Source of the DNA: Candidatus Polarisedimenticola svalbardensis
GTDB taxonomy: Bacteria; Acidobacteriota; Polarisedimenticolia; Polarisedimenticolales; Polarisedimenticolaceae
Reading direction: 5' to 3'
NCBI GenBank assembly: GCA_014764515.1
Contig: JACXWD010000020.1
Location: 1 to 52,654 of the forward strand
DNA length: 52,654 bases
The stretch's first letter is position 1. Every line of letters begins with the position of its first letter. Below the pieces are notes generated by a model that ran no database searches, was not told the DNA's origin, and saw only the letters and a program-made list of their open reading frames with translations. Positions 1 through 52,654 of this stretch are shown here, piece by piece. Both the position numbers and the translations under genes were made by a program.

Positions 1-1
1 G

Positions 2-853
2 ATGGGCGTAGCCAATGTGCCGTACTTCTCCGCCGCCGCAGCAGCCATCGCCCTGGTGCTGGTGATTCTGTTTTACTGGCCCAAGGCTCGTGAAGACGCC
101 CGACCCCTCAACCTGGTGGAGACCGTCCGGGGGATGATCGGCGCCATGAGCAACTTCCGGTTCCTGGCGTTGATCCTGATCACCGCCGGGTTCTGGGCGA
201 TCCAGGGCCAACTGTACGCATCGATGCCGAAGTACGTGCTGCGTCTGGTGGGCGAAGGCGCCGCACCAGAGTGGTACGCCAACATCAATCCGCTGGTTGT
301 GGTGATCTTCGTCGTGCCGGTGACCCATCTGATCCGGAAGTGGCGGCCGGAGCTGGCGATTTCGGTGGCCCTGGCCCTGATCCCGTTCTCCGCCCTCAGC
401 ATCGCCATGTCCCACCTGTTCGATTCGGACGTCAATCTGTTCGGCTACATGGTCCACCCGATCACCCTGATGATGGTCATCGGTATCTCCATCCAGGGGT
501 TCTGTGAGTGCTTTCTTTCTCCCAAGTACCTGGAATATGCCTCCAAGCAGGCGCCCAAGGGCCAGGAAGGGATGTACCTGGGCTACGCCCACATGAACGT
601 TTTCTTTGCCTGGTTGTTCGGATTCGTGCTGGCCGGCCACCTGCTCGAGTGGTACTGCCCGAACCCAACCACCCTGACCGTGGCGGAACAGGCCCAGCGT
701 GAGGCGGCCCTGGCCGGTGTGGGCCAGATGCCGGAGGTTTACGCCAACGCCCATTACCTGTGGTACGCCTTTGCCATGGTCGGCGCCGTTTCGTTCCTGG
801 CACTCCTCGTCTACATCAGGTTCACTCGCAAGGCGGACGCCAGAAAGGCCTGA
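2..853 (+). CDS. MFS transporter, C-terminal part (5' end outside window)
   Basis: The reading frame is open to the left edge, so the first Met here need not be the true start. About 283 residues are visible with roughly seven hydrophobic helices, ending in a short basic tail. The pattern (a helix with a W-x-x-Q core, a loop with an INP motif, then helix pairs) resembles the second half of POT-like or general major facilitator carriers, which move small solutes or peptides across the inner membrane. The substrate cannot be read from the sequence. The stop lies 2 bp before the histidine kinase start, so the two are probably co-transcribed and the kinase may sense something linked to this transport. 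Family assignment is moderate; the exact subfamily is not resolved. Confidence 0.65.
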   Translation: MGVANVPYFSAAAAAIALVLVILFYWPKAREDARPLNLVETVRGMIGAMSNFRFLALILITAGFWAIQGQLYASMPKYVLRLVGEGAAPEWYANINPLVVVIFVVPVTHLIRKWRPELAISVALALIPFSALSIAMSHLFDSDVNLFGYMVHPITLMMVIGISIQGFCECFLSPKYLEYASKQAPKGQEGMYLGYAHMNVFFAWLFGFVLAGHLLEWYCPNPTTLTVAEQAQREAALAGVGQMPEVYANAHYLWYAFAMVGAVSFLALLVYIRFTRKADARKA

Positions 854-855
854 CC

Positions 856-2862
856 ATGACTGTCTCCACCCAGCTCCACCTGGCTGCAGGGATTGGAGCC
901 CTGGTGATGGGGATCGCCTGCCTCATGGCCGACCCGGCCCGGCGCAGGAACAGGTTGTTCGCAGCCCTCTGTTTCGCCATGTCGCTGTGGACCCTCGGTA
1001 TGGCTGCCGTACGCAGCGGACTGCCCATGGGACCACGGGATCTGTGGGGGATCCGGCTGTTCCTCTTCGGTTCGTGCGCCGCCGCCCCTCTGGGGCTGCA
1101 CTTCAGCCTGGCCCTGTGCTGGCCCAAAAGACGGCTGCCGGGAATGCTGCTGGCAGCCGCCTACTCTGCAGCCGCAGGGGTGTGGTCGATCACCTGGTTC
1201 CGCCCCACACCTGTTGATCGGGAATGGAAGATCACCGCCATCCTGGTGCTGGGAGCGATCCTGTCCACGGCCCTGGGGCTGCTGATACGAAAAACCCTGA
1301 CTCTCCCCCGGGGGCCGGAAAAACGGGCCTATCTCATGGTCACGCTGGCGGCGGTACTGGCGGTTTTCGGCGGTCTGTCGGACTTCCTGCCCCGTGACGA
1401 ACTGGCGTATCCGAAATTCGGGCCGGTGGCGTTGATCCTGTTCGTGCTGGTGTTATCAGGGGTGGTGCTGCGGCACCGCTTTCTGGATGTGGACCGCTTC
1501 CTGGTGCAGGCGGCGGCAGTTATCGCCGGCGCCGGGGTGATGGCCCTGGTACTCCTGGGCGCCCTCCAGCTTTTCGGAGACCGTTTCCTGACGCTTTTCA
1601 TCGTCTGCCTGGCTGCGCTGCTGCTCATGCCATCCATCGGAAGGCTGCTCATGGCCGGAGCCAGGGATCTCCTGGCCCGCCCCGGTCCACTGGCGATCGC
1701 CTTTGCGGAGGTCAGCCGCAACCTGCCCGGAGCTGAATCACCGGATCGGATCTGGGAAGTTCTCCGGGAGGGCCGGAAACGATTGCCGGAACATTCCGAA
1801 GTGATCCTGTATCTGCATCATGCGGTGAGCGGGACTTACCAGCCCCACCGCTTTCGGCCGGATGACGAAACGGCCCGGCTCCCGGAGCCTGTTCCGGACA
1901 ACCACCCGGTTCCGGTGCTCTTGAAGACTGACCGCTGCCCGCTGCACCAGCGCCTCCTGGAGGAGGAGATCCGGGAATCCGAATCCGAACCCCGCCGGCG
2001 GAACGTGGAGCAGGTACTGGGCTGGTGTCTTGAAGGCGACCTGCGCATCCTGGTGCCGATCCTGGTCGAAGATACGTTGAGAGGGTGGATCGCCGTCGGC
2101 GGCATACCCCGGAGCTGGATCACCGCCGACCTGGCTGCCTCCATCCAGGCGGTCGGGAACCAGGCGATCGCCAGTATGGACCGGCTGGAGGCGCTGGAAG
2201 CCTCGAAGCGCCGCCGCGCCCTGGCTGCGGTCGGTGAGATGGCCGCCGGACTGGCCCACGAGGTCCGCAACCCACTGGCCGCCATCAAGGGAGCATCCCA
2301 GGCGATCAATGCCGAAGCTTCGGAGCAACAGGTCCGGGAGATGCTGGAAGTCATCGACGAAGAGTCCGACCGCCTGGGCCGTGTGGTCGGCGAGTTCCTG
2401 GAGTACGCACGACCGGCCTCTCCCCGGCGCGAGCCGGTGGACCTGGCCGCCATGGCCTCCACCGTGGCTCGCGACGCAAAACTGGCCGGGTTCGGCATTG
2501 AGATCGAGATACGGGAGCCGGAACGGCAGGTCACGGTTTCAGGGGACCCGGACCAGATCCGCCGCAGTTTCGAGAATCTGGTCCGTAATGCCAGCGAGGC
2601 CGCCGGAACGGAGGGCCGCCTGGTTATCACCCCCGGCCACCAGGAAGACGGCAGCAGGTTTATCCGTTTCGAGGACAACGGGCCGGGCATCGCAGAGGAA
2701 ACGCTCCCGAAATTGTTCCAGCCGTTTTTCACTACGCGACCCACCGGCACCGGCCTTGGTCTCGCCCTGATCCAACGGGTCATGGAAGCGCACGGCGGCA
2801 CGGTGGAGGTAGACGGCCGGCCGGGCCGGGGCGCAGTATTCACCTTGCTGTTCACTCATTAA
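856..2862 (+). CDS. membrane-bound NtrB-like sensor histidine kinase
   Basis: A 668-residue sensor kinase. Residues 1-270 hold about eight hydrophobic helices, followed by a GAF-like region (about 285-440), a HisKA dimerisation domain with the H box AHEVRNP (phospho-acceptor His468) and a HATPase_c domain with N box NLVRNASEAAG near 575, DNGPGI and the GTGLGLAL lid. I chose ATG 856, immediately after the MFS stop; upstream extension would run into the transporter. It lies 10 bp before a sigma-54 response regulator, so the two form a pair. The order multi-TM, GAF, NtrB-type kinase matches PrsK of PEP-CTERM systems (family knowledge), but no exosortase is visible here, so the name is not given. 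Confidence 0.88.
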   Translation: MTVSTQLHLAAGIGALVMGIACLMADPARRRNRLFAALCFAMSLWTLGMAAVRSGLPMGPRDLWGIRLFLFGSCAAAPLGLHFSLALCWPKRRLPGMLLAAAYSAAAGVWSITWFRPTPVDREWKITAILVLGAILSTALGLLIRKTLTLPRGPEKRAYLMVTLAAVLAVFGGLSDFLPRDELAYPKFGPVALILFVLVLSGVVLRHRFLDVDRFLVQAAAVIAGAGVMALVLLGALQLFGDRFLTLFIVCLAALLLMPSIGRLLMAGARDLLARPGPLAIAFAEVSRNLPGAESPDRIWEVLREGRKRLPEHSEVILYLHHAVSGTYQPHRFRPDDETARLPEPVPDNHPVPVLLKTDRCPLHQRLLEEEIRESESEPRRRNVEQVLGWCLEGDLRILVPILVEDTLRGWIAVGGIPRSWITADLAASIQAVGNQAIASMDRLEALEASKRRRALAAVGEMAAGLAHEVRNPLAAIKGASQAINAEASEQQVREMLEVIDEESDRLGRVVGEFLEYARPASPRREPVDLAAMASTVARDAKLAGFGIEIEIREPERQVTVSGDPDQIRRSFENLVRNASEAAGTEGRLVITPGHQEDGSRFIRFEDNGPGIAEETLPKLFQPFFTTRPTGTGLGLALIQRVMEAHGGTVEVDGRPGRGAVFTLLFTH

Positions 2863-2872
2863 TGGGGAGGCT

Positions 2873-4231
2873 ATGCCGCATATCCTGATTGTCGATGACG
2901 AGGCCAATGTCCGGAAGGTGCTGGGCACCCTGCTCCAGCAAGGCGGCTACCAGACGACTCCGGCCGGGGATGCGGCGCAGGCCCTGGACCTGGTGCGGGC
3001 CCAGGACCCGGATCTGGTTCTGACCGACCTGCAGATGCCAGGTATGGACGGTATGGAACTGCTGTCTACCCTGAGGGCCGACTTTCCCGAGATCCCGGTA
3101 GTCATGCTCACAGCCCACGGCAGTATCGAAGCGGCTGTGGAAGCGATGAAACTGGGCGCCTTCGATTTCATGACCAAACCGTTCGACAGGGAACAGGTGC
3201 TGGAGGTGATCGGGAAGGCTCTGGGACAGGCGGCACGTTCCCGGCTCGAGTGGCAGGACGGTTGCGGCCAGGATGATTGCGGACTGGTCGGCGGATCCGG
3301 GGCGATGGAATCGGTACGCAGCATGATCCGGAAAGTGGCCGACAGCCCGACCACCGTACTGGTCACCGGCGAAACCGGCACCGGCAAGGAACTAGTGGCC
3401 GACGCCCTGCACAGGTTATCCAGGCGGGCGGGAAAAGCGCTGGTAAAAATCAATTGCGGCGCCCTTCCGGAGAACCTGGTGGAGTCGGAACTGTTCGGCC
3501 ACGAGCGCGGGGCCTTCACCGGAGCCGATCGGGCACGACCTGGACGGTTCGAACTGGCCGACGGCGGAACTCTGTTCCTGGATGAGGTCGGCGAACTCCC
3601 GCCACCGGTGCAGGTCAAACTGCTGCGGGTACTGCAGGAGCAGGTGGTGGACCGGGTCGGTGGCAGTTCACCCCTCAAGGTGGATGTACGACTTGTTGCG
3701 GCGACCCATCGCAACCTGAAGGATGAAGTACGTGAAGGCCGTTTCAGGGAAGACCTGTTGTACCGCCTGCAGGTTGTGCAGCTGCACGCCCCGGCTCTCA
3801 GGGAGAGGCCGGAAGATATTCCGGAGCTGACACGATTCTTCCTGTCACGGCAGGCCGAAAGGTTGCAACGCTCCCAACCGCAGGTCAGCGATCCGGTGCT
3901 GTCCGCCCTGGCTGCCCGTGATTGGCCCGGAAACGTCCGGGAGCTTCAGAACGCAGCGGAGAGAGCCGTGCTTCTCGGGGACGGTCCGGAACTGACACTG
4001 GAGGATTTCATACCGGCGGAGCCAGGCGCACCCTCACCGACCCCCGGCTCCTCCCGGCCGGCCGGCGATCTCAAAACCGCCGCCCGTGCCGCCGCCGCCG
4101 AAACCGAGCGCCGCATGATCTCCGCCGCACTGCAACAGACCGGCGGCAACGTCACACAGGCCGCAGAACAACTCGGCCTGTCCAGGCGGGGGCTGCAACT
4201 CAAGATGAAGGAACTGGGGCTGAGGAACTGA
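2873..4231 (+). CDS. sigma-54-dependent response regulator (NtrC family)
   Basis: A 452-residue bacterial enhancer-binding protein. REC domain at 1-120 with DD at 8-9, phospho-acceptor Asp52 and Lys102; AAA+ domain at about 138-370 with Walker A GETGTGKE (166-173), the sigma-54 contact loop GAFTGA (213-218), a Walker B DE in LFLDEVGEL and an arginine-finger region; Fis-type helix-turn-helix at the C terminus. Its start has the Shine-Dalgarno GGGAGG. By family it binds upstream of -24/-12 promoters and remodels sigma-54 polymerase when phosphorylated by the adjacent kinase. The only good sigma-54 promoter I see in the window is at 12481-12495, a candidate target. The last 32 bp overlap the antisense end of the broken gene at 4200-4737. 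Confidence 0.95.
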   Translation: MPHILIVDDEANVRKVLGTLLQQGGYQTTPAGDAAQALDLVRAQDPDLVLTDLQMPGMDGMELLSTLRADFPEIPVVMLTAHGSIEAAVEAMKLGAFDFMTKPFDREQVLEVIGKALGQAARSRLEWQDGCGQDDCGLVGGSGAMESVRSMIRKVADSPTTVLVTGETGTGKELVADALHRLSRRAGKALVKINCGALPENLVESELFGHERGAFTGADRARPGRFELADGGTLFLDEVGELPPPVQVKLLRVLQEQVVDRVGGSSPLKVDVRLVAATHRNLKDEVREGRFREDLLYRLQVVQLHAPALRERPEDIPELTRFFLSRQAERLQRSQPQVSDPVLSALAARDWPGNVRELQNAAERAVLLGDGPELTLEDFIPAEPGAPSPTPGSSRPAGDLKTAARAAAAETERRMISAALQQTGGNVTQAAEQLGLSRRGLQLKMKELGLRN

Positions 4232-4737
4232 GTTCCGTTCGACAGGCTGCAGCGCGGTGTTTCGCGTCGGCGTGGATTTTCTCCTGCCGTTCAACTTCCA
4301 GCTCAGCCAGGATGACATCCGCCTTCGTGGCCACATTCCCCTCGAGGAGGTCCAGTATGCTGGTGCGGAATTCGCGCTGGTATTCCAGATTGATCTTCGC
4401 AACTTCAATCGTCTTGGACAGAGAATCGCAGGTCGGCTTCCTCAAGGCCAGCCGCGGCGGCATCGCGATCATGTTTCGCCTTGACCCAGGTCATCCGCCC
4501 GATCGCCTCTGCCTTCCAGAGTCCTTCAATCATTTCGTAAATTTGCAAGTAGGCCTGGAAATCCGAACGAGCGAGGGCGACGGCTATGCGCGCATCCCCG
4601 AGTTCCGCCAGCTCGTCATGGATCACGAGATCGCAAACCGGTTGGGGGAGATCCCGGGCTATTGCCGAACCGGCGCTCCCGGCAAGGAACACCATGACGG
4701 TCAACAACACCGCGGCCGACCTGGCGAGATACGACAT
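4200..4737 (-). pseudogene. exported TolC-like coiled-coil protein, frameshifted
   Basis: An ATG at 4737 has a textbook Shine-Dalgarno (AGGAGGT, 4743-4750) and a signal peptide (MSYLARSAAVLLTVMVFLAG), then about 85 helical residues before the frame stops at 4405. The homologous continuation is in another frame: around 4428 a single extra base moves the text from ...GLEEADL to DSLSKTIEVAK. Removing one base gives a continuous protein of about 178 residues. The second part (TIEVAKINLEYQ, then LEGNVATKADVILAELEVE) has the heptad rhythm and turn of outer-membrane efflux (TolC/OEP) repeats, but the protein is far shorter than TolC. Either a decayed gene or a base error in the assembly. It diverges from the phosphatase gene. 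Confidence 0.6.
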
Positions 4738-4810
4738 GGTGATACCTCCTTTTGATAGTATTGTTGGGAAGCATACACGGAAACACCGCTGTTCCGAGCC
4801 GGGTAACAAA

Positions 4811-6709
4811 TTGCGAATCTTGAAGGTAATCGGGCTGTTGGTTGCGTTGACCATGATCGGAACGGTCGGTGGACAGTCCGGTCCGGTCATCGTTCGCGGG
4901 CCATATGTGCAGATGGCGGTGCCGGATGGGATCACCGTCCGATGGCGGACCGATGTTCCCGCCGACACCAGGGTTCGCTACGGCCTGGATCCGGCGGACC
5001 TTTCCTTCCTTGCAGAAGATCTGCTGACAACCACCGAACATGAAGTTCGCCTGGAATCGCTCTTGCCGAATACCCGCTATTACTACGCCATCGGAACGAC
5101 CTCCGGTGATCTTGCTGGAGGCGATCCCGAGCACTACTTCGTGACGTCTCCTGTCGCCGGTTCACAGCAGGCTTCCAGGATCTGGGTCCTGGGTGACTTC
5201 GGCTCCGCCGACATCCATTCCGACGCCGTACGAGACGCGTACTACAACTTCAACACAGATCGACCTACCGATCTTGTGCTCCTGCTCGGGGACAACGCCT
5301 ACGGCGAAGGCACCGATGCGCAACACCAGGCGGCGCTGTTCGACACCCTCCCGACCTTGATTCGCAATGCAAGCATGTGGCCGAACTTCGGGAACCACGA
5401 CGTGAACTCGTCACATTCTTCGACCCAGACCGGGCCTTACTTCGATAGTTTCAACATGCCGGCCAACGGGGAATCCGGGGGCGTGGCCTCGGGAACCGAG
5501 GCCTACTACTCCTTCGATTTCGGGAACGTGCATTTCATCGCCATGAACTCGGAAGATGTCAACAGAACGCCGGGGGCTCCGATGCTGGCCTGGCTGGAGC
5601 AGGATCTTGCCGCATCGACCGCGGACTGGGTCGTGGCCTACTGGCACCACCCGCCTTACAGCAAGGGCGCCCACGACTCGGACCTGGAAATACGGATGGT
5701 GCAAATGCGAGAAAACGTATTGCCGATCCTTGAAGGTTACGGAGTCGACCTGGTCCTGACCGGGCACAGCCATGCCTATGAGCGATCGTACCTGATCGAT
5801 GGACATTACGGGTTGTCGGGCACTTTTATGGAAACCATGAAGGTGGACGGCGGGGACGGGACCCTTGGCGGAACCGGGGCGTATCAGAAATCCGGGAAAG
5901 GCCTCAATCCTCACGAAGGAACGGTCTACGTGGTGGCCGGAAGCGCCAGCCGCCTGGGCAGCGGCGCCTTCGATCATCCGGCGGTTTACCTGTCCATCTA
6001 TATCCGCGGTTCGCTGGTGCTGGATCCGGATGGGGATCGTATGGAGGCGATCTTCCTTGACGATGCCGGCCTTGTGCGTGACCGCTTCATGATCGTCAAG
6101 AACACCGCTGTCGCTCCCGTGGCCGGATTCAGTGCAACACCCGTCCGTGGAGCCGCGCCGCTCACCGTACGGTTTCAGGACCTGTCCAGCACCAACACGG
6201 CATCGTGGGCCTGGGACCTGGACGGTGACGCCCAGGACGACAGCATCGAGCGGGAGCCTGAATTCGTTTACGACCTTCCGGGCCTCTACGACGTTACCCT
6301 CGCCGTCGCCAACGATTCCGGCTCCGATCTCGTGAGCCGGCCTCTGTATGTTTGTGTTTCCACTGGTTTCCCGGCGGAGACGACCGGATTGACTGTCGGG
6401 GCGGACCATGCGTCCCTGAACTGGAGCGCCGTGCCGGCCGCCGAGCAATATGATGTCGTCCGTGGAGATCTGGTGACCCTGCGGTCCACCGGCGGTGATT
6501 TTTCCGCCGCCGTCATCGGATGCGTCGAAAGCGGCAGCCTGGACACATCGTCCAGTGACGGGACCGTGCCGTCCCCCGGCAACGGTTTTTTCTACCTGGT
6601 CCGGGGTATCAGCTCCTGTGGCGAAGCGGGGACCTACGACGAGACGGGAAACTCCCAGGCGGGCGGAAGGGATGGGGAAATCGACGGCGCGGCCAACAGC
6701 TGCCCCTAG
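4811..6709 (+). CDS. secreted purple-acid-phosphatase-like metallophosphoesterase with PKD domain
   Basis: About 632 residues from a TTG start at 4811, chosen because it opens a clean signal peptide (RILKVIGLLVALTMIGTVGG); the frame is open further upstream but encodes no sensible protein. Order: signal peptide, FN3-like purple acid phosphatase N domain, metallophosphoesterase core, PKD domain (residues 430-515), and a C-terminal module ending ...CP. The dinuclear metal motifs are all present: LGDFG, LLLGDNAYG, FGNHD, YWHHPPYS and GHSHAYER. By family it hydrolyses phosphate esters outside the cytoplasm. The C-terminal module (YDVVRGDL, TGGDFS, FFYLVRG) recurs on exported proteins of Acidobacteriota-like bacteria. 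Its stop shares a CTAG with the convergent DUF362 gene. Confidence 0.87.
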   Translation: MRILKVIGLLVALTMIGTVGGQSGPVIVRGPYVQMAVPDGITVRWRTDVPADTRVRYGLDPADLSFLAEDLLTTTEHEVRLESLLPNTRYYYAIGTTSGDLAGGDPEHYFVTSPVAGSQQASRIWVLGDFGSADIHSDAVRDAYYNFNTDRPTDLVLLLGDNAYGEGTDAQHQAALFDTLPTLIRNASMWPNFGNHDVNSSHSSTQTGPYFDSFNMPANGESGGVASGTEAYYSFDFGNVHFIAMNSEDVNRTPGAPMLAWLEQDLAASTADWVVAYWHHPPYSKGAHDSDLEIRMVQMRENVLPILEGYGVDLVLTGHSHAYERSYLIDGHYGLSGTFMETMKVDGGDGTLGGTGAYQKSGKGLNPHEGTVYVVAGSASRLGSGAFDHPAVYLSIYIRGSLVLDPDGDRMEAIFLDDAGLVRDRFMIVKNTAVAPVAGFSATPVRGAAPLTVRFQDLSSTNTASWAWDLDGDAQDDSIEREPEFVYDLPGLYDVTLAVANDSGSDLVSRPLYVCVSTGFPAETTGLTVGADHASLNWSAVPAAEQYDVVRGDLVTLRSTGGDFSAAVIGCVESGSLDTSSSDGTVPSPGNGFFYLVRGISSCGEAGTYDETGNSQAGGRDGEIDGAANSCP

Positions 6710-8193
6710 TTTTCCGGATCCCGCTCCACATGCCCCACCCACCCGGCATGGGGTCTGAAGCGCCGTTCACAAACGATGTCGTCCAGATTGCACTGGCGTG
6801 GTGTGGCCCCGTTGCCGCTTACCAGCCCGACCACGACGTCAGCAGGAGATCGAACTGCCGTGATGCGAGGCCCTGATTCATCCTCCATCGGCGCCAGCAG
6901 CTTGGCCAGCCTGGTCTCATCGAAGCCCATGAGACGGACGGCCACCAGGTCCGCAGCCACCGGATCGGAAGAGGCGATGACAGCGCCCAGAGGGACATCC
7001 ACAGGCGCCAGCGGCCCCTCGCCTTCTCCGGCCAGGATGCCGTCGATCAAGGTCAGAACCGGGCGCACCGGCTCCGGCGCATCCAGGTGCAGGCCGTCCC
7101 GGTCACTGTAATAAAGGCAGCGGTTCAGATCGCAGCACATTCGCCAGGTCGTTCGGTTGCCGTACCAGTTCCCACTACGGATGAACGCATCTCCCCGGAC
7201 GGCGGACTCCATCCTGCGGGCCGCCCGGAAAAAGCTCAGCCCTTTTCCCTTCGCCAGCAACGGGCGGGCAAACTCCGTAGCCCGGCTACGCAGGCGGTCG
7301 ATGAATTTCGTCTCCGGGAACTCGTCACCTCCGTCATTCACGGAACCGAGACTGTGATGCGGAAGCCAGTTCTTGTCTCCGTTGATGCCGACCATGTTCT
7401 TCAGGGCCAGGGTCACGCCGGTTTTTTTGTGGGTCTTCAGTTTCGGCAGGTTCACTACCAGATCGGCGGACAAGACCGTTTCCGAAAGCAGGTAGGCGTT
7501 GCGCCCGTTTTTGTGATGTTCGGCGGTCGGTCCCGAATCGTAGTCCGCTCCCCTGAACCGGTCCGGATCCAGGCCGGACCCGGTGAAAAAACTGTGCTCC
7601 CCGAGATCTACGGCACGGTATCCGGCAGGGTCCCCTGGAAGGCTGACCCGTTCCACGATAACCCCGTCCTTGAACGTCACTTCTTCGCGACGCATGTCGA
7701 TGATCCTGAGAACTCGGCCCGTATCCTCCCGAAAGGACGCTTCGATCTCCTGGAGGGCGTTGATCGCAGCCATCCTGGAATAGTCGCAATCCATTTGAGG
7801 CGCCTCAGCCACGGTGACGGTTCCGTCAGGCCCGGCCGCCAGGAACGCATAGTCCGCCATGGCGCGTACTACGGCGCCGTGGGTGATGACGCTCTGGACC
7901 GTACCTCCCCGCCCTTCCATCGGGTTCCAGTGGCGTATGAAGTTCGGCTTCAGCACAATTGCGCCACCCGGTTTCACAAGGTCGGACAGAGGGTTCCAGT
8001 CTGCGGTTCCGAACCTGGCCTCATCCAATCCCAGACCTCGCAGGGCATCCCGGACTGCAGCAAAAACGGGGTTGGGAGGACCGACCCGGCCGTTCAGGAA
8101 CCGCTGCAACTCGGGGTACGGCTCACCCGGGAGAAACGGAGCGGTCACGCCTTCGTAGGTCGGCGCCGTGCGCGCCAGGCCAGCACGTATCAT
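6706..8193 (-). CDS. DUF362 domain-containing protein
   Basis: A 495-residue soluble protein. DUF362 features are visible: VLKPNF near residue 80, a conserved LPKLKTH stretch, ALKNMVGINGDK, and a C-terminal part with SSDPVAADLVAVRLMGF. Members are often joined to ferredoxin-like domains; none is obvious here. The biochemical function of DUF362 is not established. The start overlaps the stop of the upstream CapK-like gene by ATGA, so translation is probably coupled, and the glycosyltransferase next door suggests a role in surface glycan or cell-envelope biosynthesis (inference). The stop codon shares the palindrome CTAG with the phosphatase stop. Confidence 0.85.
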   Translation of the reverse strand: MIRAGLARTAPTYEGVTAPFLPGEPYPELQRFLNGRVGPPNPVFAAVRDALRGLGLDEARFGTADWNPLSDLVKPGGAIVLKPNFIRHWNPMEGRGGTVQSVITHGAVVRAMADYAFLAAGPDGTVTVAEAPQMDCDYSRMAAINALQEIEASFREDTGRVLRIIDMRREEVTFKDGVIVERVSLPGDPAGYRAVDLGEHSFFTGSGLDPDRFRGADYDSGPTAEHHKNGRNAYLLSETVLSADLVVNLPKLKTHKKTGVTLALKNMVGINGDKNWLPHHSLGSVNDGGDEFPETKFIDRLRSRATEFARPLLAKGKGLSFFRAARRMESAVRGDAFIRSGNWYGNRTTWRMCCDLNRCLYYSDRDGLHLDAPEPVRPVLTLIDGILAGEGEGPLAPVDVPLGAVIASSDPVAADLVAVRLMGFDETRLAKLLAPMEDESGPRITAVRSPADVVVGLVSGNGATPRQCNLDDIVCERRFRPHAGWVGHVERDPEN

Positions 8194-9578
8194 GATTGTT
8201 TCCCCACCCGGGACCGCACCGCCCGAAACTTGCCGTTCGGTTCCCGCGGAATCGATTCGACCTTGCGAATGTCGATCTTGATAATCTCTCCCAGCCTTGA
8301 CCGCAGCTCCCGAAGCAACCGCTCCTCACCGGCCCGGTCGTAGCTTTCCCGCGGAACGATCAGCACCTCGATGGCCGCTTCAGTCTCTTGCAGGATCTGA
8401 GCCTCGGCAATGTCCAGGAGATCCTTGAAGATGTGATCCAGCCTCCCGATCCTGCGGCCGTCAGGAGTCACGATAAAATCTTCGATACGGCCGTCAACGT
8501 CTGCAAAGACATCGCCTTCACGACCGCAGGAGCAGGGCGAGGTCAGCCGGGTTCCAAGATCCCCGATCCGGTACCGGATAAACGGTGTGGCATCATTTCC
8601 AAAGCCTGTCACCAGGAGAGGACCTCGCTCCCAACCATCTCCACTCTCCACCACATCGACCTCGACTATCCCGAACTCCATATCAACGTGGAGCTTCCGC
8701 TCTCTACACATGGTCATGGAGACGGCGAATTCACTGGTGCCGTAGCGGTCGTAGATTTTCGCACCGAACGCCTCCTCGATGGTGTTCCGGTGAAATGCCA
8801 GCAAGGATTCGGATGATGTGAAGATCCCTTTCAAATGCCCCTTGGGAAGAGACCGGCCTCCCTCCAGCATGGCGCGCCCCACCAGGTGCAGGGATGAGGG
8901 GTACCCGATGATGTAGCTGGAGGGAAGATCGTGTACCGCATCAACGTAAGACCCCATATTGCCGGGGGTCATATGGTAGAGGGAGTGCAGAAACTGCCGC
9001 CCGTGCCGGTTCGAGCGGTAGAACGGCGGAGCTTCCTGGCTGAACGGCACGATGATCTGCCCGCCGAAAGCCTGGTACCAGTCTCGGAAACCGACACCCT
9101 CCCGACGCCGCATCCGCCAGATGGTGGCGTACTCTTCCGCAAGGGCTTCCGCGGTGAACCACAGCGGCAGAGCAGTGCCGGTTGTACCACTGGTCCTTCC
9201 CCGGATCAGCTTGCTCCGGGGGATATCCTCCGCCAGAAACCGATCGGGAGTTTCCCGGTAATGCGCCTTCTCCAAAACCGGGATAGACGAAAGGGTCTCG
9301 CGAATGGCCTCACGCGGATCGGAGCCGCCGGCCGGCGGCGGCAGATCGAGATCGCGATAGTGCGGAACATATTTGCGGGCGCGCTCCACCAGGGTCCGAA
9401 GGCGTCCGTGCTGCAGCGCGTGGAGCGATGCCAGCGAGCCGTTCCCCGAAATCTCCCACGCCGAGAGGGTTCTCCAGAAATACGGCGTGTAACGTAGCCG
9501 GGACCTCCTGTATCCTGCCCACGAACAGGCCCAGTTCTGGGCGAAGATCGGGAGCCTGCCGTACAACTTCAAAATCAT
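8190..9578 (-). CDS. phenylacetate-CoA ligase/CapK-like adenylate-forming protein
   Basis: A 462-residue member of the PaaK/CapK branch of adenylate-forming enzymes. The nucleotide-binding signature RGRTSGTTGTALPL lies near residue 130; further family features are YGTSEFAVSM, the C-terminal GRIEDFIVTPDGRR hinge and a small final domain. By family it activates a carboxylate with ATP; CapK relatives are found in polysaccharide clusters with unknown acyl substrates. First gene of a two-gene operon with DUF362 (4-bp overlap), divergent from a glycosyltransferase 93 bp away, which supports a role in surface glycan modification (inference). Confidence 0.85.
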   Translation of the reverse strand: MILKLYGRLPIFAQNWACSWAGYRRSRLRYTPYFWRTLSAWEISGNGSLASLHALQHGRLRTLVERARKYVPHYRDLDLPPPAGGSDPREAIRETLSSIPVLEKAHYRETPDRFLAEDIPRSKLIRGRTSGTTGTALPLWFTAEALAEEYATIWRMRRREGVGFRDWYQAFGGQIIVPFSQEAPPFYRSNRHGRQFLHSLYHMTPGNMGSYVDAVHDLPSSYIIGYPSSLHLVGRAMLEGGRSLPKGHLKGIFTSSESLLAFHRNTIEEAFGAKIYDRYGTSEFAVSMTMCRERKLHVDMEFGIVEVDVVESGDGWERGPLLVTGFGNDATPFIRYRIGDLGTRLTSPCSCGREGDVFADVDGRIEDFIVTPDGRRIGRLDHIFKDLLDIAEAQILQETEAAIEVLIVPRESYDRAGEERLLRELRSRLGEIIKIDIRKVESIPREPNGKFRAVRSRVGKQS

Positions 9579-9671
9579 ATGCAGCCTTTATCCGGTGGAC
9601 CGCAAGTTTATCGCATGCCGCTATACTTGCCACGGTTTTATCGATAGCCTAACTTCCAGGATGGAGAAACG

Positions 9672-10817
9672 ATGACCAGACTGGGGATCGACGGCTCGAA
9701 CATCCGGCAAGGCGGCGGTGTCACCCACTTGCGCAGCCTTCTGGCCTCTGTGGAACCAGAGCATTACGGCTTCGAGAAGGTCGTACTCTGGGCCGGTCGG
9801 GAGGTCCTCGATCTGTTCCCGGACTCGCCGTGGCTGGAGAAGGCTCCCCAGAACGATCTCGACGGAGGTCTGCGTTCCCGACTTTCCTGGCAGAGATTTA
9901 AATTTCCTGCCCTGGCGGAAACGTCCTGCGACCTCGTTTTCGCCCCGGGCGGCCTGTGCAGCGTACGCACCGTTCCGTACGTCACCATGTGCCAGAACCT
10001 TCTGCCGTTCATGTGGAAAGAACTGCTGCGGTACAGGATCTCTTACGTCACACTTCGCCTTATCCTGCTGCGTTTCGGCCAGCTGAAGTCGTTCCGCCGG
10101 TCCGCAGGATTGATCTACATGAGCGATGATTCAAGGCGGAGGCTGGAAAACGGTCTTTTGGAGTCCGGCAAACCGCCCAGCACCGTGGTGCATCACGGCG
10201 TGGACGATGCTTTCTTCAGGGATCCGCCATCCGACGTCTGCCTGACCGGACGGGACCACGACAATCCGATCCGGCTGCTGTATACCTCCATCATTGATAT
10301 GTACAAGCATCCGTGGAACGTGGCGGAGGCGGTAGCCCGTTTGCGCCATGAAGGGCTTCCGGTGGATCTGACCCTGGTCGGCCCCGCTTACGGTCCGGCC
10401 CTGAAAAGACTGCAGTCGGTACTGGTCCGTCTGGACCCGGACGGCGAGTTCATGCGCTACCGGGGACCGGTACCCTACCCGGAGCTTCCGGAGGTGTATC
10501 ACGGAGCGGATCTGTTTCTGTTTGCGTCCACCTGTGAAACCTTCGGCATGATACTTCTTGAGGCGATGGCCTCCGGCGTTCCGGTTCTCTGTTCCGACCG
10601 GACCGCCATGCCGGAAATCCTTCAGGACAACGGCGACTACTTCAACCCGGAATCAGTCGACGGGATAGCGGAGGCTCTGCGATCCGGGATCCACAACGAC
10701 GAACGCAGAAACAGCCTTGCCGCCGGGGCCAACCGGCGGGCCCGGGAGTTCACCTGGAAACGATGTGCAGACCAGACCTTCAGTTTCCTGGCCAAAGTGG
10801 GGAAAACAGCGAGATAA
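9672..10817 (+). CDS. group 1 (GT4-type) glycosyltransferase
   Basis: A 381-residue GT-B glycosyltransferase preceded by the Shine-Dalgarno GGATGGAGA. The N-terminal half has the acceptor-binding start (LGIDGSNIRQGGGVTHL); the C-terminal half has the nucleotide-sugar site ADLFLFASTCETFGMILLEA with the E-x7-E pattern, followed by MASGVPVLCSD and PEIL. By family it transfers a sugar from a nucleotide donor to a glycan or lipid at the cytoplasmic face of the membrane. Donor and acceptor cannot be read. It is divergent from the CapK/DUF362 pair and probably belongs to the same glycan process. Confidence 0.9.
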   Translation: MTRLGIDGSNIRQGGGVTHLRSLLASVEPEHYGFEKVVLWAGREVLDLFPDSPWLEKAPQNDLDGGLRSRLSWQRFKFPALAETSCDLVFAPGGLCSVRTVPYVTMCQNLLPFMWKELLRYRISYVTLRLILLRFGQLKSFRRSAGLIYMSDDSRRRLENGLLESGKPPSTVVHHGVDDAFFRDPPSDVCLTGRDHDNPIRLLYTSIIDMYKHPWNVAEAVARLRHEGLPVDLTLVGPAYGPALKRLQSVLVRLDPDGEFMRYRGPVPYPELPEVYHGADLFLFASTCETFGMILLEAMASGVPVLCSDRTAMPEILQDNGDYFNPESVDGIAEALRSGIHNDERRNSLAAGANRRAREFTWKRCADQTFSFLAKVGKTAR

Positions 10818-10839
10818 GCGGGTAAACCGCATTTGGTTC

Positions 10840-10868
10840 TTGACGGAGTTCCACGTGCCCCGTAAATG
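10840..10868 (+). promoter_or_regulatory. sigma-70-type promoter of the glycerophosphodiesterase gene
   Basis: TTGACG (10840-10845) and TAAATG (10863-10868) are separated by exactly 17 bp. Transcription would start near 10875, giving a leader of about 34 nt before the TTG start at 10909. It lies just downstream of the glycosyltransferase stop, so the next gene can be transcribed on its own. Confidence 0.55.
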
Positions 10869-10908
10869 GTAGGTTTGGGTGTACAACCGGTTTTTCAGGG
10901 GATTCGAT

Positions 10909-12357
10909 TTGAAGAAGTACTTCCTGTTCCTGGTTCTTTCGATCATCGCCGCAGGGGCGGTGGACGCCAAGATCCTCTGCATCTCCCACCGGGGATGCAG
11001 GCTCACTCATCCCGAGAACACACTGGTTTGCTTCGATCACGCCGCCACTCTTCCCGTGGACTGGATCGAGACCGATTCGTGGCTCAGCAAGGACCAGGTC
11101 CCGATGCTGCACCACGACATTGATATGTGCCGCACCACCAACGTCGGCGACTGGTCCGGATATGACTGCAGCCCGGGAGGCGAGGCGAACAACCCGCTGG
11201 GACGCTATCCGAGGGTGAAAGATTTCACCGTGGCCGAACTGAAAACCCTGGACTGCGGATCCTGGTTCGATCCGGCGTTCGCCGGGGAGCCGATGCCCTC
11301 TCTGGAAGAAGGGCTGGAGGCGGTCCAGAGCACCTGGCAAAGCGGACAGGTCGGCGTTCCCCTGATCGTGGAGATCAAGGATGTCGGGCAGGCTCCGATC
11401 ATCCGGGAAATAATGGAACGCAGGGCGTTCCACCCCGACAGCCTGATCATCTGGGCCAGAATCCACGAATGGAACGCGTTCCAGAACGAAATGCCCGGCA
11501 CCCGCCGGATCCGTGGCTACTACGACCCCCGGGACCTGACCGAACAGGATCTGGCCGACATCGCCGCCTTTGGCGAGTTCGGCATCGCCGCCATGAGCCC
11601 CTGGTATACCCAGGAGTTCGTGGACCTCACCAAGCAATACAACCTGTTTCTGTACTCGGTAGCCGCCGCTACCGGAGGCATGAACTTCTACGACCAGGTT
11701 GCCCTCGGCGTTGTCGGATTCCACTCCCAGGATCCGGAAAATTTCCTGTCCAACCGTTCCTGGCTGCAATGCGTGGACGGAATCGACAACGACGGCGACG
11801 GTGATATCGACTTCGACGGACTTGATCGGAACCTGGACTGGACCGTGGACGTTCCCGCCGACGCCGAGTGCCTCAACCGGTTGGACCGGGCGGAAATCCC
11901 CCAGTGCAGCGACGGCAGGGATAACGACGCGGACACCTACTACGACTACCCGAACGACCTGGGCTGCGTAGACGCACTGGACATCGACGAGTCCGGACCG
12001 AACGCAGGTGAAGTGCCTGACGGCGCCGGCGTACCCGGGCAACAGTTGACCGTAAACCGGGCCGGGGGCGACGATATCGTGATCGCCTGGTCCGCTTCCT
12101 GCAGCCCAGGGGACAGTAACTACGGAGTCTATGAGGGGGTACAGGGCAGTTGGAGCAGCGCCGCGCCGGTCACGTGCGACACCGGCGGAGCGACATCCTG
12201 GAGCTTTACGCCTTCCACCGGCAGTCGGTATTACCTCGTGGTGCCCCAGGCAGGAAATGTAGAGGGCTTGTACGGCGTCGATTCCAGCGGTGTTCAGCGC
12301 ACCGGGGCGGCCCGCTGCTATCCTCAGGTCTCCGGCGCCTGCGGGAACGGAATCTGA
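10909..12357 (+). CDS. secreted glycerophosphodiester phosphodiesterase with Asp-rich repeats
   Basis: About 482 residues from TTG 10909, preferred over the in-frame GTG 10879 because AGGGGA sits 6 nt upstream and the product begins with a clean signal peptide (KKYFLFLVLSIIAAGAVDA). The TIM-barrel GDPD signatures are present: SHRGC, HPENT, the IETD pair, LHHD and VEIKD. By family it splits glycerophosphodiesters to glycerol-3-phosphate and an alcohol, here in the periplasm or outside. After the barrel come two Cys/Asp repeats (CVDGIDNDGDGD, CSDGRDNDAD) that look metal binding, and a C-terminal module with WSASCSPGDSNYGVYEG and YYLVVP that recurs on exported proteins of Acidobacteriota-like genomes. 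Confidence 0.87.
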   Translation: MKKYFLFLVLSIIAAGAVDAKILCISHRGCRLTHPENTLVCFDHAATLPVDWIETDSWLSKDQVPMLHHDIDMCRTTNVGDWSGYDCSPGGEANNPLGRYPRVKDFTVAELKTLDCGSWFDPAFAGEPMPSLEEGLEAVQSTWQSGQVGVPLIVEIKDVGQAPIIREIMERRAFHPDSLIIWARIHEWNAFQNEMPGTRRIRGYYDPRDLTEQDLADIAAFGEFGIAAMSPWYTQEFVDLTKQYNLFLYSVAAATGGMNFYDQVALGVVGFHSQDPENFLSNRSWLQCVDGIDNDGDGDIDFDGLDRNLDWTVDVPADAECLNRLDRAEIPQCSDGRDNDADTYYDYPNDLGCVDALDIDESGPNAGEVPDGAGVPGQQLTVNRAGGDDIVIAWSASCSPGDSNYGVYEGVQGSWSSAAPVTCDTGGATSWSFTPSTGSRYYLVVPQAGNVEGLYGVDSSGVQRTGAARCYPQVSGACGNGI

Positions 12358-12400
12358 GACTCCCGAGCCGGTAACTCCCCTTCGCCACAACCTCCCGAAC

Positions 12401-12418
12401 TGCGAAATCTTTTTCGCA
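12401..12418. promoter_or_regulatory. palindrome upstream of the sigma-54 promoter (possible enhancer site)
   Basis: TGCGAAA-TCTT-TTTCGCA is a perfect 7-bp inverted repeat. Its centre is about 83 bp upstream of the GG of the -24 element, a usual distance for an NtrC-family activator site. It is also about 45 bp after the preceding stop codon, so a hairpin terminator is an alternative, but no T-tract follows the stem. Confidence 0.35.
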
Positions 12419-12480
12419 TCACCGGCTCCCCCTCCTGCAGAAAGGTCGGGATACGGGCCGTTCGGCGACGGCCACTCCCC

Positions 12481-12495
12481 GGCACGACCCTTGCG
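12481..12495 (+). promoter_or_regulatory. sigma-54 (-24/-12) promoter
   Basis: GGCAC-G-ACCC-TTGC matches the sigma-54 consensus GGCAC-R-N4-TTGC at every fixed position with correct spacing; only the base after TTGC is G instead of A/T. The start point would be near 12506, giving a leader of about 38 nt for the VIT/vWA gene. A sigma-54 activator is encoded at 2873-4231. Confidence 0.7.
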
Positions 12496-12501
12496 TTAAC
12501 T

Positions 12502-12538
12502 CTTCCCGGCCGGACGCTCAGCTGTTCCGGCCGGGAGG
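12502..12538 (+). promoter_or_regulatory. leader hairpin covering the Shine-Dalgarno of the VIT/vWA gene
   Basis: CCCGGCCGGA (12505-12514) and TCCGGCCGGG (12526-12535) are perfect complements around an 11-nt loop. Pairing can continue with T12504-A12536, a T-G wobble and C12502-G12538, burying the whole GGGAGG ribosome binding site (12533-12538) that serves the ATG at 12544. If transcription starts near 12506, the transcript would begin inside this stem. This suggests translational control or 5'-end protection. Confidence 0.55.
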
Positions 12539-12543
12539 TAAAA

Positions 12544-14532
12544 ATGAAACGCAACATCGTAGTTCTGATAATCGGCCTCATGTTCGGCACCGCCACCATG
12601 GCCGCCGGTATCATGACGCCGAAGGACGGCCCGGAAGGGTCGATCGAAATCCGGGATCACGACGTGAACGTGGTCATCAACAACGGGTTCGCCGTCACCA
12701 CGGTGGATCAGGTTTTCTTCAACCCGACGGACCGCGATATGGAAGCGGTCTACACATTCCCGCTACCGAAGAACGCCTCGCTGTCGGAGCTCAGCCTCTG
12801 GATCGACGGCCAGGAAATACTCGGAGAGGTCACGGAAAAAGAGAAGGCCCGGGAGATTTATCGCAAGGAAAAAGAGGCCGGCCGCAATACTGCGGTGGCC
12901 GAGAAGCGAGACTACCTTGCCTTCGACGTGCTGGTGAACCCGGTTCTGGCGGGCCAGGAAACCCGGGTCCGGCTCGTCTACCTGCAACCGATCGAAATCG
13001 ACGGCAACATCGGCCGTTACGTCTACCCTCTGGAAGAAGGGATGATCGACGAACAGGTTCACTCTTTCTGGGACATGAAGGAACAGGTCCATCGCAGGTT
13101 CAACTTCCTCTGCACCGTCCGAAGCAGTTATCCCATCGATTCGGTCCGCACGAAAGGTCTTGACCACCTGGCTCAGGTGGAAACCGAATCTCAGGGCCAG
13201 TGGATCGTCAGTATCAACGATGAGGAAGGGAACGCCGCCCTGAACCAGGACATCGTGGTCTATTACAGACTGGCGGAAAACACGCCGGCCCGCGTTGACC
13301 TCCTGCCGTTCCGCGATGGCCAGGGACCGGGCACCTACATGCTGGTCATTACCCCGGGCAACGATCTTCAGCCGATCACCGAGGGTATCGACTGGACGGT
13401 GGTCCTGGACCTTTCAGGCAGTATGGGCGGAAAAATCGGTTCGGCCACCGATGCCGTTTCCAGGGCACTGGAGGAACTCCGTCCGGAGGATCGCTTCAGG
13501 ATAGCCCTGTTCAGCGACAACTGCAGAATGCTGGAACGAGGCTGGCAGCCGGTGAACAAGGTCAACGTCGAGGCGACCTCCGCCAAGCTGATGAAACTCG
13601 ATGTGGAAGGGGGCACCAACCTGTACGCAGGCCTTCAGGAAGGTCTTCGCGGACTGGAAACGGACCGCACTTCCGCCGTCCTCCTGATCAGCGACGGCGG
13701 CGCCAACGTCGGCCCTTCGGAACAGAAGGACTTCATGGAGTTGATGGAAGACAAGGATGTCCGGGTGTTCACCTTCGTCATCGGGTCCGGTTCCAACGTC
13801 CCGTTGATGGAACGGATCGCCGAAGTCTCCGGCGGGTTCAGCATGAGCGTCTCAAATCAGGATGACCTGTACGGCCGGATCCTGCAGGCGCGCTCGAAGC
13901 TGGGCCTGGAGGCGATGCACGGCATCGAGGTGGACCTTGCAGGTGTAGGCGCCAACGATCAGTCGTCCCTTTCATTCCCCACCATCTACCACGGCCAGCA
14001 GATCGTGCGCTTCGGGCGCTACACCAAGCACGGGGAGGCCACACTCAAGCTCAAGGCACGGATATCCGGCCGGGATGTGGAGTGGGAGACCCGGGTCGAT
14101 TTCCCGGAATTCGATGACAGCTTCCCGGAAATGGAAAGGCTCTGGGCGTTCGCGAAGACCCGGGAACTGAAGCAACAGATCGACGACACCGGCAGGGAAG
14201 GCGAGCTCCGGGAGGCGATCGTCGACCTGGGCCAGACGTACTCCATCGTCACCGACTACACCTCCATGGTGGTGGTCGAGGGCCAGCAGTTCGAGGAGTA
14301 CCAGATCGAGCGCAAAAACCTGAGCCGGGTCGAGCGGGAACGTCAGGCTCGCTCGGTTCGGACGCAGTCGGCTCCGAAGCCGACCCGCGCCGACAGCGCA
14401 GCGCCGATGTACAAGGGTCGCTCCTCCCACGGTACAGGCGGCAGGCGCGGTGGCGGCGCCGTCGACTTCACCCTGGTCTGGATCCTCGGCGGTTCCTTCA
14501 TTACTCTCCGGATGCTGCGAAGAAAGGGGTAG
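12544..14532 (+). CDS. VIT/vWA surface protein with GlyGly-CTERM-like tail
   Basis: A 662-residue exported protein. Signal peptide (MKRNIVVLIIGLMFGTATMA), VIT domain (about 25-155, with FFNPTDRDMEAVYTFPLP), linker, then a vWA domain (about 284-455) with the MIDAS motif D289-x-S291-x-S293, GGTNL and ISDGG. The C terminus is a sorting-like tripartite tail: GGRRGGG (632-638), a hydrophobic stretch (642-658) and basic RRKG. This fits GlyGly-CTERM, the substrate signal of rhombosortases, and a rhombosortase follows after 4 bp. By family, VIT/vWA proteins mediate metal-dependent adhesion; marine sortase targets have the same domain order. Expression appears to depend on the sigma-54 promoter and leader hairpin upstream. 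Confidence 0.88.
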   Translation: MKRNIVVLIIGLMFGTATMAAGIMTPKDGPEGSIEIRDHDVNVVINNGFAVTTVDQVFFNPTDRDMEAVYTFPLPKNASLSELSLWIDGQEILGEVTEKEKAREIYRKEKEAGRNTAVAEKRDYLAFDVLVNPVLAGQETRVRLVYLQPIEIDGNIGRYVYPLEEGMIDEQVHSFWDMKEQVHRRFNFLCTVRSSYPIDSVRTKGLDHLAQVETESQGQWIVSINDEEGNAALNQDIVVYYRLAENTPARVDLLPFRDGQGPGTYMLVITPGNDLQPITEGIDWTVVLDLSGSMGGKIGSATDAVSRALEELRPEDRFRIALFSDNCRMLERGWQPVNKVNVEATSAKLMKLDVEGGTNLYAGLQEGLRGLETDRTSAVLLISDGGANVGPSEQKDFMELMEDKDVRVFTFVIGSGSNVPLMERIAEVSGGFSMSVSNQDDLYGRILQARSKLGLEAMHGIEVDLAGVGANDQSSLSFPTIYHGQQIVRFGRYTKHGEATLKLKARISGRDVEWETRVDFPEFDDSFPEMERLWAFAKTRELKQQIDDTGREGELREAIVDLGQTYSIVTDYTSMVVVEGQQFEEYQIERKNLSRVERERQARSVRTQSAPKPTRADSAAPMYKGRSSHGTGGRRGGGAVDFTLVWILGGSFITLRMLRRKG

Positions 14533-14536
14533 GAAG

Positions 14537-15148
14537 GTGAGCATCCGATCCGGGTTGCCCTGGCGAACCTTGAGCCTGGCGGCGGTCGCGTTGGTGGCCG
14601 CCGCCTTGCCGGGCTCTCTGGAACTGCTTGAACTGAACCGGGAGGCGGTTGCCGGCGGGCAGATCTGGCGGCTGGTCACCGGCCACCTGGTTCACGGCAG
14701 CCTGTATCATCTGGGACTGGATCTGGCAGCCTGGGTGCTTGCCGGGCTGCTGTTCGAGCCGGCGCTGGGGCGCCGGTACTGGACGGTGCTGGCTATCGCG
14801 GCCGTCTGCATCGATGCCGGCTTCCTGTTCCTGCAGCCGGACCTGGCTGCTTACTGTGGTCTTTCCGGCATCCTCAACGGGATCATGGTGGCCGGAACGA
14901 TGGCGCTGTGGAGATCGGCCCGGCAACGGGGAACTACCGGTCCTTCGGCCCTCTATCTGCTGGTTCTGCTGGGTATCCTGGGGAAAATCGCCCTGGAAGG
15001 GATCGGAGGCACACCGCTGTTCAGTGAAATCGACCGCTTGGGAGCGATCCCGGTACCGATGGCCCACGCCCTGGGAGCACTGGGAGCGGTCCTTGTGATC
15101 GGCAGAACTCGACTTCCTGCCGCCGAGAATCTAATTATTTATGCATGA
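14537..15148 (+). CDS. rrtA: rhombosortase (rhomboid-like intramembrane serine protease)
   Basis: A 203-residue membrane protein, GTG start 4 bp after the VIT/vWA stop. It has about six helices and the short rhomboid layout: WRLVTGHLVHGSLYHLGLD in helix 2 (His53, His58), catalytic GLSG with Ser110, and the catalytic His177 in MAHALG of the last helix. These match rhombosortases, which cleave GlyGly-CTERM tails (family knowledge), rather than housekeeping GlpG. The immediate upstream gene carries such a tail, so the pair looks like a dedicated protease and substrate. It is read from the same transcript. Its frame is open upstream, but extension overlaps the vWA gene and lacks support. Confidence 0.85.
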   Translation: MSIRSGLPWRTLSLAAVALVAAALPGSLELLELNREAVAGGQIWRLVTGHLVHGSLYHLGLDLAAWVLAGLLFEPALGRRYWTVLAIAAVCIDAGFLFLQPDLAAYCGLSGILNGIMVAGTMALWRSARQRGTTGPSALYLLVLLGILGKIALEGIGGTPLFSEIDRLGAIPVPMAHALGALGAVLVIGRTRLPAAENLIIYA

Positions 15149-15167
15149 GTTCGGCTCCCAAAAATGC

Positions 15168-15184
15168 TGCGGCCACAGGCCGCA
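15168..15184 (-). terminator. hairpin, terminator candidate for leftward transcripts
   Basis: TGCGGCC-ACA-GGCCGCA is a perfect 7-bp stem with a 3-nt loop. Read leftward it is followed by CATTTTTGGG, a short T-tract, so it could end the leftward transcript that carries the RHH-like, DUF35, thiolase and HMG-CoA synthase genes, about 200 nt after the last stop. Read rightward it lies 20 nt after the rhombosortase stop without a T-tract. Confidence 0.4.
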
Positions 15185-15386
15185 TCGATTCGGTGGGGAA
15201 CCCCCGGCCGGTCCGGGGCGCGTTCCCGGTCCATGTTTCCTTCGCTGGCGCCACTGAACAAGGTCCGGGAACTCCTGCCCCTGATACCTCTCCCAGGCCT
15301 GAAACAACTGGCGGGCAACCGCAGCCTGCGCCAACCGGTGCTGGACCAGGCGGATCGGTTGTTGAAATCCCGAACCGGCTGACGGT

Positions 15387-15581
15387 TCAGGACGGGATGA
15401 TCGGGTGATCGGTCCCTTCCATCTCGTCCCGGTCCAGTTCGCGAATCAAACCGTGGATAAATCCCTCCACGATGCTTTCCAGCTTGACCCCGCGATGTCT
15501 GGCCTCTTCTTCAAGGGCACAGAACCGGGTATGGTCCAACTGGATGCGGATCCGGACCTCGTGCATCGGCCCTCCCAACAT
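15387..15581 (-). CDS. small ribbon-helix-helix-like protein
   Basis: A 64-residue protein. After MLGGPMHEV comes RIRIQLDHTRFCALEEEARHR, the beta-strand plus first helix expected for an RHH (CopG/Arc-like) DNA-binding fold, then a second helix (VKLESIVEGFIHGLIREL). The start at 15581 has GGGGAGGG with 6-nt spacing; an internal ATG at 15566 is also possible. It follows the DUF35 gene in the same direction 13 bp later and may be part of that operon. RHH assignment is from the pattern only. No toxin partner is adjacent, so an antitoxin role is not supported. Confidence 0.5.
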   Translation of the reverse strand: MLGGPMHEVRIRIQLDHTRFCALEEEARHRGVKLESIVEGFIHGLIRELDRDEMEGTDHPIIPS

Positions 15582-15594
15582 GATCAGCCCTCCC

Positions 15595-15987
15595 CTATCC
15601 GGCGGGAACCGCCTTGAAGCCGTAACAAAGAATACCGCTGTTACCCTCGGCCCGGATCCGGCGGAACTCCAGGTTCACCGCGGTTCCGGGACCGATATCC
15701 TCCGGATCGCAGTCGGTCACCTGCAACATCAATCGCGCCCCTTCCGGCGTTTCAATGAGCGCCAGCACATAGGGCGCCTCCATGGCGAAATCGTCCGGGG
15801 CAATATGAACGATAGTCGAGGTCACCACCTCTCCGGTGCGACTGAGTTCGGCAGGATCCCATTCGGTGCCGTGGCAGTGCGGGCAGATCCTCCTGGAGGG
15901 GTAGACGACGTTTTCACAGGAACGGCATCGTACCGCTTCCAGCCGAAGACGGGACGGGATCGCTCTCCAGTATCTTGGGCTCGGCAT
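15595..15987 (-). CDS. Zn-ribbon OB-fold protein (DUF35 family)
   Basis: A 130-residue protein with a rubredoxin-like zinc ribbon (CRSC, then CPHC 13 residues later, about 21-39) followed by an OB fold (GEVVTSTIVHIAP to the end). ATG 15987 is chosen for GGGAGGG 7 nt upstream. In archaea DUF35 proteins hold acetoacetyl-CoA thiolase and HMG-CoA synthase together and bind the CoA pantetheine shared by both sites (family knowledge). Here it lies 2 bp after the thiolase stop, with HMG-CoA synthase upstream, which strongly suggests the same three-part complex. Confidence 0.9.
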   Translation of the reverse strand: MPSPRYWRAIPSRLRLEAVRCRSCENVVYPSRRICPHCHGTEWDPAELSRTGEVVTSTIVHIAPDDFAMEAPYVLALIETPEGARLMLQVTDCDPEDIGPGTAVNLEFRRIRAEGNSGILCYGFKAVPAG

Positions 15988-15989
15988 GA

Positions 15990-17138
15990 TCAAACCCTCC
16001 CGAGAATGTGAACCACCGAACTGGCTCCGGAACCGCCCATGTTCTGGGCCAGTCCGATTTCGGCGTCCTTGACCTGGCGATCTCCCGACTCGCCTCGCAG
16101 CTGTTCGACGATCTCGATCGCCTGGGCGATCCCGGTGGCCCCGACCGGATGGCCCTTGGACTTGAGGCCGCCGCTGGTGTTCACCGGCACCTTCCCGCCG
16201 AGGGCGGTCATGCCGTCACGTGCCGCCGCCCCGCCCTTGCCCTGCTCCACCAGGCCCAGGGCCTCGATGCAGCAGATCTCGGCGATGGCGAAGCAGTCGT
16301 GGACCTCGGCAACCTGGATATCCGTCGGGCCGACACCGGCCATTTTGTAAGCGCGGACTGCCGAATCCTTCACGGCGTCAAGAATCGCAGGGCTTTTCCG
16401 ATCCGCCAGGCTCAGCGAGGCTGTTGCCAGACCGGTTCCGAGGATCTTCACCGGCCGGTCCGTGTAGCGGCCGGCCTGGTCCAGCGGGCAGAGCAACATC
16501 GCAGCCGCACCGTCGCTCACAGGGGAACAGTGCAGTAATCGCAAAGGTTCGGCGACCTTCGAGGAGGCCATAACCTGCTCCAGCGTCACTTCCCGGGGAA
16601 ACTGGGCCTTGGGGTTCTTGGCGCCATGGCGGTGGTTCTTCACCGAAACCCAGGACATTTCCTCCTCGGTGGTTCCGTAAGTCGCCATGTGGGCCCTGGC
16701 GATCAGTGCGTACAAGGCCGGGAAGGTGGCGCCGTGGTAGCACTCGAGTTCCTGGTCCGCTGCAGTGGCCAGAATCTCGGTCACATCCGCTCCATCGTTC
16801 ATCTTCTCGACTCCGGCCGCCATGACCAGGTCACTCATTCCGGACGCCACTTCGATGAACGCCATCCGGAGAGCCGCTCCGCCGGAAGCGCATGCCGACT
16901 CCACCCGGGTAGCGGGGATGCCGGCCATACCGATCTGGGATGCCATCAAAGGGCCCAGATGTTCCTGCCCGACGAACTGTCCACCGGCCATGTTGCCGAC
17001 GTACAGGCCATCCAGGTGATCGGCTCCGGCGTCCGCCATGGCGGCGGAAGCCGCCTGGGCGAACATGCCGCGCAGGCTGTCGTTCCAAAGCTCGCCGAAG
17101 GGGGTCATGCCGACTCCGACGATCGCTACTTCTCGCAT
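15990..17138 (-). CDS. SCP-x-type thiolase (probable acetoacetyl-CoA thiolase)
   Basis: A 382-residue thiolase. Nucleophile Cys83 in ESACASGG, HDCFAIAE near residue 280 and the catalytic His in GGLKSKGHPVGATG near 333. The start has AGGAG with 6-nt spacing. The family condenses two acetyl-CoA or cleaves 3-ketoacyl-CoA. It lies between HMG-CoA synthase (gap 21 bp) and DUF35 (gap 2 bp), the archaeal gene set in which the thiolase makes acetoacetyl-CoA that is passed directly to HMG-CoA synthase. The C-terminal Cys typical of classical type II thiolases is not evident, which fits the archaeal/SCP-x type. Confidence 0.9.
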   Translation of the reverse strand: MREVAIVGVGMTPFGELWNDSLRGMFAQAASAAMADAGADHLDGLYVGNMAGGQFVGQEHLGPLMASQIGMAGIPATRVESACASGGAALRMAFIEVASGMSDLVMAAGVEKMNDGADVTEILATAADQELECYHGATFPALYALIARAHMATYGTTEEEMSWVSVKNHRHGAKNPKAQFPREVTLEQVMASSKVAEPLRLLHCSPVSDGAAAMLLCPLDQAGRYTDRPVKILGTGLATASLSLADRKSPAILDAVKDSAVRAYKMAGVGPTDIQVAEVHDCFAIAEICCIEALGLVEQGKGGAAARDGMTALGGKVPVNTSGGLKSKGHPVGATGIAQAIEIVEQLRGESGDRQVKDAEIGLAQNMGGSGASSVVHILGRV

Positions 17139-17159
17139 AGTGCTCTCCTGTCCGCCGAC

Positions 17160-18206
17160 TCAGTCATTCAGGATGATTTTTTCCCGGAGCTTGGCGTATT
17201 CGCCGTAGGTCACATACCGCACCGGGGTGTCCAGCATCGACCAGACCTTCCTGCCAGTGACCCGTCGTTCCGGAAGCAGGTCGGTGGCCTGCAGCACGAA
17301 CGAGTCGCTCCCTGCCCCCGAGCCGAAAGAGGTCAAAAGGATCTTGTCTCCCGGATCGGCCACGTCCAGAACGGCGGCCAGACCTGTGGGTGACGATCCG
17401 GAATACGTGTTGCCCATTTTCACAACCACCAGACCGGTCTCAATCTGCTCCTTCGTAAACCCGAGCTGTTTCGCGGCCTGCTGGGGGAATTTGCCATTGG
17501 GCATATGGAACACCGCGTACTTGAAATCCTGCGGGTCCATCCCGGTTTTCTTCAGAATCCCCCGGGTAGCTGACAACACATGTTTGAAGTAGGCAGGCTC
17601 ACCTGTGAATCGGCCACCATGCCTGGGATAGAACCGCCCTTCCCGTCTCCAGAAATCCGGAGTGTCGGAGGTGTAGCTGTACGTCTCCAGTACATCCACC
17701 AGGAGATCCTTCGCGCCGAAGATATAAGCCGCGCCCCCGGCCGATGCGGAGAACTCCAGGGCGTCGTTGGGTGCGCCCTGGGAAGTATCCGCGCCGATCC
17801 CCAGTGCGTACTCCACCCTCCCCGACTCAACAAGACACAGGGCGACGAACATCGCCTCGGTGCCCGCCTTGCAGGCAAACTCGAAATCGGCGACGTGGAC
17901 TTCCGGTCCGATGCCCAGTGCATCGATAAGCACGGTGCCGCTCGGTTTGACTGCGTAGGGGTGGGATTCGGAGCCTATGTAGACCGCTCCGATCCTCAGC
18001 GGATCGATCCCCGACCGTTCGATGGCGTCTCGGGCGGCCTCGACGGATATGGTGATCGTATCCTCATCAAGTCCTGGAACCGACTTCTCCTCCAGGACCA
18101 GTCCGCGCCTGATGGCGGCGGCATCTTTGCCCCACTGGCGGGCGATCTCCTCCGACCGGATTCTGTGTCGGGGAATGAACGCCCCGTATCCCACAATGCC
18201 TGCCAT
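17160..18206 (-). CDS. hydroxymethylglutaryl-CoA synthase, archaeal type
   Basis: A 348-residue enzyme. ATG 18206 has AAAGGAG upstream; the frame runs 18 bp further to a TTG that would swallow this site. Catalytic residues of the family are seen: Glu80 in GSESHPYAVKPSG, Cys112 in EFACKAGTEA, and His in VFHMPNGKFP near 235; GNTYSGSSP and SFGSGAGSD complete the active site. It condenses acetyl-CoA with acetoacetyl-CoA to HMG-CoA for the mevalonate pathway. First gene of the operon with thiolase and DUF35. No HMG-CoA reductase or later mevalonate gene is in the window. Length and sequence style are closer to archaeal proteins than to Gram-positive MvaS. Confidence 0.9.
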   Translation of the reverse strand: MAGIVGYGAFIPRHRIRSEEIARQWGKDAAAIRRGLVLEEKSVPGLDEDTITISVEAARDAIERSGIDPLRIGAVYIGSESHPYAVKPSGTVLIDALGIGPEVHVADFEFACKAGTEAMFVALCLVESGRVEYALGIGADTSQGAPNDALEFSASAGGAAYIFGAKDLLVDVLETYSYTSDTPDFWRREGRFYPRHGGRFTGEPAYFKHVLSATRGILKKTGMDPQDFKYAVFHMPNGKFPQQAAKQLGFTKEQIETGLVVVKMGNTYSGSSPTGLAAVLDVADPGDKILLTSFGSGAGSDSFVLQATDLLPERRVTGRKVWSMLDTPVRYVTYGEYAKLREKIILND

Positions 18207-18341
18207 TTCAGTCTCCTTTCTCAAAGGAAGCTACCAGAGAAAAGCGCGGTACGTTCATGGAATCATGTCTACCGGAATACCGGAAGAAGTCGGAATCGAA
18301 CGCCTCCTAGATATTGGATAGCGAAGACCGACTTCGATCTG

Positions 18342-18369
18342 TTGAAACAGCCGACTGGTGGTCTAGGCT
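18342..18369 (+). promoter_or_regulatory. candidate sigma-70 promoter of citrate synthase
   Basis: TTGAAA (18342-18347) and TAGGCT (18364-18369) with 16-bp spacing, 21 bp before the citrate synthase ATG. The -35 is good, the -10 weak, and the leader would be very short. Confidence 0.3.
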
Positions 18370-18389
18370 ATGGCTGAAGGAGTAGCGTC

Positions 18390-19745
18390 ATGAGATACGA
18401 CACAGATTCGACCCAAGTCGTCGAGAAAACACTCAACCCAGGTCTCAAGAGCCGATTGATGGCCAAAATTCCAGTCATGCAGGCGGAGGTCCGGGATCTG
18501 CTCAAGGCCCACGGAGATTTCAAGATCTCCGATGTGACCTTGTCCCAGGCCTACGGCGGTATGCGCGGTGTCAAGTGCATGGTGACCGAAACATCGGCAG
18601 TCGATCCGATGGAAGGGATCCGTTTCCGCGGTTACACCATCCCGGAACTGAGGGAAAAACTACCCAAGGCGCCCGGCGGGGAAGAACCGCTTCCCGAAGG
18701 TGTGTTCAACCTGCTCCTGACCGGCGAAATACCCAGCGCCGAGGAGGTGTTCGCCACAACACTCGCATGGCGCAAGCACGAGACACTCCCCGAACACGCC
18801 AAGGAGGCTCTGGACCGCCTCCCCATCGACGCCCACCCAATGACCCAGTTCTCCATCGGGATCCTTGCCATGCAATACGACTCGCTCTTCGCCAACAAGT
18901 ATCGCGAGGGCATGACCAAGACCGAGTACCCGGAAGTTCTGTATGACGATTCCATGATCCTGCTGGGCCGGCTGCCCCAACTGGCCGCCTATATCTACCG
19001 GCGGTCGTACCACAACGGTGTCCATATCCCGCCGGCGGAAACGAACATGGACTGGGGCGGCAACCTGGCGCACATGATGGGTGTGCCGAACGAGAAGTTC
19101 AAGGAACTGATGCGGCTGTATCTCACCATCCATGCCGACCACGAAGGCGGCAACGTTTCGGCTCACACCACCCACCTGGTCGGCTCGGCGCTTTCGGACC
19201 CTTACCTGTGCCTCTCCGCCGGAATGAACGGACTGGCCGGCCCGCTCCACGGCCTGGCGAACCAGGAAGTCCTGCGTTGGATCGTCGACCTGAAAAACAG
19301 GTTCGACGGCGTTCCGACCCGGGACCAGATGGTCGAGTTCATCTGGGAAACCCTGAACAGCGGCCAGGTCATCCCCGGCTACGGCCATGCCGTGCTGCGG
19401 AAGACCGACCCGAGGTACACGGCACAGCGGGAGTTCGCCCTCAAGCACCTGGAGGACGACGAAAACTTCCGCATCGTCCACATGCTGTACGACGTGGTGC
19501 CCGGCATCCTTCAGGAACACGGCAAGGCCAAGAACCCATGGCCGAACGTGGACGCCCATTCCGGCTGTCTGCTGGTGCACTACGGGGTCACCGAGTACGA
19601 CTTCTACACCGTACTGTTCGGTGTCTCGAGAGCTATGGGTGTTCTGTCATCCCTGATCTGGGACAGGTCCCTGCGCCTGCCCCTGGAACGGCCGAAGAGC
19701 GTCACTACCGGCTGGGTCAAACAGCAAGTCAACATCAAGGAGTAA
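18390..19745 (+). CDS. citrate synthase, mitochondrial type
   Basis: A 451-residue citrate synthase with GAAGGAG before the ATG. Catalytic residues are in GPLHGLANQEVL, PGYGHAVLRKTDPRY and NPWPNVDAHSG. It condenses acetyl-CoA and oxaloacetate to citrate at the entry of the TCA cycle. The sequence follows the eukaryotic mitochondrial type closely (GGMRGVKCMVTETS, GIRFRGYTIPE, LTIHADHEGGNVSAHTTHLV, LSDPYLCLSAGMNGLAG) rather than E. coli GltA or the short Gram-positive form. Eukaryote-like citrate synthases are known in Geobacteraceae and some other bacteria. Divergent from the HMG-CoA synthase operon; both consume acetyl-CoA. Confidence 0.95.
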   Translation: MRYDTDSTQVVEKTLNPGLKSRLMAKIPVMQAEVRDLLKAHGDFKISDVTLSQAYGGMRGVKCMVTETSAVDPMEGIRFRGYTIPELREKLPKAPGGEEPLPEGVFNLLLTGEIPSAEEVFATTLAWRKHETLPEHAKEALDRLPIDAHPMTQFSIGILAMQYDSLFANKYREGMTKTEYPEVLYDDSMILLGRLPQLAAYIYRRSYHNGVHIPPAETNMDWGGNLAHMMGVPNEKFKELMRLYLTIHADHEGGNVSAHTTHLVGSALSDPYLCLSAGMNGLAGPLHGLANQEVLRWIVDLKNRFDGVPTRDQMVEFIWETLNSGQVIPGYGHAVLRKTDPRYTAQREFALKHLEDDENFRIVHMLYDVVPGILQEHGKAKNPWPNVDAHSGCLLVHYGVTEYDFYTVLFGVSRAMGVLSSLIWDRSLRLPLERPKSVTTGWVKQQVNIKE

Positions 19746-19755
19746 CAGTCCGGGG

Positions 19756-19782
19756 GGTCAGGCCGAGGCCTGGCCCCTGACC
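19756..19782. terminator. hairpin between convergent citrate synthase and DJ-1 genes
   Basis: GGTCAGG (19756-19762) and CCTGACC (19776-19782) can pair; an alternative stem CAGGCC/GGCCTG lies inside. It is 11 bp after the citrate synthase stop and 11 bp before the stop of the opposing gene. No T-tract follows on either strand, so termination is uncertain. Confidence 0.3.
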
Positions 19783-19792
19783 TTGACCTGGA

Positions 19793-20380
19793 TCACCACA
19801 TAAAACCCATGAGCGTTTTGATGTGATCGGCGTTTTTCCTTGAGGTCATCAATTCGAGCAACCTGAAGGCGACATCCACTGCTGTTCCCGGGCCGGTGGA
19901 AGTGATGACCCTGTTGTCTTCCACGATCTCCTGGTCCAGAACCTCGGCGCCAAACCCGGCCAGTTGCTCCCGCCGATTCCCGCCCCCCAGGGCGTAGGTC
20001 GTGGCGCGCCGGCCTTTCAGAATCCCGCTGTTTGCCACCGGAAGCGCACCAACACAGATCGATGCGATTTCCTTGCCCTGTTCCTTGAAGCGACGGATCA
20101 AGCCTGCCACCGGCTCGGAGAAGGCATGTTCGTAAAATCCGAACTCCTCGAAGCCGCCGGGCACCGCCAGGGCGTCGAAGTCATCGGCGGAAATGTCCGC
20201 CAGAGTGTGATCCAGAACCAGCTTGAGGCCAAAGGTGCTTCGGACCTCCCGCTCCGGCCCGGCGCAGACCAGTTCCACCGGTTCCAGCCCTTCCAGTGCG
20301 GCCCAGCCGAACACGTCGTAGAAGGCGGACATCTCGTACAGTTCCACACCCTTGGGGACCAGTAACAGGACTCGCTTCAT
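19793..20380 (-). CDS. DJ-1/PfpI family protein
   Basis: A 195-residue protein with the DJ-1 fold signatures: conserved acid Glu13, VPGG near 74, and the nucleophile elbow ASICVGALPVANSG with Cys109. Families with this pattern include YajL/DJ-1 chaperone or oxidative-stress proteins and some glyoxalases; activity cannot be read. It is the last gene of the ECF sigma operon, 14 bp after the pirin stop, which suggests a role in repair of oxidised or carbonyl-damaged components (inference). Confidence 0.88.
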   Translation of the reverse strand: MKRVLLLVPKGVELYEMSAFYDVFGWAALEGLEPVELVCAGPEREVRSTFGLKLVLDHTLADISADDFDALAVPGGFEEFGFYEHAFSEPVAGLIRRFKEQGKEIASICVGALPVANSGILKGRRATTYALGGGNRREQLAGFGAEVLDQEIVEDNRVITSTGPGTAVDVAFRLLELMTSRKNADHIKTLMGFMW

Positions 20381-20394
20381 CTGCCGCGCTCTCC

Positions 20395-21096
20395 CTATCG
20401 TCCCATGTCGAACATGAGGAAGGTCGAATCGGTCAACCCTGTGAACTTCAGTTCCGTCTCGTGACGGATGCCGCAGCCGTCGCCGGCCTGCAGTACCTCA
20501 CCATTGATATCAATGTTGCCGGCAACTATCTGGAGCCAGATTTCCCGGCCCTCCGCCACCGCCTGACTTAGCTCGCCGCCCTTATCGAGAGAACCTTCAT
20601 AGAGGTCCACATCCTGGTTCAGCCCCACAGCACTCTCGCCACCGGCCCTGGCGGCCAGGAGACAGAAGCTGTTCGGTTGCCGGTACTGGTCGAACCGCTT
20701 CTGATCGTACCCCGGTTTCAGCCCGCGGGCTTCCGGCAGAATCCAGATTTGCAGCAGGTGCAGCGGGGCGGTCTTCGAATGGTTGTACTCACTGTAAACG
20801 ATCCCGGTTCCTGCGGACATACGCTGGATCTCGCCGGGTCGGATCACCGTACCGTTCCCTTCGCTGTCCTTGTGCTCCATCGCCCCGCTCACGACGTAAG
20901 ACAGGATCTCCATGTCGGCATGGGGATGGGAACCAAATCCGGCGCCAGGCCCGATCCAATCTTCATTGATGACCCTCAGGCGACCGAAATGGACATGAGC
21001 CGGATCATGATAATCGGCGAATGAGAAGGTATGGCGGGTATCGAGCCAGCCGTGATCCCGGTGGCCGCGATCGGCAGACCTCCGTATCTTGATCAT
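20395..21096 (-). CDS. pirin family protein with altered metal site
   Basis: A 233-residue bicupin protein of the YhhW/YhaK type. The N-terminal cupin metal motif is HPHADMEIL with His57 and His59, and the last ligand Glu103 is present in YSEYN. The usual third His (HSE motif, position 101) is Tyr here; the codon reads TAC. Pirins of this type bind iron and some have quercetinase activity in vitro. Loss of one ligand may change metal binding or abolish oxygenase activity. It follows the MscS-like gene by 3 bp and precedes DJ-1, in the ECF sigma operon. Confidence 0.9.
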   Translation of the reverse strand: MIKIRRSADRGHRDHGWLDTRHTFSFADYHDPAHVHFGRLRVINEDWIGPGAGFGSHPHADMEILSYVVSGAMEHKDSEGNGTVIRPGEIQRMSAGTGIVYSEYNHSKTAPLHLLQIWILPEARGLKPGYDQKRFDQYRQPNSFCLLAARAGGESAVGLNQDVDLYEGSLDKGGELSQAVAEGREIWLQIVAGNIDINGEVLQAGDGCGIRHETELKFTGLTDSTFLMFDMGR

Positions 21097-21099
21097 CCG

Positions 21100-21924
21100 C
21101 TACTGCCGGACAACTTCGTCCATGAACACGGAGTTGGAGACGGAGATAGTCGTTCCGTCCGCATCCAGCAGGGCCTGGGTCGGCGTGATCGCCTTCAGTA
21201 TCCCTTTCTGGCCGTGGATTTCAATTTGCTCGCCGACCCGGAACACCTTGCGGGCATAGAAGCCGGCGATGATGTTGCGGGTCATGTCCCGGCTCCCCAG
21301 GCCGAACGACAGTCCGAAGGCCAGGGCCATGCCGGCCAAAACGCAGATGGTGAAGATCCGGATAATCTCGGTCTCGACCTTCAACTGTCCTATCGCCATG
21401 ATCCCGACCACGAACAGGATCACACCGGATACGACGTTCCCGAGGGACGACGCGAATTCTATCCCTGATTCTTCCGCCGCCTGGGTCACCATGCCCCCGG
21501 CGAACTGTCCCGCCAGGCTGCCCAGGATCACCAGGAGAAGGGCGGCAATGATGTTCGGAAGGTAGGCGAAGAACGCACCCATGGCCCCGGAAATTGCATG
21601 GAGTCCCAGTACATCCGCCGCCGTTTTGGCGAAAAGCAGCAGCAACAGGAAGTACGTCAACCGCGGCAGGAGGATGGTCAGCGACTGCCGTATCCCGATC
21701 CGCTGCAGGGTTTTGTCGATGCCCACCCGGCCCAGCAGCGTATCCAGCCGGATCTTGCTCAGGGACGCCCGCAGCAGCTTCTCCACGATTTTCGCCGCCA
21801 CGAGGGCGATGATCACAAGCACGAAACCGAGGATCACCATCGGCATGGCATCCACGATGGATGCGCCCATATCCTTGAAGGTCTCTACGATCCGCTCCCC
21901 AATATTCAGTGTCTGTTCCTTCAT
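21100..21924 (-). CDS. MscS-like small mechanosensitive channel family protein
   Basis: A 274-residue inner-membrane protein with five hydrophobic stretches, including two conserved-TM-helix repeats (NIIAALLLVILGSLAG; then FTICVLAGMALAFGLSFGLG) and a short beta domain with VFRVGEQIEI and ISVSNSVFMDE. The protein ends soon after the beta domain and lacks the C-terminal alpha/beta vestibule of E. coli MscS. By family it may open on membrane tension. Its start overlaps the stop of the one-TM gene (ATGA), placing it under the ECF sigma operon. Confidence 0.85.
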   Translation of the reverse strand: MKEQTLNIGERIVETFKDMGASIVDAMPMVILGFVLVIIALVAAKIVEKLLRASLSKIRLDTLLGRVGIDKTLQRIGIRQSLTILLPRLTYFLLLLLFAKTAADVLGLHAISGAMGAFFAYLPNIIAALLLVILGSLAGQFAGGMVTQAAEESGIEFASSLGNVVSGVILFVVGIMAIGQLKVETEIIRIFTICVLAGMALAFGLSFGLGSRDMTRNIIAGFYARKVFRVGEQIEIHGQKGILKAITPTQALLDADGTTISVSNSVFMDEVVRQ

Positions 21925-22157
21925 GATCCCTCTCCCCTGCTGTTTCCGCCGCCTCCGAACGAGCTGAACACCATGCTGACGATTTCCATCAATATCAATA
22001 CCGGAACCAGCCAGGCTGCAGCCATGAAACTGGACGCCAGGGATCGCCGTTCAATCCTGCGTCGAACCCGATCATACAAATCCGGCTCCGTCTCCAGGGA
22101 CAGGTCCCGGAGTTCGGCGATCGGTTCGCCCGCATCCTGGATGTCGTCGTCCATCAT
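21921..22157 (-). CDS. one-TM protein, possible minimal anti-sigma factor
   Basis: A 78-residue protein: acidic N terminus, an amphipathic segment (LRDLSLETEPDLYDRVRRRI, about 17-36), one membrane helix (about 45-66) and a Gly-rich tail. ATGA overlaps join it to the ECF sigma gene upstream and to the MscS-like gene downstream. The segment before the helix resembles the juxtamembrane part of anti-sigma factors, but no zinc-binding anti-sigma domain (H-x3-C-x2-C) is present. I infer a membrane tether or reduced anti-sigma factor; it may instead be an accessory subunit of the channel. Confidence 0.7.
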   Translation of the reverse strand: MMDDDIQDAGEPIAELRDLSLETEPDLYDRVRRRIERRSLASSFMAAAWLVPVLILMEIVSMVFSSFGGGGNSRGEGS

Positions 22158-22723
22158 CCCTCCGCCGGTACCGTTTGTTCCCGGGAGCCGAACCGTTTGC
22201 GGAACTCCTCCCGGCCGCGTTTGATTCTCATCTTGGCCGCCGACAATCCGATCCCCAGGGTATCGGCGATCTCCTGATACGAGAACTGGTCCACGTCACA
22301 CATGACAAGCGGGATCCGAAGTGTGTCGGGCAGCTCGTCCAGGATCACGGCAATCGTCTGCCGCGCCTCTCCCGACTCCACCTGCTGTTCCGCCACCGGT
22401 TCCACCGCCGGCTCCGGCTCGCCTTCTCCCGGCTCCCCGAACGGCACGAAGGTCTTGCCCTCTTTCTTTTTAAGGAAGTTAAGGCAATGGTTGACCTTGA
22501 TGCGCTGGATCCAGGTCTTGAAACTGGCCCTGCCCTCAAACCGGCTTATCCCGAAGAACGCCTTGACGAACACTTCCTGGGTCAGATCCTCCGCGTCGTC
22601 AATCGACCGGGTCAGATGCCGGCAGTTCGCCTTCACCCTGCCCTCGTACAATCGGACCAACCGCTCAAATGCGCGCATGTCTCCCTCGGGGGCGCTTTTG
22701 GCCGCCTCCACCAACTCCTCCAC
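22154..22723 (-). CDS. ECF-type RNA polymerase sigma factor
   Basis: A 189-residue sigma-70 family factor. Region 2 (about 15-85) contains DAEDLTQEVFVKAF and FKTWIQRIKVNHCLNFL; an acidic Pro/Glu-rich linker follows; region 4 (about 120-175) has LPDTLRIPLVMCDVDQFSYQ and the recognition helix GIGLSAAKMRIKRGREEF. The start is GTG 22723, as the in-frame TGA upstream leaves no better choice. It heads an operon with a one-TM protein, an MscS-like channel, pirin and DJ-1. By family such factors respond to envelope or oxidative stress and activate their own operon; no GGAAC-type -35 was clear in the 254 bp upstream. Confidence 0.92.
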   Translation of the reverse strand: MEELVEAAKSAPEGDMRAFERLVRLYEGRVKANCRHLTRSIDDAEDLTQEVFVKAFFGISRFEGRASFKTWIQRIKVNHCLNFLKKKEGKTFVPFGEPGEGEPEPAVEPVAEQQVESGEARQTIAVILDELPDTLRIPLVMCDVDQFSYQEIADTLGIGLSAAKMRIKRGREEFRKRFGSREQTVPAEG

Positions 22724-22977
22724 GCTGCATGACTTCAGATCGATGACGTAACCTCATGGCCGGAACGGATGCGATCCCATTCGAGGGACAGAAATCTTAC
22801 AACCGTTCACCCCGATTGTTCGTCGTTTTTCCGGATCGTGTGCCATGACCGCTCTCCACGCCGGAATGTTTCCCGGCACCCCGATATGGACCGATTTCGG
22901 TGGGCGGAGTCACATCCTGACCCTGACGGGTCTCATTTAGGTGGCATTTTGGGTTAATCTAGGTTGTGAGGTAGCCC

Positions 22978-23355
22978 ATGAACGTGCTGATCATCGAAGA
23001 CGAGTCCGCAATTGCCGAGGTACTCAGCGAGTCCCTGACCATGGCGGGTCACACCTGTATCAAGGCGGCGGATCTGAAGGAAGCCGAAGAACTCCTCGAG
23101 GACAGATCCATCGAGGGCATCACGCTGGACAACCTGCTGCCGGGTGGCCGGGGGATATTCTGGCTGACCCGGCTGGCCACCCTTCGTCCCGACCTGATCG
23201 GCCGCACCGTGGTGTTCACAGGCGCCCGCCTGAGCAAATTCGAACAGGATGTCGCGGAGCGGTACAACGTACCGGTGCTGGAAAAACCGATCGACCTGCC
23301 TCAGCTCGCCGAGACCCTGGCCGGCCTCCAAAAAAATAGGCCGGGGGTCCGTTGA
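22978..23355 (+). CDS. stand-alone response regulator receiver protein
   Basis: A 125-residue REC domain with all key residues: ED at 7-8, phospho-acceptor Asp51, Thr81 and Lys103 in EKPID. There is no output domain, as in CheY-like or Spo0F-like relay proteins. The partner kinase is unknown; it is divergent from the ECF sigma gene across a 254-bp gap without other genes. The last codons contain an A7 run that serves as the T-tract of the pckA terminator on the other strand. Confidence 0.9.
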   Translation: MNVLIIEDESAIAEVLSESLTMAGHTCIKAADLKEAEELLEDRSIEGITLDNLLPGGRGIFWLTRLATLRPDLIGRTVVFTGARLSKFEQDVAERYNVPVLEKPIDLPQLAETLAGLQKNRPGVR

Positions 23356-23364
23356 TCCCCGGCC
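23330..23364 (-). terminator. Rho-independent terminator of pckA
   Basis: The stem GGCCGGGG (23339-23346) and CCCCGGCC (23357-23364) is perfect, 8 bp with a 10-nt loop. Read leftward, the stem is followed by CCTA and then seven T (23336-23330). It lies 20 bp after the pckA stop. The stem and T-tract overlap the final codons of the convergent receiver gene. Confidence 0.8.
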
Positions 23365-23383
23365 CTTCCGTACTCGGTTCAGA

Positions 23384-25045
23384 TTACTTGCCGGGGCACT
23401 GTGCCGCGATGGCGGGATCGATCCCCTTATCGCCATAGGCACTGTCGAACTTCGAGGCGAAATCGTTGGCGAGCTTTTTCGCCCTCGTCTCGTAGTCGTT
23501 TTTGTCCTTCCATGTGTTCTTCGGTACGAGCACATCGGACGGAACGTTGGGGCATGAATTCGGAACGCTGACATGGAACAGCGGATCGTAGGTGTACTCG
23601 ACATTCTCGAGATCGCCATTGAGCGCCGCTTGCACGATCGAGCGGGTCAGCGTGATGTCCATGCGCTTGCCTTCGCCGTAGGCGCCGCCGCTCCAGCCGG
23701 TGTTCACCAGGTACACGCTGGCTCCGTGACCCTCCATCATCGTACCCAGCAGCTTGGCATAAACTTCAGGTTGCCTGGGCATGAACGGCGCTCCGAAGAA
23801 CCGGGAGAAGGTCGACACCGGCTCGGTCACGCCGGTCTCGGTGCCGGCCAGCTTGCTGGTATAGCCCATCAGGAACCAGAGCATCGCCTGGTTGGAATCC
23901 AGCCGGGACACCGGGGGCAGAACACCGTTCGCATCGGCAGTCAGGAACAGGATCGTCTTCGGGTGGCCGCCGACAGGGGGGGTCTTGATGTTGCTCAGGG
24001 AGGCCAGCGGGTAGCTGCCCCGGGAGTTGGGCGTCAACCGTTCGTCGTCGACGTCGAATTCGCCGTCGGGGTACATCATGCAGTTTTCGATGATGGCGCC
24101 GTGTTCGAACGGGTCGGCCTTCTTGAAGACCGCGTTGTAGATTTCCTCTTCCTTGACCGGATGGAGATTGATCAGCTTGGCGTAACAGCCGCCTTCGAAG
24201 TTGGCGATGCCGTCACCGGACCAGCCGTGCTCGTCATCGCCCAGCAGGGCGCGGGATGCATCGGCCGACAGGCTGGTCTTGCCTGTTCCCGAAAGGCCGA
24301 GCAGGAGCGCGGTGTCTCCGTTCTTGCCTTCGTTGGCCGAGCAGTGCAGCGGCAGGATGCCTTCGGCGGGCAGGAGGTGGTTCATGACGGTAAACAGCAT
24401 TTTCTTCATGCTGCCGCAATATGCCGACCCGAACACGATTCCCAGGCGCTGGTCGAAGTCGGCCACGATCGCCATGTTGGAGGTGTTGCCGGCCGGCGTT
24501 TTCCGCATGCGTCCGTCGTAGCGGCTCCGTTCCAGTTTGTCGTAAGGCAGGCAGAGGAGCTTGAACCCGTGTCCGGCGAAACAGCTCTTATCCATGTCGG
24601 CAGGGACTTCACGGAACATGTTGTTGCAGAATAATGTGTGCAATGCGCGATCGGTAACCAGCTGTACCGGCAGTGCGTATTTGGAATCGGCGCCGACAAC
24701 GTATTCCGACTGGTAGATCTTGTCCTTGCGGGCCAGAACTTCCAGGGCGTCATCCCAGATCATTTTGAATGTTTCAGGGTCCATCGGGATGCAGTTGGGA
24801 GAGGTCCAGTCGATATCCGCCTCCGATTCGGGGCGTCGGACCATGTAGGTATCCTTGGGGCTCCGGCCGGTTGACTCCGGCGGAGTCCAGGTCGCCACGG
24901 CGCCGCACGCCGATTCAATCGCCTCGTTGTTTTCGATGATGTCCCGAACCAGTTCCCGACGACTGAGGTTCCGAAGCACCTGGGGATGGCGGTCAGCCAT
25001 TTGTTGGAGATCCTGGGTGAGTTCCATCTCTTCCGTCAGCTCCAT
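23384..25045 (-). CDS. pckA: phosphoenolpyruvate carboxykinase (ATP)
   Basis: A 553-residue enzyme, the expected size (E. coli about 540). The P-loop GLSGTGKTSLSAD lies near 255; substrate and metal sites are in RSRYDGRM, GSAYCGSMKKMLFTVMNHLL, HGWSGDGIANFEGGCYAK and NTGWSGGAYGEGKRM. It converts oxaloacetate and ATP to PEP and CO2, the entry to gluconeogenesis; a GTP-type enzyme would not have this P-loop. Monocistronic, with a strong terminator directly downstream. Confidence 0.96.
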   Translation of the reverse strand: MELTEEMELTQDLQQMADRHPQVLRNLSRRELVRDIIENNEAIESACGAVATWTPPESTGRSPKDTYMVRRPESEADIDWTSPNCIPMDPETFKMIWDDALEVLARKDKIYQSEYVVGADSKYALPVQLVTDRALHTLFCNNMFREVPADMDKSCFAGHGFKLLCLPYDKLERSRYDGRMRKTPAGNTSNMAIVADFDQRLGIVFGSAYCGSMKKMLFTVMNHLLPAEGILPLHCSANEGKNGDTALLLGLSGTGKTSLSADASRALLGDDEHGWSGDGIANFEGGCYAKLINLHPVKEEEIYNAVFKKADPFEHGAIIENCMMYPDGEFDVDDERLTPNSRGSYPLASLSNIKTPPVGGHPKTILFLTADANGVLPPVSRLDSNQAMLWFLMGYTSKLAGTETGVTEPVSTFSRFFGAPFMPRQPEVYAKLLGTMMEGHGASVYLVNTGWSGGAYGEGKRMDITLTRSIVQAALNGDLENVEYTYDPLFHVSVPNSCPNVPSDVLVPKNTWKDKNDYETRAKKLANDFASKFDSAYGDKGIDPAIAAQCPGK

Positions 25046-25286
25046 AGCGTTTCTCCCATTCTTTCAAGCCGCTCACTATGAGCAGCCGAACCGAAGCACC
25101 GGGTTGGCGGGATCCACCTGGATACCCGCGCGAGGCGCATTTCCGCTGGTTCCGTAACAAGCAGTATGCGCCTACCCCGACACTCTCTCCAGATGGGAAT
25201 CTTGAGGGGTTTCGTCCATAATGTTAGCGTATTTTTTGTTGAGCCGCGCCCCCACCGCGGAGTCACCGCCAGGATCGGAGGTCAAG

Positions 25287-26147
25287 ATGAAATTCACCCG
25301 AATAGCAGCCTATTTGGTCCTCGCGACGGCACTGGCCGGTTGCGGTGGCGGAGCCGCTGACAGCGACGCCGCCCTCGAGATGATGTTGTCCGAGGAGATC
25401 GCGTTCGGGCAGCGCTCGGTCTCCGAAGGAACCAGAGCCGCATTCCTCGCCTACCTGGCCGATGACTCCATCGTTTTTCAACCTGATCCGGCCGACGGCA
25501 AGACGGTCCAGATGGAGTCACAGGACAACGGCGCCCTGACTTGGGATCCTGTGTATGCCGAGATTTCCGCCGACGGCACACTCGGGTACACCACCGGCCC
25601 CTGGACCTACGAAGGCGACGAATTGGCCGACCGCATACAGATCCACGGGCATTACGTTTCCATCTGGGAGATCCAGCCCGACGGCGCCTGGAAAGTCATC
25701 CTGGACATCGGCAACACTTATCCGGATCCGTTTCCGGCGGACGGTGTGGTGGAAAAACGTGTGGCCGAGGATCCGGTCGAAGGGGCCGATGCGGCAACCG
25801 GCCGCAACGAACTGCTGATGCTGGACCGGGCTCTGTCCAACGCCCCGGACCGTATCGACTCCCTGCTGGCGGCAACGGATACGGACGTGCGGATATACCG
25901 CAACGGCGAGCGGCCGACACGTGGCCGGGAAGCGGCACTGGATCTGCTGGGACTGATCCTGACCGGCGCCCCGGAACCTCAGGAATCGATCCGATGGGAG
26001 CCGCTGGACGCCGGTGTGGCCGGATCGGGAGACCTGGGCTACACCTACGGGCGGGCGGGCGTTTCCGAAGACAGCACCAGCTACGCCAGGATCTGGAGGC
26101 GCCGCCCCGGTGGCGAGTGGAAGATCGTTCTGGACGTAGTGATTTGA
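25287..26147 (+). CDS. lipoprotein with two SnoaL/NTF2-like domains
   Basis: A 286-residue lipoprotein. ATG 25287 has GGAGGT upstream; signal peptide with lipobox LAGC (Cys19). Two domains of similar pattern follow: residues 30-150 (DSIVFQPDPADG, LGYTTGPWTYEG, ISIWEIQPDGAWKVILDIG-like end) and 165-286 (VRIYRNGERPTRG, LGYTYGRAGV, IWRRRPGGEWKIVLDV). The ending (W-x-P-G-x-W-K-I-x-x-D) is typical of DUF4440/SnoaL-like NTF2 folds, so this looks like an internal duplication. The ligand is unknown. Located at the cell envelope and followed 40 bp later by another lipoprotein. Confidence 0.75.
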   Translation: MKFTRIAAYLVLATALAGCGGGAADSDAALEMMLSEEIAFGQRSVSEGTRAAFLAYLADDSIVFQPDPADGKTVQMESQDNGALTWDPVYAEISADGTLGYTTGPWTYEGDELADRIQIHGHYVSIWEIQPDGAWKVILDIGNTYPDPFPADGVVEKRVAEDPVEGADAATGRNELLMLDRALSNAPDRIDSLLAATDTDVRIYRNGERPTRGREAALDLLGLILTGAPEPQESIRWEPLDAGVAGSGDLGYTYGRAGVSEDSTSYARIWRRRPGGEWKIVLDVVI

Positions 26148-26187
26148 GTCCCTATAATCAGTCCTTTCCAAACGATGGAGTATTGAG

Positions 26188-27252
26188 ATGATGCGACTGA
26201 ATCCGAGAGTGCTTCCGATCCTGTTCCTGCTGACGGCGCTCCTGCTGATCACCGGTTGCGGGGAGACCTCGGAAACCGCCACCCCTGCCCTCGAAGGCGA
26301 AAACCACCTGAAGAACATCCGGCAACTCACTTTCGGAGGCGAGAACGCCGAAGCGTACTGGGCCGCCGACGGCAAGGAGCTGATCTTTCAGGCCAAGGTG
26401 GAAGAGATGGAGTGCGACCAGATCTTCATCATGAACGTGGAAGACGGAAGCGTCCGTCCTGTTTCAAGCGGCGAAGGAGTCACCACCTGCTCGTACTTCT
26501 TCCCGGCCGGAGACCGTGTGCTGTATGCCTCGACCCACCTGGAGTCGCCTGATTGCCCCGTTCCGCCGGATCAGTCCCAGGGGTACGTCTGGAAGCTCTA
26601 CGACGGTTTCGACATCTTCACCGCCGATCCCGACGGCGGCAACAGCATCCGCCTGACCGAGACCCCGGGCTACGACGCCGAAGCAACCATTTCAGTGGAC
26701 GGATCCAAAATCATCTTCACTTCGGTTCGGGACGGTGATCTGGATCTGTACACCATGAACCCCGACGGCTCCGATGTCACCCGGATCACCACCGAGCTGG
26801 GATACGACGGCGGCGCCTTCTTCAACCGCGAGGGCACCCGCATCGTGTGGCGAGCCTCCCGGCCGAAAACCGACGAAGAGGTTGCGGATTACAATAACCT
26901 GCTGGCCAGGGACGAGATCCGTCCCATGGCGCTTGAGGTGTTCACCGCCGATGTGGACGGCTCCAATGTCATCCAGGTCACTCATGAAGGGGCCGCCAGC
27001 TTCGGTCCGTACTTCCTGCCCGACGGGGAGAGAATCATTTTCTGCTCCAACCTGGCCGACGGACATGGCCGAAATTTCGACCTGTTCGTAATCAACAGCG
27101 ACGGCACCGGCCTGGAGCAGGTCACGTTCAATGAGACTTTCGACGGGTTCCCGATGTTCAGCCCCGACGGCAGGTATCTGGTATTCGCCAGCAATCGCAA
27201 CAACGCCAGCGAGGGCGAGACCAATATTTTCATCGCCGAGTGGGTCGACTGA
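26188..27252 (+). CDS. TolB-like WD40/PD40 beta-propeller lipoprotein
   Basis: A 354-residue lipoprotein with lipobox ITGC (Cys24). About five to six PD40-type blades follow, each with a pattern such as ISVDGSKIIFTSVRDGD, DLYTMNPDGSDVTRIT, FLPDGERIIFCSN and FSPDGRYLVFASNR. PD40 propellers occur in TolB and in many surface or peptidase-associated proteins, and mostly bind other proteins. No Pal or Tol genes are near, so this is not the TolB of the Tol-Pal system. A function cannot be given. The aldolase starts 28 bp downstream. Confidence 0.87.
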   Translation: MMRLNPRVLPILFLLTALLLITGCGETSETATPALEGENHLKNIRQLTFGGENAEAYWAADGKELIFQAKVEEMECDQIFIMNVEDGSVRPVSSGEGVTTCSYFFPAGDRVLYASTHLESPDCPVPPDQSQGYVWKLYDGFDIFTADPDGGNSIRLTETPGYDAEATISVDGSKIIFTSVRDGDLDLYTMNPDGSDVTRITTELGYDGGAFFNREGTRIVWRASRPKTDEEVADYNNLLARDEIRPMALEVFTADVDGSNVIQVTHEGAASFGPYFLPDGERIIFCSNLADGHGRNFDLFVINSDGTGLEQVTFNETFDGFPMFSPDGRYLVFASNRNNASEGETNIFIAEWVD

Positions 27253-27279
27253 CCGACTCGAAGCCTAAAGGAGCGCACC

Positions 27280-28311
<1,032 letters not shown>

Positions 28312-28314
28312 TTT

Positions 28315-28412
28315 AATGGGGACATTGCACATTATCTTTTAATTCTTCTTTGTTCTAGAAGGATTCCACCTTCAAACACAAGAATTGAAAGATAACGTGC
28401 AATGTCCCCATT
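28315..28412. repeat. long imperfect inverted repeat, REP/MITE-like
   Basis: A 32-bp left arm (28315-28346, starting AATGGGGACATTGCAC) matches the complement of the right arm (28381-28412) at 30 of 32 positions, with 34 bp between. A small inner hairpin GAAGG/CCTTC lies in the loop. The element fills nearly the whole gap between the convergent aldolase and peptidase genes, and is AT-richer than its surroundings. GGGGACA-type palindromes are known as REP-like elements mobilised by Y1 (RAYT) transposases in several phyla. No transposase is in the window. It could also end transcription from both sides. Confidence 0.75.
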
Positions 28413-28415
28413 TTC

Positions 28416-31400
28416 TCATCTCGCCTTGAGAACCACTTCCGCTTCGTGGCGTTCACCGTCACGAAGCCATGCCAGGGCAACCGTGTCTCCCGGCTTGAGG
28501 GTTTTCAGGATTCCGGACAGGCCTTTCAGGCCGTCCACACTCTCTCCGGCCAGCTCCACAAGTATGTCCCCTTCCTGCAGCCCGGCCGCCGCCGCCGGCG
28601 AGCCGGGTACGGTGCCGGTTACCCGCAGACCTTCCCCTTCCCAGGTAAAATCGGGGACCGTGCCCAGGCTGACCCTCCGGCCCGAGGGCGGCGCAGGCTT
28701 CGCCAGCCGGTCCTTCCCGGCCGCACCTTGAAGCTGGGACGTCATCGGGGTCTCCCGGGCGGCCAGGTACTCCACGAACTCCTTGATGAAAGCGGCCGCC
28801 TTGACCATACCGGCGTAATCCAGTTTCTCCGGATCGTCTCCGGCCCGGTGGTAATCGAGATGAGGACCCGAGAAGAACTGCACCGCCGGCACGCCTGCCT
28901 CGAGGAACGGCTTCTGGTCCGATGCACCAAGATCATCGGTAACCGATTTTGCCTTCACGCCGGTGACGTAGTCGGCGCCGAACACGATATGGCGCCACTC
29001 ATCAGCGGAGCCGGCGCCCAGCACCAGCACCGGGCGGCCCTCCAGCCGGCCTACCGTATCGATGTTCAGAACGCCGATGATCTTGTTCACCGGCCACTTC
29101 GCCGGGTTCCTGACATATTCCATGGAACCCTGCAGTCCGGATTCTTCTCCGCTGACCGCCAGGAACAGGATTGTCCGCTCCGGCCGAGGGCCGGCCGCCA
29201 CAACACGTGCCAACTCCAGCATCACCGCCACACCGCTGGCGTTGTCATCGGCTCCGTTGTAGATCTGGCCCTGGTCATCCACGTGGCCCATGGGCCAACC
29301 CCGACCCAGGTGATCGTAATGTGCCACGACCACCACCGATTCCCCGTCATATTTCGGATTGCCGCCAGGCAGGGCCCCCAGCAGGTTCACCTGGCCGGTT
29401 GCAACGGCGTCCGGACCGCATTTTGCGGTCCATGGCATGCGATAGCTGCCGGACCCGGCTCCCGGCATCAGGCCCAGGGTCCCGAACCGGGATTCTATGT
29501 ACGCCGCCGCCTGCTCAAGGCCGGGAGAACCGCAGCCACGCCCCTCGAGCTCGTCTGCCGCCAGAAGTTCCACATGCTCCCGCATCGCCTTCTCCGAGAA
29601 GACCGGCGGCAGCGTTGCCAGCGCCTGCCGTGCCGGCCGGGCGCCGGCTTCCGGCCGTTCGCCCCCGGGATCACCGGTCACGGCATCCATGGGAGAGCCG
29701 ACGGCGGACCAGGATCCCTTGTACATGTTGGACGGCTCGTCGCCTTCGAATCCGAGGTAGCCGTACTTGCCGTAATGGGGAAGCTTGCGTCCGAGGCCGG
29801 GCATCGCCGCCACGTTGTCGGCTCCGAGAAACGCCACCGCCATATCCGGATTGGCCGGGTTTCCCATCGCAACCACCACCGACCGGTCGGAGCGGCTCAG
29901 CCGGTCGTCACCATGGACGAGGCCGTCCACCGCCAGATCAGCCCCGTACATCCCCACACCGTCGGAAACGGCAGGCAGGAACCGGTTGTCCCAACCGAGC
30001 ACCCAGACCGCGCGGTCCACCGGGATCCCGTCCAGGTCCGTGTCCAGAACGGTGTCAACCGATCCTCCCTGTGAACCACTCCAGGACTCGGCCAACTCCC
30101 GGTACCCCTTGAGTACGGCAGGGGAAGCGCCGGAGGGCAGAACCAGGGTGACCTGCTCCGCCCCGAACGCCTGGCCCAGGGAGGGCGGTATTTCCCGGCG
30201 GTCCAGTCGACGGAACAGGTCGAACTCCGGATCAACCTGGACTCGAACCGGCGTCCCGGAAAGCGGGATGGTCTGATCCAGCACCTTGCCGGACATCGCC
30301 AGGTTGACCAGGACCGCCTGGTCACTGCCTTCAATCGTGATCGCCACCGGAACCAGGAGGGGGAAAGGCTCCCCGTCCTGAATCTGCCGCAGCACCAGGT
30401 GAAGGCCGCTGCCGCCGATGCTGGAGGCCTCGGCCGATTCGATGGCCAGGACCGGCGCACCGGTGCGGCGAACCCAGGCATCAAAGAACGAACCCATATC
30501 CCGGCCGGCCGCCCCCTCAAACGCCGTCTGCACATCCTCGAATGAAGCACGCCGGAAAGCATTGTCCTTGTAAAGCTTGCGCAGCCCGGCGGTGAACGTA
30601 TCGTCTCCCAGTTCCATCCGGAGCATATGGAACATCATCGCCGTCTTGCCGTAGCCTACCGCCTGGGTCGCCCCTGAATGTCGCGACCGGAAGGCGGTCA
30701 GCGGGAAGTCTTCATCGCCGCTGACGTAATCGGCATATTTCTGCAGCTGATCCCGTCGATAAGCCGCCCCCTGGCCGCGCTGTTCCTTGATCAGGTGGTC
30801 GGCCAGGTAGGCGGTCAGCCCTTCACACCAGTTGCCTGTCTCGTATTCCACGAACACACCGTTGCCCCACCAGTTGTGGAGTATTTCGTGGGGATAGGAC
30901 GAGTGCAGTATGAACGGGAACCGGATGATCTTCGGCCCCAGGAGGGTGAACGACGGCATGCCGTATCCGGTCTCCCAGAAGTTCTCCACCAGGGCGAATT
31001 TCTCGTAGGGATAGCGACCCAGAAGTACGCGGTACATTTCAAGGTAGGACGCCGTGGTGTCCAGGTACTTCCTGGCCAGCGCCTCGTCAGGCGTACGGAG
31101 GTAGGCGTAGGTCGCCACACTGCCGGCCTGATCTTCGTAAACGGTAAACGGACCGGCGCAGATGTGGATCTCGTCTACCGGGCTGTCGGACTCCCAGTGG
31201 ACCCTGTCCGACTCGTCCGCGATTCTTGTCCCCTCGGACAGTACGTTCCATCCGGCAGGTTTGGTCACTTCCAGCCCGAAAGTCACCATGTCGTATCCGA
31301 ACCATGGGTACCAGTAGGTCGATCCCGAAAGGAACACGCCGTCTTCCTGGATTGTGCCCGGGGTCTGGGAGAACGACTGGGCGTATTCCTCCCCGCTCTC

Positions 31401-31826
31401 CTCCAGGGGGTGATGGATCACACCGCCATAGCTCAACCGGATGACCGCGGGGAGTGCGCCTCCTGCTTCCGCCGTCAGGCGGTAGACCGATACCTGGTCC
31501 GATTCCGGAACTTCCTGGTTCTTCTCGTCCAGGCCGAAGGCGGCCGGGTCCGGCGGACCGGGAACCGCCTCCAGCACCACGCCTTCGGTGGCCGATTCGG
31601 GTGCCAGCCCCGAATGCAACAGGAACTGAATCCCGTCCGATGCCGACAGGACGTATCTTTCAGGGAGCGTAACCGTCTCGATCACCCCGAGGGTATGGCC
31701 TGCCGGATCCAGACGGACTTGTAGCTGATGGTGCACGGCATCCGCACCGTTCCCCCCGGCAAACGCCGGCGCACAAAGCGCCAAAAGGAGGGCTACTGGA
31801 ATCATGGCCAGGGTGCGGGGTTTCAT
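28416..31826 (-). CDS. secreted M1 aminopeptidase-M28 peptidase-PDZ fusion
   Basis: About 1136 residues. ATG 31826 is chosen for AAGGAG 6 nt upstream and the signal peptide MKPRTLAMIPVALLLALC. First module: M1-type gluzincin with HEILH (His313, Glu314, His317), WWGN, and Glu335 18 residues later in NWCEGLTAYL; a beta-domain follows to about 550. Second module (about 740-1020): M28 peptidase with metal ligands in AHYDH (His836), NGADDNASG (Asp860), SGEESG (Glu894/895), DTVG (Asp923) and YHRAGDD (His993). Third: a C-terminal PDZ domain (about 1045-1136; GSPAAAAGLQEGDILVELAG). Two complete active sites in one polypeptide suggest stepwise peptide degradation in the periplasm or outside. Confidence 0.88.
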   Translation of the reverse strand: MKPRTLAMIPVALLLALCAPAFAGGNGADAVHHQLQVRLDPAGHTLGVIETVTLPERYVLSASDGIQFLLHSGLAPESATEGVVLEAVPGPPDPAAFGLDEKNQEVPESDQVSVYRLTAEAGGALPAVIRLSYGGVIHHPLEESGEEYAQSFSQTPGTIQEDGVFLSGSTYWYPWFGYDMVTFGLEVTKPAGWNVLSEGTRIADESDRVHWESDSPVDEIHICAGPFTVYEDQAGSVATYAYLRTPDEALARKYLDTTASYLEMYRVLLGRYPYEKFALVENFWETGYGMPSFTLLGPKIIRFPFILHSSYPHEILHNWWGNGVFVEYETGNWCEGLTAYLADHLIKEQRGQGAAYRRDQLQKYADYVSGDEDFPLTAFRSRHSGATQAVGYGKTAMMFHMLRMELGDDTFTAGLRKLYKDNAFRRASFEDVQTAFEGAAGRDMGSFFDAWVRRTGAPVLAIESAEASSIGGSGLHLVLRQIQDGEPFPLLVPVAITIEGSDQAVLVNLAMSGKVLDQTIPLSGTPVRVQVDPEFDLFRRLDRREIPPSLGQAFGAEQVTLVLPSGASPAVLKGYRELAESWSGSQGGSVDTVLDTDLDGIPVDRAVWVLGWDNRFLPAVSDGVGMYGADLAVDGLVHGDDRLSRSDRSVVVAMGNPANPDMAVAFLGADNVAAMPGLGRKLPHYGKYGYLGFEGDEPSNMYKGSWSAVGSPMDAVTGDPGGERPEAGARPARQALATLPPVFSEKAMREHVELLAADELEGRGCGSPGLEQAAAYIESRFGTLGLMPGAGSGSYRMPWTAKCGPDAVATGQVNLLGALPGGNPKYDGESVVVVAHYDHLGRGWPMGHVDDQGQIYNGADDNASGVAVMLELARVVAAGPRPERTILFLAVSGEESGLQGSMEYVRNPAKWPVNKIIGVLNIDTVGRLEGRPVLVLGAGSADEWRHIVFGADYVTGVKAKSVTDDLGASDQKPFLEAGVPAVQFFSGPHLDYHRAGDDPEKLDYAGMVKAAAFIKEFVEYLAARETPMTSQLQGAAGKDRLAKPAPPSGRRVSLGTVPDFTWEGEGLRVTGTVPGSPAAAAGLQEGDILVELAGESVDGLKGLSGILKTLKPGDTVALAWLRDGERHEAEVVLKAR

Positions 31827-31894
31827 CGGCATCTCCTTCCCAGGTGACGGAACGACTTGAATTGTGGCCGTTTCCCGCCATGTCGGCAAGTCGG

Positions 31895-31937
31895 TGTGAC
31901 CTGGATCACGGACAGGGACCATCCGTCGTACCATAAT
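31895..31937 (+). promoter_or_regulatory. CRP/FNR-family site with -10 box (class II arrangement)
   Basis: TGTGA-CCTGGA-TCACG (31895-31910) matches the CRP-type palindrome TGTGA-N6-TCACA except for the last base. A -10 box CATAAT lies at 31932-31937, placing the start near 31944 and the palindrome centre at about -41.5, the class II activator position. No clear -35 is present, as expected for an activated promoter. The GTGA/ATCAC core is shared by CRP, FNR and DNR-like regulators, so the regulator cannot be named. Confidence 0.55.
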
Positions 31938-31977
31938 CCTTCTATCGGATCCTGAATCGGATCACAGGAGAAACGCC

Positions 31978-32982
31978 GTGGAGAAAAGCACCAAACGGTT
32001 CATTTATGCAGCCCTGTTCTACCTGGCCGTCGGTGCGGTGGTCGGCTTGCTGCAGGCGATCAACCCGTACTGGGTCAACACCCTGAGGTTCTCCCACGCC
32101 CACCTGCTCCTCCTGGGCTTCATGGCCATGATGGTGTTCGGGATCGGATACTTCATCCTGCCCCGGTTCTCCTCCACCTCCCTGCTGTGGCCCGGCCTGG
32201 TCACAATCCATTTCTGGCTGGCCAACACCGGCCTGGTCGGCATGGTTCTTTTCAAACCGTTGGGCGTCGCCCTGATGTCCCCTCTTCTCACCGGCCTGTT
32301 TTACGCTGCGGCCGTAGCCCAGGTTCTTGGCATCTTCATGTTCTGCATCAACATGGCGGCCACACTGGCGACGGCGCCTGCACTTCCGACCAGCAAGACC
32401 GTGTCGGCACCGCCTGCCGGGACGTCGACGACGGCAACAGCGGCGCCTGCAGCGGCCAGACCGGCAGCAGCAGCGCCCCGTCTCACTCCGGATAGCCCGG
32501 TAGCCCACTGGGTTGACGGCAAGGAAGGCGCCAGGGAACTCCTCGTGGCCGCCGGACTCCGCCCCGTGGCCGACCCCCAGCACATGGAAATGGTACGAAA
32601 GATCGGGGTCACCCTCTCCCACGCCTGCATGAAACACGGCATGCCCCTGGACGATGTGGTGGCCCGGCTGTCGGCTCTGCCGGACAAGCCGTTCAACCCT
32701 TCACCTGCAGGCTCCCAGGGCCTGGCCATGGCGCCGGCCGGTGGAGGTTGCGGCGCACCTTCAGCGGCGCAGAATGCTGCCGCCGACATAACTCCGGACA
32801 CTCTTATCGGCGCCATGGTAGACGCCTATCCGGAGACCGCCCCGGTCCTTGAGCGACGGTTCGGATCCGGATGCTTCACCTGTCCCGGGTTCGCCACGGA
32901 AACCCTGACCCAGGGGGCGATGATGCACGGCGCCGACGTGAATCAACTGGTTTCGGAACTCAAGGCGGTCACCGGGAAGTAG
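31978..32982 (+). CDS. four-TM membrane protein with C-terminal DUF1858 domain
   Basis: A 334-residue protein, GTG start with AGGAGA 6 nt upstream. Residues 1-125 hold four membrane helices with SHAHLLLLGF in the second, a pattern like heme-binding helices of NnrS or the cbb3 oxidase large subunit. An Ala/Pro-rich linker (125-165) leads to a soluble part with two DUF1858-like halves, about 170-235 and 262-334; the second has GSGCFTCPGFATETL and HGADVNQLVSEL, typical of DUF1858 (ScdA-like). The CxxC suggests metal or redox chemistry. Together with the CRP/FNR-like site, a redox or NO-related role is plausible but inferred. Confidence 0.7.
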   Translation: MEKSTKRFIYAALFYLAVGAVVGLLQAINPYWVNTLRFSHAHLLLLGFMAMMVFGIGYFILPRFSSTSLLWPGLVTIHFWLANTGLVGMVLFKPLGVALMSPLLTGLFYAAAVAQVLGIFMFCINMAATLATAPALPTSKTVSAPPAGTSTTATAAPAAARPAAAAPRLTPDSPVAHWVDGKEGARELLVAAGLRPVADPQHMEMVRKIGVTLSHACMKHGMPLDDVVARLSALPDKPFNPSPAGSQGLAMAPAGGGCGAPSAAQNAAADITPDTLIGAMVDAYPETAPVLERRFGSGCFTCPGFATETLTQGAMMHGADVNQLVSELKAVTGK

Positions 32983-33016
32983 GCGGCACCGCCGGTTGGT
33001 GGGGTAAAGTGGGTGT

Positions 33017-35293
33017 ATGCGTATGCACCTGTTCCCTTCAACAATTTCCACCGGCCTGCTCCTTGCCGCCCTGCTGTCCTGCTCCCCGGCGCAGGCGGGG
33101 GTGCCGAACCGCCTGGAGATGGAACAGGGCCGCAGCGAAACCCGGGTTCTGTCTGCACCGTACCGGATCCGCCCCGGGCGGTCCGTGGCAGACATTGAAC
33201 TGCCCGAACGTCTCTCGATCCGGCAGTATGACCGGGTTCACAGCCGTCCGGAAAATCCTGGAGAGTTCTTTTACGGTGACGAGGTGTTCTGGATTTATCG
33301 CCGGGAGCACCGCACCGGGGGTGTCGGTTATCCCCCGTCCCTTATCGGCCTGGCGCTGGACGGTGAACGGGGAACCATCCTCGGGCTGCGGGACCTGCAG
33401 GGCCGGGTGACGCCGTTCCCCGCCCCGGACGGGCCCTGGCTGGAACCGGTCCTGCTGTCCGAATCCCTGGCGGGTGATCGTGCGCCCAGGCGCCTCGTGG
33501 ATCTGGACAAGATCCCCGAACATGTATGGCGCCCCCTGCTGGCCATCGAGGACAGCCGGTTCTTCCAGCATGGCGGGCTGGACAGCCGGGCTATCGCCCG
33601 GGCCGCCCGGGCGAACGTTAAGGAAAAAGGGATCACCCAGGGCGGCAGCACCCTGACCCAACAACTCATCAAGAACCGGGACCTGACTCCCAAGCAGTCC
33701 CTGGGGCGGAAAGTGTCCGAGGCGTTTCGCGCCCTGATGCTGGAAGCGACCTACTCCAAACGGGAGATCCTGCAGGCTTACCTCAACCAGGTCTACCTGG
33801 GTCACATGGATGGAGTTGCGGTCCACGGCTACGGAGCCGGCGCCCAGGCCTATTTCTCGAAGGAAGCGGAAGAGCTCACCCTGGGCGAGGCGGCGCTGCT
33901 GGCGGCGATCATCCAGGGCCCCAACCGGCTTCACCCGGTCCGCCACCCGGAACGGGCCAGGGAGAGGAGAGATCTGGTACTGGCCCGGATGGAATCGGAA
34001 GGCTGGGCTGAATCCGGGGCGGTGAAGGCGGCCAGGAAGAGCAGTCTCGGATTGAAACCGGCCGGGGTTGCCGCCCAGGGGCCGCGCTACTTCCTTTCCT
34101 TCGCAGCAGCGGTCACCGTCGAACGAACCGGTTCACGCATCGAGGGAGGGCGAGGTCTCCGGGTTGAAACCACACTGGACGCCCTGCTTCAACGCCGAGC
34201 GGAACAGGCCGTGGTCCAGGGGCTGGAGCGGCTCAAATCCGACAACCGCCGGCTGCGAGGTGGAGGGCTGTCCGCCGCGCTGGTGGCTCTTAACGCCGAA
34301 ACCGGCGAGGTCCTGGCGTATGTGGGTGGTGACCCGTCTTCAACCACGGACCGCTTCGACCGGGCTCGAAACGGACGGCGCCAACCCGGTTCGGCGGTCA
34401 AACCGTTTGTGCTTCTGGAAGCGCTGGAGGAATGCGGCGATCAGCGTCCATTGACCCTGTCGACCCGGGTAGCAGACCAACCTCTGGTTATCGATCTCCC
34501 TGATGGAACCTGGGAACCGGAGAACCATGACCGAGCCTTCAAGGGGAACATCAACGTCAGAACCGCCATGGCCGAATCACGGAACGTACCACTGGTGCGG
34601 ATAGCGCGACGTTGCGGCATGGAAGCGGTTGCCGCCCGTTTCCGCAAGGCAGGGTTGCCGGTACCCGAACCGGCTCCGCCGTCATTCGTCCTCGGGTCGG
34701 TGGAGACCACCCCCCTGGAGCTGGCCCGGGCGTACACGGTCCTGGCTACCCCGGGCAGGATTCTGGAACCGCTGGCGATCCGGCGTATCGAGCAACCGGG
34801 GGGAGGCCCGCTGGTGGACGTGAGAAGGAAGAGCAGCCGGGTGGTGCGTCCGGCCTCGGCCTGGCTGGTTCAGAACACCTTGCGCACAGCTGTGGAATCG
34901 GGAACCGCACGCAGCGGAGCCCTGGGCGACCTGCCGGTGGCTGCCAAAACGGGAAGCTCCTCAAAGTTGCGGGATGCATGGTTCGCCGGCACCGCCGGTC
35001 CGGTTGTCACGGTGGTCTGGGTCGGAAGGGACGGCGATGAGCCGCTGGGCGCCTCCGGTTCCCGGGCCGCCGGTCCTATCTGGCAGTCGTTCATGGAGGC
35101 CGCCGTTGCCGCTTACCCTTATAAGGAGCAGGATCCTCCGGTGAACATTGTGGAGCGGTATGTGGATCGCCAGACCGGGCTGCTGGTCAGGGAGCGGAAC
35201 CCGCGGGCGGTCCTGGAGTACTTCCGCCGCAGTGTGCTGCCTCCCAGGGACCGCTTCTTCCGCCGCGACCAGCCGGTGCCGACGGTGCGTTGA
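33017..35293 (+). CDS. class A penicillin-binding protein (PBP1B-like)
   Basis: A 758-residue bifunctional murein synthase. N terminus: hydrophobic segment LLLAALLSCSPAQA, then a region (35-135) like the UB2H domain of PBP1B (YRIRPGRSV, GEFFYGDEVFWIYRREH). Glycosyltransferase GT51 at about 160-330: catalytic Glu178 in EDSRFFQHGG, GGSTLTQQLIKN, KREILQAYLNQVYLG. Transpeptidase at about 400-700: Ser459-x-x-Lys462 in GSAVK, SRN, and KTGSS. The N-terminal segment looks more like a cleavable or lipoprotein signal (LLSC) than the usual cytoplasmic tail plus anchor, which is unusual. It polymerises and cross-links peptidoglycan at the outer face of the inner membrane. Confidence 0.93.
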   Translation: MRMHLFPSTISTGLLLAALLSCSPAQAGVPNRLEMEQGRSETRVLSAPYRIRPGRSVADIELPERLSIRQYDRVHSRPENPGEFFYGDEVFWIYRREHRTGGVGYPPSLIGLALDGERGTILGLRDLQGRVTPFPAPDGPWLEPVLLSESLAGDRAPRRLVDLDKIPEHVWRPLLAIEDSRFFQHGGLDSRAIARAARANVKEKGITQGGSTLTQQLIKNRDLTPKQSLGRKVSEAFRALMLEATYSKREILQAYLNQVYLGHMDGVAVHGYGAGAQAYFSKEAEELTLGEAALLAAIIQGPNRLHPVRHPERARERRDLVLARMESEGWAESGAVKAARKSSLGLKPAGVAAQGPRYFLSFAAAVTVERTGSRIEGGRGLRVETTLDALLQRRAEQAVVQGLERLKSDNRRLRGGGLSAALVALNAETGEVLAYVGGDPSSTTDRFDRARNGRRQPGSAVKPFVLLEALEECGDQRPLTLSTRVADQPLVIDLPDGTWEPENHDRAFKGNINVRTAMAESRNVPLVRIARRCGMEAVAARFRKAGLPVPEPAPPSFVLGSVETTPLELARAYTVLATPGRILEPLAIRRIEQPGGGPLVDVRRKSSRVVRPASAWLVQNTLRTAVESGTARSGALGDLPVAAKTGSSSKLRDAWFAGTAGPVVTVVWVGRDGDEPLGASGSRAAGPIWQSFMEAAVAAYPYKEQDPPVNIVERYVDRQTGLLVRERNPRAVLEYFRRSVLPPRDRFFRRDQPVPTVR

Positions 35294-35306
35294 GTCCCGG
35301 TACCGC

Positions 35307-36098
35307 TCAGGCGTTCAGTGTGCCGACCCAAACCCGGGTCCGGTACAGGATCTCCACCAGGCCGTCCTTTTCAGTCTCCTGAAACAACTGCCTGAGCCTC
35401 TCCATCATCCCGGACCTGGCCGGGTGGTCCGGGGCCGGGGTGTACGACGAGGACAGCAAGCGCCCTTCCAGCCCCGGATAATCCAGACGCTGCTTGTTCG
35501 TGTAGGACCGCTCTTCGTAATTTCCGGCGCCGAAGAACCGGTCGAATACGTCCGGCTGAAGGTTGCGGTGGTTGACCTTGCCGTAGTCGGTTCCGAACTC
35601 CTGGAGCAATGCCTCATATCCTCTCAGGAAACGGGTCGAGTCGTACTCCCGATCGTTCCATATCAGAGCAACACCGCCGCCGGGAACCAGGACCCGGCCG
35701 AACTCCTGCCGCGCAAGGTCGCGGTCGAACCAGTGGAACGCCTGGCCCGCCACCACGCAATTCATCGAATCAGGAAGCAGCGTGGTCGCCTCGGCCGTTC
35801 CATCGATACTGGTGAAGCCGGGTGAGCCGGCCAGTTCCGCCTCCCCTGCCAGGCGCATCTCACGGTTCGGCTCTACACCGAAAACCCGGCAGCCGGCAGA
35901 GAGAAACAAGCGGGACAGGAGACCGGTTCCCGATCCGACATCGGCCACAGCCTGCCCTGCGGACAATCGTCTCTCAGCTACCAGATCCTGAACCATCCGA
36001 ACCGGATACGAGGGCCGGTAGCGGACGTAGTCCGCCACACGACTGGAGAATCGAGCGGCGGAATCTTCCGGCGGCTTTGAACGGTCCATACCGGCCAT
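35307..36098 (-). CDS. class I SAM-dependent methyltransferase
   Basis: A 263-residue protein with the Rossmann-type SAM site: motif I VADVGSGTGLLSR (about 51-63), acidic VFGVEPN, motif II ATTLLPDSMNCVVAGQAFHWF, and VLVPGGGVALIW. The AFHWF motif is typical of the YcgJ/trans-aconitate-like methyltransferase group. The substrate is unknown. The start may be ATG 36098 or 36089. It is convergent with the PBP gene (13-bp gap) and lies downstream of the REC-TonB gene, separated by a perfect hairpin. Confidence 0.9.
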   Translation of the reverse strand: MAGMDRSKPPEDSAARFSSRVADYVRYRPSYPVRMVQDLVAERRLSAGQAVADVGSGTGLLSRLFLSAGCRVFGVEPNREMRLAGEAELAGSPGFTSIDGTAEATTLLPDSMNCVVAGQAFHWFDRDLARQEFGRVLVPGGGVALIWNDREYDSTRFLRGYEALLQEFGTDYGKVNHRNLQPDVFDRFFGAGNYEERSYTNKQRLDYPGLEGRLLSSSYTPAPDHPARSGMMERLRQLFQETEKDGLVEILYRTRVWVGTLNA

Positions 36099-36102
36099 TA
36101 TA

Positions 36103-36120
36103 TGGACCGGGAACGGTCCA
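36103..36120 (-). terminator. perfect tetraloop hairpin between REC-TonB and methyltransferase genes
   Basis: TGGACCG-GGAA-CGGTCCA (read on the plus strand) is a perfect 7-bp stem with a 4-nt loop, 3 bp after the stop of the REC-TonB gene and 4 bp before the methyltransferase start. No T-tract follows, so it may be an attenuator or a leader structure rather than a full terminator. Confidence 0.35.
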
Positions 36121-36123
36121 GGG

Positions 36124-37980
36124 TCAGAGTCGGAAGTCCAGGGATACCTGTTTCCAGACCTTCACCGGCGCCTCGTCCTTGATCGCGGGGGTGTACGACC
36201 ACTTTTGAACCGCTTTCACCGCCATCTGGTTCAGGGTCGAATTCGGGATCTCCTTGACGACCTTGACATCGGTCACGGCCCCGGTCTCATCGATGAGCAG
36301 GTTCAGTTGCACCGTTCCCTGTTGGCCCAGTTTCCGGGCCATCGGATGGTATTTGGGAGCCACATGGACCTGCTGTACCGGCGCGGTATCTACCGAGTTC
36401 AAGGGTACGAGGTCGCCCGGCTTTGCCAGAACCCGCTTGGCCCGTTCCTGCACCACCGGCCTGCTCACCGGGGCGGCGGTGCGAATAACCTGTTCCTGGG
36501 GCGCCAGCACCTCGCGGCTCTCCGCCTGGGCCGGTTCGGGCGTCGGATCGACCTTGATCTGCGGCTCTGCTTTGGCAGGCTCGGGCTTCACTACGATAGC
36601 TTCCGGTTTCACCGGCGTCGGCTCGGACTTTGCCGGTGTGGTCGTGACCTGTTCCACCGCAGGGGTTGGGACGGCGCTGGTTTTCACCACCTTCTCGGGG
36701 GGAGCGGCTGAAGGGGTCGGATCGTTTTGTGCAGGCGCTGCAGCCGTATCCGGTTTCGCCGGATTCAGGGTTGGGAGAACCACCGGGGTCTCGATCGTTC
36801 CGGCAACAGCCGATCCTGACCGATCCGGTGTGGCCGTCGTGGCTCCATCCGACCGGCCAAGGTACATCCATCCACCAATGACGGCGGCGGTGACGGCGGC
36901 GGCGATGCCGATCCAGGCCGGAATACCCAGACCGAGAAAGCGGGTGCCGGATGAGCTTTCCGTCGCCGGCTTGGGGTCTACCGTGACACCACTCAAATAC
37001 TCTTCTGCCGTCCGCCCTTCGTACGCAGCTTCGGGGAAGACCTCGTCCACCTGGGCCGCCACTTCAGCCTCGGCCTCGATCTCCGGCTCCGCTTCGATCG
37101 CTGCATCCGGATCAATGGCGATCGTCTCTTCAAGGTCCACCTGCTCAACCGTCGCAGTAACCAGCTCCGGATCAGGTTCCATTTCAGGTTCGGGTTCAGG
37201 CTCAGGCTCGGGTTCGGGCTCCGGCTCGGGTTCGGGCTCCGGCTCGATCGGTTCCTCCGCCTGGTCACTTCCCAGGTCGGTCTCTTCCGCTGAACCGAGG
37301 TCGTTCAGAAGTTCCATCATCATGTCCTGATCGGAGACCAGGTCCGCCCCGTTGACCGGTGCGGGAGTGGAGACCTCACCTGTATCCCTGGCATCTTCCA
37401 CCGCCTCACCAAAGGCGCCGAGGATCTCGTCGAGCTTGTCGGAGATCTCTTTTTCATCCATGGCATCCAGGTTGTTCAAACCCTGATCTGCCTGCCGGGG
37501 AGCCGCCTCCGGCGCCGGCTGTTCAGCCGGGTCTTTCACTTCCTCTGCAGGCGCCGGTTCCGGCTGTTGCGCTGCCTCAACCACCTGCTCCTTGACTTCC
37601 TTGAGATAGCGACGGCAGACCTCCATCAGGTCCTCACCTGCCACCGGCTTTTCGAGGTATTCGTCACAACCGTAATTTTTCAGCGCCTGGTTTCTGTATT
37701 TCCGTCCCTTGTAGATCGATGTTGCGATCACAACCGGCGTGTCTTTACCCTCAGGTGTTTTCTTGATCTCCTGGCAAACCTCGAAGCCATGCTTTTTGGG
37801 AATCATCGCCTCGATCAGCACCAGATCCGGCTTCAGATCGTTGAACGCCTTCAAACCTGCAATACCATCGAAGACAACTTCGACGTTGTAGCCGGCTGCC
37901 AGAAGGGGGCCCTTCATCTGCTCGATGCTGGCAGGTTCGTAATCGATCAATAGAACGGTAGGATTCGACATAACCGCCAT
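36124..37980 (-). CDS. receiver domain-TM-TonB C-terminal fusion protein
   Basis: A 618-residue protein with an unusual order: REC-like domain (5-125), acidic low-complexity region (130-345) with an uninterrupted Glu-Pro repeat (about 243-268), one membrane helix (348-372), Pro/Thr/Val-rich spacer, and a TonB C-terminal domain (about 540-618; YHPMARKLGQQGTVQLNLLI, KWSYTPA). The receiver is degenerate: the acceptor position is Glu57 (LVLIEAMIPK) and the acidic pair reduces to Asp13, while Lys111 is kept. Known TonB proteins carry energy from ExbB/ExbD to outer-membrane receptors; none of these is in the window. A start at 37971 is also possible. The receiver would be cytoplasmic and the TonB domain periplasmic. 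Confidence 0.88.
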   Translation of the reverse strand: MAVMSNPTVLLIDYEPASIEQMKGPLLAAGYNVEVVFDGIAGLKAFNDLKPDLVLIEAMIPKKHGFEVCQEIKKTPEGKDTPVVIATSIYKGRKYRNQALKNYGCDEYLEKPVAGEDLMEVCRRYLKEVKEQVVEAAQQPEPAPAEEVKDPAEQPAPEAAPRQADQGLNNLDAMDEKEISDKLDEILGAFGEAVEDARDTGEVSTPAPVNGADLVSDQDMMMELLNDLGSAEETDLGSDQAEEPIEPEPEPEPEPEPEPEPEPEPEMEPDPELVTATVEQVDLEETIAIDPDAAIEAEPEIEAEAEVAAQVDEVFPEAAYEGRTAEEYLSGVTVDPKPATESSSGTRFLGLGIPAWIGIAAAVTAAVIGGWMYLGRSDGATTATPDRSGSAVAGTIETPVVLPTLNPAKPDTAAAPAQNDPTPSAAPPEKVVKTSAVPTPAVEQVTTTPAKSEPTPVKPEAIVVKPEPAKAEPQIKVDPTPEPAQAESREVLAPQEQVIRTAAPVSRPVVQERAKRVLAKPGDLVPLNSVDTAPVQQVHVAPKYHPMARKLGQQGTVQLNLLIDETGAVTDVKVVKEIPNSTLNQMAVKAVQKWSYTPAIKDEAPVKVWKQVSLDFRL

Positions 37981-38013
37981 ATCCCTCGCATAACAATTCA
38001 GGGTTTTCCGGCC

Positions 38014-38040
38014 ACGGGTAACAAAACCGTTGTTACCCGT
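38014..38040. promoter_or_regulatory. 11-bp palindrome in a divergent intergenic region
   Basis: ACGGGTAACAA (38014-38024) and TTGTTACCCGT (38030-38040) are perfect inverted repeats around 5 bp. The element is 34 bp upstream of the REC-TonB start and about 145 bp upstream of the propeller gene on the other side. Its size and symmetry fit an operator for a dimeric repressor. The half-site GGGTAACAA also occurs at 4801-4809, just before the phosphatase start. Confidence 0.45.
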
Positions 38041-38182
38041 TACGGAACTTAGTTCCCGAGTGTGGCAGGAGCAAGGTCACGGCCCGGCACTTGCAACAAT
38101 AAAGAAACAGGGGCTTCAAGCCGAACATCGGAACGGCCCCTGTGCGGCCCGAACCCGGCAAAAAATCATGGAGGAAACGGTC

Positions 38183-39313
38183 ATGAGGATACTTTCGGCT
38201 CTCTGCGCCCTGGTCCTGACGGCAGTATCGATGCCCCAAAACGTAAGAGCAGGAACGATTTACGCCATCGACGGCATCAATGACGAAATCGTAACCCTTG
38301 ATATGGTCACCGCCGATGAGCTGCGACGGTTCCCGACCCCCGAACCTTCCTCGGGAGGGCCGGACGGCCTGGCCGTCACCGCCGGCGGCATGTACTTCGT
38401 TAACGGGAACGGATCCAATATCGTCATCAGCCTGGACCCGGCCACCGGATCGGTAACAGGATCCTTCCCGGCGCCGGGAATGTTCGGCGGCTCCGACGGC
38501 CTGGCCGCCATGGGTGACATCTTGTTCGCCCTGGAACCGGCCTCGGACACCATATCCCGAATCAGGCTGTCTACCGGTGAGATGCTGGGCTCCTGCACGA
38601 CCGGCATGCTGGCAGGTGGCGGACTTGCCGCCGAGGACGGGCGCCTTTTTGCCACACTGGGCCTGGCCAGCATCGTGGAACTGAATCCTGATACATGCCT
38701 GGTAGTCGGAGGACCGTTTCCTGTTCCAGGGGGTGACCTGGCCTTGGGGCTGGCCTTCGATGGAGAACAGTTGTACGTCGGCTCGTTCATCCGACCCGGG
38801 ATACATACTCTGGACCCTGATACAGGTGCTGCCCTGGAATTCCTCTCTCTCGCGTACGCCCCGACCGGCCTTGCGGCCACTGCCGAAGTTGCCGCGCCGT
38901 TATGCAGCTTCGATGTGGACTTCCGCCCCGGTAGCGCCACCAATATCCTGAACCTGTCGAGCCGGGGACGCATACCGGTGGCGCTGTATGGATCGCCCTT
39001 CGTGGATGCCGGAGATGTGGACCGGGACTCACTGGCGCTGTCCGGTGTGGCGGCAGAGCACGTCGCTTTCGAAGATGTTGACGGCGACGGCGTTCTGGAC
39101 CTTATTCTTCATTTCAGAACCCAGGCGCTGGTTTCCAGCCTGGAGGCGGAACACGGCGATCTGCAGGACGGGATGCTCCTCGATGTCGCCCTGGTCGGCT
39201 CACGGATGGACGGCAGCAGTTGCCGCGGCACCGACGCCGTCCGGATTCGCAACGGCGAGACCAGGCGGGAACGCGACTCCCGAAGCCGCAACAACCGACG
39301 CGGATCACGCTAA
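38183..39313 (+). CDS. secreted beta-propeller protein with C-terminal calcium-type domain
   Basis: A 376-residue exported protein. ATG 38183 has GGAGG 8 nt upstream and opens a signal peptide (MRILSALCALVLTAVSMP). Residues 25-270 contain about five to six short propeller repeats of the NHL/YVTN kind (IYAIDGINDEIVTLD, MYFVNGNGSNIVISLD, LYVGSFIRPGIHTLD). Residues 275-360 form a common add-on domain (DFRPGSATNILNLSSRGRIPVAL, then AFEDVDGDGVLDLILHFRT) with a DxDGDG loop that probably binds calcium. The tail is very Arg-rich. No enzymatic function is evident. Confidence 0.8.
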   Translation: MRILSALCALVLTAVSMPQNVRAGTIYAIDGINDEIVTLDMVTADELRRFPTPEPSSGGPDGLAVTAGGMYFVNGNGSNIVISLDPATGSVTGSFPAPGMFGGSDGLAAMGDILFALEPASDTISRIRLSTGEMLGSCTTGMLAGGGLAAEDGRLFATLGLASIVELNPDTCLVVGGPFPVPGGDLALGLAFDGEQLYVGSFIRPGIHTLDPDTGAALEFLSLAYAPTGLAATAEVAAPLCSFDVDFRPGSATNILNLSSRGRIPVALYGSPFVDAGDVDRDSLALSGVAAEHVAFEDVDGDGVLDLILHFRTQALVSSLEAEHGDLQDGMLLDVALVGSRMDGSSCRGTDAVRIRNGETRRERDSRSRNNRRGSR

Positions 39314-39359
39314 TCGCCACGGAATCGATACCTGGAGGCTGTTTTATGTACTGAAGCCC

Positions 39360-39417
39360 TTTTCAGGATCTCCAACCTCGGTCATAATGCCCAGCGTCAT
39401 AATCTGCCCTGCTGGGC
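39360..39417 (+). promoter_or_regulatory. possible promoter and leader hairpin of the histone gene
   Basis: TTTTCA (39360-39365) and CATAAT (39383-39388) are spaced by 17 bp. The octamer GTCATAAT is repeated at 39396-39403. A 7-bp stem GCCCAGC (39389-39395) with GCTGGGC (39411-39417) begins right after the -10 box and would lie in the leader. The histone Shine-Dalgarno AAGGAG is free of this stem. Confidence 0.3.
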
Positions 39418-39448
39418 GATCAAAACACCGAGTTAAGGAGTAACCGGA

Positions 39449-39700
39449 ATGGCGAAGAAGAAAGCCACGAAGAAAAAGGCCGCGAAGAAAAAGGCCACCA
39501 GGAAGAAAGCCGCTGCCAAGGAAATGCTGCTGGTCGGCAGCAAGACGAAGACCGCCCTCAAAGCGATGGACGTCAACGTCGCAGGCGACGCCCTCGAAGC
39601 CCTGAACGAGGTGGTTTACTGGTACATCCACCAGGCCGCCACCCGCGCCCAGGCCAACGGACGCAAGACTGTCCGCGGCCACGATTTCCTCTCGATGTAA
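39449..39700 (+). CDS. bacterial histone with lysine-rich N-terminal tail
   Basis: An 83-residue basic protein. Residues 2-24 are almost only Lys, Ala, Thr and Arg (KKKATKKKAAKKKATRKK). Residues 28-82 fit a minimal histone fold: helix 1 SKTKTALKAM, loop 1 DVNVAGD, long helix 2 ALEALNEVVYWYIHQAATRA, loop 2 with GRKTV and Asp79, and a truncated helix 3 (FLSM). The GRKT-x-x-x-x-D motif is the RKT/D signature of archaeal histones (HMfB GRKTIKAED). A short third helix is known from the Bdellovibrio histone Bd0055. Likely an abundant DNA-binding nucleoid protein; HU/IHF signatures are absent. AAGGAG lies 8 nt before the ATG and a strong hairpin follows the stop. Confidence 0.85.
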   Translation: MAKKKATKKKAAKKKATRKKAAAKEMLLVGSKTKTALKAMDVNVAGDALEALNEVVYWYIHQAATRAQANGRKTVRGHDFLSM

Positions 39701-39709
39701 ATCGACCGG

Positions 39710-39741
39710 ACGGCCCGTTCCCTCCGCAGGGGGCGGGCCGT
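39710..39741 (+). terminator. strong hairpin after the histone gene
   Basis: ACGGCCCG (39710-39717) pairs with CGGGCCGT (39734-39741); two T-G wobbles and three G-C pairs extend the stem inward to a 6-nt loop. It starts 10 bp after the histone stop. The following bases are pyrimidine-rich (CTTCGTCTTCCCC) but not a pure T-tract. It isolates the histone gene from the DUF481 gene. Confidence 0.55.
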
Positions 39742-39785
39742 GCCGCTTCGTCTTCCCCTATCCGGTATTCAAAAGGAGAACCGTC

Positions 39786-40613
39786 TTGAAATTCTTCAAG
39801 ATCATCACCGTTACGTCTGTACTCGCACTTGCCATCACCGCTTCTCTCCCGCTGCTGGCTGAAGAGGGAGCCGAAGAGAAAAGCTGGTCCAATACAACCG
39901 AACTGTCCCTCGTGAACACCACCGGCAACTCGGAAACTTCCAACTTCGCCATCACCAACAAATACGCCACGGCTATCGGTAAAGGCACATTCAACCTGGA
40001 CTTCGACGCCCTGCGCACCGAGACGACAACCCGCGTCGTCCAGAACATCGGCGGCGTTCTGGTGGTCGACGAAACCACTGCAGTTTCGGCCGAGGCCTAC
40101 AAACTGAACGGTCAGTACAACCGGCCGATCACCGAGCGGCTGAACTGGTACGCCCGGGCCGGCTGGTACCGGGACGAGTTCGCCGGTATTGACAACAGCT
40201 ACGCAGCAGGCGCCGGCATCGGGTACGTCTTCTTCACCGATGACTCCCACACCCTGAAGGGTGAGATCGGCCTGGGTTACGTGCAGGAGAAGTTCATCGA
40301 CGGCACCGATACCGATTTTGCCGAGCTCCGGGGATTTCTGGCCTACCATCGCGAACTCAGTCCAACATCCAAGCTGTTCAGCGAACTGGAGATCCTGGAG
40401 AACCTGGACGAAACCTCCGATGTGCGGGCCAACGGCCTGATCGGTGTTTCCGCCAACCTGTCCAACCGCATCGCCCTGGCGGTGAGCTACGCACTGAAAT
40501 ATGACGCAGAACCGCCGACCCTTACACTGGTCGATGCCGGTTTCCCGGATGTTCTTTTTGAATTCGACGATCTGGACACGACGCTCAAGGCATCCCTCGT
40601 AATCAACTTCTGA
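39786..40613 (+). CDS. DUF481 outer-membrane beta-barrel (YdiY-like)
   Basis: A 275-residue exported protein from TTG 39786, supported by AAAAGGAG upstream and the signal peptide (KFFKIITVTSVLALAITASLP). The mature part alternates polar and hydrophobic residues as short strands (WSNTTELSLVNTTGNSETSN, FNLDFDALRTE, LNWYARAGWYRDEF, IGLGYVQEKF) and ends SLVINF with the C-terminal Phe used by outer-membrane barrels. DUF481 includes E. coli YdiY, described as a salt-induced outer-membrane protein. An MscS gene follows after 21 bp, so an osmotic theme is plausible. Confidence 0.87.
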   Translation: MKFFKIITVTSVLALAITASLPLLAEEGAEEKSWSNTTELSLVNTTGNSETSNFAITNKYATAIGKGTFNLDFDALRTETTTRVVQNIGGVLVVDETTAVSAEAYKLNGQYNRPITERLNWYARAGWYRDEFAGIDNSYAAGAGIGYVFFTDDSHTLKGEIGLGYVQEKFIDGTDTDFAELRGFLAYHRELSPTSKLFSELEILENLDETSDVRANGLIGVSANLSNRIALAVSYALKYDAEPPTLTLVDAGFPDVLFEFDDLDTTLKASLVINF

Positions 40614-40634
40614 TCCAGTCACAGGAGCAAGCTC

Positions 40635-41468
40635 ATGGAAGCCAACACCGGATTTCAGCTCAGCAACCTGATCGACACCTTGACCCAACTGGTTACCCAG
40701 TGGGGCTTGAAGGTGATCGGCGCCCTGGCTCTGCTCATCATAGGAATGTGGGTTGCGAAGGCGATCCGTGCTTCCCTGCGCAAGGCGCTGCGCCGGTCCG
40801 AGATGGACCCGACCCTGATCCCGTTCCTGTCCGGCATCGTTTACTACCTCGTCCTGGCGGTTCTCATCACAGCCGTTCTGAGCTTGTTCGGAATCGAGAC
40901 TACTTCTCTCATCGCCGTCCTCGGCGCCGCCGGATTCGCCGTGGGACTGGCGATGCAGGGAACCCTCTCGAACTTCTCCGCAGGCGTCATGTTGCTGGTT
41001 TTCCGGCCGTTCAAGGTGGGTGACTTCATCGATGCAGCCGGCGTTACAGGGAATGTCCACGAGATCGGTATTTTCTCCACGACCCTGAACACCCCTGACA
41101 ACGTCCGTATCATTGTTCCCAATTCGTCGGTCTACGGCACCACCATCAAGAACTTCACAACCAACGACAATCGTCGCAACGACCTGGTGATCGGGATCAG
41201 CTACAAGGACGATATCGGCCTGGCTGCGGACACGATCCTTGCGGTGCTCAGGGCCGACGACCGCGTTCTTCCCGACCCGGCGCCGCTTGTGGCGGTTGCG
41301 GCGCTCGCCGACTCGTCGGTGAGCCTGAACGTCCGGCCCTGGTGCAGCAAGGAAGACTACTGGCCGCTCCGCGCGGACCTGAACCGGGAGATCAAGGAAA
41401 AGCTGGAGGCTGCAGGCTGCAGCATCCCGTATCCGCAGTCCGATGTTCACATGCACCAGGTGACCTGA
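40635..41468 (+). CDS. mscS: small-conductance mechanosensitive channel
   Basis: A 277-residue protein, close to E. coli MscS (286). It has three TM helices (about 23-45, 65-85, 90-120); the pore helix with the Gly/Ala-rich pattern GAAGFAVGLAMQGTLSNFSAG; the beta domain (VFRPFKVGDFIDAAGVTGNV, ETTL-type IFSTTLNTPDN, IIVPNSSVYG); and the alpha/beta vestibule to the end. It releases solutes upon hypo-osmotic shock. It lies between the DUF481 gene (21-bp gap) and bpt (13-bp gap) and is likely co-transcribed with both. It is the second MscS-type gene in the window and the more complete one. Confidence 0.93.
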   Translation: MEANTGFQLSNLIDTLTQLVTQWGLKVIGALALLIIGMWVAKAIRASLRKALRRSEMDPTLIPFLSGIVYYLVLAVLITAVLSLFGIETTSLIAVLGAAGFAVGLAMQGTLSNFSAGVMLLVFRPFKVGDFIDAAGVTGNVHEIGIFSTTLNTPDNVRIIVPNSSVYGTTIKNFTTNDNRRNDLVIGISYKDDIGLAADTILAVLRADDRVLPDPAPLVAVAALADSSVSLNVRPWCSKEDYWPLRADLNREIKEKLEAAGCSIPYPQSDVHMHQVT

Positions 41469-41481
41469 GCGAGGCGCGGCC

Positions 41482-42213
41482 TTGGAAGTACTGCAGCATT
41501 TCGTCAGTGACGACACACGCTGCAGCTATCTGCCGGCTCAGACGGCACGTCTCGACCACCTCCTCCTCCTTGACATCACACCGGATGTCCTGGAAAGGTT
41601 TCTGGAGCGTGGCTGGAGACGGTTCGGGGCGGTCTATTTCAGACCGGTTTGCCAGGCATGCCACGAATGCGTACCGATCCGCCTTCCGGTAGACCGGTTC
41701 GCGCCCTCTCGCAGCCAGGCCCGGGCACGAAACAGCTCCACGCTCCGCCTCGAGATCGGCAAGCCGCAGGTTACCCCCGGAAGGATCGAGCTCTGCAACC
41801 GCTGGCAGAGGAGCCAGGGTGCGAGGCGATCCTGGGACAATCAGGAAATGGACGAGCGGCGTTACTTCCTGGAATTCGCCATCCCCCATCCTGCCGCCAT
41901 GGAGTTCGCCTACTACGATGACGACGGAGATCAGCCACGGCTGGTGGCCGTCGGCCTGGTGGACAGGATGCCCAACGCCGTTTCCGCCGTCTATACGTAC
42001 TACGATCCCGACTACGCCTCCCGGTCACCGGGAACGCGCTGCATCCTGGATCAGGTGGACTACGCCCGGGATCACGGCCTGTCGTTCGTCTACCTCGGTT
42101 ATCGGGTTCTGGGCTGCCGGTCGTCTGAATACAAGGCGCGCTTCCGCCCCCACGAGCTTCTGACCGGCAGGCCCGGACCGGAGGACGAGCCGGTCTGGGT
42201 CGAAGGAGACTAG
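41482..42213 (+). CDS. bpt: aspartate/glutamate leucyltransferase (Bpt, ATE family)
   Basis: A 243-residue N-end-rule aminoacyltransferase, TTG start with GAGGCG upstream. Typical family pieces: CSYLPAQTARL (about 14-24), the Cys cluster CQACHECVPIRLPV near 57, and the GNAT-like C-terminal part with SAVYTYYDPDY, CILDQVDYARDHGL and YLGYRVLGCRSSEYKARFRPHELL. It transfers Leu from Leu-tRNA to proteins with N-terminal Asp or Glu, marking them for ClpS/ClpAP. Last gene of the DUF481-mscS-bpt group; its stop shares CTAG with the opposing gene. Confidence 0.93.
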   Translation: MEVLQHFVSDDTRCSYLPAQTARLDHLLLLDITPDVLERFLERGWRRFGAVYFRPVCQACHECVPIRLPVDRFAPSRSQARARNSSTLRLEIGKPQVTPGRIELCNRWQRSQGARRSWDNQEMDERRYFLEFAIPHPAAMEFAYYDDDGDQPRLVAVGLVDRMPNAVSAVYTYYDPDYASRSPGTRCILDQVDYARDHGLSFVYLGYRVLGCRSSEYKARFRPHELLTGRPGPEDEPVWVEGD

Positions 42214-44285
42214 CGGTCCATCGGGTACCGCTTCCAGATCTCGAGAGCAGTGGCCAGCGGTTTGATCATCGGGACGGTATAGGTCTGGAACCCGCGCTCC
42301 GACAGGTATTCCCTGGAGCGATTGACATAAGCACTGAACCCGCGTGGCGAAATGATCACCGGTTTCTTGAAATGCGGCTTCATCTCGGTCAGCCGTTCGG
42401 TGAAGTACTCCGACAGGTACGGCACCTGGAAATAAAGCGCCGCCAGGATGACATCGGTTTCCGTGTCCTCGTCCAGGATCCTGAGCGCTTCCAGCAGCCG
42501 GTTGTCGTCGCAATCGCCGAACAGATCCACCGGGTTGGATCCGAGGCGGTCGCCGCCGTTCTCCCGACCCAGCAGACTGACGAGCCGGCTGCGTGTTTCC
42601 GGTGCGAAATCGGCGAGGACCATCCCCTCTTCGGTGACCTGATCCGCCAGAAGGATCGCCGCACCGCCGCCGACCCCGACCACAGCTACACGGTTCCCGT
42701 GGGCCCTGGGCTGGGTGGTGAGGATGGACACGATGTTGGTCAGGATCTTGGGGTCCTCGGTCAGTTCCTCGATGAGGAAGAAACCGGCCTGCTCGCAACA
42801 GGCCTTGAACGCCTCGAAACTTCCGGCCAGGGATGCGGTATGGGACATGGTGGCCGCTGCACCGCCTGATACTCCGCCCTTGATCACGATAACCGGCTTG
42901 TCCCGGCTGACCCGGCGCCCGACTTCCAGGAACTGCAAACCGTTCCTCAAGCCTTCGACATAGACCGCGATGATGTTGATCCTGGGGTCGGCTCCCATGG
43001 AGGCCAGGATTTCGGGTATCTCCACGCCGCTGGCGTTGCCGCATGAGATCCAGCGCCCAACGGAAAGGTGGTCCCAAGCCAACATTTCCAATAGCTCCAG
43101 ACCGATCCCGCCGCTCTGGGTGATCACACCCAGCCCACTCGGTTTGCGCACTGCCGCGGTGCGCTGTTCCGGAATGAACATGGTGTTCAGGCCGGAGAAA
43201 TTGTCAATGACACCCAGTCCGTTGGGCCCTATGTAGACCGTGTCGTGCTTGCGGCTGGTGGCCACCAGTTCGTCTTCAAGATCACTGCGGCCGATCTCGG
43301 CGAATCCGTCGCTGACGATCACCGCTCCCCGGCCGCCCTGCTCGCAAAACTGCTCGAACAGTGCCGGCGTCTTTTCGGCGCCGGTGACGAACACCCCGAC
43401 CTCCGCCGGCTCCGGAAGGTCTTCGAGGCCGGCATAGCACTTCTTTCCGTAAACCGTTTCATAGCGTGGGTTGACCGGGTAAATCTTTGCGATGCGGCTG
43501 GAGTTCTTGAAGATGATCCCGCCTACGGTCCCGGGCTTGGAGGCGCCCAGCACCGCTACGGATTTCGGATTGAACACCGACTCCAGGCTCTTCATCCGGG
43601 CCGGGGAGAGATCGGTGTAGCGCGGATGGCTCACCGGCTCCCCCTCGATCAGCCGGGCATCCACGATGGCAAAACCGGATTCGTAGACCAGCACCGGGTT
43701 GAGATCCAGTTCGTGGATCGCCGGGTGATCATCCATGAACCGGGACACACGGATGGTCAGATCAATGGCCGCATCACGGTCGAGAGCCGGCCCACGGAAG
43801 CCGTCCAGGATCCGGCCGGCCATGGTCCGGGAGAGCATCCGCTCAACGTCCCCTCGCTCCAGGGCCCCGACACCGGGGGCCACGTCCCGAAACAGCTCCA
43901 CGAACCGCCCACCGTGGCCGATCATCGTTACCGGCCCGAAACACGGGTCCTGCTTGGCGCCGATAAGCAGTTCGAATCCAGGCTCCGCCATCTTCTGGAC
44001 CAGGATGCCGTCCAGATCTTCCACACCGGCCATGCGGGCGTTCTCGATGAGAGCATCGTAGGAGGAACGCAGCTGGTCCTCATCCTTGATGTTCAGAAAC
44101 ACGACACCGACGTCGGTCTTGTGGATGATTCGGGGCGTCACTGCCTTGATGACTACCGGATATCCGAGTTCGGCGGCCTCGTTCAGTACTGCGTCGAGGC
44201 CCGAGACCCGCCGCCCCAGAACCGGGATCCCCACCGTTTCAAGCAGCGCTCTGGATTCGTTGAAACCGAGTTGGCGGCTGGCCAT
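42210..44285 (-). CDS. acyl-CoA synthetase (NDP-forming), beta-alpha fusion
   Basis: A 691-residue enzyme with the ATP-grasp subunit (1-225; GYPVVIKAVTPRIIHKTDVG, HELDLNPVLVY) placed before the CoA-binding and ligase domains (236-691; SVAVLGASKPGTVGG, GPNGLGVID, ITQSGGIG). The phospho-His is His482 in MSHTASLAGS, where the common motif is SHTGSLAG. By family it makes ADP (or GDP) plus acyl-CoA from acetate or other acids, or runs in reverse to make ATP, as in peptide fermenters. The domain order beta-alpha is the reverse of the frequent alpha-beta type such as Pat/YfiQ-like proteins. The stop shares CTAG with bpt. Confidence 0.92.
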   Translation of the reverse strand: MASRQLGFNESRALLETVGIPVLGRRVSGLDAVLNEAAELGYPVVIKAVTPRIIHKTDVGVVFLNIKDEDQLRSSYDALIENARMAGVEDLDGILVQKMAEPGFELLIGAKQDPCFGPVTMIGHGGRFVELFRDVAPGVGALERGDVERMLSRTMAGRILDGFRGPALDRDAAIDLTIRVSRFMDDHPAIHELDLNPVLVYESGFAIVDARLIEGEPVSHPRYTDLSPARMKSLESVFNPKSVAVLGASKPGTVGGIIFKNSSRIAKIYPVNPRYETVYGKKCYAGLEDLPEPAEVGVFVTGAEKTPALFEQFCEQGGRGAVIVSDGFAEIGRSDLEDELVATSRKHDTVYIGPNGLGVIDNFSGLNTMFIPEQRTAAVRKPSGLGVITQSGGIGLELLEMLAWDHLSVGRWISCGNASGVEIPEILASMGADPRINIIAVYVEGLRNGLQFLEVGRRVSRDKPVIVIKGGVSGGAAATMSHTASLAGSFEAFKACCEQAGFFLIEELTEDPKILTNIVSILTTQPRAHGNRVAVVGVGGGAAILLADQVTEEGMVLADFAPETRSRLVSLLGRENGGDRLGSNPVDLFGDCDDNRLLEALRILDEDTETDVILAALYFQVPYLSEYFTERLTEMKPHFKKPVIISPRGFSAYVNRSREYLSERGFQTYTVPMIKPLATALEIWKRYPMDR

Positions 44286-44493
44286 GATCCGACCCTCCTG
44301 CCGGCGGGTGCTCGCCGGAACGGTATTGTAGCGGCTCAGGCCGAATAAATCCCTTGAAAACTAGCCTTTTCAGGTCTGTTGGCGCTGCAGCAGACCGGTT
44401 GCCTCAGGTCATTTCCGGCCCCTTTACAGGGTTTTCCCGATGGTCGCCTGCTTCCTTTCCTCTTATATGGAGTTCTCACCATGGGGAGGCCGA

Positions 44494-44803
44494 ATGCACC
44501 TCTTGAGGTGTCTGAAGATTCTTACGCTGGCGGCAGGTTTGGCCGTGACCGGCCCCTTGCTGGCCGGCTCCATCGCCCCTGCCCTCCAGCAGGCGGTGGA
44601 CCAGGCGGCAGTGGACGAACTCCTGCCGGTGGTGATCCTCATGGAACAGTTCCCCCGGCAAAGCGAGTTGCTGAGCCAGGCCCGGACCGTTCACGGAAGC
44701 CGGATCCTCGACCCTGACAACCTGGCTGGATGTGGATGCCACGGTTGCCTCCGACCCGTATTACTACCAGGTTGTTGCCGAGAATGGAGGGGGGACCGAG
44801 TAA
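44494..44803 (+). pseudogene. remnant of an exported S8-peptidase-like protein (internal deletion)
   Basis: ATG 44494 has GGGGAGG upstream and opens a signal peptide (MHLLRCLKILTLAAGLAVTG) followed by IAPALQQAVDQAAVDELLPV and VVILMEQFPRQSELL, the usual start of subtilase propeptides in such genomes. Around 44714 the sequence switches frame: the next frame reads LTTWLDVDATVASDPYYYQV and ends VVAENGGGTE with a stop at 44801, typical of the C-terminal strand of an FN3-like domain. The whole catalytic core is missing. This is best read as a large internal deletion in a long secreted protein, or as an assembly collapse. The first frame otherwise continues as nonsense. Confidence 0.55.
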
Positions 44804-44857
44804 CCGCCTACCGTTCGCCGATTGACCGGCCCGGAGACGACCGGATAGACTTCCGCC

Positions 44858-45763
44858 ATGTTGCGGGAATCGGTATTTTCCCTCAAGCCCAGGGGGATCG
44901 GTGAACTGCTGGACCTGACGTTCAGGATCTACCGGCACCGCTTTGCCCTTTTTGCGTCGGTGGGCGTCCTGATCGCTACCCTGAACACTGCAGCCAGCGT
45001 GATCATGCAGCTGGTGATCTACTCCGGCGACGCCACCCTCGATCCAAACATCGATCCTGTACGGTTCATGATCGCCTTCTACAGCGTTCTCCCGGTTTTT
45101 CTCGCCGTATACCTGCTGATTTACTCTACCGGGGCGGTGATCATGTTCTCCGTGGTTCGAGGCGTCATCACCGGCAGCGAGATCCCGTGGAGAGAGGCGC
45201 TGGCCGGCGGCTGGAAACGGATCCCCTCCATGCTGTTCACGGCTATCCTCAGCTGGATCGCCATCGCGTTCGGATGCGTGTTCTGCCTGCTTCCCGGCCT
45301 GGCCGTTGCCATCCTGTTTGCCCTGGCCGTGCCGGTGGCGTTTCTCGAGCATCGCTCACCATTTTCCGCCCTGGGCCGCAGCGTGGAACTGATCCGCAAG
45401 CGGGGGCCACAAGGGATGGGATCCGGCAACAATGCGGTGCGGGTCGTAGTCATCGGTCTGGTCACCCTGGTGGTCTGGTACGCCCTGAACGTGTTCGCCA
45501 GCATCCCGCAGGCTGCGGCCATGTACATCGGCATGTCCAGCCGTGGCATGGAGATGACCCCGATCGGCCCTTCCCCGCTACCGATGGCCTGGATGCTGCC
45601 GTTGTACTTCGTCGGCGCCATCGTTCAGGGCCTGTTCATCGGGATCACCCTGATCCCCTGGGCGGTTCTCTATTTCGACATCCGGGTCCGCCACGAAGGT
45701 CTGGACATGGAGGAGAAGATTCACCACCTCGGGAACCAGGCTCAAGGCGGCGAAGGAGTATGA
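44858..45763 (+). CDS. integral membrane protein, glycerophosphoryl-diester-like membrane domain
   Basis: A 301-residue protein. The N terminus FSLKPRGIGELLDLTFRIYRHRF is the conserved amphipathic start of a broad family of poly-helix proteins (YciC/DUF975 or GDPD membrane-domain like). About six membrane helices follow, separated by a short loop with IPWREALAGGWKRIPSML and FLEHRSPFSALGRSVELI, which is a family pattern. Function is not established. First gene of the cluster with DUF4129, DUF4350, MoxR and DUF58; its stop overlaps the next start (ATGA). Confidence 0.8.
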   Translation: MLRESVFSLKPRGIGELLDLTFRIYRHRFALFASVGVLIATLNTAASVIMQLVIYSGDATLDPNIDPVRFMIAFYSVLPVFLAVYLLIYSTGAVIMFSVVRGVITGSEIPWREALAGGWKRIPSMLFTAILSWIAIAFGCVFCLLPGLAVAILFALAVPVAFLEHRSPFSALGRSVELIRKRGPQGMGSGNNAVRVVVIGLVTLVVWYALNVFASIPQAAAMYIGMSSRGMEMTPIGPSPLPMAWMLPLYFVGAIVQGLFIGITLIPWAVLYFDIRVRHEGLDMEEKIHHLGNQAQGGEGV

Positions 45764-46497
45764 GGAAGGCGCCTTTCGCCGTCCTGATGGTCTTTGCGGT
45801 ACTGACCGTCGGCGTGGCGGGCGCAGCCCCTGGTGATGACGACAGCTGGACTCCCCCGTCGGACGCCAGGGAGCGTGTGGAGCGGATCCTGAAAGATCCG
45901 GTCTTCCAGCTGGAAGAGCCGACACCGGGTCCGGCCGAGAAAATGATGGCGTCGGTCCGGGAATTCCTGTTCAGGGTGTTCAGCAGGATCAGTGCCGCCA
46001 TCGCACTGAACTCCTTCCTGCTGACTGTCATTCTTTGGGCGGTTATCGCGGCTGCACTGTTGGGAGCAGGCTGGCTGATTGTTCGGTTGACACGGGACCG
46101 CAGTGCAATTCCGGGGTCGGGCTTGCCCACGATCCGTAGAAGCAGCCGGCCAACGGACCGGGAGCGGTCTCCCGAGGACCTGCTGGCCGAGGCAAGAGCC
46201 GCTTTCAGGGCGGGCCGGGCCCGGGATGTCCTGCGACTTTCTCTTGTCGCCTCGATTCGGGCGTTGCGAGCCGCCGGATACCTGCCCGGGAATCGCTCCA
46301 TGACCGATCTCGAGGGAGCGCGAGCACTTGAGGCAACCGGTCCCACGGATCTACGGGCCCCATTCAGGGCCCTGGTGGTGAGCCATGACCGGCTTGTCTA
46401 CGCCGGCCTTAAGCCCGATTCCGGTGAACTGGACCAGGCTCTCGATCTCGCCGGCAGGATTGTCCAGGGTGAGCCAGGGGCCGGGGCGGCCCGGTGA
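45760..46497 (+). CDS. DUF4129 domain-containing membrane protein
   Basis: A 245-residue protein. ATG 45760 overlaps the previous stop and has GGAGT upstream; the longer open frame upstream is antisense noise within the previous gene. It has a signal peptide (KAPFAVLMVFAVLTVGVAGA), a short periplasmic part (WTPPSDARERVERILKDPVF), a membrane helix (about 87-107) and the cytoplasmic DUF4129 domain (AEARAAFRAGRARDVLRLSL, then FRALVVSHDRLVYAG). DUF4129 is regularly next to MoxR and DUF58 genes and to transglutaminase proteins; its biochemical role is unknown. The GTGA overlap with the next gene suggests coupled translation. Confidence 0.85.
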   Translation: MRKAPFAVLMVFAVLTVGVAGAAPGDDDSWTPPSDARERVERILKDPVFQLEEPTPGPAEKMMASVREFLFRVFSRISAAIALNSFLLTVILWAVIAAALLGAGWLIVRLTRDRSAIPGSGLPTIRRSSRPTDRERSPEDLLAEARAAFRAGRARDVLRLSLVASIRALRAAGYLPGNRSMTDLEGARALEATGPTDLRAPFRALVVSHDRLVYAGLKPDSGELDQALDLAGRIVQGEPGAGAAR

Positions 46498-47711
46498 AGC
46501 GCCGCGCCCTCATCCTGGCCGGTGGACTGTTTCTGGTCCTTACGGTTCTGGCCATACTGGGACAGACTGCGGGGACCGGCATCAGGACACGGTACCCCAG
46601 CAGCCTGGCCGGTGAGGCGGAAGGCGCCCTGGCCTTCCGGCGCCTGCTCCTGGAGCTGGATCTGCCGGTCCGAACCCTTGGCACCGGCTGGGACGGGACC
46701 GACCTGGATGGTCCGGGTCTGCTTATCGTTGCCACACCGTTGCAGCGGGGCGTAAGAGCCGAGGAAATATCCGGATTGTCCCGGTGGATCCAAAGCGGCG
46801 GTTCTCTCCTGGTTGTGGAGGACGCAACCGCCCTGGAACGATCCCCGGAGCTGGAAACCTTCCTGGATGATGCAGGGCTTGCAAGCATGGTGCCGGTCAC
46901 CGACATCAACCCGGCCACACTGAAACCGTACCGGCCGAACCGCTTCCCCTCGTCAGGTGGCGACGGCCTTCCGGCCGGCCTCCGGATACGCAGGCTGCAG
47001 CTCAACCGGGCCGCCGGCATCGAGGCCGATGGTTCGGCCCGAACACTTCTGGTTGCCGATAACGGATCCACGACGGCGGCGGCAATCGACTATGGCGATG
47101 GGATCATCGCACTGGTTCTCGGCCCGCTCCTGGCGAACGATCAGCTCCTGGAGGGCGATACGTTGAATCTTGCGCTCTGGCTGGTGGACGACCTTCGGGG
47201 GGACGGAGACGTATGGTTCGATGAGTACCACCACGGCCACGGAGGATTGCTGGCGACACTGGGGAACCTCAATCGTACTGCCCTCGGCTGGGCGGCTCTG
47301 CAGGCGGCCCTGGCTGCACTGCTGTACGCCTTCACCCGGGGCATCCGCTTCGGGCCTCCCCGCCCGATGGCTGACCCGCCGCGCAGGTCCAACCTTGAGT
47401 TCGTCCATTCAATGGCTTCCATGTACCGCAGGGCTTCTGCAGGCAAATACGCTCTGAGAATGATACTGGCCAGGCTACGGCGGGAAACCGGTTGGCTCAC
47501 GGGAAGCCCGGACAAGGCGACCGCCGACGAAATGGCCGCCGCCCTTTCGAAACGGTACCGCCTGGCCCCGGGCTCAACCACCACCACGGTGCGGACTGCG
47601 GAGCATGCGGCGGAACAGAACCGGTTGTCCAACCGGGAGCTACTGACCCTGGCCTCTGAACTGGCCCTTCTGCAACAGGAGATCACAGGTGAACATCGAG
47701 AAAGTGACTGA
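46494..47711 (+). CDS. DUF4350 domain-containing membrane protein
   Basis: A 405-residue protein with GTG start overlapping the DUF4129 stop. One N-terminal helix (4-22), the DUF4350 domain (about 35-225; RYPSSLAGEAEGALAFRRLL, LLIVATPLQRGVRAEEI, LSRWIQSGGSLLVVED, WFDEYHHGHGG) and a second helix near 265-283, then a cytoplasmic tail (NLEFVHSMASMYRRASAGKYAL). DUF4350 resembles glutamine-amidotransferase-like folds without a catalytic Cys. The family is found almost only with MoxR/DUF58 clusters. Its last 23 bp overlap moxR. Confidence 0.85.
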   Translation: MKRRALILAGGLFLVLTVLAILGQTAGTGIRTRYPSSLAGEAEGALAFRRLLLELDLPVRTLGTGWDGTDLDGPGLLIVATPLQRGVRAEEISGLSRWIQSGGSLLVVEDATALERSPELETFLDDAGLASMVPVTDINPATLKPYRPNRFPSSGGDGLPAGLRIRRLQLNRAAGIEADGSARTLLVADNGSTTAAAIDYGDGIIALVLGPLLANDQLLEGDTLNLALWLVDDLRGDGDVWFDEYHHGHGGLLATLGNLNRTALGWAALQAALAALLYAFTRGIRFGPPRPMADPPRRSNLEFVHSMASMYRRASAGKYALRMILARLRRETGWLTGSPDKATADEMAAALSKRYRLAPGSTTTTVRTAEHAAEQNRLSNRELLTLASELALLQQEITGEHRESD

Positions 47712-48669
47712 ACTTGCCGCCGGGCTCAGAACTGCGTTGGGTGAGGTCGTCCGGGGGCAGGCCGGACCTATCCACGAGTTGGTGGTGGCGCTGCTGGCGG
47801 GAGGACACGTTCTCGTAGAGGGCCCTCCCGGGATCGGCAAGACGCTGATGGTGCGGGCGGTTGCAGGATTGCTGGAGTCCAGCTACAAACGGGTTCAGTT
47901 CACACCGGATCTTATGCCGGCGGATATCACCGGGACCTCGGTGTTCCGCCCCCAGACCGGCGTCTTCGAGTTCGTCCCCGGGCCACTATTCACCGAGATC
48001 CTGCTGGCGGACGAGATCAACCGCACACCACCCAAGACCCAGGCGGCGCTGCTGGAAGCGATGCAGGAGCAACAGGTCACTCTGGACGGCGTCAGCCATC
48101 CCCTGCCTCCGTTCTTCTTTGTGGCCGCCACCCAGAACCCGCTGGAGTACGAAGGAACCTACCCTCTGCCTGAAGCCCAGCTGGATCGGTTTTTCATGAA
48201 GATCCGCATCGGGTACCCGGAACGCGACCAGGAACGGGAGATCCTGGAATGTCACACCGGCACCCTGAACCTGGTCCCGCCTGCAATTCGAACCCTGGAG
48301 CCGGTGGCGACCACATCCGAGCTGCTGGCCCTGCGAGAAGTGATCGCCACAACCTACGTGGAACGCTCCGTTCTGGATTACATCCTGAACCTGGTGCAGG
48401 CCAGCCGTGACCACCGCCGGGTCTCGGTCGGCGCCAGCAGCCGGGCCGCGGTCATCCTCATGTTCGCAGCCAAGGCTGTAGCCGCCTGCGACGGCCGTGA
48501 GTTCGTGCGGCCCGACGACGTCAAGGAAGTTGCGCCTGCAGTGCTCCGTCACAGGCTGCTGCTTCGACCGGAAGCGGAAGTGGAGGGCATCGACTCGGAC
48601 CAGGTCGTCCTGGACCTGCTGGGGTCGGTGGAGCTGCCTCGGACCACGGATGGAGAGCCGGATCGGTGA
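47689..48669 (+). CDS. MoxR family AAA+ ATPase
   Basis: A 326-residue ATPase; GTG 47689 with AGGAG 7 nt upstream. Walker A EGPPGIGKTL (about 45-54), Walker B ILLADEINRTPPKTQAALLEAM, sensor 1 FFVAATQNPLEYEGTYPLPEAQ, arginine finger DRFFMKI, and the C-terminal lid. MoxR proteins act as chaperones that assemble metal-containing or vWA-domain proteins; the vWA-like partner is the DUF58 protein encoded immediately downstream (GTGA overlap). Cytoplasmic. Confidence 0.94.
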   Translation: MNIEKVTELAAGLRTALGEVVRGQAGPIHELVVALLAGGHVLVEGPPGIGKTLMVRAVAGLLESSYKRVQFTPDLMPADITGTSVFRPQTGVFEFVPGPLFTEILLADEINRTPPKTQAALLEAMQEQQVTLDGVSHPLPPFFFVAATQNPLEYEGTYPLPEAQLDRFFMKIRIGYPERDQEREILECHTGTLNLVPPAIRTLEPVATTSELLALREVIATTYVERSVLDYILNLVQASRDHRRVSVGASSRAAVILMFAAKAVAACDGREFVRPDDVKEVAPAVLRHRLLLRPEAEVEGIDSDQVVLDLLGSVELPRTTDGEPDR

Positions 48670-49976
48670 TCCCTACGCCCCGGTTCGCATGGCTGGTCGC
48701 ATTGGGGGTTCCTGCACTCCTTTTCGGAATCCTCCAGCCGGCATGGTTACCCTGGGTCCTGGTCCTGGATCTGCTCCTGGTCGTGGCTGCCGCCTGGGAT
48801 GCCCTGGCCGCCCTGCCTGCCTCGCGACTGCGGGTCCGGCGCACCGTACCGCCACGGTGGGTTCAGGGACGGCCGGAGTCTGTCCGTATAGCCATCGACA
48901 ACGAGGGCGCCGGCACGGGGAGGCTTCTCGTCCGCGACCTGCCGCCACCCGCCTTTCATGCGCCGATGCACAGGCTGGACACCGTCCTTGCTCCCGGCAT
49001 GACCGTTGAAATGAGCTACGAAGCAACACCGGCCGAACGGGGCGAGCACCATTTCGGCAATATGGCCGTCCGTTCAATGGGTCCTCTGGGGCTGGTGGCC
49101 CGCCAGACTGTCCTTCCGACGGAGGAGGCGGTCCGGGTCTACCCGGACCTGATCGCCATGGGGAACCAGGAGACGATCCTGGGCGCTGCCGTCTCACGCC
49201 AGCTGGGAAGGCGCCAGGACAGGATGCGGGGTGAAGGTCGGGAGTTCCATCAGTTGCGGGACTACGTGCCGGGAGATGACATCCGATCCCTGGATTGGAA
49301 AAAATTCGCCCACCGCGGCCGGTTGACTGTCCGGGAATACAGAGCGGAAAAAAACCAGAGAATCCTGATGCTGGTGGACGGCGGCCGCATGATGACCACC
49401 CGGATCGCCGGCAGGCTACGATTCGACTGGGCCGTACAGGCTGCAGGCCGGCTGGCCCGCTCGGCCCTTTCCATGGGCGATCAGGTCGGCGTGACGGTTT
49501 TCGCCCGGTCGATCAAGGCCACCCTTCCGCTGGCACGTACACGTGGCCAGCTGGGCCGGCTGTCGGACATGCTGTCAGAAGTAACACCCGATCTGTCCGA
49601 ACCCGATCTGGGAGCGGCCCTCGGCCATGTTCTCAAACGGAACCCCCGGCGCACCCTCGTGGTCCTGTTTACCGAGCTGGCCGACCCGCGGGCAGCCGAA
49701 AACGCCGTGAAGTACATCGGCTCCCTGAGTCGCAGGCACCTGGGACTGGTGGTTACGCTGACCGACACTGACCTCGAGAATGAGCGGAACAGGCCGGTCC
49801 GGGAGATCGACGACGTCTATCGCCGTGTGGCTGCAGACGAACTCTGGACCGAGTTTCGAACCACGACCAGAACGCTGCGAGCCCGAGGCGCCCATGTCGT
49901 TGCGGCCCGGGCGGACGCCCTTGCGGGAGAAACGGTCCAGCGCTACCTGGAGATCAAGCAGCGGGGTCTTCTTTGA
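48666..49976 (+). CDS. DUF58 domain-containing protein (vWA-like partner of MoxR)
   Basis: A 436-residue protein, GTG start overlapping the MoxR stop. Two N-terminal helices (about 5-50), a beta-rich region (55-150; RVRRTVPPRWVQGRPESVRI, ERGEHHFGNMAVRSMGPLGL), the DUF58 core (EFHQLRDYVPGDDIRSLDWK, about 198-217) and a vWA-like fold (LMLVDGGRMMTT, DLGAALGHVLKRNPRRTLVV). The MIDAS is changed: DGGRM in place of DxSxS, as often in DUF58. By context it is the MoxR client at the membrane. Its 3' end overlaps the opposing SpoIIM gene by 23 bp. Confidence 0.92.
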   Translation: MIPTPRFAWLVALGVPALLFGILQPAWLPWVLVLDLLLVVAAAWDALAALPASRLRVRRTVPPRWVQGRPESVRIAIDNEGAGTGRLLVRDLPPPAFHAPMHRLDTVLAPGMTVEMSYEATPAERGEHHFGNMAVRSMGPLGLVARQTVLPTEEAVRVYPDLIAMGNQETILGAAVSRQLGRRQDRMRGEGREFHQLRDYVPGDDIRSLDWKKFAHRGRLTVREYRAEKNQRILMLVDGGRMMTTRIAGRLRFDWAVQAAGRLARSALSMGDQVGVTVFARSIKATLPLARTRGQLGRLSDMLSEVTPDLSEPDLGAALGHVLKRNPRRTLVVLFTELADPRAAENAVKYIGSLSRRHLGLVVTLTDTDLENERNRPVREIDDVYRRVAADELWTEFRTTTRTLRARGAHVVAARADALAGETVQRYLEIKQRGLL

Positions 49977-50931
49977 CCGGACCGGGCCGGACTCCCAGAA
50001 GCCAGGCCCACATGAACAGACCGAGAGCGATCCCAAGTCCGATCCGCACCGCCGGCGGGATATTGGGGGACGGTGAGATGAACCCTTCCACCAGAGCGGC
50101 CACAAGCAGCGCGGGGATCGCCCCTGCGGTGATCATGAGCCCCTCCCGGGCTCCATGCCGCAAGCCGCGGGAACGGGTCTGGTCGCCGGGATGCAGCCAA
50201 CCGTCGAAAGTGGTCAGGCCGCCTGCGCCGGCCAGAAGGATCGCGGAGACCTCGATTATCCCGTGAGGGATGACGAAGGCAAGGAACCGGCCCAGGATGC
50301 CGTATTGACCACAGAGAACAAAAACGATTCCGAGGATGTTGCCGTTCAGGAACAGCAGCCAGGCCGGAATAACACCGGTCACGCCGAAAGCGAAGGTGTT
50401 CAGTGCGACGGAGATGTTGTTGGTGACGTAACCGGCGGACGAAACCGACCGCGGCATCAGCCCGAACATGTTGGGGTGCAGGTAATCCCCGCTCCGGATA
50501 CCCTCGACGAACTTCGACCCGAGCACCATGTTGGCTATCGACTCGTCCAGGACCGCCCCGACGGCGCCCAGAATCACCCCGCACAGGAACAGCCCGGTGG
50601 ACACGGCCAAAGCACCGCGGTGGCGCTGTACAGCCGCCGGGATGGATCGCCATAACCCGGTCAGGATTGCCCGTGCCCCGCGTCTGGGCGCACGGTAAAC
50701 CATGTTGTGGGATCTCAGGGCCAGGTCGTTGAGGTACCCGACCAGCCTGGACTCGCCGTGGAAGGTCCTGGCCGTAGCCAGGTCGGCGGACACCTTGCGA
50801 TGCAGCAGTCCGAGTTCCTTGAGGTTCGCCGGCTCAAGAGATGACAGTCCCCGGGACCTGGCCTGGGCCATGAGAGCTTCCAGACGTTCCCATGCCGGCC
50901 GGTTCCTGACAACCGTCTCCCGAAGATCCAT
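49954..50931 (-). CDS. SpoIIM/stage II sporulation protein M-like membrane protein
   Basis: A 325-residue protein. ATG 50931 overlaps the RDD stop by one base (TAATG); an upstream extension would run into the RDD gene. The cytoplasmic N-terminal part (1-95) is helical (RNRPAWERLEALMAQARSRG). Five to six membrane helices follow with family motifs NISVALNTFAFGVTGVIPAW, FLNGNILG and PHGIIEVSAILLAGAGGL. In endospore formers SpoIIM works with SpoIID and SpoIIP in engulfment; in non-sporulating bacteria this branch accompanies RDD and MoxR/DUF58 genes. There is no other sporulation gene here, so a role in spore formation is not implied. Confidence 0.88.
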   Translation of the reverse strand: MDLRETVVRNRPAWERLEALMAQARSRGLSSLEPANLKELGLLHRKVSADLATARTFHGESRLVGYLNDLALRSHNMVYRAPRRGARAILTGLWRSIPAAVQRHRGALAVSTGLFLCGVILGAVGAVLDESIANMVLGSKFVEGIRSGDYLHPNMFGLMPRSVSSAGYVTNNISVALNTFAFGVTGVIPAWLLFLNGNILGIVFVLCGQYGILGRFLAFVIPHGIIEVSAILLAGAGGLTTFDGWLHPGDQTRSRGLRHGAREGLMITAGAIPALLVAALVEGFISPSPNIPPAVRIGLGIALGLFMWAWLLGVRPGPVKEDPAA

Positions 50932-51689
50932 TACGTCTCTCCCCGGTAGAAGGCATCGACCCTCTGCAGAAACGCCTCGGGCCTGATCCCCCGCCACTCT
51001 TCTCTCATCGCGCCTCTGGCTTCCAGCCGCTTGCGGATCAGGCTTGCCAGCTCTGCCTGGATCCTCGCCCCCGACCCGGGATCGATCCCAGGAGAGCGTT
51101 CAAGGAACTCCCGGATCAGTTCGTACTCCTCGGTGCTGAGGTCCAGTCCACCAGCGCTGTAGGTCTTCGTGTCCCTTGTCACGCCGAGTCCGGCCAACTG
51201 ATCCATTCCCGGCCTGCCCTCCCGAACCACCACCGTGCCGGCGGCCAGGTCACCGATACGCTGGCTGCGCCTGGTGCCGATCATGACCGGAAGCCCGATC
51301 GGTATCCAGAACAGGAACAGGTCGATCAAAACCCTGAGGAAATTTCGGATCAGGGCCTCGGGCCATCCGATCGGATAGCCGCCAACCTTGCGGACCCTGA
51401 GACCGAGCAGTCTCTTCCCCGGAGTTTGCCCATCCCACGCCATTTCGAACAGCACGAAATAGAACCACCACAGCACGAACAGGACGATCATGACGAGAAC
51501 CACGGCAAACGTACCGGTGGCCGGCGATGTGGATGCAAAGATCAAGACCGAAATAACCGTCACCGCCACCAGCAGGAGCCAGTCGATGAGGAACGCCAGG
51601 GTACGGGATCCGACGCCGGCCAGGTCGACAGTCAGGTCGACCCGCTCAGGGGTTTCCAGCCGGTCCATTCCGTGGCGCGTGTCGGACAT
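50931..51689 (-). CDS. RDD family membrane protein
   Basis: A 252-residue protein with the RDD signature: VGSRTLAFLIDWLLLVAVTV (about 26-45), the middle DGQTPGKRLLGLRVRKVGGY, and ALIRNFLRVLIDLF, then GDLAAGTVVVRE. About four membrane helices lie in residues 30-160; the C-terminal 90 residues are cytoplasmic and helical. Some RDD proteins move Na+ or Li+ against protons; in MoxR-linked clusters their role is unknown. Translationally coupled to the SpoIIM-like gene. The pair faces the MoxR operon. Confidence 0.9.
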   Translation of the reverse strand: MSDTRHGMDRLETPERVDLTVDLAGVGSRTLAFLIDWLLLVAVTVISVLIFASTSPATGTFAVVLVMIVLFVLWWFYFVLFEMAWDGQTPGKRLLGLRVRKVGGYPIGWPEALIRNFLRVLIDLFLFWIPIGLPVMIGTRRSQRIGDLAAGTVVVREGRPGMDQLAGLGVTRDTKTYSAGGLDLSTEEYELIREFLERSPGIDPGSGARIQAELASLIRKRLEARGAMREEWRGIRPEAFLQRVDAFYRGET

Positions 51690-51724
51690 GACGGCATTCT
51701 ACATGAAGCAGAGCTGCCGACGGT

Positions 51725-52654
51725 TCAATTGGCCGCCGATAGAGACGCGGCTACGATCGCCTGCCGGGGCGGGCCTGAGTGGGTGGCGCTGGCGGTGTCG
51801 GTGCCGTCCGCCGTGGCCGGATGGTCGGCGGCCGAACTGGTACTGGACGCCAGACTCTGGTCCAGTCGTTCCTGCCAGCCGTTGCCCCAGGCGTAGACTC
51901 CGGTATTGCCGCTGATCACGGCCGATACGGCATAACCGCCGGTTGTCACGTTCACCGTGGTCGTCAGCGGATTCGGCGTGGCCGTATCGGTCGAATTGAC
52001 CGCACTGTCCAGCACCGGCGATGCCTGGTCAACGTTGGCGTAGGTTACCGCCCCGTAATGCTCGTCCGCCGGCGGTACACCACCGCCGTACGCCACCGAG
52101 AATGTACTGCCGGTTGCGGCGGAGATCCCCGCCTCGTTCAGGTACCACAGCTCCACCCGGCCGAATAACGTCGTCCCGGCGGCGACGCCGTTGATCCGGG
52201 TCAGGCTCTGACCGCCATAGCTGACCGAGTTCACCAGGATGTCGGTCCCGTTCTCGTAGCCGACCATGAATACCAGCAACCTGTCACTACCTGCGCCGAC
52301 CGTGTGGGTCAGCCCGGTGGTCCAGTTGCTCACGATGGATATCGGCACCGAATCGCACGCATCACCTATGCCGTCCTGGTCGGTGTCTACCTGTCCGGGA
52401 TTGGAGACCGTGGGGCAGTTGTCGCAGGCATCCCCCGCCCCGTCCAGATCGGTATCGAGCTGGGACGGGTTGGTGGTTAACGGGCAGTTGTCGGTTGTGT
52501 CCAGAACGCCATCGCCATCGTCGTCGGGGTCGCAGACATCGCCGGCGCCGTCCAGGTCGGTGTCCAGCTGGGAAGCGTTGGCATCCAGCGGACAGTTGTC
52601 CACACCATCATCTACGCCGTCACCGTCGTCGTCGGCATCACAGACATCGCCGGC
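51725..52654 (-). CDS. secreted protein with thrombospondin type 3 repeats (N terminus outside window)
   Basis: The frame is open to the right edge, so only the C-terminal 309 residues are seen. The visible part starts with about three calcium-binding thrombospondin type 3 repeats ([46 protein letters not shown]), so the protein probably has more repeats upstream. A C-terminal beta-sandwich follows (about 190 residues; [38 protein letters not shown]). That domain is common at the ends of large exported proteins and its function is unknown. Such repeats usually join long adhesins or secreted enzymes to the cell surface. Confidence 0.85.

Follow-up and report, generated by a model that had tools for sequence, protein, structure and literature searches.

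A putative FtF-type histone with a basic repeat tail in the genome of Candidatus Polarisedimenticola svalbardensis

Which type of histone is encoded by a short, free-standing gene of Candidatus Polarisedimenticola svalbardensis, and how would its fold and its tail act on DNA in a bacterium that also carries HU and IHF? The initial annotation, made from the sequence without database searches, had proposed a bacterial histone with a third helix cut short as in Bdellovibrio Bd0055, an H1-like tail rich in Lys, Ala, and Thr, a promoter-like region, and a terminator, and it had suggested a major nucleoid protein of this lineage. The window, i.e., the whole stretch of DNA that was analysed (52,654 nucleotides), is contig 81 of the 180 contigs of the 3.69 Mb host genome, in which the histone gene is present in one copy. 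Translation of the ORF at 39449-39700 (+) gives MAKKKATKKKAAKKKATRKKAAAKEMLLVGSKTKTALKAMDVNVAGDALEALNEVVYWYIHQAATRAQANGRKTVRGHDFLSM, a product of 83 aa. The following features are referred to below:

39360..39388 (+): promoter-like site TTTTCA-N17-CATAAT; 1 found vs 0.3 expected in shuffles
39435..39440 (+): ribosome-binding site AAGGAG, 8 nt upstream of the ATG; kept in the congener and in the Mor1 relative
39449..39700 (+): putative gene for a bacterial histone of the face-to-face (FtF) type, 83 aa, coordinates including the stop; from translation, orthologues, profile search, model, and structure comparison
39449..39520 (+): N-terminal basic tail, residues 1-24, predicted to be disordered; from 13 K/R, model, and dN/dS
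39453..39511 (+): 15-bp tandem repeat of ~3.9 copies, minisatellite-like, encoding KKKAx units; period-5 K/R pattern
39521..39697 (+): predicted histone fold, residues 25-83, with helices 30-38, 48-69, and 77-81; from model, structure comparison, and alignment
39703..39750 (+): GC-rich strong hairpin, terminator-like but without a U-tract, 3' of the stop; -34.8 kcal/mol, z -2.9

The protein is predicted to adopt a histone fold with a truncated helix 3. In the AlphaFold2 model, computed from an alignment of 57 natural sequences, pLDDT is ~96-98 over residues 31-80, and helices 30-38, 48-69, and 77-81 form the helix-loop-long helix-loop arrangement expected of such a fold, with the third helix reduced to one short turn. 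A single-sequence prediction had given one long helix with poor confidence and was superseded by this model. Using a profile built from 12 orthologues, HLp was matched at 1.2e-15, HBb at 2e-10, and HTkC at 3e-8, while archaeal nucleosomal histones were matched weakly; phmmer matched HLp of Leptospira perolatii at 3.7e-8. For the window protein alone, Pfam and PHROGs returned no family, and the NCBIfam archaeal histone stayed under its cut-off (16 bits vs 50). Foldseek placed HLp (9QT0/9QT1) at ranks 1-2. VIA-align 2 also placed it first (Z 9.2/8.9, rmsd 0.6 Å over 56-57 residues, 41-42% identity), and HTkC and HBb were the next structural matches with both programs. The match to HmfA/HmfB was weaker (Z 6.4-6.6, rmsd ~2 Å); these archaeal nucleosomal histones (HMf) have a polymerising four-helix-bundle interface and a full-length helix 3, the latter in contrast to the short turn of the window protein. 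The proposed histone fold, the GRKT...D loop, and the cut third helix are thus borne out by the profile matches and the model.

FtF histones carry two conserved residues, R48 and N52, where the two dimers meet; bacterial dimers such as Bd0055/HBb lack both (PMC11390915). In the HLp structure, R49, N53, and R55 are the conserved tetramer residues, and S14, K15, K17, K21, and R59 are reported to contribute 52% of the binding energy (PMC12701072). In the window protein, the residues equivalent to R49, N53, and R55 are R66, N70, and R72 (offset 17), which are invariant in 57/57 aligned sequences, as is R72-D79, the equivalent of the HLp clamp R55-D62. Likewise, R72, T74, and D79 of the RxTxxxxD motif are invariant. 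The DNA-contact residues correspond to S31, K32, K34, K38, and R76; S31, K32, and R76 are invariant, whereas position 34 is K/R in 57/57 and position 38 is K/R in 56/57 of the aligned sequences. Among orthologues from 11 other genomes of the class, S31, K32, N70, RKT(72-74), R76, and D79 are invariant. Because R66/N70/R72 and the equivalents of the HLp DNA contacts are conserved, we assign the protein by sequence to the FtF histones and not to the dimer type of Bd0055/HBb. The proposed likeness to Bd0055 therefore applies to the short helix 3, which both share, but not to the subfamily, as the FtF tetramer residues are present and, among solved structures, HLp comes closest.

HLp (L. perolatii; PDB 9QT0/9QT1/9QT2; PMC12701072), the most thoroughly studied member of this newly described family, wraps DNA as a tetramer. 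It shares with the window protein the one-turn helix 3, the tetramer residues, the RD clamp, and the main DNA-contact residues. It differs in having 63 residues with a short N-terminus, where a 24-residue KKKAx tail is found here. As HLp S52 and T61 (interface) and K54 are replaced by A69, H78, and G71, respectively, the interface and loop 2 differ in part from those of HLp. HTkC (9F2C), the archaeal FtF histone, has the same fold (rmsd ~0.9 Å) and is a tetramer, but it is archaeal and tailless and carries E at the position of N70.

The tail contains 13 K/R in 24 residues, which confirms the basic tail that had been proposed. Its period is 5 residues (KKKAT/KKKAA/KKKAT/RKKAA). The first 20 residues of the AlphaFold2 model show no helix and have a pLDDT of 52-61. 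Linker histone H1 and bacterial H1-like repeat proteins have a low-complexity basic segment rich in K/A/T, as the tail does; here, however, this segment is joined to a core histone fold. The winged-helix globular domain of H1 is absent, and the histone fold is the sole folded domain. Hence, the likeness to H1 is a compositional analogy only. The comparison with the congener gives a dN of 0.05 and a dS of 0.74 over few sites, which is why the tail appears to be maintained as protein. Among 80 named homologues, a K/R-rich tail of at least 18 residues precedes the fold in approximately 26, and approximately 35 have at most 12 residues before the fold, with start codons chosen by rule. L016 (Acidobacteriota) has an 82%-identical fold and a clear ribosome-binding site but no basic tail, and L071, another close homologue, also lacks it. 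By these sequence comparisons, the tail is a labile, optional add-on among relatives, and it would not be essential to the role of the fold because close homologues do without it.

According to Schwab et al. 2024 (PMC11390915), tails are common in bacterial FtF histones, mostly basic and without conserved sequence, and bacterial FtF folds are found chiefly in Spirochaetota, Planctomycetota, Bdellovibrionota, and Myxococcota. FtF histones of bacteria with positively charged tails are thus already known, and the window protein adds another example. It differs from the published ones in that its tail is a regular period-5 repeat and in its host, which belongs to the Acidobacteriota, a phylum unnamed in the main texts searched.

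Another locus of the host genome, L096 (G000:C33, contig end, ~23448-23709, minus strand), encodes a pure KKKAT/KKKVA period-5 repeat, which is H1-like and resembles the histone tail in style. Its ORF is cut by the contig end, and the N-terminus is missing. This similarity in repeat style could reflect a shared origin or convergence; as both sequences are of low complexity, an origin of the tail from an L096-type gene is indistinguishable from convergence.

We consider it probable that the protein acts as an FtF histone: a toroidal homotetramer would wrap ~60 bp of DNA, and its disordered basic tails would contribute further contacts that are not sequence-specific. Two monomers would form a histone handshake dimer. 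Two such dimers would be joined at both ends via R66, N70, and R72 (end of helix 2, loop 2, and helix 3), which would close a torus-shaped homotetramer. S31, K32, K34, and K38 of helix 1, together with the loop residues T74 and R76, would form a positive ring that holds the ~60 bp of wrapped DNA without sequence specificity. By homology to HLp, tetramer formation and DNA wrapping are likely. The four flexible KKKAx tails, with ~13 positive charges each, would add non-specific DNA contacts; judging from their composition, they would possibly neutralise charge or bridge or compact neighbouring DNA, as linker-histone tails do. The histone is expected to act as an architectural protein beside HU and IHF. 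A more far-reaching proposal, which we regard as unlikely, is that some Acidobacteriota combine core-histone wrapping and an H1-type repeat tail in a single protein. The tetramer would then both wrap DNA and condense linker DNA, changes in the 15-bp repeat would resize the tail, and, together with a separate H1-like protein of the same repeat style, a nucleosome-plus-linker system would exist alongside HU/IHF.

Two other modes of DNA binding have to be weighed against the wrapping tetramer. The protein could be a bacterial dimer histone that binds DNA as a dimer and bends it or coats it as a filament, like Bd0055/HBb (Bdellovibrio; 8CMP, 8FVX), which is likewise of bacterial origin and has the same short helix 3 and RKTxxxxD loop. 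HBb is also the second profile match, and its structure aligns with a Z of ~8.4 and an rmsd of 1.5 Å at 28% identity. We nevertheless hold this to be improbable, as HLp is the better match by every measure and the two interface residues that the HBb type lacks (PMC11390915) are present in the window protein and in all aligned homologues. Bd0055/HBb has no long tail. Still more improbable is a mainly H1-like role, in which the tail would be the working part, condensing DNA or binding polyanions, and the fold would serve only to dimerise or tetramerise it. The tail does resemble the KKKAx-repeat protein L096 of the same genome in period and composition. However, the conserved part is the fold with its DNA-contact residues, and many homologues have a short tail or none, among them the acidobacterial L016 with its 82%-identical core.

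A further alternative concerns not the biochemistry but the weight of the protein in the cell, and here the distribution of the gene comes in. The copy in the congener is 83% identical (E 2e-39) and that in the same family 78% (E 6e-33); the match in genome G004, of the same family, lies where Acidobacteria bacterium Mor1 (CP011806), a single-contig genome, has its match. Homologues in related Acidobacteriota have 59-83% identity, and most other close matches are from Acidobacteriota as well. Further homologues are found in Planctomycetota, Bdellovibrionota, Myxococcota, Elusimicrobiota, and Krumholzibacteriota. The gene is genuine and conserved far above chance, but its distribution is patchy: it is present in 14/60 relatives (E <= 0.001) and in just 9/297 sampled Acidobacteriota genomes (requested completeness at least 90%), and it is missing from some same-family genomes that are 97-99% complete. 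In addition, the host genome has four HU/IHF-family genes, namely L099 and L100 (C82), L101 (C149), and L102 (C143). Patchiness, absence from near-complete genomes, and the HU/IHF genes all favour a DNA-binding protein whose role is minor, accessory, or condition-specific over the major nucleoid component that had been suggested, a reading that is compatible with FtF biochemistry and to which we give somewhat less than an even chance. Codon usage points the other way. With a codon adaptation of 0.775, relative to an imperfect reference set of ribosomal-region ORFs, the histone is exceeded by just 1/39 window ORFs, lies above the simulated background (P ~0.01), and comes close to the 91-aa HU gene of the host (0.791), which is a weak hint that it is well expressed. 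Furthermore, the FtF histone of Leptospira interrogans ranks within the top 2% of genes by expression (PMC11390915). As four HU/IHF-family genes coexist with it, the histone would not be the sole DNA organiser, unlike what has been suggested for Leptospira; L. perolatii lacks HU, whereas HU and IHF are both present here.

By appearance, the two genes on contig 82 form an IHF-like pair; the other two encode an HU of 91 aa, whose codon adaptation is high, and a divergent HU-like protein of 97 aa that contains an insertion.

The few bacterial histones known have been studied mostly in Bdellovibrio and Leptospira, and tailed FtF histones in Acidobacteriota, including Mor1, would now be added to them. 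Tailed and tailless homologues with a near-identical fold offer a natural comparison for tail function in a bacterium with HU/IHF.

The proposal of a free-standing gene is supported. A promoter-like site is present at 39360-39388, and both of its hexamers, TTTTCA and CATAAT, are identical in the congener. As to the terminator, the strong hairpin at 39703-39750 is present but the U-tract of a terminator is absent. Hairpins 3' of four homologues (L017, L016, L024, and L023) are equally strong and differ in sequence. In every homologue folded, the histone stop codon is directly followed by a very strong GC hairpin without a U-tract. For a conserved structure of the 5' leader, the z values of -1.8 and -1.0 did not reach significance. 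In several of the loci L005-L012, a candidate TGCTACC(T/A)AT-like motif resembling an extended -10 lies ~60-110 nt upstream of the start.

The neighbouring genes encode a response regulator/TonB protein, a protein that weakly matches SMP-30-like proteins, DUF481 and MscS proteins, and a member of the arginyl-transferase family. Their order around the histone gene is the same in the congener, but neither the Mor1 region nor any other retrieved locus showed it; hence, the neighbours are uninformative on the function of the histone.

A tree of the fold (88 sequences, 56 columns) was mostly unresolved, with phyla mixed. A phage histone was considered and is unlikely because the search for phage relatives found none. 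In other families of the class (genomes G015 and G016), L013 and L014 encode another singlet histone type, which is divergent (LIISKSRTK...ANKRKTLKPQDL) and lacks the final F, and L015 is an HBb-like histone. From these loci, several bacterial histone types appear to coexist in the class.
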